Below, one piece after another: positions 1-64,000 of a stretch of 64,000 nucleotides of DNA (position 1 is the first letter of the stretch; each line of letters opens with the position of its first letter). Source of the DNA: Utricularia gibba (Eukaryota > Streptophyta > Magnoliopsida > Lamiales > Lentibulariaceae); the NCBI GenBank assembly GCA_002189035.1, contig NEEC01000017.1, positions 186,001 through 250,000 on the forward strand, written 5' to 3'. The position numbers were made by a program, and so were the translations under genes. The notes below the pieces were generated by a model, which saw nothing but the letters and a program-made list of their open reading frames with translations, had not been told where the DNA came from and did no database searches.

Positions 1-3000
1 ACCCGAAGCACGGCTTCCGAGTGAATTATGGCGTCTGTCTGTCTGCGTTGCGAAGTGGCGAAGTATGTTGTGGTTGATGATGAGAAAAACGAAGAGGTGC
101 CGGCGGATTTTATAGGGATGCAGCGCATACTAAATCCACGTGTCAGAATCAACACAACTCTTTGGGATGACTGGTCAGTCAGTCAGTCAGTCAGTCGCCC
201 TCTCTCTCTCTTACCTTACAAGGGAAAGCCGAATTATTACTGCAAGCTTTTCTATTCTAGACTTGTAGTGTAATGCAATCTAATCCCACCGGACGGACAC
301 CAAGCCTAGCATTCCAAATTGGGTTAGGAGCAGCAAGGGGAATGAACGAATACTTGTCATCTCTGTGTTATTTCACCACCAACTGGAGGAGGAAAGAGTG
401 TGTGGCCTCCTGGAAACACGTGGCACACCGGATGCCCGAGGCGCTGCGTCATCCGGTCGCCGGTCACCGGTCACCGGTCACCTCAGTAGATATTTTATTT
501 TACTCCCACTTTCCCCCCTCTATAGAAAATGTATTTTTTGGGGTGTAATTATAACTGAAGCCCGGGCGCCGGAGCTGCGTCACGTGACCCAGATAAGGGA
601 AGTGGCATATCCCATTCTCGTCCACCACCTCCATGTGACATCTTTAAAAGGAAGGTGTTGAATGTCGCTGATGCAGCAGAGCAGAGCACGGTATTTGTGC
701 TTTCTGTGTTTTAGGATGTGGTAAGATTAGTGAGTGATATTTGGCGTAATTAGTAGTCGGCTATGGAAATGGTTATGGAAATCGTCATCTGTGGTTGCCC
801 ATCCCAGGGAGGGAATTGGCGGGCCCCATCTCGAAGGAAACTGCACCGCCCACACTCCCACGTGCGCCGTACCGTGTCTTCTTTTTTTTGATGCCAAGTA
901 AGCGGAGGCCCGCGAGTATTAAATACTGATTTACCCGGAGGCAGGACCTGCGGCTCGGCTCTCCCGCATAGCATAGCGTAGCATAGCAGCCTAGAGAGAG
1001 TCTAGACTGGGGGATTCACTGAAACCGTGAACGGCCACGTCGACTGGATGACGTGTGCTGCGCGAAGCATCTATGACTCACTGCTCCTACTCGAGTGTGA
1101 AGTCAAGAAGGCAGGTTTAATGGTGATAACCCAACCCTGCCTCCCATTCCTGATGGTGATGATGATGATGATGATGCAGTAAAAAAAGTGCTGCGACTTG
1201 GTAGGAATCAGAAATCAACTCCGCTTCTTTTCTTTTCTTTTCTTTGTTTTTTTCTATTTCTGTTATATTAAGGGGCGTTGCCCAAGTGAGTGAAGTTGTG
1301 TAAGAGGGGCCATGGATGTGCTTTGGTGTCGTCAATTCTTACATCATCAGCAGGCAGCCAGTGTGTTTCCCCAGTCACCATCTATGGTGTTGTAGGGCTT
1401 GAATTCAAAGTTTGATATGGTGAAGCACACTTGGACGTCTAGCACATACCAGGGGCAATGGATTAATTACAGGTGGAAACCACGGACCAGAGCTTCTTAA
1501 GTTCTTGCAGGCTGGGAACTGTGCGGTACCACAACGACTACAGCCAGTAGCTGACGGACTCCAGGATGAATTCCCATTGGTTGCTTGACCAGACCTATTC
1601 CTCCCCTCAAAAAATCTTTTATGTAAGTCTTTGAATTAGAGCTCACCATGGGCATGGGGAGGAACTTTTTGCCCCCCGGGCTATGGTTTCATGGTTTAAA
1701 TGCCCTGGTCGTGGTCCGGTTGTTGTGGATGGATCAGATCCCTTGCTCCGCATTTTCTTACAGTCAAACAAACCAGTCATCCAATGCAGGTTTTGTCTGG
1801 TGGTTCGATCGCCTCGATGTCCCTTGTCCACTGTCCACCACCACCCCCCCCCCCCCCCCCTTAGAATTAGAGGGATGGATCATTCATTGAATGGCAGGAG
1901 GAGAGTACAAGCAGGAGCAGGAGATGGAGAAAGGTACAACTGGACCAGGAATATTTATTTTACTGAAATTAATGTCATATAAATTTCATCATCATGGCTA
2001 TTGATTAATCATCCGGGAAACTTCAGACACTTGTAATTATTGCCCGCATTAATAGTTCTAGGGCCACGTCACATATCGATTAGCACGTGTGACGGACACA
2101 GTAGCTTCTGCTACTCTCTCCTGTGTGTTTTCAAATGCATCAGCCGTTGGTACATGGGTGCACCTGGTACCAAAGATAGCCAGCGTAATTGCAGCTTCAC
2201 CGAGGGGGGGTTTTTCTGAGAGGAAGGTGTTTTGAAGGGCTAAAAGGCGATGTGATCATGGAATTTGGTCATCATTCAACCTGAACCCACCGCTTTACTA
2301 TTCTTTTGAAAGCACTCTCTCTTTGACGCTACTATCCTCCCACCAACGTCGCCAGCCAGAGTCATGCAAAATAAATCCAGTAAACAAGAAATTAGAACAG
2401 CGCATACACACACAGAGGAAAGCATTACTAATTAAAAAAGGAAGTTAGTCAGATGATGAGCAGTTGAGTAGGCACTTTGAAGGTGTTGGGGGTGGTGCAA
2501 GAAAGCGAGTCCCAACCGACAGATGCGGTTGGAGGGCAGGGCAGGGCAGGGCAGGCCCCTCCTCCCTGGCTTGGCTTGGCTTGGCTTGCCTGCAAACCAC
2601 ATTCCAACATTTGTACCTCTCCATATCCACACACATTTACTTGACATTAAATTAGTTGTGCATGAAACACACCACTCAATATGTCCTGAGTAGTTGGCAG
2701 TAGATAGATGTTATCTGCAACAAGTCCCTTTATACTACTACTGTGCATAAGAAGAAGAAGAAGTAGAAGAATTGATGTTATTAATCCCAAAAGGAGGGAG
2801 GGTCTGGCATGCCTTGTCCCTAGTAGGAGTAGGAGTGGTTGTGAATGCCAAGGCCGAAAGTTGGCGTCACCTGGGCCCGCCCTTGGGACAGCTGACACCC
2901 CCTGGTGTGGTGTCGGCAGAGTGCTCCCGCCCCCACCCAGTTCGTTGACCCAGTTTCAGCTGGACCTTGGTTGACTCTTTCCTCCCCAAAAGTGAAAATT

Positions 3001-4332
3001 CGATTCGGCATCGGTGCTCCACACAACACCGAAAGGGGATAAGACTTTGAATGACAATGAGGAGGATTAGGTGAACCAAACTGGGTCAGGGTGGCGGAAT
3101 TAGACATTTGGGTACCCATCGACTGTGGATTGATGGGAAAATGGACGGCAACTGCGTGTTGGAAGTATTGAGCCGGGGGCGAGTAACTTTGCATGAGACC
3201 TTTTTCTCTAGTCCTCGGGAGTGGGGGCAACGCCTCTCCTTCTTCTCTGACATCGACCATGAAGACAAAAAAACCAGACGACAAGCTACTGCGACTCCTC
3301 CACCACCGTGCACATGCTATATCATCCCTTCCCTTGTGTCGCGTCGCGTGGCGTGGGGTGGCGTGCGGAATAACTAATACGCTCGCTCGCCTCCTCCTTA
3401 GAGCTTGGAGGAGATCAAAGTGGCTGGCTGAAACCCATTTCGATTCACCTGCTTACGCTCATTCCTGTTACCTGTGTAATGCCCAGAGCAATCAGGTTGA
3501 CGCAATTATTCCTTTTGTGGAAGGGAGCAATTTAGGGGAGCATGCATGGGTTGGGTCACATCTAAGATACCTAAATTGCAAATATCAATATTGGCATATG
3601 GATATGGGTCGGGTCGGGTCAATCGGATATCTGATCCTCAATTTCAACATTCTAATTGTATCGTAACTGGAATATGAAGGCATCCATCCATAAAAAAATT
3701 GAATCTGATTTTTTGAAATAATTTGAATATTATAAAGGAACAAAAACAAATAAATATTATTAAATTTTAGGGGCTAATTTTATCAAATATATTAAAATTT
3801 GAAGATTAATAATATGGGTATATAAAACTTTAGGGATTGATTTTGTCCATGGGAACCGATTAGGCAATTTATATTAAAAAATGGAGATTAGTTTTCTCAT
3901 ATTGAATTGTTGGTGGGCTGGTCTACAAGCAGATTGGAAAGGTTGGGCTATTTAAAGATATATATTCGGCCCAACTATTGGGCTGGCCGGCTGTATCGTG
4001 GCTCCAGGATTCTCCTTTGCAGATTCCGGGTATGATGGATCGATCGGAATGCGCCAACGTTTTTGTTGGTTGGAAGCGGAGAACAAACGAAAGATGCGGA
4101 ATCAAAGGCCAGTTCTTCACTCTCTTCCTTCCGAACTCCGAATCCATCTCTAATTGCTTCATAACCGCCAAGTGCCACATGCTGGAAATATGGCTTCTTC
4201 TTCCATCATCACGGCTTGTTCTTGATTCTGCGACTACTGCTTCCGTTGCTGCTACTGAGGAGCCTAGGCTGCGCATCTCTTGCTGCACGGGTATCAAATC
4301 CCAAGCCATCGGGTTCCTCTACTGGTTTCATT
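1..4332. other. gene-free upstream region
   Basis: I see no convincing coding region here on either strand. The open frames are short, overlap one another and resemble no family I know. The first 3.4 kb is clearly richer in G+C than the AT-rich stretch at about 3660-3900, and it holds simple repeats: GTCA units (174-196), TGA units (1157-1176), a run of 17 C (1844-1860), GGGCA units (2534-2555), TTGGC units (2566-2590) and GGGTC units (about 3606-3620). CACGTG-type boxes recur near 137, 416, 580, 860 and 2085. It could be promoter or untranslated sequence of a gene outside the window, or a non-coding transcript; the sequence does not decide. Confidence 0.5.
575..650 (+). promoter_or_regulatory. 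G-box plus I-box promoter-like cluster
   Basis: A palindromic GTCACGTGAC box near 580 is followed within about 10 bases by GATAAGG, an I-box. A TTTAAAAGG TATA-like sequence lies about 50 bases further on. This order is typical of plant light- or ABA-responsive promoters. No coding exon follows that I can recognise, so the target gene is unknown and the call is inference. Confidence 0.3.
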
Positions 4333-7300
4333 ATGAAGAAACCACAAAACGCCAAGGCTGCAGCTCAGAGGCTGGCACAGATGATGGCTCATCAATCGCC
4401 TGACGACGATGAAAAGGATGATGACCTGTTGTACGACTTTGATGCTCCAGGTGTGGGGCTTGCAGGATCCAGGCCAGCCAGAAATCCTTCTCCCCTGGTG
4501 AGATTGCATTTTGTTTTTTTATCCATCTCCAATGCTTATCATCGCCCGATCCTAAATCTAGTCAGTTGCTTGCTATCTAGTCAGTTCGTAAGGCAACACC
4601 GCAGCAATCCGATAACAGGTCCAATTTGGGGCCTGCTAGAGCATCTCCAGTTGTTACTCCATTGGACCAACAACCTGTATCAGTCCGTAACTTGAATCTA
4701 GTGGAACAGAAGCCAACCCCAGCTCGTAACCAAAACCCAGTCGAACCACAGCCATTGTCGGCGCGCAGCAGAAATCCACTGGAGCAGCAGCCTCTGTCAG
4801 CTCGCACTCGACCATTGGCATCCAAACCTCTGATGTCCCTGCAATCAGATTCTCCTCCTGAAGCTATCGCTGTGGAGAAAGAACCTTTACATTCTCGTTC
4901 ATCTTTTTCCCGGCCATGCATAAATCCTCGGTCGTCTCAACTAATAGAGTCTGACGAAGAATCGCAGCCACTGTCTTCTCATTCGGTTGCTCCTGCTGAA
5001 ATATCATCATCTGCTCGCTTGTCTTCATTGGGGCGTCCAAGTTTAAGGATCAAGACTGTCGCTATGGCACCATCAGGTGCAGGGCCAACAGTTAAGCCCT
5101 TTCCTTCTGGAACTCCATCCGAGATTCAGATGGATAAAAGCATCAAGTATAAAAGGTCTATTTACTAATTTTCTTTGTTCCTTTAGCTGTATACCATGTG
5201 CTCGTTTATCTCAACTTCAAGGAATCTTCTCACTCAGGTCGTCTCTAGACTTCGGGACTTTCAAGTTCAAGGATCCACCCATTAGCCAGCAGTCTTCTTC
5301 TGCTCTACAGGATGAGGTCCAGTTCAAAAGATGTACTGTACATTGCTGTATCTATTTTGTTGCCTTATTTGAAATACATGGTGCTCTTCTTTTCAGCTCG
5401 ACATGCTTCAAGAAGAAAATGACAGTTTGTTGGAAAAGGTATGCCAGTCATCACTTTCTCGCATAGATCTGTTTCCTTCCCCAGATTCGGGATTGTGTAT
5501 ATATTGAGAGTGTGAACCATAATGAACCTTTACATTTTAGCTCCGTCTAGCAGAAGAACGGTGTGAGGAAGCAGAATCAAGAGCGGGGCAGCTTGAGAAA
5601 CAGGTAACATGGAAACTATGCTCCAAGTCTGCTATATCCCAGATTCTTTCTGCAATACCCCAGAGGTTCAAGGAGCTTTGCGTGCCAAAACATATAATAA
5701 AATAAAATAAAATGCTTGCTTTTGCCAAGATTCAGCTCTTTTTAAATTAAAAATAAATGCTCTTCGATTGATTTGTGGTCTTGAGCAATATTTGTTGTCA
5801 TTCTTATTAGATTGCATCACTAGGTGAAGGTGTATCACTAGAAGCTCGACTTTTGAGCAGGCAAGTGTGAAAATTTCTCCTTTATCATTAAGTACGGTAA
5901 ATTACCTGTCTCATTCGTTTTCTTGTGTTTGTATCAGGAAGGAAGCAGATCTTCAGAAAAGAGAGGTGTAGGATAATGTCTCACAGTTAGTAGTATCTTC
6001 GTCATGTTTCTAAACATTTAATTAATGAAGGCTGCTCTTAAAGTTGCTGCTGAGACATATGGCGGAAGCAGTGAAGAGATTGCTGCGCTTCGTGCAGAAG
6101 CGGAGGTGATTACACTAAAGCTCTGATCAAATAAACGGAGGTAGAGCGTTGTCATTGATCTGGTGATGTTTTTTTGGTATAATAGGCCGCGAGAGAGGAA
6201 GCAATGGCATCTTTAGAGCAGCTCCATGGTGTTGAAAGGGAAGTTAGATCACTTAGAATCGTGACTAAGAGAATGATACTCACTAAAGAAGAAATGGTAT
6301 ATTATCACCTCAAGCAAAACATTAGTTCCTTCCGATTTATCTCTGCTATTTGGAACATTATTTCCTAGGAAGAAGTTGTTCTTAAGAGGTCTTGGCTTGC
6401 CCGCTGCTGGGGTCTCTGTGTGCGCTATGGTAATTTCAGGCATACCGACATATCCTTTTTTGACATGCAATTTTCTCTTGGGGCAAGACCAAGATCGTCA
6501 GTTATATGGTGCAGGTATCCTTGGAGAGATTGCTTTCGCAAGAAATGAGTACTGGTCAGCTCTTGCCTCACATCCCGTTGACGTTATCCTGGCTGCAGGG
6601 AGAAAAGCAAAAGATGAAAATCTGTGGAGTGAGATAATCAATGAACGTCGATTCTGCCATAAGATGGTGATGTTCACACTCCCGTTTCTCTTGTTAATTT
6701 CATTCACAGTGAACACCGACTTGGATGAGAGGGATGATTCTCTGAAGGACATGGAAGAGACCTCACGTAAGCCTAACGTTGAAAGCATGTTGTTGGTTGA
6801 GAAAGGCCTTAGGGAACTCACTTCTCTTAAGGTTGAGGCGGCTATTGCTTTAGCAATGGCACAAACCCGCCGCCCGGTTGTACTGAAGTCCAGTGTATCA
6901 GGTATCATGCTAAAATTCATAACATCGAAGCCGAAAGGGACATGGCTTGGATTTCACACTACGATGTCTCTTTAGATGAACTGAAGCTTCCAGGTGAAGG
7001 CTCCGGTCTCACAGAAGTATTTGGTAAGCAGGCAATAATATTAAAACTTCCCTGCTGTCCGAAGCTTCTAAAAAATCATTCATCTTTCACAGAACTGACC
7101 CCGGACGAATCAGAGGACGTCCTTCTCAAACAGGTAAGCGTGAAGAAGCTTCTGTATCTTCCCAGCCAAATCGCAGCTCAGGTTACGTGGATTGAGCAGG
7201 CCTGGCTGACGTATTTCTGGAGAAGGGCCAAACTCCAGGACCTGGAACCAGATATAACGGATGAAAGACTGCAGTTCTGGATTCACCATGGCAACAGGCC

Positions 7301-7537
7301 ACCCACGTCCCTGGACGCCATCGATGGTAAAGGAGGTCAAGTTCAATTTTCATGCTGCTTTCCTCGTTCCAGTGACTTGAGTGTCCATCCCATCCCTTCC
7401 TGGCAGTGGAACGTGGCCTGGTAGAGCTTCACAAGCTGGGAGTAGAGACGAAGTTATGGGAAGAATGCCGGAAGCAAATCGACCCTGATTCTGGCGACAA
7501 CACACTCGCGGAAATGGAATACCAAATGCTGTCATAA
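4333..7537 (+). CDS. SCD2: SCD2-like coiled-coil protein
   Basis: Resembles plant STOMATAL CYTOKINESIS DEFECTIVE 2, a coiled-coil partner of SCD1 in clathrin-linked vesicle traffic and cytokinesis. The ATG at 4333 opens an acidic N-terminus ([11 protein letters not shown], then [14 protein letters not shown]). Exon 1 (4333-4497) joins exon 2 (4593-5155) in phase; exon 2 is low-complexity and rich in P, S and Q. Short exons at about 5238, 5397, 5541 and 5811 then encode coiled coil ([28 protein letters not shown]). The conserved C-terminal half follows: [49 protein letters not shown] and [11 protein letters not shown], then RLQFWI. Using the intron at 6902-6975 (GT...TTTAG) the frame stays open to TAA 7535-7537. 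One intron starts with GC (5861). The protein is near 600 aa, the family size, and looks intact. Arabidopsis has a few paralogues, so true SCD2 orthology is not proven. Confidence 0.83.
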
Positions 7538-7981
7538 CCCGGAAGTCTATTTCTTGGTACATCTTGGGTCGATTCCACTGCATATGGTTTTTTCTAATAC
7601 AACGAGTATGCTTTCAATTTTTGCTTCAGATTATGTACAGGGTTTAGGGTTTAGAATTAGAGTTTGTGGTATGAATAGATTCAATTTTCAGATTGTAAAA
7701 TTATTTTTAAAATAATATAAAACTACATTATAGATTTCGATATATTAAATTATATATTATAAAATTTAATAATTTAAATTATTGCATAACTTAATGTGTT
7801 AATATAAATGTATTTTTGAAGTATACCATCCAACTAGATGAACAAAGTAGCAATTGAAATCCATTCCAATAACACTTTGAGAGTAAATATTATGATTTTT
7901 ATGATTATTTTTTTGTAAAATTTATCGTATGAATTTATGGTAAATAGAACACTAAAAAAAGAAAACAATCAAAACTTTAGG
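7538..7981. other. AT-rich 3' flank
   Basis: Probable 3' untranslated region of the SCD2-like gene runs to about 7650, followed by AT-rich DNA up to the copia LTR. I see no gene. Confidence 0.5.
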
Positions 7982-8378
7982 TACGTAATACATTGTCTTA
8001 AAGAACTTCTCAATCTTCTCAGATTTAAGAAGTTTTTCAAAAATACTCTATCAATATTAAAAATTAGTCAATACATATGTATCTAATTTTAATGGGGTTG
8101 AGACAAAATGAGACAAAACATGGTTTGGCCCGCACACACATGCGAGAAGCTTTTGAAGTCGGTTTTGTACCCCATGTCCACGTAGCTTTTTTGGATTTCA
8201 AGACCCTTCAGAAACCCAACACAATTTAATAAATTAGAATCATATGCACATGCAAGACCTAATTCATTCTCAATCCTATCAAAATTAATGAATTGATATA
8301 CCATATAACTAGTTGAAGAGAACTTCAACTAGCAATATGGGATAATTACCTCTTCTTCAATGTCTAATATTTCCAACA
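7982..8378 (-). repeat. copia 3' LTR (left)
   Basis: Shares long stretches with 18791-19182: the GAGACAAAATGTGG-like block, CACACACATGCGAG / CACACACACGTGAG, and a GTTGAAGAG-ACTTCAA block. The right end is placed at TTCCAACA (8378), and a pyrimidine-rich TCCTCCAC follows, the complement of a polypurine tract. Ends are good to about 15 bases. Confidence 0.72.
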
Positions 8379-8977
8379 ATCCTCCACATATTGGAGAAGG
8401 ATTAAGTCGTGTAGACTTTAATGTCTAGAAAATGGTATCTTTTGATTATAAACCAATTTCTTGATTACACTACACATGTAATATATTTTGTAATATAGAC
8501 ATATAGCCAATCATACCAAGCCCACCTATACAATTATCGACTGTTTAACGCTCAAGTGCACCCATAAACCGAATACAACTTCTATTGATTTATAAGTACT
8601 CTAGAGATCACATATATCTCATAGGAGCAGCTATCCTTCACATTTATATATGTGTCTTTGCTAGACACACGTTGCTTATATGTGTTATTGATTTTTATCA
8701 ACTACATAAACATTAAGAGTAAATGCTCATCTCCCACTTTGCAGGTAGAATACATATTTCATAGGAACGACCACTTGCCTAAAGTTGTATTCTCCGAATT
8801 AGTAGTGACTTATTATTACTCATATGAACATAATCAAGTGTTTTTACTATCATTGGTTGGGTTACCATCATTGCTGTTTACTTAATGACATTAGTCTCAT
8901 TCCTCTTGAAAGCTCAAAGATCTTCTCTCTATTGAAAGGTTTGCTAAGTGGATCGATCAAATTCACTGATACTCTTA

Positions 8978-9225
8978 GGCCTCGTTTGTTAGGTGGGTTT
9001 AGCCCTCTAAACCCTTGGGTAAAAAGTGTTGTATGTGTTTGTTGGGGTGGTTTAGTAAAACACAAGGGTTTGTATTAAACCTGCAGCTGCTGATACTCTT
9101 AGGCCTCGTTTGTTAGGTGGGTTTAGCCCTCTAAACCCTTGGGTAAAAAGTGTTGTATGTGTTTGTTGGGGTGGTTTAGTAAAACACAAGGGTTTGTATT
9201 ATCCCAAATTAAACCTGCAGTTGCT
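8978..9225 (+). repeat. tandemly duplicated Harbinger terminus
   Basis: The terminal block beginning GGCCTCGTTTG occurs at 8978 and again at 9102, 124 bases later. Each copy is preceded by GATACTCTTA. The two are nearly identical for about 95 bases; the second contains an extra TCCCAAAT-like piece after GTATTA. Confidence 0.85.
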
Positions 9226-9518
9226 GATTTCACAAAACCCACGTGTGAGGTGGGTTTTGAGAAACCCATCTCACACAAATACAACTTGGTCGATAATACC
9301 CTTCTACTCCATAAGCAAATTCGCAACAGTAAATCTGTATATTTGTTCATCCTCTTCAACACAAATCTGTTGGGTTTTTGCAGGTACATGGTGAGTGAAT
9401 TCGAATTCTGATATTTCAACGAAAACCCATACTTCAATTTAAGCCAAGAGTACTTATTTTTTGTTTCGCATATGATGGAGTCGGTTTTTTTTTTCTGAAA
9501 ATTGCAGTAGGTTGTGCG

Positions 9519-10896
9519 TTGCTTATTGAGGCTATTGCAATGGTTTCAAAGAAGATTATTTTGGCTGCCCTTGCTGCGGCACATTGCGTTGGTCAGCATC
9601 TATGTATTATGCGAGTTATGATTGTTATAATGTTGCATTTCTGTTGTACACCAACCGATAGGAGAATTCGATTCTCATATCGAGAAAAGATACCGCGAAA
9701 AATAGAGCATTTGACTACCTTGTTATCTGATTCAAGGAGTGCTTGTCTTGAAAACTTACGATTATGTGCAGATGTCTTCAACAAGTTATGTTATGTTCTT
9801 CGAAGTAATGGTAGACTAACCACTTCAAGGTATGTCGATGTTCCAGAGCAAGTTGCATTGTTTTTGGGTATTTTGGGTCATCACAGGAAAACAAGGCAAT
9901 AGAAATTTGAATTCATGCGAAGCAGCTGGACAGTGTCCAAATATTTCAATGTGGTATTGTCGGCGGTGCTGTCATTGCACCAAAATTTACTTAAGACAAC
10001 TATGCCAATTGATGTTTCTGATCCCAATTCTAGCTTCAGATTTTTCGAGGTATGCAAGAAGATTTTTCTTCGTAGTTGTGGATGTGCAACGTGTATTCTG
10101 CATGCTGTAACTTTTTGCTCTATTTTTCAGAATTGCTTGGGTGCATTGGATGGTTCATATTTTCAGGTGAAAGTCAAGAATCAGGATAAACCAAAGTGGA
10201 GGAATCGTAAATGAATCGTGTCCACTAATGTGCTAGGAGTGTGTGATGATAAGCTCATGTTCATCTATTTGTTGTCCGGTTGGGAGGGATCCGCTGCTGA
10301 TAGCAGGGTGCTGCGAGATGCAGTTTGTCGACAAAGAGTATTCACTGTACGCAAAGGTAGGTGCTTACAATGTGTAGAAGTCCATAGTTATGATTACCTT
10401 TCATGTATTCCATTTTTTTGTAGGGTATTATTACTTGTGTGATAATGGCTACACAAACGCAGAGGGATTTCTAGCACCCTACAGGGGTGTTCGATACCAT
10501 CTGAAAGAGTAGGGTGTCGGGTCCATTGCTCCACAGAATGCGAAGGAATATTTCAACATGCGGCATGCTTCTGCAAGGAATGTTATTGAGAGGGGATGGG
10601 GTCTAATGAAGATGAGGTAGGGCATTTTACGAAATTATAGTTTTTATCCTATTAAAACACAAACTCGTATCATACTCGCATGTGCCCTGCTTCACAATTT
10701 TATTCGGCGAGAAATGCCAACTGATCCATGGGAAGAGGTCATTCCGGAAGAGTACTGCAATCCGGATTCACAGGAATATGAAGATGATGAACATATTTCC
10801 TCCATAGGAAACTCAGAGGAGTGGACATAGTGGCGGGATTCAATGGCTGAGATAATGTTTGTGCAATGGAGAGAGACCACACGAAGAAGGGTATAA
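9519..10896 (+). pseudogene. Harbinger DDE transposase (DDE_Tnp_4), broken
   Basis: The N-terminal part matches the Harbinger helix-turn-helix region (LENLRLCADVFNKLCYVLR near 9750). The catalytic core follows: NCLGALDGSYF (first D), STNVLGVCDDKLMFIYLL, GWEGSAADSRVLRDA, LCDNGYTNAEGFLAPYRG (second D), MRHASARNVIERGWG (E), and ACALLHNFIRREM. All three acidic residues remain. The frame is broken by TGA 10212, TAG 10510, TAG 10618 and TAG 10828; the middle two replace Trp codons expected from the family (LNEW, LRWGIL). Introns with GT-AG ends are likely near 10050-10130 and 10355-10422. The gene cannot make an active enzyme as it stands. Confidence 0.85.
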
Positions 10897-11267
10897 GGTG
10901 TACTAATGAAGCCTGATATTTTATTGGTTTGGCATAAAAACATTTTATTTCATTTTCCAATAGTTGATAAGCATGGCGTTGTGTTGTATTCATATTGTGC
11001 AAACACATCAGTTATTCCAGACAGGATTTGCTTCTTACATTGGGTTATTTCCCACGGTGAATTGCCTTATTTATCCTGGATTGTTGTCATAGCAAATGTG
11101 ATACAGTCACTGGAAACTAGAATTTGCAGTGGAAAGATATGATAGGGTTGAAGGATACTTCATGTTTCCACACACTGTTGACTCATACATCTGGGTGCAA
11201 CTATTGCATGCTCTACACTATCTACATGTACATTGGAAGAATTGCATTCTAGGTACTGTGAATATCT

Positions 11268-11757
11268 GCTCTCGGTGCCTGGATGAAATGTGTTCCTAGC
11301 ACCGCAATACGCCGCTATTGGTGCTTGGAAGTCCAGTGTACCAGACACCGCAAAAGTTTTGTCTCGGTGTCTACAAGACACCCCTTTTAGGCACTGCAAA
11401 ACTCCGCTCTTAGTGTCTGAGAGACATGCGTCCCAGGCACTGCAGAATGCTGCTCTTGGTGTCTGGAAGACACGTTATTTTAATATTTTCATTAGCGTTC
11501 GATTCTTAGGTATACTTTGGATCGAGCATTAATATAAATTTAAAATAAAAAAATATCCACTCGATTCGAATGATACCTAAGGATCGAACGCTAATAAAAA
11601 TAATAAAATATCGTGTCTTCCACATACCGAGAGCGGCATTCTGCAGTGCCTGGGACGCATGTCTCTCAGACACTGAGAGCAGCGTTTTGCAGTGCCTACA
11701 AGGGGTGTCTTGTAGACACCGAGACAAAACTTTTGCGATGCATAGTACACCGAGACC
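11268..11757. repeat. 46-bp unit array in a large inverted repeat
   Basis: Five tandem units start at 11268, 11314, 11360, 11406 and 11452, exactly 46 bases apart. Each has the form GCTCTxGGTGTCTG...AGACAT...AGGCACTGCAGAAT. After a short AT-rich centre near 11545 the last three units return inverted (GAGAGC positions near 11634, 11680, 11726, again 46 apart), so 11360-11757 can fold into one long hairpin. Several units contain a mini-palindrome such as GGTGTCTACAAGACACC. A related pair recurs at 11968-12060, and the same array occurs in Harbinger copy 2 (48935-49590). Confidence 0.85.
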
Positions 11758-12261
11758 AAAATTTAAGATTATGAATTACAGAATGTTTCCTTTATGGATT
11801 TAAATTAGTTCGAGATTACATAAGATTTTTTTAATCTTATGCATATGAATTTATTTAAAATCACCTACTTTTTTTACATTAATTAAGTTTGATTTTAATT
11901 TTATTAACTATTTTAATACCTAATTAATTGATATATATCATATTTATTTAAATTCAAGTAAAAGGCTGCTCTCAGTGTCTGGGAGACATGCGTTCCAGGC
12001 AATGCAGAATGCTGGTCTCGGTGCCTGGAAGACACACTGTAGACACCACGACCTTTGAAATAGGTGCCTTGAGCAATCACGAGCTAGAATGAATATTAGG
12101 CCTCGCGTATTTGGGCCTCATAACAAACCCTCCAGCCCAGTCCTCACCCTCCTTCACCACGCACCTAATCGCCGCACACTACAAAGCACGGCACACCGTC
12201 CCCACCTTAACCGCATGGTCCCTCCCCCATTTGCTTTCCTCTGATCTGTCTATCTCAAGAA

Positions 12262-12400
12262 ATGCTTACTTCCAAGAAACTCCAACTTCGGTTCGCCATC
12301 CCAGAGATGTACAATCTATGGGACAAGGCAAGCGATGAGACAATTGACGGTGTGGTTCCACCCAGGGTGGGAGTAACCGGGTTTTCGGTGTCCACCAAAC
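12262..12400 (+). pseudogene. truncated start of the gag-like ORF
   Basis: ATGCTTACTTCCAAGAAACT and the next 130 bases are nearly identical to the start of the chimeric ORF in copy 2 (51435). Similarity stops after GTTTTCGGTGTCCAC. The sequence then goes straight into a hairpin (CACGGGTGTGGTTTATGCAT...) that in copy 2 lies 2 kb further on, so the rest of the ORF and the phosphatase domain are absent here. Confidence 0.8.
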
Positions 12401-12828
12401 AAGGGAACACGGGTGTGGTTTATGCATAAACCATGCCCGTATGCCCTTGTAAGGTATACACGATCCAAATAAATATCCACTCGACTCGAATCACACCTAA
12501 AGATCGAACGCGACACACATGCACTCAGTTGGCGCATCGATGCCAGGCACCGCAATTGCGGTGCCTGAAAAGATAGGATGCATGATAGACACTACAACCT
12601 TTCTTTGCAGTGTCTAGAAAGGGACGAGTTCTGATGTTCTGCTTTCTATAGGTTACAGGGGCTTGATAAATATATTTGGTTACACAAACTGAAATCAGAT
12701 ATCAGCTACCCATGGCAAACATGTAAAGCGTAATATTGTCACGCAAAGCAAAATGATTGTCATGATACATGGACATCATAAGTGGATATGATCAAAACAA
12801 CAAAGGAAAAACAGAGGTGTAACGAACA

Positions 12829-13955
12829 TCATAGACCTCTCACAATCCCATTCACCATAACCTCACGTTCTGCACTATTGCTGTCCAGAAAATGATGTAA
12901 CTTTATGGGGTTACTCAAGATGACTTCAGTTACTCCTAGACGCTGCATTGTAGTTAATTGTAATGGCTTCCCTTTGATGATGTCTGCAGAAGCATTTCGA
13001 CGTTCTCGTAGGTCATTGTTTTCAACAGTAAGTATTTCTCCCAGTTGTGCGATGGCAACATTTGTTCGCTTACTCATTTCTTTCAACTTCTCCACCAAGC
13101 TATCAAGTTCTAGACCTTACCTCCTCTTCTTCTTCCTAGGTTCATCACCACTGGTTGGTGTAGTGTGATTACTTGTGCGGCCTCTAGGAGTCCCTCCTGA
13201 TGAGGGATACTCTTCATATGTAGAGGATGCATCATGTGATCTTTGGTCACCATTTTTTTCCGAGTCAACCTCCACTTCAGGATACTCAAGAAGATGCAAT
13301 GGTTGTTCCAAACCGGCCATAGAGTCATCAGCATGTTGTGTTGCATCAGCAGCATCAAGGACACATTCTGCAAATTCTCCGGTGGCTCTATCTTTGCCAA
13401 AGATGATGCACCAATCTGGATAGTAAGGCCAACGCTTAAACCACAACAAATTGTACACCTTCTCATTGTGCTGTACATGTAATCCATAAGTGTACATTAA
13501 TAATCTCATAGGAACTACCTACTACATATATATTAGAACAACAATACCTGTTTGAACTCCACCCACAAATCCTCACTAGCATCTACCATGTTTGTTGAGT
13601 TATCATACCCGGTATCTGACTTATTGAGAAAGTCAGATAGGGCATTGTAATCTTTTTTCCAGTTATGAATCTTTGATTGCATGTGGGGAGTACCTCTGAT
13701 ATCTGAGCCGGGACACAATTTGAGGAACGCCTCCTCTAGTGCTTGAAGGTAATTACCTTTGAATCCATTCTATGCTTTCCATCCACCTTGAATGATATCC
13801 TTTAGAGTGTGGATTAGAAAGCGCTCTTTATCAGGTTTCCACTGTCTTTTGGTCTTAATGTTATCACCACTTCTCCCACGTTTTGTTGTAAGCACGCTTG
13901 CTCCAACCATTTTTGCAACCAACACATAAGTGCGCAACCCATGACAAAACCACAA
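12829..13955 (-). pseudogene. Harbinger MYB/SANT-like accessory gene, copy 1
   Basis: Encodes the plant Harbinger partner protein with a Myb/SANT-like DNA-binding domain: KRQWKPDKERFLIHTLKD, NYLQALEEAFLKLCPGSDIR, HNWKKDYNALSDFL, then PDWCIIFGKDRATGEFAEC, a Ser-rich acidic linker and the basic DEPRKKKRR. The C-terminal exon (13098-12829) has the VEKLKEMSKRTNVAIAQLG helix. An intron lies between EFKQ (about 13550) and the second exon (about 13510). A TAG follows GGWKA near 13770, where copy 2 has GAG, and a TAA follows KKKRR, where copy 2 has CAA. So it is non-functional. In this superfamily such proteins act with the transposase in end binding and nuclear import. Confidence 0.8.
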
Positions 13956-14528
13956 TGCACGTGTAGCTCAATATGGCACAAGAAGTATAACAACATTATA
14001 TGGGTTTCAGGGGCACAATTCACAGCCATATTACTCAAAAAACATCACGCACACTAACACCTAGTCGCTCAATCCACGTGGTTAAGGTCATTCAACCGGC
14101 AAATGAAATAAATGCCTCAAATTCGAGAAAAAAATACCTAGTGCATCACCCAATACCCAATTTTTTGGTAAATCAAACTTGCTCCCAGAGTTGCATGAGC
14201 CGAAGATCCATGCACATCGCAACTCGAGGGTTTCGAATTCCTCAATTTGAATCTCACGTTTCTACATGTGGGGTCAAAATAGGATAATAAGATATTATAT
14301 TATACATAAAGGGTATATTAGAGAATTCATATTTTCGAGTATTGAGAACTTATGCATAAACCCTTCTAACAAACATATAAAATTGATAATCCCATATTAT
14401 TGAACCCTATCTACCAAACACATACTTCATTCTAAACCATTATTTATGAGATACAATAAACTAAAATTATCTAAACCCTTTTAATTTAAACCCACCTAAC
14501 AAACGAGGCCTTACATATTCAACAAATA

Positions 14529-17500
14529 TCATACCAATTTTAGCAACTGTTTTAATGTTCCATGCCTTTGTCGCATGTGTATATTTCTTTCATCATAGGA
14601 TCGATTATTGACTATGGCAATTGCTGCTTGACAGTCACATTGCAGGACAAATGAGAAGGAACCATGTTGCTTGAGCGGGATTCCAATCACATAATTTGTC
14701 AACCACTTGGCTTCAATTTGTACTAGATCTAATGCAATGAACTTTGTTTTTATTGTTGATCTAGCTATCAAAGTTTGTTTAGTATATTTTCAGGACATAA
14801 CTCCTCTTCCCAATGTGAAAATCATTTCACTTGTGGCCTTTAGCTCTTCTGTCTCAAATACCCAACTAGCATTATTGTATCTCTCCAATATAGTGAGTTC
14901 TTTATGATATTGAATGTCATAGTCATCAGTCCCTTTAAGGTATGTTAGCAACCACTTCACAGCTTTCCAATCGTTCTCATTTAGATTGTGTGCATACCAA
15001 CTCAATCTACCAACTGCATACGCTATATCAGGTTAGGTGTGATTCATTAGGTACATCACACTTCTCATAATCTGAGTATATTCACTCTGAGATACAAGAT
15101 CATCTGTATTTTTCATTAAGCTAATATTGAGATCATACAGAGTCCTATTTGGTTTCACATCATGAAAACTAAACTTTTTTAAAAGTTTCTGAATATAATG
15201 ACTTTTAGTTAAGAGAAACTCTTCTTCATTTCTCATGATTTTGATTCCCAATATGTAGCTAGCTTCACCCATATCCATCATCTTGAATTTTGAGGTTAAG
15301 AATTTCTTGGCCTCTAGTAAAGTGTCTAGGTTTGGTCCAAAGAGCAGTATATCATCCACATAAAAATGGTTATGATCACACATTGATTATTAAAAGTCTT
15401 AGAATAAACATATCTCTCAACTATATTTGATTTGAAGCTTGATATTATGACTTCATCAAATTTTTTATGCCACTGTTTAGGTGTTTGTTTCAAGTCATAT
15501 AGAGACTTCTTTAGTTGACATACCTTATGTTCGTCTCCAACTTTTATACAACCCTTAGGCTGAAATATGTAGATTTTTTCTTCTAATTCACCATTTAAGA
15601 ATGCTATTTTGACATCTATTTGGTGAACTGTCCAATTGTCCACAGATGCCATTGCAAATAGTACTCGTAGTTGTATGGCAAAGAAGTGAACTATTGAGGC
15701 AAATGTCTCAAACTAGTCAACACCTGGTTTTTATGTGGAACCTTTTACTACAAGTTAAGCCTTGTATTTATTTACTTTACCATTTGTAAGGAGTTTTTTT
15801 TTAAGATGCGTTTGCTCTCGATCGACTTTGCTCCAAGGGGTAGGTCCACTACTTCCCATATATTGTTCTTATAGATTGAATCTATCTCATTGTCAATGGT
15901 CTTCATCCACAATATAGTATTTGGGGAAGTAATTGCATTAAGGCAAGTTAGAGGATCTCCAATGGTGAGATACACATAAAAGTCATCGCCGAAGCTAGAG
16001 TATGTCCTTTGAATTTTGTTTTGTCTTAGAGACACTTCTTCTAAGGGTTCACTAGTTTCAATAGTTTAATTGGTAGGTATCTCATCACCATCTAGTTGAT
16101 TTTTTGCTAAAGGAAATATATGCTCAAGGAATTTTGCATTCTTTGTTTCTAGTATCATATGATGATTAAGTACATTATGCTTGAGTATAAGAAATTGATA
16201 TGCAGCACTTCCTTGTGTGTATTATATAAATAGACAATCATATGTTTTGACTCAATCTTCCTTTTTTTAGAATAAGGTAATATCATTTTTGCTAAACATT
16301 TCCACACTCTTAAATATTTAAAATTTGGTATGTAACTTTTCTATATCTTATATAGAGTTTTACCTATTTTTTTGTGTGAGATTCAATTCTGAACATGCCA
16401 AGCTGTGAGAATCGCTTTGATAGCACACAAATTTTTATGTTTTAAGATATGATAATTATAGCTTTTTAATTATGCTTTCATTGTTATTTTATAGTTTTAA
16501 GTATTTTCTTTATATAACTTAGGTAATATATAAATCCTTTGATTTAGCCAATCCTGTGTTTCAACTCAATTGTGAGTCCAACAACAAGTCCCAAAATTAT
16601 ATAAAGACACAAATATTTCGTGAAAGTCACCATGTAGTAGGAGGAGCAGAAGGCAATGAGTACACTACTATGGCGGCAGTCTGCAAGTCAAGGACAAGAG
16701 TAACAGAGTTGTCAGAGATCGTACTAACCTTGGGAAAGGAGAGAGAGCAATAATTATGAAGGAGAGAGAGTCAAGAGGAGTTTGGAGAGTTTCAACACAC
16801 ACACGGATATGGGGCTTCTCCTCCAACACGACAAACACTGAAACAGAGGGGAGAACAAGGGTGATTTTCTAGAGAAGAAAATATTTTCTAGTTTCCAAGG
16901 CCTGAAAGCATTAATGATTAGGTTGAAATGAAGAAGTTTTGAATAATACATACTCTTCCCCTTTGTTAGGTCTGATTTTCTTTATTTTCTTATCAAGTTG
17001 ATTTTCTACATCAGCTTTAATTAGTAAAAACTTATCGAATAATTTGCATTTATGTTTCAATGGGTATAGATAAGCATATCTAGGGCAATCATTACAAAAA
17101 GTAATTATGAACTTATTTCCACTTGTAGATATGCACATTTTATAATTACATACATCCAAATGAATTAATGCAAGAAATTCAGATTCTCTATGCATAGAAA
17201 AAACATGATTTTTTTATTCATGATTTAGCAGGTAAATCATGCAATTTCAGAATTAAATCTAATTATTGCATTCTTTTCAAATAGGTAAAGTTAACATGAC
17301 TTAGTCTAGCATGTCAAATATTAAAAAAATACATCATGTAAACAAAATAAACTTTATTCTAAAAAATAATAGAAATATTTATCACATATAACTTTTTATT
17401 ATCGATGTATCCTTTCTTAACAAAGACATTGTTTTTTATCACCACAACAACCTTATTACCTAAATTGATATCTATGCCACATTTATCCATCTAGATTGTT

Positions 17501-18570
17501 GAAATGATATCGGTCTTTATGACAAGAGCATGTTACACATCCTTCAAAATGATAGTCTTCCTTGAGTTAAACTTCAGAGTTACTTATGACTTTTTAGGCA
17601 TTGATGGGGTAGACATATTAGAAAACTTGATCACATGATTGTTATCCTTGAGTGGACTATAGGAGGAGAAATACTTCTTCGAACAAACATGATAGTTAGT
17701 TTCTGAATTCATAATTCATTCACCACTTGCCTTGATTAAGTTCAAATAATCGAGCATGGTAACAATCAACTCATTATTATCATTTGTCTGAGCCATATTA
17801 ACATTGGCTTTGGGAGGCTCTTTTCCAGCTTTGTCAATCTTCCTGTGCTTGTATTGTATTTCATAGTGCTCTATCTTACCATACACAAAACAATGCCCAT
17901 TTTTCTTTTTGATACTATCGTTAGTCGGAGCTAAGACAATATGAGAACTAGAATTTTTCGAACGAGATTATTACCTTGTTTTCTTGAGGACATTCGCCTG
18001 ATACTCATGATTGATAAACTTTTTTCCAATTTTCCTCTGCCTCTCCTCAATTGCAATGTAATTGATTTTAAGTGATCCAACGTCATCTTACGATCAAATT
18101 GGTGACTTTGTGCCTTGTAATCATCCCATTCTCTTGATAACTTGTGAATCAGTGACAAACTCCAGAGGCACGTTAATTTTCTAAGAATCCATGTTATCCA
18201 AGAGACAATGGAATTCATTGATCAGTACTAACCACCTCCTTGTCATCAGACATCCTCTATTTTAGGAAATTGATGACTACAAATTGAGATGTAACGGTCT
18301 CCTCTGCAGTGTATTTTGCAATCATCAACTTCCATATCGAGACAACATGTTTGTAGATTACATACACATTGAAGAGACTATCAATAAGGGTGATAATTAT
18401 AGTGTGACAATACACCTGGTTAGCTCAATCTCAATCCACAACAAGGATCTTAGAGTCTGCCTCTTCTTGTTTGGTGACATTGAGGGCCCATACAATGCTA
18501 TGCATATCTAACAATTTAAAGATATGATTTTTCCGGCATCGGAAGTTCTTTCCATCAATAGGTTCAATCT
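14529..18570 (-). pseudogene. copia gag-pol remnant
   Basis: Minus-strand pieces are recognisable. Gag: EPIDGKNFR near 18560 and LSREWDDYKAQ with MTLDHLKSITLQ at about 18150-18060 (UBN2-type). Integrase core: LIHLDVC and ISTSGNKFIITFCND at 17195-16911. RT: WMKTIDNEIDSIYKNN (about 15925), QIDVKIAFLNGELEEKIYI (about 15620), CQLKKSLYDLKQTPKQWH, the catalytic FYVDDILLFG (about 15360) and DMGEASYILGIKI. RNase H: ARSTIKTKFIAL (about 14760). These define Ty1/copia. Stops and frame changes separate every block, so no functional polyprotein remains. About 400 bases at 16540-16920 do not look like copia and may be a further insertion. Confidence 0.85.
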
Positions 18571-18790
18571 TTGCAGTGTCAGGGAACTATTAACCAACAA
18601 CTGGATGATTAAGAGATTGATCGTGATCACTAAAGGTAACTCATGACAAATGGGTCAAGACATGTGGATTGTCGGAGGTGTTGTGACATCGAAAAGCAAT
18701 GCATGGGTAATTGGAGCTACGGATAATATAGGAGTAGGGTTTTTATAAGAGGTGGTGGCTGGATCCAACGAGATAACTCCTTTATATTTT

Positions 18791-19182
18791 TGTAATATGC
18801 TGTCCTAAAGGGTTTTTCGATTTTCTAGGATTCAAGAGGCTCTTAGAGAACACTCTTTCGGTATAAAAAATCAGTATATATGTGTCTAATCCTAATGGGC
18901 TCGAGAAAAAATGAGACAAAATGTGGGCTTGGCCCTCACACACACGTGAGAGGCTTTCGGGTTGGTTTTACACCCTCTTGTGCATGTAGTTTTTTTGAGT
19001 TTCAAAATCCTCCGGAAAACAAACCCAATCTAATAAATTAGAACCCTACACATTAATGACTCAATTCATTCTTAAGTTCATCAAAACTTATAGGTTGGTA
19101 TTTCATATAAATCAGTTGAAGAGGACTTCAATTAGCAACGTGAGATATTTAACTTTTCTCCAATATCCATTATTTCCAAAAG
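18791..19182 (-). repeat. copia 5' LTR (right)
   Basis: Partner of the left LTR in the same orientation. It begins near TGTAATATGCTGTCC and ends near TTATTTCCAAAA. Divergence from the left LTR shows the element is old. Confidence 0.7.
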
Positions 19183-22100
19183 TATCTACAAATATATAGA
19201 AACCGTCAAAATAATAAATAAGATAATCACCATATGCAATTGATTATTTGGATTTTTTTAAAACGATTACTCAATGAGAATCGAAGACAAAACAAAAATA
19301 ATGGTTTTAAATCAATATAAAAAAATAGTTTTAAAAAGGGTTCACTTTTCTAAAATTCAACTATGTATGTTTGTGCATATCTTGAGAATTGATTCGTTTG
19401 CATTAGTTGTAGGGGTGTTATTTGAAAGTAATATAACTTATTAACTATTATATCATTATCTTTCGTTTAGTGGGATTATAGAATCAATTATGCCACCAAA
19501 ATAATTTCGCATCTTATGATAACTCATTTTTTCCTATATTCTATTTTAACTCCTTCATTTCACATTCTTGTTGTTATGACTTGCCCTCATCTTGCACGAT
19601 ATTATCTGCTTGGGAAACCCAACCCTTACTTCTTCTAGAGAAAAGATTTCATGCAAAATTAGGAGTATCTTTCTATTTTATCACATCTCCTTTCATGTCC
19701 TCAACTAATGTGAAATATCGTTACAAAACCTTTTGCCTTACATTCCTTCCCCCTCCTCTTAGATACTCAGTATTCTCGTTGAGTGCCTCCGCATCCCACC
19801 ATTGGCATGACATTTGATACCAAATGTCATAACTCACTCTTGCTTTGCACGATATTGTTTGTTTCAAACATCTACTTTTCACAGTTTTACATTCTTTCTC
19901 CTTTTGAGGAAAATACTTTATGTAAGATTAGGATGATCCTTTAATTAATGGAAATTTTAGTGTCATTGCAAAAGAAAATAAATCTTCATATCAAATAAAT
20001 TTATAATATCAAGTATTTAAAAAATATAAATTTAACACAATTTGCATAGTGAAATTTCAGAAATCACAAGGAGCAAGTTATTGTTATGCATTTTTCGTAA
20101 TCTCAAATTCAAAATACATTTTACTCTTAGTCCAAAGTAAAACTAATAACGCTACATAAATTCAATAAGTAAAATTAAGTAATCACGTAGAAAGTAACAA
20201 ATGTTGATTTTGTGCACAAATAACATCGAGATGTCTCAAGATAGTTTAGGTGATGTGATACTCAAGTTCGTAATATAATTTACGACTTGTCTATATGCAC
20301 ACTATAAACAATCAAAATCTATCCAGAGTTTTCTCATATTTTTGGCCTAGACAATCCTTTATATCATCACTCATTTTACACTTAGATCTATCCATATGCA
20401 AAATATGTGGAACTAGATCTATTCGGTTTTACTGGTTTTACTTAGAACTAATATTTACAATTGCATTCTTGATTCGTTGGTCTACATTTGAATCAATCTT
20501 TCGAGTTGCAATGTTGTTCACTCCCTCTCTTAGGTCTATCCGAGGATTGTTGAAAATAAATGCTAATGTACAATGAACACAATGGTAGATTATCTTATAA
20601 ATCCTAAACTAAATCACCTTTACACACCTCTAAAGTATCCCTAAATTTAACTACTCATATTTGATAAGTAAATCATGATCTCATTAAGATAAATTAAAGA
20701 AATTATTATAAACATTATGAGATAAACAAGCACAAAAACGAAATATTTACTAAACTAAAGAAAAAGTAAAATAAGTTCTATTTTTCATTTGCTACTGTTC
20801 ATAATTTGGAATAATAGTCCTTAACTGGGTTTTGATGCTTGTTTTTTACATTGGAGGTTTTTCTTCTGAAAATTGTCTTCTTCTTCTTTTGTTCTTTTAT
20901 TGGTTTTGTGTTGTCCATGTTCTCTCTTTGTTACCTCTCTTTTGTAGTTTCTATTCCCTCTAAAATATATTCTTCTCTTATTTTCCAATATAACTATGGT
21001 TTCTAGCAATTATACTATTCCTACCTTTTACTTTCAATTTGTTGTGGCAAAAGTTTCACTCATTGTCTCTTTCCTTTTGTTCTACAAGTTGCTACATGAA
21101 ATTCCTATCTTGCCCTTGATTTTAGGACCTTGTTGGACTCTAAATCCATTAGAACATAGAATGAGTCACATTAAAGGATTTAGCTCACATGCACACAAAA
21201 TTTTATCTATTCCTAAATGTTTGCAAAACATTTAAAATCATATAATAAATACTCATAGAATAATTAAAAAGTTACAATTTTTATATTCTAAAAATATAAA
21301 AATTCGTGTGTTATCACCCTTATATTTAAGTATGTCTCCTCCTTTATCTATAATTAATATTGGATACATGTAGATAGATTATGTCAAGTGTGTCTTATTA
21401 AAGATGTTCGATTAAACTCTTCTTCGTGATGTTTGAGGTCAATCTAAAACTTTTCCACACTCCATTAGGTTATGCAGTATTAAAAAGCACGATAGTAAAG
21501 AAAATATTATGAAAAATGAAATCAAATCCTAAATTAAATTTCAAAGAACATAATAAAATAATCTCACCCGTTGACATTTGCACAAGCAAGACTTCATCAC
21601 AAATTGTTAGCTATAAGCACCTACACGGGTATGTTCGACTCTAACTTATGAAAACTGATAAAAAATGAAAAGAAACTAAACCAACATACAGTGGACTCAA
21701 TTTTATACTCCTATACTAACTTAAAGATTTCGATACTTCCAACAGCTTGATATTCTAGCATATGGTGGAGATTTGCTAGATTTTTTTTGATGATGTTATA
21801 CCAATTTTTTTCTCTAAATCTTATAAGATATCGTTTAAATCTTCTAAGATGAATCTTATCTTAAACGAAAATTTTTAACTAAGTCTTTATCTAGATAATT
21901 CAAATTTTAACTCCGCCAACAATGAATCTAATTTTCATGGATTTAGAGTGAAATCAGCATGAAAAATCATAAAATATATTTTTCTTTCAAAAAGATATAA
22001 ATTTTATTTAAAAACATAGAAAAATTGAAATAAAATAAATGACAAAAATCATTTATCAAAATCTAAATTTATAATTTTCTCATAACACAAGATAAAATTA

Positions 22101-22300
22101 AAATTTATAAAAATTAATTAGAATCGATTTAAAAGATTTAGTTTACAGATCCAATGGGCTAAATAACGTATAGACATGGAGTCATTGACTAATATTTGTT
22201 AACAAAATAAATGTGGGTCCCCCGTGAGTAGTGGATGAACTCACGCACACGGCACCCACAACAGGCTACAGGCCACATACATACGGATAGACGTGGATGG
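19183..22300. other. AT-rich intergenic DNA with retroelement debris
   Basis: I find no gene. Around 19570-19860 a motif common in plant LTR retroelements (CTTGCACGATATT, later GATACCAAATGTCATAACTC) occurs, with CTTGCACGATATT repeated as CTTTGCACGATATTG about 250 bases on; this looks like an LTR fragment. 21440-21960 is an inverted relative of 45960-46620. The rest is AT-rich and unassigned. Confidence 0.45.
21440..21960 (-). repeat. dispersed repeat, relative of 45960-46620
   Basis: Read on the minus strand, this block shares with 45960-46620 the order ATCTTA-AGATTTA repeats, GAGT-GAGTTTAG / ATTGAGTCC, CATTTTTCAT, TTTAGAGTCGA(A/G)CAT, GTGAGCACTT-like, and a TTTAATTT...TTTCTTTAC tail. It is probably a solo LTR family, strongly diverged. 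Confidence 0.5.
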
Positions 22301-23204
22301 AGCCAGGGCATGGGGACCAAATTGCAAATCGGTAAAAGTTGGGGGCGGGTGTTGTGAATTGAATTATCCCCCCCCCCCCCCCCTCCTTTTTTTTCCATGT
22401 ATCTATTATGCCTTCTTCTCATTTGATTACACCGACGATTCTTTCCGGTTCAGTCACTCCACCTGCGTCTCCCACGCTCCGTGTCTTTCCGCTTATTTGA
22501 GGCACCCCAAATCCTTCCTGCGGATTCAACTCCTCCTCCTCCTCCTCGGAATTCTGTCTTTCTCTCTCTGGGTGCCATGATCCAACAAGCGTGATGCAGC
22601 TACCGAGCAAGGGAAGGGACACAGATTATGATAATTGCCTCCACCCTTCTTGTACATTTTTCTTCTTAACAAATATATATATATATAGATATTGACGTAT
22701 ATCTCATTTGAATTTATCGCCGCACACACGCAAGGAACACTGGCATCAACACGGGAGACTCCCGGGACTCCTGCTCTGCTCTTGTTCCCCACCTCTTCTC
22801 GCTTCCAAGATTAGCCGTCTCTCTCTCTCCCCTGCGTGGAGCTACTTATTTGTATGTGATGTGGGTGCCTCTGTAGCCTACCGTGCTGTTGCTTCACGAG
22901 AAACAATCTGAGCCGTGCTTTTTCTAGTCCAGTTCCTTGAATCCCAATCCCCGCTCTCTTTCGTTTTTCCATGGTGGGGTTTTTTTCTTTTCTCTACTTT
23001 GTCTAATTATTGGGATTCTCAAGTCTTCCTGAGGATTGATTGTTTTTATCCCGTTTATGCGTACGAGAAAGGGCTTCTTTCCGTGACTACCGCTAATTTT
23101 GTCAGTGCCTTTGCTGTCTCGGGGGAATTGGATTTACCTCTTCCAGAAACTTCTTATCAAACTGAAAAAACCAGATCTTTGTGGGAGTTGAGGTTTTCAT
23201 TTGG
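22301..23204 (+). promoter_or_regulatory. promoter and 5' leader of the RING gene
   Basis: Contains a run of 16 C (about 22368-22383), CT-rich stretches (22520-22570 and 22820-22840) and TATA repeats (about 22673-22686). CT-rich leaders are usual for this kind of gene, and a leader intron is possible. Exact promoter and transcription start cannot be fixed from sequence alone. Confidence 0.4.
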
Positions 23205-25550
23205 ATGGGGAATAAACTGGGGAGGAGGCACGCGGTGGATGAGAAGTTCACAAGACCTCAGGGTTTGTACCAGCACAAAGATGTGGATCATAAGAAGCTT
23301 AGGAAGTTGATTTTAGACTCAAAACTGGCACCTTGTTATCCTGGGGAGGATGATAATGCCAGCGACCTTGAGGAATGCCCCATTTGCTTCTTGGTTCGTC
23401 CTTTTATTGTCTTATTTTATTTTCTGAACAGATGCTCGCTGGCTAATTGCAGGAAATTGCTTTAAGATGATCGAACTGTTGTATGGCTTTTATTTTAATG
23501 AGATATGAGCACATGAAAGTTGATTAGGTCCGTTGATTGTATGAAAAATGAGATTCTTTGAGTGTATTTCATGAACTTTTAGTAGTTGCAGGCCCAACAA
23601 GAATAGAATATAGCAGTTGTCCTTTCTGATGTCCAAGATTGGAATATACAGTTTCTATGTATTTTCTCTTATGCCGTGTTGTTCTCTTATCAAACTGTTT
23701 TCTACTTTGTGAGGATGTTTTCAGTACTATCCAAGTCTAAATCGATCAAGATGTTGCATGAAAGGCATTTGCACAGGTACAGAGGTTGTTTTCTTCTTTC
23801 AGAATGAGTATCACTTTTTGTTTGCTGCGATGTTATATGAAATTCTTTTCATGTATATTCCTTTTGCAGAATGCTTTTTGCAGATGAAGACCCCAAATTC
23901 GAACCGACCTACACAGTTTCCTTTATTTTCTTATAATGTATTTGTTGTTTTCTTTGTTCATAAAAAATTAATGTTGCTTTTAAATTTATTTAGATACGTC
24001 CAAGTATCTGTTTTAACCTTAACCTCTAAAAGATGTCCCTTTTGCAAAACTTCAAATTATGCCGTGGAGTATCGAGGTGTTAAAACGAAAGAGGAGAAAG
24101 GCTTGGAGCAGCTTGTGAGATGATTTACTCTGCCTAAGGATTTTCTTGTCCTATATAGAATATCCTGTGTCTATTCTCATGTTCATGCCTATTTTATAAT
24201 TTACGATATAGGAAGAACAGAGGGTTATTGAGGCTAAGATAAGAATGAGGCAAAAAGAGATTGTCGATGATGAGGAAAGGATACTGAAACAAAGAGAAAT
24301 GAGTTCTAGTAGTAGAAGAGGACCAGCTGAGGTTGAGTATACATCAATTGCAGGTAACTGACATTTTCCTCGGGGATTCCCGCGGTTTCAGTAACAGCAT
24401 TTGCTTATTGCATGTTTTTTGCACAGCACCATCAGTTTCCTCACCTGTAGATGAGATAGTTGATGCACATGAATGGGATACTGCGGGATCCATAAGACCA
24501 TTGCCTTGGCAAAGGCAAAATAGGTGATGAAATTGTTGTTATATGGTGATTGGCTTTACCAACGTTTTCTAAATGGTTGATGAAACTCAACTTCGTCGCA
24601 TTTTTCGGTAGTTCTGATGTGCATGATGCACTTCATTTTCTTAATCCCCAGAGATTGACTTCATAGCTGCTCCCCTGCTTGTTTAAAACTATTCATATGC
24701 GGTCCCTTTTGTTGTTGTGAATGCTCGATGGCATGGAATGTGGAACAGCATTAGTTACCTGTCAGAGTTTGTTGCTTCAGTGACAGCGTATGCATATCAT
24801 ATTGGACTCACACCGCATTTGCGTTCAGGGAAAATGATTTTGACATTGATCTTGAGGACATTATGGTTATGGAAGCCGTTTGGCTGTCCATTCAGGTGCG
24901 CCTCTTGGAACAACCGAACGTCTTTTAAGCTTCTGTTGTGCGCTGCTTATTGTTGTTGTTTGCTAAGGTCATTTGCTTGACTCGTAGGAAAGCGGCAGGC
25001 ATCGGGATCCAGCATCTTGTGATGCAGCTCATTCAGAAGAAGATGTAGCTGATGATGGCAGATCGACAACGGTGATGACTCCGGCATCTGGACCTTCATC
25101 CTCGTCGCCATCCAGTGGGCTTGCTTGTGCTATAGCAGCTCTAGCTGAACGGCAGCAAATGAACGGAGAGACCTCCATTAAATACACAGGAGACGTTTCA
25201 TCCTACAGCACCCCCTGCTGCAGCCAGTATCGACAGGGACAAGAACCCGCCAACTACTTTCAGGCTGACGGCGCAGTAACCACGAGCAACGACCCTGGAC
25301 AGTGGATGGATCGCAGGTCGGAGGTAACTGAACTTGGAACCAGCTATGGGGGCTATGATGAGTCTGAGGATGCAACAAGTCAAGCTGAACCCCCCACCAA
25401 GGAAACGAGGGCCAGAGTGGTCTTCAAGCTCAACAGATTGAAAGTGCTATCGTACCTGAGAGCTTTGAGGAGCAGATGATGCTGGCCATGGCGGTGTCGC
25501 TTGCCGAGGCTCGGACCAGGAGTAGCACCCCTGGAATTGCCTGGCACTAA
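23205..25550 (+). CDS. SIP5/DA2-like RING-type E3 ubiquitin ligase
   Basis: ATG 23205 opens [15 protein letters not shown] and TRPQGLY; MGN is a likely myristoylation signal. Exons: 23205-23393, 23725-23776, 23870-23915, 24033-24114, 24212-24353, 24427-24523, 24829-24895, 24988-25550. The split RING domain reads [57 protein letters not shown], then the [16 protein letters not shown] helix and [20 protein letters not shown]. This is the plant family related to yeast SIP5 and to the DA2/GW2 organ-size regulators. The conserved tail ([20 protein letters not shown], stop 25548-25550) is one frame off from the preceding exon sequence. A missing base in the C run at 25390-25395 would explain it; as written the frame stops at 25477-25479. 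Otherwise intact. Confidence 0.82.
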
Positions 25551-25893
25551 GCAGCTCGCCCACTTATACAGTCGAATGGCATATCCATACTCTCAGTTCA
25601 GTTTTCTAAGAATATCGCTTAGTGTCTCCAAAGGTCTGATGCTCTGCAAACTTGTGGCAGGTCTGTACATACACATGACTTCAAGATATTTTCTTTCAGG
25701 GATTTGTTGGGAGGACTGAAAACCAATTATCTCCTTGCATATTTTAAGTAAACAATGACCGATGAAATGTGGTTGTTCAAAAGTTTTCTGTTAAACGCAA
25801 ATCAAGCGATAATCGCAAATGAGACAAGAATACTCGATCTTAGTTTCCAACAACGAACATCAAAAGGCGACACAACCAACTCTGTAAAGACCA
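25551..25893. other. convergent 3' ends
   Basis: About 340 bases between the stop codons of the RING gene (+) and the tyrosyl-tRNA synthetase gene (-). It probably holds both 3' untranslated regions. No other gene seen. Confidence 0.5.
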
Positions 25894-27901
25894 TCACCTG
25901 GTTACCTTGAACGACTGCACTCATGGAAATGGTGTAAACAAAATCAGCGAGGTGAACGTAAAACCAACCCCAAAGTAACCAAGTCAATAAGTTCAAGAAA
26001 GACATACCTTAACCCTTTTGATGAGCTCCTTTGCCTTCGGATCATTAGCAAAATGGTCACGCACTGGCTGCAAAACGTAATGCAAAGCATCCAAACATGT
26101 GTACCTTAAAAAAAAGCATTCAAGCATGTAACACAAGGATATGAAATTCCCGTACCTGCAGAATATGGTTCAGAGCCTTCGATAGAGCCGGCTTCAGATC
26201 CCCAGGGTGGAGCTCCCCGCTTTCATAATCTGCCACCAGCTCTTCAAAACACTTGAACGTCCTGACAAGAAGCAAAAAACGAGCAGAAGGTTGAAACTTG
26301 CAAATCTAAAAACCATTTTATATTAGGTAGCAATACTCACTTGTTGCCTCCATTCTCAGGCCTTCTCTCTACTGTAAATTCATGAAACCAAGGGAAAATG
26401 ATGAATTTAATGTACTCGAGGCATGGATTTTTTTCTACAACTTTCGGAGGGCAGAATGCTTTCTTTATCTTCAAATTCACCTCAGCCTATGAATGCCAAC
26501 ATCGTGGAAACAGACAGCAGAACCAGTTGAAGCAAAGATGGAGAGCAACTTAATGGAAGAAAATTAATCAGGATTCATGGCCTTAATTATTATCAGCGAA
26601 GTAGATGATACCTCCTCATCCTCCATGAAAATGGAGGAGGTTGGGTCACTCTTCGACATCTTTTCCTGCCCTTCTTGCAATCCGGGAAGCATATCTGGAC
26701 ATTAAGATTGATAATACACCAGTTCACAGAAGATAGAGATAAAATATTGAACAGTAGAAGTATTTACGATGAGACAATATTATAGGCTTGTTTTTCCGTT
26801 TGATGTCATCACAGTACTCCCTAGCAAGAACATTCACTTTTCTCTGGTCCATGCCCAACTGGCAGATATCAGCCTGTACAGACATAAGAAATAAACGCGT
26901 CTAAGATATGAGGCAACCACTTCTATGACAGAAACGAAAATCCTAGTTGGTCAGGATGAGAGTCGTGGTTCCTAATGATTAAATAATATCTACACATATA
27001 TAATAGAACACTCACTTTAAGAAAGAATATATCAGCACACTGCATGCATGGGTAGAAAATTTGAGCTGCCGTCAACTCATCTTGCTCTGATCGTCCCATG
27101 ATTTGACAACACCTATGAGGGACAAAGAAAAAAATTCTATTGACAATTCCATGAATTATCCAAAAAACCACTGTATTTCAAATGTGCACCTCATTATCCT
27201 TGGAAGCTTGTTCCTTCTTGCGATATCCATTACAAGAGGCCAGTACTCGTGAGCCCTGGTGTTGATCTCATCGGAAGACCACAAAAATTCCACTTTCCCA
27301 TCATCAAGATTCATTCCAACAGCCTTCCATATCTCAATCAGGTATTCACCCACAACTCTGATTTTCCTCAAGTCACCACCCATTTTGTTGTTCAGCTGAG
27401 CAAACCAATCAGCAATCCAAATTTTAACTTTACATCCAGCGGACGTTAGCTTGTTGACATTGATTGCTTTCATCACTCCCTGACAGAAAATACATTCCAG
27501 AAACACAGTTGACAAGGTTCAACAACCTGATTTCTTAGAAAATAGTGCCTCCAAAAAACACCACACATTTTGTAAGCATTCGACCTGTGCAATGTGCATT
27601 CTACCAGAAGGTTCAAATCCATCATAGCATATCGGTTGATTCTTGGATGCTAGCAACCGCTCCAGCTCATCTTCCTGAATACATTCCTCCCCTATACTCC
27701 TTATGATATCGAATCGCTCTTTTAAACTCATCCTATAACATCATACCCAAATTCAAAAACAAACTACAATCAACAATGACAGATTATAACTAAACATCCA
27801 TTTATTTTAGGATGAGATTACTCTGGCAGAGTAGAAATTGACAAAGAATCCAGCTGCTGTGCAGAAGGCGCATCGTCAGCAACGGCTTTCCAATCCGCCA
27901 T
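25894..27901 (-). CDS. tyrosine--tRNA ligase, cytosolic
   Basis: Charges tRNA-Tyr with tyrosine using ATP for cytosolic translation. The start at 27901 gives MADWKAVADDAPSAQQLDSL; an intron follows PE, then MSLKERFDIIRSIGEE. The class I HIGH-like motif is SGRMHIAQ, preceded by CYDGFEP. Further conserved blocks: KIWIADWFAQLNNKMGGD, VEFLWSSDEIN, CCQIMGRSEQDELTAAQIFY, ADICQLGMDQRKVNVLAREY and the KMSKS loop (EGQEKMSKSDPTSSIFMED, about 26650). The absence of a transit peptide and the eukaryote-type sequence point to the cytosolic enzyme. The last coding exon is tiny: 21 bases encoding SFKVTR and stop (25894-25914), after an intron of about 90 bases. No damage seen. Confidence 0.93.
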
Positions 27902-28291
27902 GAACACCTGAGGAGGTTAAGTTAGGGAAAAGATCAACACTTGAATTCAGCCGTCTATACCTCGAAATCCGAAAGTTAGAGGGTTTTGCACACGGGATTG
28001 TCCCCAGACAAACAAGAAACGACCACAGGCCCAAGGAACTTCCTATTTTTTTTTTTTTTTTTAGTCCTTTTCTTTTCTGAAGAAAGACCTGTGATTGGGC
28101 CTAATGAATTGGGTTGACGCAGAAATGTAGAAAACCCATTACGGTCCAGTTATCAAATAGAGAATACGCCCATAAATAATGGGGCGGAAATGAGGGAAAT
28201 TTTCAGTCGAGTCCGGGAAGAGTTTTCTCGATGGCCGTCGGCGACGACGCACCCGCCATTGCAGCTTTGTGACGGAAGATTTTTCTGAAGG
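27902..28291. promoter_or_regulatory. shared divergent promoter, TyrRS / PPR
   Basis: Only 390 bases separate the start codons of two divergently read genes, so they probably share a bidirectional promoter. A T-rich run (about 28047-28062) lies inside. No clear TATA box was found for either gene, as is usual for housekeeping promoters. Functional sharing is inference from spacing. Confidence 0.5.
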
Positions 28292-29473
28292 ATGAAGGTG
28301 CTTTCCCATACATATAACCGCCGAGTTTTCCCGATTCTATTTCCGGGGCACGGTTTCTCAAAGCATTTCCATCAATTTGCCCCTCGTGGGGAGCCTCTGC
28401 ATGCTAAAGTCTCCCAGAGCAGTCAGGATCTTCTCTTTTACAAGGACTGGCTGAGCCAGCCGGAGGTAATCCGGGTTTTCCACAGTCTTAAAGACCCCAA
28501 TTTAGCGCTCCCGCTTTTGGACAAACTCTCGCTTCGTAAAGATTACTATCCTAACGAATCAATCTACTCCACCGTGATCGAAAAGCTCGCAGCCTCCAGA
28601 AACTTTGATGGAATCGAAGCCCTGATGCTGAAAATTAAGGGTGAGCGCAAATGCCGCCTTTCCGATAAGTTCTTCCGCAACGTGATTAAGATCTATGGGC
28701 ATTCAGCTGGAAGAATCAACATGGCGATACAAACCCTCTTCGATATGCCTGACTACAAATGTTGGCCGAGCACAGCAACATTCAATTTTCTGCTGAATTT
28801 GCTTGTGTCAAGCAAGCAATTTGACATCGTGCACGAGGTCTACTCCGCTGCTCCTAGACTTGGTGTTGAGATTGACGCCTGTTGTTTGAACATAGTCATC
28901 AAAGGCTTGTGTGAATGTGGCCGGATTGAGTCTGCCTTCAGAGTGCTCGACGAATTTCCTGAGCAGAACTGTAAACCAAATGTGAGGAGCTTCTCCACTA
29001 TCATGCATGGGCTCTGCCAAGCTGGGCGTGTAGATGAAGCTTTTGATTTATTGAAAAGGATGGAAACGGAGAGCGTGGAGCCAGATTCTGTTGTTTTCAA
29101 CATACTAATATCAGGGCTCAGGAAGCACGGCAGAGTGAAGGAGGCTATTGAGTTATTTGACAAGATTATGCTCAGTGGATGCTACCCCAACCCGGGTGCC
29201 CATCAAGAAGTTTTATATTGTTTGCTCGACGAAAAGAGGCTCAAAGAAGCCAAAGTTTTCATGGGAAGAATGATAGAGAGGCGCATGAATCCCAGCTTTG
29301 AGTCTTACAAGTTGCTTCTGCAAGGCTTCTGTCATGAGAGCCTTGTGGAAGATGCTGAATGGGCGTTGAACCAAATGGTTGCCAATGGCTTTGTTCCAAG
29401 GTGGGGTACATGGAACCACATCGTACGCTCTCTGGGGGGCCTTGCTGTGATTCCGGAACTCTCAGCTTTCTAG
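28292..29473 (+). CDS. P-class pentatricopeptide repeat protein
   Basis: Intronless, 393 aa, from ATG 28292. The N-terminus (MKVLSHTYNRRVFPILFPG) is basic and lacks acidic residues, fitting a mitochondrial presequence. About eight 35-residue PPR motifs follow, clearest at PNVRSFSTIMHGLCQAGRVD, PDSVVFNILISGLRKHGRVK and PSFESYKLLLQGFCHESLVE. There is no E, DYW or SMR domain, so it is P class, a type that binds organelle RNA sequence-specifically for stability, processing or translation. The string GVEIDACCLNIVIKGLCE and the overall order closely resemble Arabidopsis At3g14580. The next gene resembles At3g14590, supporting orthology by position. Its RNA target is unknown. Confidence 0.9.
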   Translation: MKVLSHTYNRRVFPILFPGHGFSKHFHQFAPRGEPLHAKVSQSSQDLLFYKDWLSQPEVIRVFHSLKDPNLALPLLDKLSLRKDYYPNESIYSTVIEKLAASRNFDGIEALMLKIKGERKCRLSDKFFRNVIKIYGHSAGRINMAIQTLFDMPDYKCWPSTATFNFLLNLLVSSKQFDIVHEVYSAAPRLGVEIDACCLNIVIKGLCECGRIESAFRVLDEFPEQNCKPNVRSFSTIMHGLCQAGRVDEAFDLLKRMETESVEPDSVVFNILISGLRKHGRVKEAIELFDKIMLSGCYPNPGAHQEVLYCLLDEKRLKEAKVFMGRMIERRMNPSFESYKLLLQGFCHESLVEDAEWALNQMVANGFVPRWGTWNHIVRSLGGLAVIPELSAF

Positions 29474-29695
29474 GATCTACATTTCCTCAATCATTTACTT
29501 TATCTAACTTGGAAGCCATACAAGACCCAGTGCATGGTGCACAATCACAAAATTCACCTGTCAGAACAGCATTGAAAACCGAGGTGTACGCACTGAACAA
29601 GTGTATGTACAATCACACTAGCACATGAAAGACATGATTCCGTGTATATGATGTATGGTATAACTGGGAGCATCCAGCAGTCCCTCAAATAAAAA

Positions 29696-32600
29696 CTACC
29701 TTGCAGAACTGAAAGATACGGTCCCTGGAGTGAGAACAGGAGATGGCTGAGGAGATGATGATATCGGGGAAGCCAGAATGACCAGATGATTTCGTTCTCC
29801 CCCTGGCGGACGAGACTCCTCATCAGAAGATCCCTCGGTTGAAAGTCCTCCACCCTTTTCCGATGAGCCGGCTTCAGCATTGGACTTTGATGAAGACTTC
29901 CTCGAAAGCGCAACCCTCAAACCACGAGCAGACTTTCCAGCGTGTTTCAAAATGTCCTTGGCAGCATCCCTCTTCCGTTGACGTGGGCTCCCTGGTTCGT
30001 TTTCGTTCTCTACTTGCTCCTTGGGAGATGGAGCAGCTACGGATTCATCAATCATCAACTTGATACCACTTCCCTTTGAGTCTGACGACCTGATATTATC
30101 ACGAGGGGTGATGGCACATGAACCTTTCTGGGATTCTGTAAACGAGCGAGACTTCTCATCTCTTGAACTCCTGCGGCGGAAGGCTGAACCAAGCATTTTA
30201 AAACCCTCAAAAACTGGATTATCCGAACCCCGTTTATCATAGTCCATGGTTTCATCTGTACTGCTGCCTTCATTGTGACGAGGGGTCCGAGGTTTAAGAC
30301 TTCCATCCAAGTTGGGAGCATCCAAGCCCCTGCTTTTTCCCTTTCTTGGCTCCCAGGCTTGTGCTGTCTCACTACCCGGGTGATGAACCCAGACTCCAGT
30401 TTCTGCTTGCCCTTTCACGTCAATAGGCTCAAACTTATCCGCAACTCTGTGGGAATATTCTGACGATCTTGACGATAACGGGTCTGCCTGCGAAGAATCG
30501 TCTATAGAAGACGCTTTATTGTCTTCTTCAGGGCCTTCCGCATCATTTGAAGGATCAGAATCCTGCTTGAACATTCATGCTTATTACACTCAGGAAACAT
30601 AGGACAACTGACCATGAAGTCGTGCTAGCCCTGGAATTTTCTACAAGGTACCTTCAAATTTACTTCTGAAACCGTAATTGCGACATGCATTCTTCCCATT
30701 TTGATCTTCTGGAGAGCCAGCCACATATCGTGCCTCTCCCCACCCCTAAGCTCATTGATGTTTATACAGCAATCTCTGCACAGTTAGCCAAAGATTGTAG
30801 CGTTATGCAGCAGGAAAACTTACTTTCACCACGTGCTGCAAGTTAAGTCTCACATCAATCCATCCTTCCATCTAAAGAATAGCAGAGATATGCGTACCCC
30901 AACGTGTCATCATTCAGGAGATCCTTATCACGAACTTCCAAGACGAGTGTGTTCTGTGATTCCCACGAACAGATGGGGATCTTGAATTCCTCAAGCCATT
31001 TAGGAGCCAGTGTTTTCCTCTCAGTCTTGGTTCGAAATCTGTATGGCCCCATGCGCCCCTTCACATAGGGGTCGGCCAAACCTGAAAAGTGCATACCAGT
31101 TAAAAAACCAACGAGTTTGATGATGTCACCGTTTCATATCAAACTTACCGTTCATATCTGATGGCTTTATTTCTGCGGCTTCGAGAACTTCCACAGTAAC
31201 ATGGGCAATCGGATCCTTAGCATTGACAGAGAACCAATTTTCTGACATTGCAAAAAGGAACTAGCTTTTTCATGCCTCTGCTATGTTTGCAGCGTCTCAC
31301 AATAGTAAACGTGGAAGACTACAATCAAGAATGAGGTTGGTACCTTGTTGAGGTGAGACAAATTTTTCTACATCAACCACCAGCATATTGGGCTTTTGGA
31401 TCATAAAGGAAGAGAGGGATTGGTTAGCACAGCCAAATGCAAATTACAGGCGGTTTTCACATCCTCCTGAATAGAGCACAAAAATATTGAATCTCACCTC
31501 AACCAATGTTTGCTCAAAGACGAGAGCAAGAAGATTGTCCTATTAAAAAAGCAGGGAAATTTGGTAGTGATCAGAAATATTCAAGAGAAGAGGAAAACGC
31601 CACAGCATGAGATTGAGTTGGAGTGTGTTTGTGTCTGGTTAACGACTGATACATGAGCCAATGAGTGTACTCACTATCCAACCAGCGATCCCTGGGAGTT
31701 CTGTGACGTCGAGGCCTCGAGTGAAGATTGGCTTAACTGTCATCTGAAAATACGGTGGACCAACGAAACAAAGACGTAGACGGCTTATGTAGGGCCATTG
31801 ACGAAGAAATTTTACGCCAACCAACACCTACAGAAAAATTACATGAAGGATAGCTCTGAATATGCTGATGCAGGATTGTCAGTATATAAGATGGCACAGC
31901 AGTCATGCACAGGAAATTCATTGCGACACTGAAACGTCACTTTTACCTTCCCTTCAATATGCAAGCCCAACAAATGCAACTTTGTCAACACTCCAAAGCC
32001 TAACCTCTTCCTCAGTTTCACTGCAAGCACTGAGCTCATATCATCTGCCGTAAGAAAATTCATTCCTAGCTCCATGACCTGCAGTTTTCCCAGTCAAAGA
32101 ATGGCCAAGAAAAATTAGTGTAAAGAAATCTACATCGACTTAACTCTTGGGACCTCACTCACTTACCAAATGATCGTCACCACTGGCTTGTTGAACAATT
32201 CTCATATCAGTAAATGCGGGTGGGGATCTACCCAAGTAAAGATTCTGCATAGCAACATCTCCCTGTGCCAAGAAAAACTGGATCGTTAGAAATGGTGCAT
32301 TTGTCTGTATAGAATGCTACTTTTTTTAAAAAAAAAAAAAATTAAAGGTAGCGTCACGAGAACTCCAGTTACCGAGCCCCTTGAGTCAGAATGGGAGAAA
32401 AGAAAAGAAAAGAGGGGAAGTTGGTTGTTTCAATACCTACCACTGTCCAAGGTTTATATTTTTTCAAGAACCAGGGAGCGATAGGGAGAAGCATTTTCTG
32501 GGAAACAATCTCCTCCATGCAGATAGGCCACATCTTCTCTACAGCATAGTTTAGCCATCTTAAAGTTTCAGATTCCGAAAGTACCTGGAATACAGAAGTA

Positions 32601-33002
32601 AACGATACCTTATACACTAGGATTTATCTGTATAAACAAAAAAAGGGATACTTCATCATTATCTAACTATACGACATCAAAGATTAAAGGCCTTTTTCGT
32701 CATGAACTTATTTACCCGTCTTTGATTGGACTCTCGCTTTTCCTCGAACTGCAGTTTCTTCCTCAATTTCAGAACGTACCCTTCGTGAACCTTCAATTTG
32801 ACAAAATCCCATCAGTGAAACTCTAAGCACAAAGATCTCCAATACAAACATAGGACACAGAGGCGGAACTTACGAGAAAGAGATACACGAAGCAGAGAAG
32901 GTAAACGAAGGAGGAAGCATAGTTGAAAAAATTGAGACACCAAAGCACAAACAGAGCAATGCACACATGATGCAGGATTGTGGCTTCGGCTATACTACCC
33001 AT
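29696..33002 (-). CDS. NTMC2T6: SMP- and C2-domain protein, NTMC2T6 type
   Basis: Start chosen at 33002 (MGSIAEATILHHV), just before the membrane segment LFVLWCLNFFNYASSFVYLL; an ATG 24 bases upstream is in frame but is absent from relatives as I remember them. Next come a charged linker (LKLRKKLQFEEKRESNQRR) and the SMP lipid-binding domain: SETLRWLNYAVEKMWPICME, LGMNFLTADDMSSVLAVKLR, LPGIAGWIDNLLALVFEQTL. Then one C2 domain: NGLADPYVKGRMGPYRFRTK, EVRDKDLLNDDTLGD and MWLALQKIKMGRMHVAITVS. Asp residues of a calcium-binding loop are present. The last exon (30577-29696) is a Ser-rich, charged tail. Related plant proteins (At1g53590, At3g14590) are tail- or head-anchored tethers thought to act at ER contact sites. 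All exon junctions I checked keep frame. Confidence 0.9.
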
Positions 33003-34345
33003 ATGAAACAAACGCAAAGATTGCACAAACTAGAGATATTCACAGTAATCGGAAACTGTCCCAACACACAGAGGAAAAAACTCCGCCCAACTCTAAACCG
33101 CTTAATAATATCCAAAAGGGATAATCTCCATCGAACTTTCTCATAGAAACTGCCCAAACTGGTTATAGCAACGACCCAGGCATCATAAATCCGACCCCAA
33201 CACGACCGACAGAGTTCCGGGTAAGTGTTGAGGGGGCCTGTATATCCCAGGTATCTTAGACGACAAGCGAAAGAACCAACGATTGCCGAGATCCTGGTTG
33301 CTGGAGATAACGGGTCCCCGTAAAATTTAGCGGCAAAATTCTCCACAACGATACATCTTTGCAACCGAAATTCTCCACTGTCACACCACCGAAGCAATCC
33401 TATTCCCGCCGGCTCCGCGTATAGAAATGATCGAAGTCAGGCTATCTCACAGGTAGGGGGTGGGGAAGGCTCGAAACGGTAGGTAACCGAGTTGAAAATT
33501 GAAAGTAAAGAATGCCGGCGAATTTAATTGCTTGTAGATCCTAGTAGAAGCGCTTCGACGACATCTCTGTCAACGCTCCAAACTCAGTAGAATGAACGGT
33601 CACCGTATCCCAAGGTTGTTGTTTTTTTTTTCTGGACTACAGAACAAAAATAGAAGGTTTTTCTTACTCATCTCTATCCAACCCTGGGAACGGCACAAAA
33701 AATGGAGCCTCCATGGAGTCATTCCAGAAAGTCTTGTTTCTTTTTCCACGCATATCTGGAATCGTGGTGGCTGGAAAGGTGAAAAAACGCGTAATGCGTA
33801 TCAAGCCGACGCCAAGGTACAATCCGAAAGACCGGATTATTCCTCCGATTCTTCCACGCGTAATACTTTATCCAATTGAGCTCGATAGCCTACCGCCATC
33901 CCCACTGTCGGCAGAACGAGATGTTTCTTTTCAATTTCCTATCAGCCAATCCAACGAAAAAGAAAAATTCATGAGTGGGCTTTTCTGGGTAGGCTAAAGT
34001 ACAACAATGGTGTGGGCAGAATCTAGTCGATCACAGCAGCTCAGGTTCATATTTGGGCCTGGTCCTGGGCCTAATTAGAGGAAATCTGGTATCCATCCAC
34101 GTGGCCGAAGTATAGCGTCCAGCAAAGCTAAGAAAATCTATTATTATCCAAAGAAGTGCGCCACGTGGAATGCTGGCATTGGAGTATGAGATCCCAAGTC
34201 TATCGATTGGCGTTGAATCTGCACCACATTTCTGCATCTGTCGTCTTGTTTGTTTATTTCATCCGGTTCAGTTCTTCTTCTTAATACGAAGTTGGGTACC
34301 CATTTTCGCAGCAAGAAACAGAAACAGAAGTGCCGTCCGTAAGAA
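33003..34345. promoter_or_regulatory. LHCA3: divergent intergenic region, C2 gene / LHCA3
   Basis: Holds the leader of the C2 gene on one side and the LHCA3 promoter on the other. Two perfect CCACGTGG G-boxes lie at 34097-34104 and 34161-34168, 64 bases apart and about 180-250 bases before the LHCA3 start codon. G-boxes bind bZIP (HY5) and bHLH (PIF) factors and are standard in light-regulated antenna genes. Short open frames at 33592-33997 resemble nothing known. Confidence 0.6.
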
Positions 34346-35312
34346 ATGGCAGCTCAAGCTCTTGTCTCCTCTTCCTCCATCTGCTCTACGGCGGAGGCCA
34401 CCCGCCGCATCTTTGCTGCCCGGACGGTACAGTCTTCAAGAAAGGCATCGTTTGTCGTCAGGGCTGAAGCCACTCCTCCTGCAAAGGTATGCTGTTGCGA
34501 ATCAAAATCGCGCTCCGTTTTCTATGTCTGCGTACGCCATTGACGACGATTGACTGTGTTTGTCAGCAAGGAGCCGATAGGCAATTGTGGTTCGCTTCCA
34601 AGCAGAGCCTTTCCTATTTAGACGGAAGGTGACTGTTTCACTTCCTTCTTCTTACGTAACCCCGACTGAAAACTTAACGCTGCCATTCAACTTTCAGTCT
34701 CCCTGGTGATTTCGGGTTCGACCCTCTTGGTCTCTCAGACCCAGAAGGCACCGGAGGGTTCATCGAGCCCAGATGGCTAGCCTACGGCGAGATCATCAAC
34801 GGCCGTTTCGCCATGTTGGGTGCCGCCGGAGCCATCGCCCCAGAAATCCTTGGAAAAGCAGGGCTCATCCCCCGGAAACCGCACTCCCCTGGTTCCAAAC
34901 CGGTGTCATCCCACCTGCTGGAACATACAGCTACTGGGCGGATCCGTACACCCTGTTCGTGTTCGAATTAGCACTGATGGGTTTCGCGGAGCACAGGAGA
35001 TTCCAGGATTGGGCAAAGCCAGGATCGATGGGGAAACAGTACTTCTTAGGGCTGGAACAGGGACTGGGCGGATCCGGTGACCCAGCTTACCCCGGTGGTC
35101 CGTTCTTCAACCCGTTGGGATTCGGGAAAGACGAGAAATCGCTCAAGGATCTGAAGCTGAAGGAAGTTAAGAATGGGAGACTGGCGATGCTGGCCATCTT
35201 GGGTTACTTCATCCAGGGTATCTTCACCGGCGTCGGCCCCTTCCAGAACTTGTTGGATCACTTGGCGGATCCCGTCCACAACAACATCTTGACCAACCTC
35301 AAATTCCACTGA
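34346..35312 (+). CDS. LHCA3: chlorophyll a/b-binding protein LHCA3 (photosystem I antenna)
   Basis: Photosystem I light-harvesting protein of the thylakoid membrane. Exons: 34346-34486 (Ser/Ala-rich plastid transit peptide), 34567-34628 ([15 protein letters not shown]) and 34698-35312. Helix 1 with its chlorophyll ligands: [19 protein letters not shown]. Helix 2: [17 protein letters not shown]. Helix 3: [20 protein letters not shown]. The end [10 protein letters not shown] matches type III (CAB-8) proteins. Helix 1 and the rest lie in different frames: the shift falls at the five C at 34869-34873 (GLIP...ETALPWFQ), where one extra C restores a standard protein of about 275 aa. As written the product would be truncated soon after residue 125. 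A sequencing or assembly error is more likely than a real null, because everything else is perfectly conserved. Confidence 0.9.
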
Positions 35313-35478
35313 GCGCACCTTTTCGTGCTTTCCATTGCTCATCGCTCTTCTGTGTAAATTGTGAAGCTTAAATGCACTACCAAATCTTAATTCTTATGAC
35401 CCTTGAAAAAATCCAAATGAAATACAAAAAAAGAAACCAAAATGGGTTGGTTTAAAGCGATCCATGAGGAAAATCTTC
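35313..35478 (+). other. LHCA3 3' flank
   Basis: Short 3' untranslated region ending before the AT-rich inverted-repeat element; TTGTGAAGCTTAAATGC lies inside. No other feature. Confidence 0.4.
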
Positions 35479-38245
35479 GAATGTTAATTTATATACATTC
35501 TTTTTAAATTGGCTATGTGCATAATCAATATAAATGTAATTAAATGTAATTATTGATTAAATAGATTTTAATTAATATATACTTTTTTAAAATAAATTTA
35601 AATATACAATCAATATTCAATATAACATAATTTAATATGATCAATATAACATACAAAGAATCAACTTATGTAGATTTATAGGTAAATTGTGTGTATCAAT
35701 TCAATATTCAATATAAATATAATTAAAAAATAAATTTATATTAAATTTTTATTTAATAAATTAAATATATTGATATTGAAAAATATTTAATGTTCACATT
35801 ATTTTTATATTTAAATAATTTGATAATTCGAATATTGATATTGTAAAATATCAATATAATAAAACATAATTAATTATTTTAATAAATAATAAAAACATAT
35901 TTTTTATGTTATTGATTATATCATTATGTGTTGAATGTCATTTTATAGAAAATGTAAAGCATTACATGGTGTTAACTTTCACAAGTGGTGTTAATTTGAC
36001 ACTTACACCCCTTGTGAAATTATTAACTTTAAAATATATATATATATATACTATTTTCAAATGATTTGTAAAATACATGATATTTTACAAATAATTTGAA
36101 ATTTTGCATATTAATATTAATTTTATATTTGTATATAATAGATATATATATATATATATATATTATTTTCATAATTATTATATTACAATTGTTTATACTT
36201 TAATAATTTGTAAAGAAACAAAATATTTTTTTTCTTATAAAAGTGTATTTGTGATATTATAATTTTTAAAATACTTTAATTCTACATTAAATAAAGAATT
36301 TACATTTATTTTCAAAAAAAATTTTAAATAATTATGGTACTATCGAAGATGTATGAACTCTCAATCTTAATAGCATATAAACAAATTTTTTTAAATATTT
36401 TTATATAAATCACGTTTTTAAGTTAATATAAATTGTACTATAAATCACACTTAACAAATTTGACGGAAATGGTATAATCTACATATACGTAAAACAATAA
36501 TATTATTTCTTATAATTTTACTGAAAAATACATATATGTTTAAACATTTTTAATTTACAAACTATATGTATTTTGTAAATGAATTTTTCCACATACATGG
36601 AAAAACCTGCCTTACCTTTATTCTTTGCTATTGTATATAAAAAAACAAATGAATCATGAGATTGGTTCATATAGTACATTGGCACGACTAATATTAGATA
36701 AACCAACAGGCCTTCATATAGTGACACTCAAACCATACTGTATTAGATAAATCAATCTGTTTAATATCTTAATGATGTGATTTAATAAGAAAGGGAGGAC
36801 GATTTTTGTCTAATTTTATTAAAAAGTGTGAAAAATGACATTGATACTACATTCAATATCTACGAGCAAACCTTATGAATAAATTTAAAACTAATATAAT
36901 TAAAGATTGATTTAACAAGATAATGTATATAAGTTACATTAACAAATTTGAGAAATGCATGAGTAACATTAAATATCTTATTATTAGAATATAAGAATAT
37001 TCGTAAACAATTCCTACATAAAAATAGATTTTGTCTAATGATTGTGATAATAGATATAACGTTATGATAATGAACAAAATAAAAGGAATGAATGGTGAAT
37101 TTTTGGATGCATAATTTTTTTTCATTAATAGTATTAATTTAGATACTACATTAATATTATTTTAAATGAAATGTTTTAATATATAATCCATATACTTCAT
37201 GCAAGTAATGTTCACACTTTTCAAAAAATATCTGTATGAATGGTTGGAATAGATTATAAATATGAAACGTTAATATAAAATCTTTAGTATAGAAGTTAAA
37301 GGCTACTTAAAACGAAATAATAGACTAATCTCAAATAAAAATGTCAAAATTTATGATTGTCGATAAAATGTAGTTCATATCATAAATTTTTGTAAAAATG
37401 AATTAGACAATGTGTATCTAAATAAAATCAATTAACTTGTATTTATATTAAATGGTAAAATTATGATATATTGTGTTCCCATATATAAAGATAATTCTTC
37501 AAATTAAAAATTATTTACTATTTTAAATAAAATATTAATAGTAAACAAATTATTTTGTATTGATATCCATGTAAGCATATTGGAAAAAATCACTAATATT
37601 AGTCAATCCTATTTATTTTTTACAATGTCTATTAAATGCATTTCAAAACTAATTTCAATTATTCTAAATTGAGAAATATCGGTCTTAACTATTAATGGTT
37701 TTTTTATATTTTCTCATAATGTGATAGTCATATTTATCATTGATGCTTTTGGTTTTCTATACATATGAATAGAAAAAAAGATATCTTTTAAATAAATATG
37801 GATAGAAAAAGATGTAATCATATGAACACAAGATTTATGTATATGGAAGAAAATACAACTTCAAGTTATTCATAATTACATAAATCATTGGATATATCAT
37901 GTGTACATAGCTTTAAATTAATTCCACAATCACCACATGACTTTATAGAATAATGATTGCAATACCTAAACTTCAATCCACTAGTATTATCAAATCAATA
38001 ATCATATAATAAAAATATATTTCAAATAATATTTTTTTTCATAAAATCATATAAATGTTCTATCCTATAGCATGTACTAGTTATATTGATTAACTACATT
38101 ATATTGAATATTGATTATATATTTAAATTTATTATAATAAATATATTAATTCAAATATATTTAATCATGAATTATATTTAATTACATTTATATTGTTTAT
38201 ACACATAATCAATTTAAAAAGAATACATATATATATTAACATTCA
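35479..38245. mobile_element. AT-rich element with long terminal inverted repeats
   Basis: The left end (35479-35645) begins GAATGTTAATTTATATAC and continues TTCTTTTTAAATTGG, ATAAATGTAATTAAATG. The right end read backwards (38245-38090) begins GAATGTTAATATATATATG, then TTCTTTTTAAATTGA, ATAAATGTAATTAAATA. About 165 bases pair at roughly 75-80%. The interior is extremely AT-rich with TA repeats (36036-36051, 36141-36162) and has no recognisable protein. A non-autonomous TIR transposon such as a MULE-type element fits; I could not find a convincing target-site duplication. Confidence 0.65.
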
Positions 38246-38672
38246 TACTTGTTTGAAAATTTGAAATTTTTTTTATTATATTTACTAATTAATTATCGCA
38301 TATATCGATGATCAATGACGATGCAAGATTTTCAATTTTTTTAAAAAAACATAAAATACTTTTCCTAATTAAAAAAATCTACATTGACATCTATATGAAC
38401 AAAATGGATTTATATTTGTTTAATATAAGTTGAATGAAAGAAAATAAAAAAATTAAACTGGCCAAAGGAAGGCCCAATGCGACTGACACACGTGTGTGGG
38501 ACGGGACCTACTTGAAAGACATAAATCATGTGATTTTCAAACTAGCCGTTGTTGCATCGGCTCCTCAAGTTTGAAAGATCCCAAAATCTGCTTCCGTCGC
38601 CACTTCTCCAAAATAGGAGCAGGAAAATCTGGTGCCTTCTCCTCCTGAACTTAAAGATAAATTTATGCAGTG
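38246..38672 (+). promoter_or_regulatory. upstream region of the At5g65440-like gene
   Basis: AT-rich to about 38455, then a more balanced stretch with GACACACGTGTGTGG near 38485 (a palindromic CACGTG context) and the probable 5' leader. No separate gene. Confidence 0.4.
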
Positions 38673-41600
38673 ATGTTTACTGAAGGGCTGGACGAGAGTG
38701 CCATTAACTGGGTAAAGAAGGTTAGGTTTGCTTGTTTGGGCATCTCTTCTTTAACAAATTGCAGCAGTGATTTGGTCCTTATCTTGATCTTTATGCGTGC
38801 TTCGATAAAGTTTGTTCTTCACCTTGAAGATATGGCCAATCTGTTTTTGCAGGGATCAGAAACGGAACAACGTCAAACAAGATCAACATTCGTAGAGAAG
38901 CTATCTGCCGATTACCCTGCTGCTAGATCCCCGTTACCGTGCAGTTCTAATCCGCGAATTCCTCCCCATGTTCTTCCCCCATTGAAATTTCACTCCAGTT
39001 TCCTGAAGCCGCTTAGCGTTGTGAGTCTAAGTGTGGAAAGTGATGGGGAGTCATCAGATTATTGCAATGATAATGCTGATGACACCGAGAGCGTGGGCTC
39101 CGTTCCAGTTGAAACTCGGCGTAGCCAATCGGATGAAGATACTTTCAGGAGATTCATGACTAGGGGTATTGAAGAAGAGATGCCGAGTGTTGACGCAAGC
39201 AAGAGATTCACCGATACGCCCCAGAAATTTACCATAAACAGAGGAGTGTTGAACGAGGATCTAAAAGTTGGTGTCCCAAGCTTCCAATTGCATGAAATTA
39301 CCCAGCCCCCAGTGCGTATGTAAGTATTTGTCTTGTAGAAGTACAATTGAATCACTTCAAGTGTTAAATAAAGCTTTGCCGTAAAGTTGGGAACTTTGGT
39401 CGCAGGGTACTCCTGTTGGCGTCTTGGCTGAAGCTTGGAGCATGGGTAATCCCAGTGCACCTCCCTTCGTTGATAATGGAATGTTTCCAGATATCAATGT
39501 CGAGGAGAGTTGTGATAGACTGAGCAGAATACCCGAGCATGCTCACTCGGCTGAGAAAGCAGACAACATCAGAATTTCTACGGGGAGTGAAACCGGTGCG
39601 ACGGGGAGGTAATGGTTATTGTTAGGAAAGAAGGTGTGAAAGAAACAGTTCTGTTGGCTGAAAGGATTTTAAGAGTGATATAAACTGAAAGTGGACACAA
39701 ATACTTGAAGGAGATTTTACACTAGAATTCTTGATATCCTTTGCTTTTTTTGCCTGTTCTGCGTTGTGTTCTCTATTGTTGTCCTTCCCTTGAATTCTTC
39801 CTTTTGTTTTTCAGGAACGAAGAAGAAGCTTCTGGAAATAGAGAATTGCCTGCATCTCTGGGATGCGAAAACTCAGTAAACAACATACCTCATTACTCCG
39901 CAAGGTTTATACACGCCTATGGAGACTGAATTTCACTAAAAGAGGCGGTCGCTTCACACGAATTCTCTCTTTGTCTTTTAACTCTTGTTGTGCATCTACA
40001 GTGGTCCGCATGCTTGGCAAGCACTTGTTGCATATGATGCCTGTGTCCGCTTATGCCTGAATTCATGGGCCAGAGGTTGTACAGAAGCACCGGAGTTCTT
40101 GCGTGATGAGTGCCTGCTCCTTCGTCATGCTTTTGGGTATCTGTGACATTTTAAAAATTCCTGAAAGTGGTCATAATTTAGTCACTGAGTGAGGACTCTT
40201 TATGTGTAGGCTACACGAGCTCTTGCTGCAGCCACGGGGTTTGAAACAAAAAGAAGCGCATAAAAACTCCAGTGAACAAGTCAGGTCACAAGTGAGGAGG
40301 GAAGTAGGGAAGATCCGTCTTGAAGGTTCAGTGAACTTGCCATATCTGCATTGAATATAATAGCGCCTGAATGTTTCATTCATTTTCTTGAGTCGCTTTG
40401 TAGTCAAGAAGCTTCGCATAATACCTAGAAGAAAATTAAAGAGCACAAGCTCAATGAGAAGTTTAATTTACCAAGTTGGCGCGGAATATGTTCGTCAAGT
40501 ATCCTCAGTTGTGAAACATCAAATAAATTCTTTCAAGCTCAGTTCCTTTTCATGTCCAACGGAAGGTGTGTATTTTTTTTTTTTTTTTTTTTTGTGGACT
40601 GTCGACCTTCAGGGGCCTTAGAAAAGTTTCTCACTGGATTTCATGTTGTTTCCAGATTCACTACAGTGCATGATTTCTTTGAAGAGTTTAGCCATTGATA
40701 ATGAAGTTGATCCAAGTTCATTCATCATACTACATCCTGGATCCGGTGAATATCATGACTTGTAAGTTTTACTGTTTCATATTCTAGTTAATGTTAAGTT
40801 GATTCCGAATTTGCTCATGATTACATTATTGGACGCCTGGTTGCCACTATTTGCATTATTGGATGTTTACTTGTTAGTCATTTTGTAACAATCGTAGTCA
40901 TCCCGAGAGCCAAGGAGATGCACTTTTACTGCAAGTCCAGGATTCAGTTAAAAATGTTCATGGGGTTGCTACAATTCCAGTTTCTTCTCTAATTGAAAGC
41001 CAAGTTAGTGTTTATTCTATTGTATGAATTTTGTGTTCATGATGCATTTTTGTTCATTTGAAACCAACATCTACTCAACTCTGCAGAATGACAGAGTTCG
41101 GTGGTGGCCGATCTATCGTGATGAGGATGAATGTGTAGGGAAGCTCTTGCTGTCTGTAGGAAGCACATTTACAAACGATGAGATTATAACCGTGAAGGTC
41201 TATCCATAAGCGCGCACCAATAGTTTCACTTATTTACTTTTCAACGTTTTTTGGTTTGCAGCTGCCACTTTTACCACCAGTTACTTAGCCATAAACAGTT
41301 TCTCTCGTGTACAAGTGATGTATAAATTCAATGAGTTCCAGCAAGAACTTTGATGTTATTTTAAAACTATGGTTTATCTCTTGTGTGGCACAGAATGGAA
41401 CTATAGTGGAGACCCTAGCATATGATTTGTTGACGGAAGCTGCCATGAGGGCACAGCATTTTAATGCAAGAAATTTGCATATTGTCGGTCCGTGGAAATG
41501 GCTTATGACGGAATTTGCTGATTATTATGAAGTTTCAGACTGTTATACTAAATTAAGGTGTCCATCTGCATGACTTCGATTTTCATGGCTTTGAAGTTGA

Positions 41601-44222
41601 TGATTGTATTAATGTATTGAACACTGGATCTTACTACAGGTACCTCTCCTACATCTTGAACGTTGCTACACCAACAAAGGATTGCCTAGAGCTTGTGCAC
41701 GAGTTTCTTGTCCCTGTCTTGAAGTCTAGAAACCAGAAACAGTTAACAAGACAAGAGGTTTGTCAACTGTCAAATATGTTTTTTTGGAACCTCAGGTTCT
41801 AGTATTTGTTATCTTAACAACTGCAAAGTTTTCATTTACAGAAAAGTATTTTTCTGGAATGCGAGATACAAGTTGAAAGGCTTCTTGTGGAGGTGTTTCA
41901 GAATTATAAATGTCTTGATGAATCATCAAATACCGGCCTAGCTGATATGTCTAGACTTGTATCTGAAAATGTGGCGCCAGCTCTTGCGTCTGCTGTGCAA
42001 CTGTACACTCTTCTACATGATATACTAGCACAAGATGCCCAGACCTTGCTGAGAAGTTATCTTCAGGTAAATATTTTTAAATTTTTCGCTATCTCTGCAG
42101 CTTTGCCATAAGAAACGTTACATCATATGGTTCCTTTTTAGACTGCAGCAATGAAGAGGTGCCGCTTTCACATGCTTGAAACAGACGAGCTTGTTGCAAG
42201 CAACTCTGATGTTTGCATCATGGATTCAGAAGCAATCTCCAAAGCCTACATGAAAATGAAGAATCTCTGCATCAGCTTGAGAAAGGAGATAGATATTGAC
42301 ATCAAGATCCACAACAAGCATATTTTTCCCAGGTACATTTTAGTTTTATATGTAAAAAAAATTACCTGTTTTTCATTCTAATGATGGGCTTTTTTTTTTT
42401 TTTCTCTTGTGCTTTCAGCTCAATAGACTTGTCAACCATAACCTCAGATGTATACAGCAGTGAACTGCGAAAAAGGCTAATAAATTTCCTTTCTGTGTGG
42501 CCTCCATCAAGTCCCATGCCACATGTGAATGAACTTCTAATAGCAATGGCTGATTTTGAGAGGAGTTTGAAGCTTTGGAATATCAGGTGAGCCATGCTTC
42601 AAGGCCTGTGTTGTATTTCCATGCTAACTCTGAAAGTTCAGTTCTTGGACTTTATTCTGAGTTATTTGTGTTCTCATACTTCAGTCCTCCCCAAGGCGGC
42701 ATCAATGCCAGAGATACTTTCCATGGTTATATCATGGTCTGGATACAAGACATTCAGCTAACTGTCCTTGAATTGTGCAAAGCCGAAAAGGTAGCTTCTG
42801 CTCTATTAAAGCAATCTGCAGAAATCATGGCTGTCACAACCGCTCAGGGGTGAAGAAATTTCATCTTGCAGGTACCTTGGTCAGGGGTTGTCACAAAATA
42901 CTCAACCTCTCCCTTCGCTGAGGACATATTTGAAAGGCTGACGAGAATGTTAAATGAATATGAGGTGGTTATCAGCCTCTGGCCGGAATACACATTGATT
43001 TTGGAGAATGTGAGTATTTCCTCAGTAGAGTTAGTGCCAACGGTTCAGTTTCTTGAATGTTTTTAAAATCAATCTTGCTTTGGGGAACTCAAGGCTGCGG
43101 CAAACATGGAAAGAGCAATTATTAAGGCATTGGAACGGCAATATCATGACATACTCGAGCCTCTCAGAGACAGCATACAAAAAAAAATTGGCAAGCAGGT
43201 TCAGAAGTTGGCAAGAAGGCAGTCAACAAGCCAGTATTCCATACAAAACCAGGTTTGGTTGCATTTGGCGCTGTTGAATAACAGTTATAAGTATTCATCA
43301 ACCACGGCTGACTTTTTATGCTTCCTTTCTCTCTATTATTGGCAGCTGGGGATTTTTCTGAACACAATGAAGAGAATTCTCGACGTTCTTCATTGTAGGA
43401 TTGAGGAGAAACTCAAATCCTGGGCAACATACATGCCAAAAAACGAAGAAAATAAATCTACCTTTGGGGAACAAATGAATGCTGTGACCGTCCTCTTGCG
43501 GACCAAGTACAAGAACTACATTCAAGCGATCGTGGTCAAGCTTTCTAGCAATGTACTGAATACTCAATTCACCAAGTCCTTCCTGCCCTGGATACAGCGT
43601 ATTTGATTTATGCATTTGTGTTCATCTTCAGTTGCAATCGAACCGGAACACTCGCTTGCAGAGACTCTTGGAGGACACCAATGAAGCGGATGGAGAACCA
43701 CAGATTCGGGAAAGAATGCAGCTGCTGAGCACACAGTTGGGTGACTACATATCCAGCTTGCACGAAAAATTCGCCAGCCAAATATTTGTTGCGATCTGTC
43801 GTGCCTTTTGGGACAAAATGGGACAGGTAAACTCAAAGCAGCTTATCTTAACTTCAGATCTCTTCATGCTTCTTCTGACATGCTTTCCTTTGATCAGATC
43901 GTACTCAGATTTCTGGAGGGGAGAAAGGAGAACAGGATTTGGTACACTGGATCCTACCATGCCCTTGGAGTAAAACTCTTAGTCCAATCCCTTTTCCTAC
44001 TCCGAAACCGAACACAGGATAACTGATGCTGATGATATAAAGATGTATGTATGCTGATGTTTTCAGGTTCTGGACGATATATTTGCCTCGCAGATGCAGA
44101 GATTGTTGGGAAACGCATTGCAGGAGAAGGAGCTGGAGCCCCCAAGGTCCATAACCGAAGCTCGGTCCATTCTTTCAAGAGATAATACAAACACCAACGA
44201 GGCATCCTACGTACGCTTCTAG
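38673..44222 (+). CDS. large plant-conserved protein of the At5g65440/At4g24610 family
   Basis: ATG 38673 starts MFTEGLDESAINWVKK, the family signature N-terminus. After a Ser-rich, variable region (38850-39900) the conserved body runs through some 18 exons: GPHAWQALVAYDACVRLCLN, WARGCTEAPEFLRDECLLLR, FIILHPGSGEYHDF (C2-like region), DRVRWWPIYRDEDECVGKLL, GPWKWLMTEFADYYEVSDCY, YLSYILNVATPTKDCLELVH, VQLYTLLHDILAQDAQTLLR, YIMVWIQDIQLTVLELCKAE, WPEYTLILENAAANMERAII, RKENRIWYTGSYHALG and FASQMQRLLGNALQEKELEP. The last exon ends SYVRF with TAG 44220-44222. The protein is about 1,100 aa, the family's size. Its later half resembles MUN/MHD-type helical tethering proteins (inference). No biochemical function is established to my knowledge. 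Junctions I checked are in frame. Confidence 0.86.
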
Positions 44223-46724
44223 CCTTTCATGGAACCCATACATCTCCCAGATCTCTCTCTTTGCCACCAAGGGAACGGAGGAGCTTCTACGTCTGTGGTT
44301 GAAATAAAACAATGGTGGCATGTGATAAATATTTTCAGGTGACATGCAAAAATCCATACCCCACACGTGCGTCATGTAACAGTATTTTTTGGATTATAGT
44401 AAAAAAAAAAAGGGAAAAAGTTTTTTATATGATATTTAGTTAATAAAATTAAATAATATTTAAATAAACTTTTTTTCATAATTTTTTTTACGAAAATTCT
44501 CTCAATTTCATGTTTATTTAAATTCATTAATCAAAGGCAGTATACTTTATTATCTTCATGTTAAGTCTATTCAATTTCATTAAAGAAATACTCCGCATTA
44601 AAAGGGATAGTGTGAGTTGTGGCTTATTGATATTTATGGAGTTTGAGGCTTATTTACTTCATATGATTAATTTCATTAATTTATTAATTCATATTTCATA
44701 ACCCATTTCAAAGCTTGTTTAGTTTGAATTATTTAACCGGACGTGTTGGTTATTTGAATATTAAAAATTATTTTTAAATATTAATTCATATTTCGTTTGT
44801 GTTTTTTTATTAAAAACTAAATAAAAATTTATATAAATGCATATAACTTCATCAAGATAATTTTCTAATAATTTATTATATATTATTCTTTGGAAATTAA
44901 TTATACACTAATTTCCTAAAATGTCATACAAAAAATATATAAATTAATGAAATCTTACGTGATATTTAATGAATAACAACTGATGGTATGTAAATACAAT
45001 GGGGATTGGGGATGGCTTCATTGGAGAATGTAATCTTGTTAACATATATAGAAAATATTTTAAATAATCTTTTACGAGATTAAATAGGAAGCCATACCCA
45101 TAAAAGTAAATAATTATGGGTATTAAGTAATATAATTTAAATAATATTATTTTAAAATTAGAAAGTGTTATGAGTCATGAAGTATGAATGAGAATTCATT
45201 AAGAATACTCACACCCACCTTATCCCACTACGAATTACGAATTTTAAACCATCAACTTTTATAAATCCTTAATCCATAAAAAAATTCCTACCTTTGCAGG
45301 TTGGGCAAGATTGAGAACATCTATCGGGTTGGATTTTCTTTTTTATAACAACTAAAATGTAGGATTCTATCAATAATATTAATAATAAATTTTACTTTCT
45401 TGATAATTTGCGTTACTAATAATTATAATAATAATTATGTTAGTGCAATTAGGTATATTTTTTACAAGTTTACTGAAATTTTGTATTTAATTTTTTTTAA
45501 AAATATAAGTAATTATTAATTAATGATGAAATACATTTTTGTAATAATAATAATAATAATAATAATGAGCTATATAATTTTTTAATGTATTCAAGACAGT
45601 AGTTAAAAAAAGGATGATCAATTAGAAAATTATCCTTCATTTTAGTATAAATTATTATAATACCTTACTTTTGAGTTAATATTATAAAATACCTGCATTT
45701 TTAGGATTAATTAGAAATGCAGTCATTATCAAAAAAATATTTTAGAAAATTAGGTAATTATGTATATTATGTGAGAAAATTAGATTTTTTTTTATTTTTA
45801 ATTTAATTTTATTGAATTAGTTTTATTTTAATTGTATTTATTAAATGTATTTAGAATAGACTTGGACACCGATTGTGACTCGATGGGTTGATACCTTCTG
45901 ACCCCCAACTCATATCGTATTAGATTTGACTCATTACTTGTTGATAAGTAATTTTATGTTATTTATATTTGTGTTTTTTAGGAGTTATTTAGGTTGATTT
46001 TGTATTCTTTTATTTCACTTTCTTTATTTTTTAGATTTTTTATATTACTTTGATCTTTCTAAAGAGAAATTGTGTTTTATGAATTTTCAAGATGCTTGTG
46101 GCCTAATTTAGAGGAAATTCGAGGTGACCTTAGTGGAGATAAAGATTTGATCTATTTGAATAAATACTCGATCAAAAATTTTAGGATAAGATAAAATGCA
46201 AATCTTATCTTAAAAGATTTAGATATTGTCTTAAAAGATTTACATCTCATCTTAGAAGATTCAAATAGAAGATTTGATATGAACCTATTAAGATAACCCG
46301 ACAAATTCCTATCATTATATAAAGATTAGAGCCCGAAGTCCGGAGGATGGGAGTGAGTTTAGGTCTAGAGTTGAGTTCAGCATGTTTGAGATTCTTTTAT
46401 TTTCATTTTTCATCAACTTTTTTTTGTTTAGAGTCGAGCATGCAGATGTGAGCACTTGCAGTTAAGAATCTACAATAAAGCCTTACTTACATAAGTTCTG
46501 CACGTGTAACCGTCTTACGATATTCTTCAGTATTTAATTTGAAGTTTAATTTTATTTTTCGCAATGTTTTCTTTACCAATATACTTTTTAGTAGCATATA
46601 ATCCTAAAGAAGTATGAGAATATAAAAAATTAGTCTCAATTACCTAATGAGAAGAGTTCAATCAAATATTATTGATAAGATATATTCTGTTTAATCTATC
46701 CATGAGGTGTGATGTGTAGAAGTT
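44223..46724. other. AT-rich intergenic repeats
   Basis: No gene. AT-rich throughout, with ATA/ATAATA microsatellite near 45545-45565. From about 45960 to 46620 it holds the plus-strand relative of the repeat at 21440-21960. Confidence 0.5.
45960..46620 (+). repeat. dispersed repeat, probable solo LTR
   Basis: Contains alternating AAATCTTATCTTAAAAGATTT motifs (46195-46270) that can form local hairpins, then GAGTGAGTTTAGGTCTAGAG, CATTTTTCATCAAC and TTTAGAGTCGAGCATG. The same order appears inverted at 21440-21960. The length and lack of coding sequence fit a solo LTR. Confidence 0.5.
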
Positions 46725-48163
46725 AGTTTTGAGTATGATGAAAACATAAGTTATTCCAAGAGGTGAAATGACTCTGATGATATGGTTAATTTCATAATCT
46801 CACTAAACGAGGGTCGGGTGTTATAACGGTCACCGAGTAGTATTATTTTAAAATAACATTATTAGAACGAGTGGGTCAATCATATGAGTTTACACACACA
46901 AATTTGGATGAGTTTTGAGTAAGGTGGATCCTAGATCTGAAGCCATTTTTTTTATAAGTTTAAAATTAATTTTTCATTTTGTTTTCGATCTTTTTGAGTC
47001 TTTATTTGAAAAGAAAAATTTCAGTAACAATTCTTCTTAAATATAATATTATTTTATTACTTCAATGGTTTTTGTACACTTATATAATTACCATCAGGTT
47101 TTTAGCGTTGTTACTTCAATTCTTTTTTGATTTCGTTTTTGATTATTTCTTATTTTTCTGTTATTTTTGAGACATTCTATTTAGCATACTTGCACAAGTA
47201 GTAGTTGCTTTTAATTAGTGTTGCATGTGCATGCACAAGGCTTCAATCGAGCTTTATCCGCTTGACCTGGAAATTGATTGTACTTGTTGGAGAATTAGGT
47301 TGGAAAATCATCAAGCGCAAGCGCATCATAGGGAAAACATGTCTAGGAGGCATTTTAGGTATGAGGAGAACTATTTGGTAACATTTGAACCAGATACAGG
47401 AACAAATGCCAAGACATCAATCGAACAAGGCAACTGGATCAGCCTTACTGACAAATGAAAGAATAAACATAGGCAGGTCTTCTGCCAATCATGAAAGTGC
47501 AGGGGCATATCGAAGACGTAGTGATGGATCTGATCAAGAGCCTGGACAGAACGAACAACAGCAAGGTTGAGATGAAATCAAGGTGTGGGACTTTTCCAAG
47601 GACCCACAGGTGCATTATCAGACCCAAGATAAATTATCTAGGCGCTAGAACATGGTCTAGAAAGGCACAGGCGTGCAAGAGTGAATGAAAATAGTTTGCA
47701 ATTAGTGCTTACACAAGGGTGGCATGAGAACAAGGATTTTGAACTTCAACAACATGAAGAGCAGAAGAGCAACTCATGAACACCAAGGTGAAGGGTGAAT
47801 CCTCCTCCAAGATGGGAAGGAGAAGACAGTTGAGTATGGAGAAAACATGGATTATCACAAAAGGTGAAATAACTTTAGTGGCGGATTGATTCTATAATCC
47901 TATAAACAAGGGATGATGTTATAACGATTATTGGGTAGCATTATTTTAAAATAACACTCCCAAAACTTGCATAAGTAGGTCAGTTCTCAAGGTTTACACG
48001 TATAAGTTTGGACGAGTTTTGAGAAAGGTGGATTCTAGATATGAAGTCACTTTTCTTTATAGTTTTAAATCAATCTTTCACTTTGTGTTCGGTTTTTTTG
48101 AATTTTTGTTTGAAAAAAAAATTTCAATAACAATTCACTATAAATACGATTTTATTTTATTAC
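46725..48163 (+). mobile_element. LTR-like direct repeats around a non-coding core
   Basis: 46725-47062 and 47830-48163 are direct repeats. Shared blocks: GAGGTGAAAT / AAGGTGAAAT, TGTTATAACG (46829 and 47911), TTATTTTAAAATAAC, GTTTTGAG-AAGGTGGAT-CTAGAT, ATTTCA(G/A)TAACAATTC and a TTATTTTATTACTTC end. About 770 bases lie between. The core has short open frames (for example near 47225-47458) but nothing I can assign to gag or pol. This fits a small non-autonomous LTR element (TRIM/LARD class). Ends are approximate. Confidence 0.6.
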
Positions 48164-48740
48164 TTCGAGAAGTAGACACCATGGCATAGAAGTCCTCTGA
48201 TCCACTTGGAGCATATGAATCCATCTCTGTTCTAGTGCTTGAGCCATCAAACTCAATCTCAAATAAATCATATAAATGATTCAAAGTACTAATAGCTAAA
48301 TCATACATAAGCAAAGCATTAGGCTCAATATTCGGAAGTGTAAAAGAAATAACATAATCACAATATCTTTTTAAATTTGCTTGCAAACCGGAAACCTTCA
48401 CCTTCGGATTAAGAATGCTAGACACAAGAAATAAAATATGAATATTTTGAAAATATTTTTCAAATTTTGTCAACCTTCTGTAAAAAATTCTGGATTAAGA
48501 CATTTTTGAAAAGCTATAGAGATACTAACTAAAATAGGTAACACTAAATTAGTAGGATAGTATGATCTACTAAGCGAATATGTAAATTTTCAAAGGTAGA
48601 TTACAAATCACATAAACAATCAAGTTTAGTAAAAATCATAGAATCTAACTCAATCATAGGATCAACATGCATCGATATAAAAGATGGAATAATATCAAGT
48701 TTAGTGACATCCTTTTTCATGCCTTTCTAATAAAAATAGG
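48138..48740 (-). pseudogene. hAT-type transposase fragment
   Basis: On the minus strand, KFEKYFQNIHILFLVSSILN followed by PKVKVSGLQANLKRYCDY resembles the region before the dimerisation domain of plant hAT (RICESLEEPER-like) transposases, which typically read KYW...LAVA.VLDPR.K. Upstream sequence to about 48740 continues weakly with stops. No intact gene. Confidence 0.5.
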
Positions 48741-48927
48741 ACTTTAATTGATAGTAGGTAGTATTCTGCATGCTGTAACTTTCTGCTCTAAACCTTAAGG
48801 CCTCGTTTGTTAGGCGGGTTTAGCCCTCTAAACCCTTAGGTAAAAAGTATTGTATGTGTTTGTTGGGGTGGTTTAGTAAAACACTAGGGTTTGTATTATC
48901 CTGAATTAAATCTGCAACCACTGGTAA

Positions 48928-49600
48928 AATTTTGGTCTCAGTGTCTACAAGACACCCCTTCTAGGCATTGCAAAAGGTTGCTCTCAGTGTCTAGGAGACA
49001 TGCGTCCCAGGCACTACAGAATGCCGCTCTCGGTGTCTGGAAGACACGTTATTTTAATATTTTTATCAGTATTCGATCCTTAGGTATGATTCAGATCGAA
49101 TGTATATTTTTAATTTAAAATTTTTATTGGCATTCGATCCTAGGTATACTTTGGATCGAGTTGATATTCATCTATTTTAAATTTTCATTAGCATTCGACC
49201 CTTAGGAGCAATTTAGATTGTGTATATATGACAACCCACAAGTGCGTGGTTTATGCACAACCCACGTCCGTGTGTCCTTGTCATGTATACACAATCCAAA
49301 TTGCTCTTAAGAGTTGAGCGTGAATATAAATTTAAAATAAATAAATATCCACTCGATTCGAAAATATACCTAAAAAACGAATGCTAATTAAAATATTAAA
49401 ATTAAAAATATACGCTCAATCCGAATCATACCTAAGGATCGAATGTTGATAAAAATATTAAAATAACGTGTCTTCCAGACACCGAGAGCAGCATTCTGTA
49501 GTGCTTGGGATGCATGTCTCCCAGACACTGAGAGCAGCCTTTTGCAGTGCCTAGAAGGGGTGTCTTGTAGACATCGAGACCAAAATTTAAGATTATAAAT
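48928..49600. repeat. 46-bp unit array with inverted arm, copy 2
   Basis: Units repeat with TCTC positions at 48936, 48982 and 49028, again 46 apart, matching copy 1. The inverted counterpart lies at about 49465-49590. Between the arms is a second palindrome (49236-49290, GTGCGTGGTTTATGCACAAC and its complement) and AT-rich spacers containing ATTCGATCCTTAGGTAT motifs in both orientations. Confidence 0.8.
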
Positions 49601-49664
49601 TATAGAATGTTTACTATATGGGTTTAAATTAGTTCGAGATTACATAAGATTTTTTTAATCTTAT

Positions 49665-51009
49665 TGATGCGTGTCGTTTCCACAATAAATTTTAATACTT
49701 TTAAAACTCGTAAAACACAAGCGTAGTACGGGTGTTGAACATAGGGAGTTGTTTTTGAGTGAAAGGTGAGGCACCCCGAATACAACTGTCACGATTTGTA
49801 AACGGTTTTGATGGTAAAAGGTGCGAGAAACGTTGATGATGAAACTTGAGTAAGGAAATGAGAGGGTTTTTGAGCAAACAACTAAAATGAACGTAAGCGA
49901 TGAACCTTAAATAAAGTAAATGTTCCTGGGTTTGGAATCCTATCTAGCTATGTTCGTTGCGTCTTCACTCTTCTCTGGTCCTCTTGAGTACTCGGTTATA
50001 GGAGCAAGGAATTGACTACCCTCCCTTAAACTCTCTTGCAAGAAGGCACGGGAATAGCCCGATGTTGCTCCTCCTTGGACGAACATGAGAATAAGAGGTC
50101 TTGCCAGCGTACCCTTACGGCTGAATTGCACGCGTGTGCCCGAGTGTTGCCAATGACCCAATGAGTCCAGATACGAGGTCACTACCTGTCTATTGATCCT
50201 GAGGTACGACCACATACAAAATGTTGTCTTCCTCCTGCCAAAAGGGCTTGAGTTGGTGCTTTCCACCTTGCTCCTCTCCAAAATCCGCGGGTAGTGATCA
50301 ACTAACCATGAACCTTAAATAAAGGGACTGTTGCAGAAAGACTGCAACATAGTCGCGCGAAGACATACGAAACCCGTTCGGATTCAGAGAAAATGTGAAG
50401 ATAAGCTAACGATACATAGATCTGGGGGTGTTCCAACCCAGAAACGTAAGTTTCTAGCCGCGAACGGCCATCAAACTAAAGAAAACGAAACAAAGTTCTA
50501 GAGAGAAGCTAGAGGAAAATTCCTCTAGAGAGAGAAACAAAAGGGAAAACTAAACTAACTACTCCCTCTTTCGTCTGAACAGAACTCCCACTTCAATGAG
50601 GGTCTGAGATTTCGTGTCCTTGTGATTCTGCTGAACTTGGGATGACTTGCAAGCAACGTCTGACACTGGTACGCTAATGATGTCGCCTGTCAGAGACTCC
50701 CGTGTTCCGCACGTCAAGGCTCATGATTAAGCGTCTGCAGTCTTCCGAAAATCAAGGAATGTCAGCTCGGGAAGATCTAATTTGTCGCCATCTGATACCC
50801 TCTTTCTCTCACTTCCTACCACGTGTGCACCTCTAGAAAAACTCAATTAAAATTAATAAAATTATTACATAAAATTCAAGATTTAAGATAATTACCCTAA
50901 ACTAGATAAAAACTTAAATTTCATATTATAGATCCCTAATTAGACACTTCTAATCACAATTAAACATAAAAACAACTTAAGAAATAGTAAGAAAATGACA
51001 CTTAACACA
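49665..51009. mobile_element. 1.35-kb insertion, candidate solo LTR
   Basis: Copy 1 reads TTTTTTAATCTTATGCATATG without interruption (about 11825-11848). In copy 2 the same place is split by 1,345 bases beginning TGATGCGTGTCG and ending CTTAACACA, that is TG...CA ends typical of an LTR. No coding sequence is recognisable. The adjoining ATATAT obscures the target duplication. Confidence 0.55.
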
Positions 51010-51434
51010 TATATATATATGAATTTATTTAAAATCACCTACCTTTTTACCTTAATTAAGATCTATTTTAATTTTATTAACTAAATAATACCTAATTAAT
51101 TGATATATATCATATTTATTTAAATTCACTGCATAAAGCTGCTTTCAGTGTCTGGGAGACATGCATCCTAGGCACTGCAGAATGCCGCTCTCGGTGTTTG
51201 AAAGACAAGTTGTAGACACTGCAACCTTTGTTCGCGGTGCCTGGAGCAATCACTGGCAGGAATGAATATCGGGCCTCGCGTATCTGGGCCTCATAACAAA
51301 CCCTCCGGCCCAATCCTCACCTTCCTTCACCATGCACCTAATCGCCGCACACTACAAAGCACGGCACACCGTCCCCACCATAACTGCATGGTCCCTCCCT
51401 CATTTGCTTCCCTCTGATCTGTCTATCTCAAGAA

Positions 51435-53245
51435 ATGCTTACTTCCAAGAAACTCCAAGTTCGGTTTACAATCCCAGAGACGTACAATCAATGGGACAAG
51501 GCAAGCGATGAGACAATTGACGGTGTGGTTCCACCCAGGGTGGGAGTAACCGGATTTTCGGTGTCCATCGAACACTTTCGGGGTGGACTTCGCTTGCCAC
51601 CACCACCATTCATATGTGAGTTGCTGGCATGTTTGGAGGTCCCATTGTCCCACCTGACACCCCGCTCAATCGCTCATGTGCTGACCTTTTTGAGTGTGTG
51701 CATGGAGGAACAAATTACTTTGGCCCTACCAGTTTTTTTTGCCATAAGTGTGTGTATTCAAAACCGGAAAACTAATCATTTCTCGTTGAAGTGTAAGCTA
51801 GGTATTGCACTTGTGAATTCTATTCGAAGTGGATATGATGCATGGTGGACAAGCTTCATTTGGGTGTGTCCACCGGAAGACCTCCGAATTTCAACTACTC
51901 TCGGCTCCTTCAAGAAAATTGAAAAGGCAAAGGGTAATGTGTAATGTAGTATGGTTGCATGGCTAGTGTACTATGATTTATGATATTCGATTATCCATAT
52001 TGTAGGATTTGATAAACTATCGAAGGAAGGGGTGGATGCCTTGTTGACTATGTTTAGTGAAAAGAGTAAGGCTTTGAGTGACATAGTACCCCCCGTGGTG
52101 GACGCTGCCGGTACTCGCCACTTCTGGTGTGGTCAGGGAAGAGTGATACGTGAGCGACCAAAGCCTGACGACATGATCATTGAGGAAGAGATGTCACTAG
52201 CATTTGCATCTGATCGACAGCGGGATGTAGGGAGCAATGTGGAGGAAGACAACCCGCAACCAACTACTAGTGTGGATGTGGACTGAATTATGGAAGAGAA
52301 TGCCCATCTTTGTGCAAGGCTAGATTGGTATGAAAGTAGGTGGGCATACACTAGCCCCAGTTCATTGCCCCAGCAACAAGTGCGCAAGCTCCTTGTGTTA
52401 GACGTTAATGGAGTGCTAGCAGACATTGTCTTCAAAGCCAAGTACCAAAGGTTGCATCGGAAACCAGAATGTGTGATATATGGGCGAAATAGTAAGACAA
52501 CTTAACATTGTCTCATGGCTGTGTCATGTTCAACCAATCCATTAGTTTTTCTCGCTTGGCAGTCTTCCTCAGGCCCTTCGCTCGTGAGTTCATCTAATGG
52601 TGTCTTGTAAACTTTGATGTAGACATATGGTCTTCAAGGGACGCGTAAGTCCCACTCCACGAAATCTACAGTGCATGTGCTGCTATCTAATGCTCTAACA
52701 TGTGTCTATGTTCTATAGTGCACAACTACATGAGATCATCAAGTGGGTGTTTGGGCCAAATGCAGACACCTCACTGGCTTTCATATGGGATGTATCCAAG
52801 ACCACTGAAACGCATGTATGTGTGCATGATGATAGGTCAAAAGCTGCTGTGTTGAAGGAGTTGTTGCGGGTTTGGGGGGAAGATGAAGGATTCTTGGGTC
52901 GGTATGATGAAACCGACACCTTACTTATTGGCGACTCCCCATTCAAGTCCATCAGAAACCCAGTTAAGTCAATCTGTGATCATATGGACTGGTACGCATG
53001 TTTCCTACTAACACTTAGGCCATGGTCTTATTGTGCCACACCATGGCAATGCTATCTTCCCGACGCCATACCAGTACATGGATGTAAGAGATGTTGCGTT
53101 AGTTGAGTGTGGAGAAATACGCATATTCCTTCAAGGTCTACTAGAAGCAAATGATGTACCAAGTTTCATGAAGCATGTACGAATTGGATAGCCTCCGTTA
53201 GATGCTAATAACCCACTATGGGATTATTACAAAGTTCTTGCTTGA
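51435..53245 (+). pseudogene. chimeric gag-like / FCP1-NIF HAD phosphatase gene
   Basis: Exon 1 (51435-51933) encodes MLTSKKLQVRFTIPETYNQW, GGLRLPPPPFICELLACLEV and SVCIQNRKTNHFS, resembling the plant gypsy-type Transposase_28 region. It splices in phase to exon 2 (52006-52491), which ends in a HAD motif I, RKLLVLDVNGVLADIV. Exon 3 (52563-52644): FLRPFAREFI, then WCLVNFDVDIWSSRD (motif II). Exon 4 (52719-52962): AFIWDVSKTTETHVCVHDD, KAAVLKELLRVWGED, ETDTLLIGDSPFKSIRNP (motifs III-IV). A final block to 53245 gives GNAIFPTPYQYM, IRIFLQGLLEANDV and PLWDYYKVLA, the family's C-terminus, but I could not join it in frame. Premature stops: TGA 52284, TAA 52595, TAG 53189. Host plant relatives dephosphorylate protein serines; here the key Asp residues survive. 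Probably a captured host gene. Confidence 0.75.
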
Positions 53246-53629
53246 ACATTCATAGCATGTAACAATGGTTTGAATTTCGAAACATTATGATGTTACTCAC
53301 TCTACTTTAATCATGGATTTGTCAATATACATTTGATAAATTAAAGTAAGTAAATATATGTTCTCAAATAATATATTTGAGAACATATTATATGCATACT
53401 TTAAAATAGATGATAATATATATGATGTTACTCACTCTACTTTAAAATAATACCTTGAATTAATATTTTTATTAGCATACGATCCTTAGGTATACTTTGG
53501 ATCGAGTGCATATTCATTTATTTTAAATCTTAATTAGCGTTCGACCCTTAAGAGCAATTTGAATTGTGTATACCTAACAAGGGCACATGGGCGTGGTTTA
53601 TGCGCACGCCTGTATGCATATACAGCAGC

Positions 53630-53705
53630 ACCACAAGGTCACACGGGCGTGGTTTATGCATAAACCACGTCCGTGTGCCCTTGTTAGGTATACACGATCC
53701 AAATT
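53630..53705. repeat. near-perfect hairpin
   Basis: CACACGGGCGTGGTTTATGC is followed directly by its inverted complement (ATAAACCACGTCCGTGTG), flanked by CAAGG and CCTTG. Weaker versions occur at 49236-49290 and 12407-12460. It is a fixed part of this Harbinger family. Confidence 0.8.
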
Positions 53706-53848
53706 ACCCCTAAGGGTCGAGCGTTAATATTTATTTAAAATAAATAAATATCCACTCGACTCGAATCACACCTAAAGATTGAATGATAATAAAAATATTA
53801 AAATAAAAAATATACGCTCAATCCGAATCATACCTATGGATCGAATGC

Positions 53849-54260
53849 CACACACATGCAGTCAGATGGTGCATCGATGCCAGGCATCGGAAGTGCATAT
53901 TTGCGGTGCCTAGAAAGATTGGATGCATGCCTTTGAAAGGGCAATCCAGTGTAGTCAATACTTCACACCTAACAAGCGGGAGGTCGGGCTGAGTGTCACA
54001 CACATGCAGTCAGATGGTGCATCGATGCCAGGCACTGGAAGCGCATATTTGCGGTGCCTGGAAAGATTGGATGCATGCCTCCGAAGGGCAATCCAGTGCA
54101 ATCAATACTTCACACCTAACAAGTGGGAGGTCGGGCTGAGTGGCACGCCACACACATGCACTCAGTTGGCGCATCGATGCCAAGCACCGCAAGCGCATAT
54201 TTGCAGTGCCTGGAAAGATAGGATGCATGATAGGCACTGCAACCTTTATTTGCGGTGCCT
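53849..54260 (+). repeat. about 150-bp tandem repeat, 2.7 units
   Basis: Units beginning CACACACATGCA start at about 53849, 53998 and 54149. Each contains GCATCGATGCCAGGCA, CATATTTGCGGTGCCT and CACACCTAACAAG..GGGAGG. The third is cut short. Copy 1 has a single partial unit (about 12517-12620), so the expansion is specific to copy 2. Confidence 0.82.
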
Positions 54261-54483
54261 AGAAAGGGACGAGTCCTGCTGTTCTGCTTTCTATAGGTTA
54301 CACCTCTTGATAAAGATATTTGGTTACACAAACTGAAATCAGATATCAACTACTCATGGCAAACATGTAAAGCGTAATATTTTCACTCAAAGCAAAATGA
54401 TCGTCATGATACATGGACATCATAAGTGGATATGATCAAAACAATAAAGGAAAAAAGGAGGTGTAACAAACATCATAGACCAA

Positions 54484-55580
54484 TCACAATCTCATCCACC
54501 AAACCTCACGTTCTGCACTATTGCTGTCCAAAAAATGCTGTAACTTTATGGGGTTACTCAAGATGACTTTAGTTACTCCTAGACACTGCATTGTAGTTAA
54601 TTGTAATGACATCCCTTTGATGATGTTTGCAGAAGCATTTCGACATTCCCGTAGGTCATTGTTTTCAGCAGTCAGAATTTCTCCCGATTGTGCGATGGCA
54701 TCATTTGTTCGCTTACTCATTTCTTTCAACTCCTCCACCAAGGTATCAAGTTTTGGACCTTGCCTCCTCTTCTTCTTCCTAGGTTCATTACCACTGATCG
54801 GTGTAGCGTGATTACCTATGCGGCCTCCAGGAGTCCCTCTTGATGAGGGATACTCTTCATATGTAGAGGATGCATCATGTGATCGTTGGTCACCATTTTT
54901 TTCTGAGTTAATTTCCACTTCAGGATACTCAAGAAGATGCACTGGTTGTTCCAAACCAACCACAGAGTCATCAGCCTGCTGTGTTGCATCAGCAGCATCA
55001 GGGACACATTCTGCAAATTCTCCAATGGCTTTATCTTTACCGAAGATGATGCACCAATTTGGATAGTAAGGCCAACACTTAAACCACAACAAATTGTAAA
55101 CCTTTTTATTGTGTTGTACATGTAATCCATAAGTGTACATTAATAATCTCACAGGAACTACCTACTACATATACATTAGAACAACAATACCTGTTTGAAC
55201 TCCACCCACAAATCCTCACTAGCATCTACCATGTTTGTTGAGTTATCATACCTGGTACCTGACTTGTTGAGAAAGGCATATAGGGCATTGTAATCTTGTT
55301 TCTAATTATGAATCTTTCATTACATGTGAGGAGTGCCTCTTATATTTGAGTTGGGACACAATTTGAGGAACGCTTCCTCTAGTGCTTGAAGGTAATTACC
55401 TTTGAATCCGTCCTCTGCTTTCCACCCATCTTGAATGATATCCTTTAGAGCGTGGATTAGAAAGCGCTCTTCATCAGGTTTCCACTGTCTTTTGGTCTTA
55501 ATGTTATCATCACTTCTCCCACGTTTTGTTGTAGGCACGTTTGCTCCAACCATTTCTGCAACCAACATATAAGTGTGCAA
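54484..55580 (-). pseudogene. Harbinger MYB/SANT-like accessory gene, copy 2
   Basis: The same gene as in copy 1. The first exon has KRQWKPDEERFLIHALKD, DGWKAEDGFKGNYLQALEEA and FLKLCPNSNIRGTPHM, then CAA, TCA and TGG codons of copy 1 are TAA, TGA and TAG here (about 55324-55300). The second exon (55152-54484) is a fully open 222-codon frame containing PNWCIIFGKDKAIGEFAEC, a Ser-rich linker, GNEPRKKKRRQGPKLDTLVE and the C-terminal helix. Copies 1 and 2 are broken at different places. Confidence 0.8.
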
Positions 55581-56160
55581 CCCATGACAAAACCATGACG
55601 CACGTGTAGCTCAATATGGCACCGGAAATATAACAACATTATATGTGTTTCAGGGGCACAATTCACAACCATATTACTCAAAAAACATCACGCACACTAA
55701 CACCCAGTCGTTCAATCCATGTGGTTAAGGTCATTCAAGTGGCAAATGAAATAAACGCCACAAATTCGAGAAAAAAATACCTGGTGCATCACCCAATACC
55801 CAATTTTTCGGTAGATCAAACTTGTTCCCAGAGTTACATGAGTCGAAGATCCATGGATATTACATCGCAGATCGAGGGTTTTGAATTCCCCAATCTGTGA
55901 GTCTCATGTTTCTACATGTGAGGTCAAAATAGGATAATATGATATTATATTATACATATATGGTATGTTAGAGAATTCATCTTTTCTAATATTGAGAAAC
56001 TATATATAAACCCTTCTAACAAATATAGAAAATTAATAATCCCACATTATTGAACCCTATCTATTAAATACATACTTCATTCTAAATCATTATTTATGAG
56101 ATACAATAAACTAAAATAATCTAAATCCTTTTAATTTAAACCCATCTAACAAACGAGGCC

Positions 56161-56320
56161 TTAAGGTTTCGAAAGCCTGTTAGGTATCATCATTCTATGA
56201 GAAATTATCCTTTTTGAAGAGCTTAGTAAATGGCTTGCTTATATTACCATAATTCTTGATGAATTTCTAATAATAACACACAAGACTAGAAAACCTCTTA
56301 AAGCCTTAACAGAAAAATTT
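56161..56320 (-). pseudogene. Ty3/gypsy reverse transcriptase fragment
   Basis: Read on the minus strand it gives KFIKNYGNISKPFTKLFKKD, then NFS, a stop (TAG for the usual Trp), NDDT and QAFETL. This is the typical segment after the YxDD palm, FIKNYG..AKPLT.LLKKD..F.W. The left flank of Harbinger copy 2 does not continue the gypsy sequence in a way I can recognise. Confidence 0.75.
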
Positions 56321-56925
56321 AAATTATTAAAAATCAATTTGAATAAAATAAATTTAAATTATAAATTAAATATATTTTTTAGTGAATATTAATTATGTGA
56401 AATTATTTTTTCGAAAACAATTGATAAAAAGTTACAGATTATACATGTATAATAAAAAAAAGTTTGGATTACATGTATATTAATTATGTAAAAAGTTTGG
56501 ATTACATGTATAATAAAAAAAATAATTTAAATGAAAATATAATATCCTATTTTAACACACGTATTTTGTATATTGATTTCAAGTAGGTATTTTGGGGGAA
56601 AAAAGTAATTGACAGGATTATTATGTCAAATGCACCCAAAAAATTCCAAATTATTTTAACTGCTCTGGGTGGTCCGAAAACCGAACATTTGACCCCTCGA
56701 AGAAACGAGGAAACCCTAACTTCCCAGAGTTTGACCTGGCGATTGCTTCCGATCGGTAAGGATCCTAGGATTTCAAGCGCATATGATAAGAAAATTTGAA
56801 TTTCACTCTGGAATTAAGAATTTCTGTAATCTCGAAGTGGGTGCTCGATTTTTCCCCTTTTTGTCTTCCTGCATCGTGTTCTCATTGATGCCAGCAAGAA
56901 AGTCGAGATCTTGACGTGTTGAAGC
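56321..56925 (+). promoter_or_regulatory. upstream region of the PHD gene
   Basis: AT-rich to about 56640, then a promoter-like stretch with AAACCCTAAC (a telo-box, common near starts of plant growth genes) at about 56711 and a likely 5' leader with an intron near 56757-56900. No other gene. Confidence 0.4.
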
Positions 56926-58386
56926 ATGGACGAGATTGAAAGGTGGATGGATGTGGGTTCAGTAAACAATTTATGCGTGAAATGCAGTGAAGGGGAAGAT
57001 TTGTTGATCTGTAGCTCCACAAAATGCCCTATAGTTGTTCACAAAAGATGTTTGGGATGTCCTGCTTCATTTGATGGTGATGGAAACTTCCGTTGCCCCT
57101 ATTGTGTGGCCGTGTTAGCGGAGGAAGATTTACTTCGAGCAAGAAGAGAATGTATTTCTAAAAGGGACGCTCTTGTGACTTTTATTAGGCTACAAGCGGT
57201 CGGAGGCACAAAGGATTCCGAAGAATATCACATGGATGAATCCAATAATAGGCCCAAGCATTCAGAAAATGGTTCAGAAAAGATAAATGGTTCATTATCC
57301 GATGGCAGTAAGGGTAGAGACCATAGCGTTGAAGGTGAAGAATCTTTACGTAAGAAACAAAGGACTAGGAATGATGTGGAAGGAAGAACTCGGGAGGATG
57401 AACCTGGAACTTCTTTGGGTCATGTCTACTCGGCTGAGGTGACAAAACATAAAGCTATTTATGCAGATGTAGCGAATTCACAAGAAAAGGAAATTCCTGT
57501 TTCTAGATGTGAAACCATCCCAGAAGACAAAAACATCACCTATCCAGCTTCTGAAGATCAAGGATCTTCACTCAAGAACAGCAAGGATCAAAGTATCAGC
57601 AAACACCCCGGTCAAGACCTTTCGATTATTGTGTACAGTACTCCTCTAAATCCCCAAAAAATATCCTTCAGGGCACCAGCTTCTGTAGAAAATGAAAATG
57701 TTTCTAGCTACAGGTTTGATCCATCGGCAAGTGCAGAACAACAGCCCACTTCCTCATTGTAAGTTGCTGAATATTACAGAACGTGCTTCAATTGCTGATC
57801 TGACAATTTGGGCTTATAATCACCTTGCAGAGATACTGATTTTTTGGTAACACGGAAATCCAAGAGAGTTATGTGGAGATTGGAAGAAGTAGAAATGTTA
57901 AAGGTGAATTTTTATACACTGGTTTGCTTGAACTGACGTATTTTTGTATTACAAGGAGTCTTATTCTACTTTTCCTTCTTATGTCAAGCATTTTAGGGCT
58001 AATACGCATTTTACGTGCTAATAGGAGCTAGGAGCTTCACGTCATTTTTCTTTGTGTTGTGAGTGCAGAAAGGAGTGCAGGAATTTTCTAGAGAACACAG
58101 AAATATTCCGTGGAGGAAAATATTGGAATATGGACATGAAGTGTTTGATGTGAATCGTACTCCAAGCGATCTCAAAGAAAAATGGAAGAAGGTTTCAAGT
58201 AAGCTTCCAATATCAGAACCAGAATATACCGACATTGATGAAGCCGAGCACATTCAGAACTTTAGTATCATGCCTGATCTTGTGACACAGTTTAATGATG
58301 CTTCTTTTGAATTGTATTGTGAGGCTGGCCTTTTCATCTTACAACCTTCCTGTTTACACGCATCTGCATCACTGCATTGCCCATGA
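56926..58386 (+). CDS. PHD-finger and Myb/SANT-like nuclear protein
   Basis: ATG 56926 opens MDEIERWMDVGSVNN, then a C4HC3 PHD finger at residues about 19-62: CVKCSEGEDLLICSSTKC, VHKRCLGCP, FRCPYC. A long charged, Ser-rich linker (about 200 residues) follows. Exon 1 (56926-57767) joins exon 2 (LDTDFLVTRKSKRVMWRLEE) through GT-AG, then exon 3 from 58070 completes a telobox-type Myb domain: GVQEFSREHRNIPWRKILEY and TPSDLKEKWKKV. The likely role is reading histone tails and binding DNA. Length is about 415 aa if the frame ends at TGA 58384-58386; a further spliced exon is possible, because the last 20 residues look like read-through into non-coding sequence. Confidence 0.72.
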
Positions 58387-59442
58387 TCTTGTCGTGCTCA
58401 TTGAGTTCGCATTATGTTCGAAATATTTTATATTGAGGCCTAAATCTCTTTTTTTGTAGAGGCATAGCGGTAGAATGATTCGCACCCTCGTGCATTCTCT
58501 GAGTTCAGCTAACCGATGGTGGATCCTCGTGGTGAAATAGGGCGAGCATGAACGCTTGTTGCATTGGGAATCAAACGTAAGCTAGGATCCTTGAGAAGTC
58601 TAAACCATTGTGCCTGTTCTTTGTTTGGCGCCATAGCTGTGGAGTTTTTGTAGACTGCATTTCGTATACATGATGAGGCCTGCGTGTACTTAAACAACCT
58701 GATGTCCTTATCCATTAGATTAAGCATGTGAACATTTGTTCTGTCCTCTTGTCTGAGGGAGGTGCTTCTGTTTATAAATGAATTTAAGAACATCTACCAC
58801 ATGCTCTGATAACACATTCTGCCCTCCGAAATGTTCCATTTAATTTAACTTTTTGTGAGAAGGTAACATCAAAATCAAGTATCTATTCCAGTGTAATTCT
58901 GTGCGCAAGCGACGTATGCTACCCACCTTAGAATATTTTTTGGGCTTAAATTGTTCAACATTACGACTTCTAACCAACCTCTTTCTCTGTTTCTCAAAAA
59001 TATTATACTACTGGAACCACCTGCAACAGACCTGATTGCAGTATGGATCAGCATTCAACCGCTAACAAATCTTGAAATTTTGGTTTTCTTGCAACGTATT
59101 CTTGGGCACCCACACCCTACAGATGCATATGAACGGTATACCTACCGTTTGTTGGTAGTTGCGTCAACTGTCATTGGGGTTGGAAGTGGAGTAAGGGTGA
59201 TTACTCACCAACCCCCACCGGAAGGTAAAGGAAACGGAAGAAAAAAAAAAAGGGATTCACTAGCCACCGTTCTTGGGGCAATCCCACTTGCAATTTTGCT
59301 CTTTAGGTTTTGATGATTTTTGTAAAAATGCATAAGCTTTTCACTTGATTTGTACCTCCAAATTTGTAAAGATTCGAGCTTTTTGATTCCCAGATTCTCT
59401 TTGAAGTCGTCGACTTTGTGATCTCTAGGTGTTTAGTGGTAA
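58387..59442. other. intergenic region, no clear gene
   Basis: Probably holds the 3' end of the PHD gene and the promoter of the next gene. Open frames at 58509-58793 (-) and 58951-59313 (+) show no conserved motif and are not supported. Confidence 0.4.
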
Positions 59443-61824
59443 ATGGCGGGTGGCGTACCGCACACAGATGAACAGGTGGTTCTGAGTCCTGAGAATTCAT
59501 TCAGCTCCTGTGTATGTTCATGTCGAGCATTTTTTTTCATCTTCTCTTCACTGGGTTCTCTTTGTCTCAGGTTATTGTTACTGAGGAAAAGGGTCATGTG
59601 AGAATCCTGGTGCTGAATCAGCCACGAAGGCTGAATGTCATTACTTTCGATGTGGTACCGTGATCGGTTCTGGTTCTAGTTTTGTGAAGATCATGCTCCA
59701 ATCTTTTCACTGTTTAATAAGTTTCCCAAGCCGTGAAATAGGTCGCTTTGCTAGCAAAGCATCTGGAGGTCTGGGAAAAGGATGATGATGCTAAACTTGT
59801 AGTGATCAAGGTGAATTATTCACCTTCGTTGTCTAAATTAGCCTCCAACGATACTTGTTTCTGTGAAACTGCACAATTTTGCAGGCTGCACCCGGTCGTG
59901 CTTTTTCAGCCGGCGGTGACCTGAAAATGTTTTATGATGGAAGGGACTCAAGTAGGTGGACTAGAGCTGAAAGAATTGAACTTTCTTCTTTGAAGCTTAC
60001 GTAATTCTGATTCTCATCTCTCAGAGGATTCAAACCTTGAAGTGGTTTACAGAATGTACTGGCTCTGCTACCACATCCACACTTACAAGAAAACTCAGGC
60101 AAACTCCCAGCGACTTGCACCTTCAGCAGGGATGAAATAAGTCCTTGTCAATCAGCTAACCAATTTCCTGTGTTCAGGTTACTCTTGCTAATGGAATTGC
60201 CATGGGCGGTGGTGCATCGCTGTTGGTCCCAATGAAATTTTCAGTTGTCACAGAAAAAACGGTAAGCCACTCTGCATTTGTATGTTCTGTTCAGAGCGTC
60301 CCTCCCTCCTGATATATTAACATTGTGAGGCAAGGTTTTCGCAACACCAGAGGTGAGCGTTGGATTTCATACTGACTGCAGTTTTTCATATATCTATAAT
60401 CAGCTCCCCGGGAGCCTAGGTAACCTCTTCAACCAACTCCCAACTCCAGAGATTGTATATGCATATTATTGAAGGCAAATACAATCTGTGTATGTGAAGC
60501 TTGCTCGTGAATTGTGTGGCCTAATAAGAACACCTTGTCTGAACACAGGGGAGTTTTTGAGCCTAACAGGGGCGAGGTTGAATGGTGCAGAATTAGTGGC
60601 AGCAGGGCTTGCTACTCATTTCGTCCCGTCTGAGGTAAAGAAACTGAGCATATCTGTCTCTCATGCATCCCAAATCATTCATGTGATTGCTTTGTCCTAT
60701 CTTCTCTGCTAGAAATTACAAGAACTGGAGAACTGTCTCCTCAGTTTGGACAGTGGTGATGAAGAAGTCGTCAAAGCTGCCATCGAGCAGTTCTCTGAAA
60801 AAGCTGAGACAGACGAAAACAGCATCCTCACCAAGTAATGTTCTCCTTCTTTCAAATGAAATACATACACGCAGAACCTACGACGAATCTCATGGCATGC
60901 ACACAAAGCTATGCGATTTCCGTAGGCGATGGGTCTGATTCCTTAAGATGGGCATCTTGTTTTTACATGCAGGAGGGCAGTAGTTGATGAATGCTTCTCC
61001 AAGGATACTGTGGAGGAAATCTTGGCATCCCTTGTGAGCTGACTCCCAAGAAAAATTCATTTTTTCGACAACCTCTGCACTCCAAGCAATGATGTTTCTG
61101 TTTCAGGAAGCCGAGGGGAGCAAAGAGGGAAATGGATGGATCGCTCCCATTCTTAAAGGTTTAAAACGTTCATCTCCAACAGCGCTCAAGATTACTTTAC
61201 AGTCGGTAATGGCTTTCCCAGACATGCTGAACCTAAGATCCATCTTTTCTTCATGAATCTTAGATGTGAAATGTGTATAAACAGATTCGTGAAGGAAGAA
61301 AACAGAACCTGGGAGAGTGCCTCAAGAAAGAGTTCAGGATCACAATCAATATTCTTCGTTCCTTGATCTCGACTGATGTTTACGAGGTGCTCATTAAGCT
61401 AAGTGCAGGGTTGAGGTCTCGTGTGTTTTCATTCTTGTTTTGGTTTCATTTTGTAAGGGTATTAGAGCCGTGATGATTGACAAGGTCAATGCACCCAAAG
61501 TCAGCCCTCCTCCATCCCTCCTCTTTCTCAAGATGTGACGATGCATTGTAAGTAGTAAAAACTGTTACTGCAGTGGAAACCAGGTAGCCTTGAAGCTGTA
61601 GAGGCACTCAAGATAAAACAAGTGCTGGAGCCGTTTGAAGAAGAGCTGGAGGAGCTTAAGATTCCAGCAGGAGATGAATTCAGGTGGGATTTTCCTCATC
61701 TCAACACATGCATTTAAAGCGACTGGGATGTGATGCTGCCTGAATTTACAAACTTGCTCCGCTGATTCACAGGTGGGAAGGAAAATACGAAGACACTCCA
61801 CATGCAGCAGCAGCAGCCAAGTGA
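59443..61824 (+). CDS. 3-hydroxyisobutyryl-CoA hydrolase-like protein (crotonase family)
   Basis: ATG 59443 gives MAGGVPHTDEQ in a short first exon, spliced to VIVTEEKGHVRILVLNQPRR (59571). Then AKHLEVWEKDDDAKLVVIK, GRAFSAGGDLKMFYDGRDS (first oxyanion-hole region), YRMYWLCYHIHTYKKTQ, TLANGIAMGGGASLLVPMKF (second), TVFATPEVSVGFHTDC, FLSLTGARLNGAELVAAGLA, THFVPS, and LKRSSPTALKITLQSIREGR. The end reads KYEDTPHAAAAAK with TGA 61822-61824. It matches the plant subgroup of At1g06550, which lacks an obvious transit peptide. The family hydrolyses 3-hydroxyisobutyryl-CoA in valine breakdown; the substrate of this subgroup is not established. One intron begins with GC (60099). About 390 aa, intact. 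Confidence 0.88.
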
Positions 61825-63180
61825 AGATGGAAGTTTGCGGAGACTTACTGCATTTCTTTCAACCTACTGCTGAACGCCCTTCTGGTTTCGATTCCATCTC
61901 CACTGCTGGTTCTGTAGCATTAACAGGGCACCATAACGTCTAATAGTAAAAATGATTTTCCAAAGCAGTCGGTTAACTGAAAGTTAAAAACCAAAGTGAA
62001 GCCTACTTTTAAGATTAAATTGTGAAATTGGATTCATTCTCAATCAATCATTTAGATAATGAACAATGCCAATGATTGGTCAAGATTATTTGACAAATTT
62101 TAATGACTGGTTGAGAATATCAAAAATTCTAGCTGATTAGTCGAAAATGCCAAAGAGTCTTGCGTAGTCATCAAGAATTTTGAACGTTCTCGATCATTAA
62201 TTGAGATTGTTAGAGAACATGATTTAAAATACAAAAAAGAAGATATAAATGAATTTTTAATTTTAAATGCATCTATTGAATGTAAATATAAATAAATAAT
62301 TCTATAAAAAAAATTATAAATAGAGAAGTGTGTTAGTATACGAGTCTGATTGTTCAACTTTTGAATCAAAATCCAAGCCTATATCAACCAAAAAATTACA
62401 AATGTAGAAGTATTTATATGAGCTATGATCATAATAATCCTATCTTAAAAGTTAGATTGAGATTTAAATTCAAAAAAGAAGCTTATTTTTGTATTTGTCA
62501 TTGGCACATTAATAATCATTTTTAGTTTTGTGTGAATGAAATTAAATCAAAGCATTTAATACTGAAATGCTACTCTACTCCAGCTATGCAATGTAACTTT
62601 CACATTCGTTTCTATGAATCGAATAAAGACGGGATTCAACAATTCAAAGTTTTTTTAGCCACTGTAGAAGTGGAATAGAGAAAAATAAACATAGAAACAT
62701 TTTGATAAGTTTCATTGGATGAGAATTAGTAAACTAAATCTGAAATTTACAAGGTAATATTTTTATAGTATTTTGTAATATTTTTTTCATTTTTTATTAA
62801 TATAAATTAAAATTTTAAACATATTTACGTATGTTAGAATTGATGTAATTAAAGTAATAACTAAGATACAAATCATGTATGATTATATTATTGATTATAA
62901 TAAAACATGGTTTGATGTGTATTTGAACTTATACATGAGTTTTGAGAATCTTCAATGAATAAATTACCATATCATATATTGGTCATTCAAGTAATAAATC
63001 CCAATACAACTATAGAGTTGTCTGTTTTGATTCATAATTAGGATTTAATCATAAAATATTTCATTATATATTTTAGACTTTTAAGCCTCATCTTTATATA
63101 AGATAATGTTTTTAATTTTAGAATTTTGATTTATATATTTTATGATATCTAATTTACACTTTTATGCATATGTATGATAA
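61825..63180. other. AT-rich flank with weak short repeats
   Basis: After a short 3' untranslated region there is AT-rich DNA. At about 62060-62215 a diverged unit of roughly 31 bases seems to repeat (ATGATTGGTCAAGATTATTT, ATGACTGGTTGAGAATATC, CTGATTAGTCGAAAATGCC...). No gene. Confidence 0.45.
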
Positions 63181-63189
63181 TAAATTGTT

Positions 63190-63720
63190 AATTGTTGTTT
63201 GTAGCGATTCTACTGGGCATATAATACCAATAGTATATGCTATTGTTGATGATGAAAATTAAGAATCGTATTATTGGTTCATTGAGAAACTAGATTGTCA
63301 TGCTAGTATATCTTGATGTTAGTATATCTTGAGAAAATTGAGAATCGTATTCGACTACAAGTATGTACAATCATCTAAGATTGTCATGCTAGTATATATT
63401 GATGCTAGTTATATTGAGACATTTATAAATCGTAGCCTCATCATTGGTGTCTACGATATTTTGTTTCCAATTTTTACTAATCTGTAAAATATAAGGAATC
63501 AAAAGAGCATTTATATGCGACTGGTGCTACATTAAATAAAGTAAAATTTGAAGTATACAAGAAGAAAATTTTTATTCATCATATAGCAATGCAATGGCTG
63601 AATCGTCCCGAGGTTTTGAATAATACCAACAAATGAACGCATTTGACAATGGTAAGTATCACACATATTTGACTACAAATTAGGTTGAATGTATGAATAG
63701 AGTTTTTATAAGAGTATGAA
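63190..63720 (+). pseudogene. MULE (Mutator-like) transposase remnant
   Basis: DSTGHIIPIVYAIVDDEN, a stop, then ESYYWFIEKL matches the MULE core motif (D.....PIAF.IVD.EN..SW.WF...L). Further on, KEHLYATGATLNKVKFEVYK and TTN.VECMNRVF fit the order of the same domain. Stops and duplicated short pieces (TGCTAGTATATCTTGATG) show it is decayed. The region 63721-64000 beyond it is AT-rich with nothing assignable. Confidence 0.55.
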
Positions 63721-64000
63721 GATATTTGTAGCATCTTGGATTTTAATTTCTATTGGATGCACACAATGTTTATTACAAGACATTAAGAAATAATTAATTT
63801 TAATGATAACATAGAGGTATATTATTTCAAATTGTTTTATATTGAAATTCATAAATGATTCATATTTAATGTATTTGCTAATAATAAAGATTTTCAAAAA
63901 CAAATGTATAATTTAAGAAAGAACAACAAAAAGCAAGACGATTTCTACTATATAAATGGGATCCTGATCATCTTACATACGTTGTTTCATAAAACTGCAC

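Follow-up and report, generated by a model that had tools for sequence, protein, structure and literature searches.

It is already known that different transposon superfamilies can have an accessory gene in common. In fungi, genes for TET/JBP dioxygenases occur in hAT, Harbinger, EnSpm and further DNA transposons (PMC12730594), and KAONASHI provides a plant case within a single superfamily. In Retand LTR retrotransposons, an accessory gene encoded antisense to gag-pol contains TRP28 (PF04195), a domain of unknown function for which DNA binding is predicted and a regulatory role in Retand is suspected. TRP28 was present in 97% of the Retand clusters of one survey, has no similarity outside transposable elements and is apparently restricted to flowering plants (PMC11963269). 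In the literature covered, which excluded most subscription papers, we found no paper on a fusion of TRP28 with an FCP1-like domain or on TRP28 in Harbinger or hAT elements. Here we describe such a fusion from Utricularia gibba, where it has long persisted as a passenger in cut-and-paste transposons of two unrelated kinds, Harbinger and hAT.

The window, which is the whole stretch of 64,000 nucleotides analyzed, contains a chimeric gene of five exons (51435-53245, forward strand), and three-frame translation confirmed the coordinates and the reading frame that a sequence-only reading had assigned to it (Table 1). Exon 1 passed the Pfam cut-off for Transposase_28 (PF04195), a family also matched in the three other carrier lineages described below, and the part encoded by exons 2-5 passed the cut-off for NIF (PF03031; E 1.3e-7), the domain of FCP1/SCP-type phosphatases. 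Exon 1 had been read as gag-like, an assignment that we reject, as PF04195 is not a gag family but the domain of the Retand accessory gene on the strand opposite gag-pol (PMC11963269). It was the sole Pfam match of the N-terminal part, in which no gag or capsid domain was found. When exon 1 was folded alone, a pLDDT of 34.8 was obtained, too low for the model to be of use, and a sequence search of the PDB returned a single weak match, to UBLCP1 (E 0.13).

Table 1. Positions within the window of the chimeric gene and of the Harbinger elements.
Feature	Positions	Strand	Basis or remark
Harbinger copy 1, same lineage as copy 2	9102-14510	+	TTA target duplication, TIRs
Harbinger copy 2, lineage A1, carrier of the chimeric gene, transposase deleted	48799-56160	+	TIR GGCCTCGTTTGTTAGG at both ends, flanks TAA / TTA; DNA alignment to 8 sister regions
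Exon 1: TRP28 / Transposase_28 domain, not gag	51435-51933	+	PF04195, E 1.3e-8
Intron 1, phase 1, GT...AG	51934-52005	+	
Exon 2: linker with conserved LxWYExRW motif, then motif I LDVNGVLAD; contains TGA 52284-52286	52006-52491	+	
Exon 3: RPFAREF...WSSRD (motif II); contains TAA 52595-52597	52563-52644	+	
Exon 4: motif III (LKEL) and motif IV (GDSP here; DDSP in most copies)	52719-52962	+	
Intron 4 splice acceptor, lost	53039-53041	+	CAC versus CAG in most sister copies
Exon 5: C-terminal part to terminal TGA; contains TAG 53189-53191	53042-53245	+	
Harbinger ORF1 gene (Myb/SANT-like DNA-binding protein), degraded	54484-55559	-	PF12776 match of sister copy; window 87% identical

The window copy of the gene is dead, with three in-frame stops, a lost acceptor of intron 4 and no transposase in its element. 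At the sites of the three stops, related copies mostly encode R (TGA), E or Q (TAA) and Q (TAG), so that the TGA and the TAG fit C-to-T changes, in line with the earlier proposal of three point stops, two of them of this kind. Most intron borders had been described as canonical, which holds for intron 1, whose length is 72 nt in most A1 copies and 76-86 nt in many other copies, but not for the acceptor of intron 4, where the window has CCACAC and most sister copies CCACAG.

The label of FCP1/NIF-type phosphatase given to the second half is borne out as far as the NIF domain is concerned, but goes beyond the evidence with respect to activity. Motif I departs from the form DxDx(T/V) with two aspartates, the second being replaced by Asn in 30 of 32 copies and also in the four host paralogues L067-L070, whereas the first aspartate, motif II, the lysine of motif III and motif IV are retained by the HAD domain in most copies. 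In SCP1 both aspartates of motif I lie within the catalytic site (PMC7281111). As motif I reads DxN and not DxD in transposon copies as well as in host paralogues, classical phosphatase catalysis by the fusion protein seems doubtful. Among the motifs reported as kept, LDVNGVL and WSSRD are confirmed, but the G of GDSPFKS is peculiar to the window copy, the first residue of motif IV being D in 22 of 25 readable copies.

That the gene resides in a Harbinger element, as had been proposed, is corroborated by the terminal inverted repeats (TIRs) of copy 2 and by its TWA-type target site, its flanks deviating by a single base from a perfect TWA duplication. Sister copies encode a DDE_Tnp_4 transposase (PF13359; 4.3e-19) and a Myb/SANT ORF1 (PF12776; 5.7e-11), which, together with TIRs and a 3-bp TWA target duplication, place the window element in PIF/Harbinger. 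Perfect duplications flank copy 1 (TTA/TTA) and the locus L054 (TAA/TAA). Copy 1 retains transposase pieces (9738-10728, +) and ORF1 (13542-13916, -), but of its chimeric gene roughly the first 52 codons remain (12262-12417). Further features were seen in and around the two elements. The left terminal repeat of copy 1 is doubled in tandem, 124 bases apart (8978-9120), and both copies contain large internal inverted repeats (48927-49588 and 11336-11750) with arms of 191-200 nt that are 90-92% complementary. Just outside the left end of copy 2 lies a fragment (48138-48494, -) that is similar to the C-terminal portion of the hAT-C transposase. Most sister elements lack a stretch of about 1.35 kb that is present in copy 2 (49665-51007). 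Since related stretches are located elsewhere in L051 (3772-4877, within intron 4) and in L053 (1274-2621), this is probably a further mobile element that became nested within the Harbinger family.

The exons of the gene were searched in the genome holding the window (100 Mb), which was covered in parts with the best candidates scored, and all counts are therefore lower bounds. The phosphatase exon (exon 4) gave at least 120 matches and exon 1 at least 150 scored ones. For 79 of the 120 phosphatase-exon matches, exon 1 lay upstream in the same orientation, in most cases at a distance of 0.5-1.4 kb, compared with three pairs in the wrong order or on the wrong strand, which excludes linkage by chance. 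Other copies thus join both regions, and the possibility that the two are merely adjacent insertions, against which the sequence-only reading had set its own proposal, did not materialize. The merged list holds at least 175 cassette loci, at least 75 of them with both halves. The chimeric gene is real, its linkage is not accidental, and it represents a family and not a one-off. Intact copies elsewhere, which had been suggested as possibly expressed, were not encountered, as none of the copies examined had every exon open in one frame.

Nor is the fusion tied to this Harbinger alone. The same arrangement of five exons is found in four lineages of carriers, two of Harbinger (A1 and A2) and two of hAT (B and C), and element ends were found in each, with TAA/TTA target duplications for the Harbinger lineages and 8-bp duplications for the hAT lineages. 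In A1, ends are flanked by a TTA or TAA duplication, and the A2 element L062 has the TIR GGGCGCGTTTGG with TAA on either side. The hAT-B element on contig C375 (8.0 kb) has a perfect 18-base TIR, TAGAGGTGGATTCGGTTC, and an 8-bp target duplication with one difference (GGAAAAAC/GGGAAAAC). Similarly, the hAT-C element on contig C451 (4.9 kb) has the TIR TAGAGCTGGGCACG and is flanked by 8-bp duplicates that differ at a single base (GATGTAAC/GGTGTAAC). Short TIRs and 8-bp duplications assign both lineages to hAT; the B transposase contains the C-terminal dimerization domain (PF05699; 6.4e-23), and the C transposase pieces align to B, the middle piece of C alone being without a Pfam match. Two B-type cassettes on different contigs, L060 (C451:3873500-3881500) and C41:31476-33449, share equal identity to the query and equal spacing; no hAT transposase was found in L060.

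Gene order is characteristic of each carrier, the fusion being the third gene of the Harbinger lineages and the second gene of the hAT lineages. In Harbinger, the transposase precedes the cassette on the same strand (43 loci versus 1, 1 and 1 in the other arrangements) and the Myb/SANT ORF1 faces it (convergent at 38 loci versus 0, 2 and 1). The hAT-B transposase is likewise upstream on the same strand (17 loci versus 2, 1 and 0), and the hAT-C layout was seen at 4 loci only, versus 1, 0 and 2 otherwise. At 100 of the 175 cassette loci no transposase was assigned, in part because only the top-scored transposase matches were used.

The reading frame has been constrained over the long term, as indicated by comparisons between the lineages A1, A2, B and C, where divergence at third codon positions is about twice that at second positions in both domains (p3 0.59-0.69 versus p2 0.25-0.34) and pN/pS amounts to 0.32-0.46. 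Within lineages, C-to-T and G-to-A changes predominate, so that pairwise dN/dS values inside lineages should not be trusted at face value. Private changes in six A1 copies are spread evenly over the codon positions (0.043, 0.045 and 0.047), which indicates that these copies are now decaying neutrally. Such neutral-looking recent changes, together with the broken state of every copy examined, would be expected if transposons had caught pieces of host genes and carried them without function, and such Pack-type capture is common in plants (PMC8903248). This passive transduplication is nevertheless unlikely, given that a single capture has been kept in elements with their own transposase in two superfamilies, that motifs are conserved across lineages and that the excess of third-position changes between lineages extends over both domains.

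The history of the fusion was followed in a tree of 25 cassettes, in which deep branches divide the four lineages, A1 Harbinger grouping with hAT-C and A2 Harbinger with hAT-B (98/98). The presence of the same fusion in two unrelated superfamilies requires at least one transfer. Forcing all Harbinger cassettes together, with L019 left outside, costs 29.7 log units (p 0.011), and forcing the hAT cassettes together gives p 0.046, and on these grounds two transfers between superfamilies are favoured, although not proven. The cassette L019 (C451:5264164-5265722) forms a deep lineage on a long branch, and only a Harbinger ORF1 was found beside it. On C451, the hAT-C copy is nested within a copy of Harbinger A1, and the corresponding part of the window element represents the empty site. 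The case illustrates one route by which cassettes from two lineages become neighbours; past transfers may have come about through such nesting.

The phosphatase part was also compared with host genes, as had been suggested, and the transposon-borne halves formed one clade against the four host NIF paralogues L067-L070 (100/99; host paralogue match to PF03031, 1.1e-15), which points to one capture with introns. The deep order differs between this host-rooted tree and the whole-gene tree. Four introns are at equal positions across the lineages. Three of the exon borders of the cassette and the DVNG/DLNG motif are also present in the host genes, which contain two additional introns. The shared borders favour capture of DNA over a retrocopy, in agreement with the earlier view of a DNA-level capture that kept introns. 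From these comparisons it appears very probable that the phosphatase half was derived once from a host family of the DxNG type.

The deep division of the four lineages and the 100 cassette loci without an assigned transposase could also be accommodated if the fusion existed as a multigene family of the host, from which each transposon lineage made its own capture. This is improbable, since the host PF03031 genes examined fall outside the transposon clade, TRP28 was not seen in the stretches around L067-L070, and the cassette matches are dispersed and mostly decayed. The cassette might instead be a non-autonomous mobile element inserting into other transposons, as its differing places and orientations in different elements could suggest, but its place is fixed within each lineage and the DNA alignment of the window with L059 is limited to exonic stretches without common flanks, which makes this very improbable. 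In the copies as inspected, though not by a systematic scan, no terminal repeats with target duplications were noticed directly bordering the cassette. Finally, chance juxtaposition of TRP28 and phosphatase fragments in copy 2, for which one might invoke that both parts are known as transposon-borne or host fragments and that the window copy is pseudogenized, deserves practically no credence and is refuted by the ordered, oriented linkage counted above and by the identical four introns in the four carrier lineages.

We therefore consider it likely that the window gene is a decayed version of an accessory gene stably maintained by plant cut-and-paste transposons, with a function that we put forward as conjecture, and have high confidence in the anatomy and the history of the TRP28-HAD fusion in Harbinger and hAT. 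The functional steps that follow are tentative. The fusion protein would work in the nucleus, where TRP28 perhaps contacts DNA and the HAD domain might bind, or less likely hydrolyze, a target phosphorylated on Ser/Thr such as the Pol II CTD or a silencing factor, and elements encoding the fusion might thereby be better transcribed. A trans-acting regulator of this type, binding phospho-CTD or a silencing factor and passed between Harbinger and hAT at least two times, is a speculative possibility; if true, it would link the TRP28 of Retand to a role in transcription or anti-silencing.

The fusion resembles the Retand case in that a mobile element carries PF04195 in an accessory gene, but in Retand TRP28 stands antisense to gag-pol and here it forms the N-terminal exon of an FCP1-like fusion in cut-and-paste transposons (PMC11963269). 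Like plant DxNG paralogues among the FCP1/SCP CTD phosphatases (NIF, PF03031), the transposon copies possess the HAD domain, motifs II, III and IV and three intron positions, with motif I as DxN in both; in contrast to these paralogues, they are fused to TRP28 and lack two host introns. KAONASHI of plant MULEs resembles the fusion as a host-derived domain in one of three genes of a DNA transposon, but differs in superfamily (MULE) and in domain (Ulp1 protease; PMC13317346). In the fungal TET/JBP genes, as here, one host-type enzyme gene is accessory to several unrelated superfamilies and has been transferred between them (PMC12730594), whereas our case concerns a plant genome, a TRP28-phosphatase-like fusion instead of a dioxygenase and a catalytic motif already altered in the host paralogues examined. 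The fusion of TRP28 to a host-derived HAD domain in two superfamilies of DNA transposons offers a concrete, testable idea on the role of TRP28. It also provides a plant parallel to the spread of a single accessory gene over unrelated transposons in fungi.
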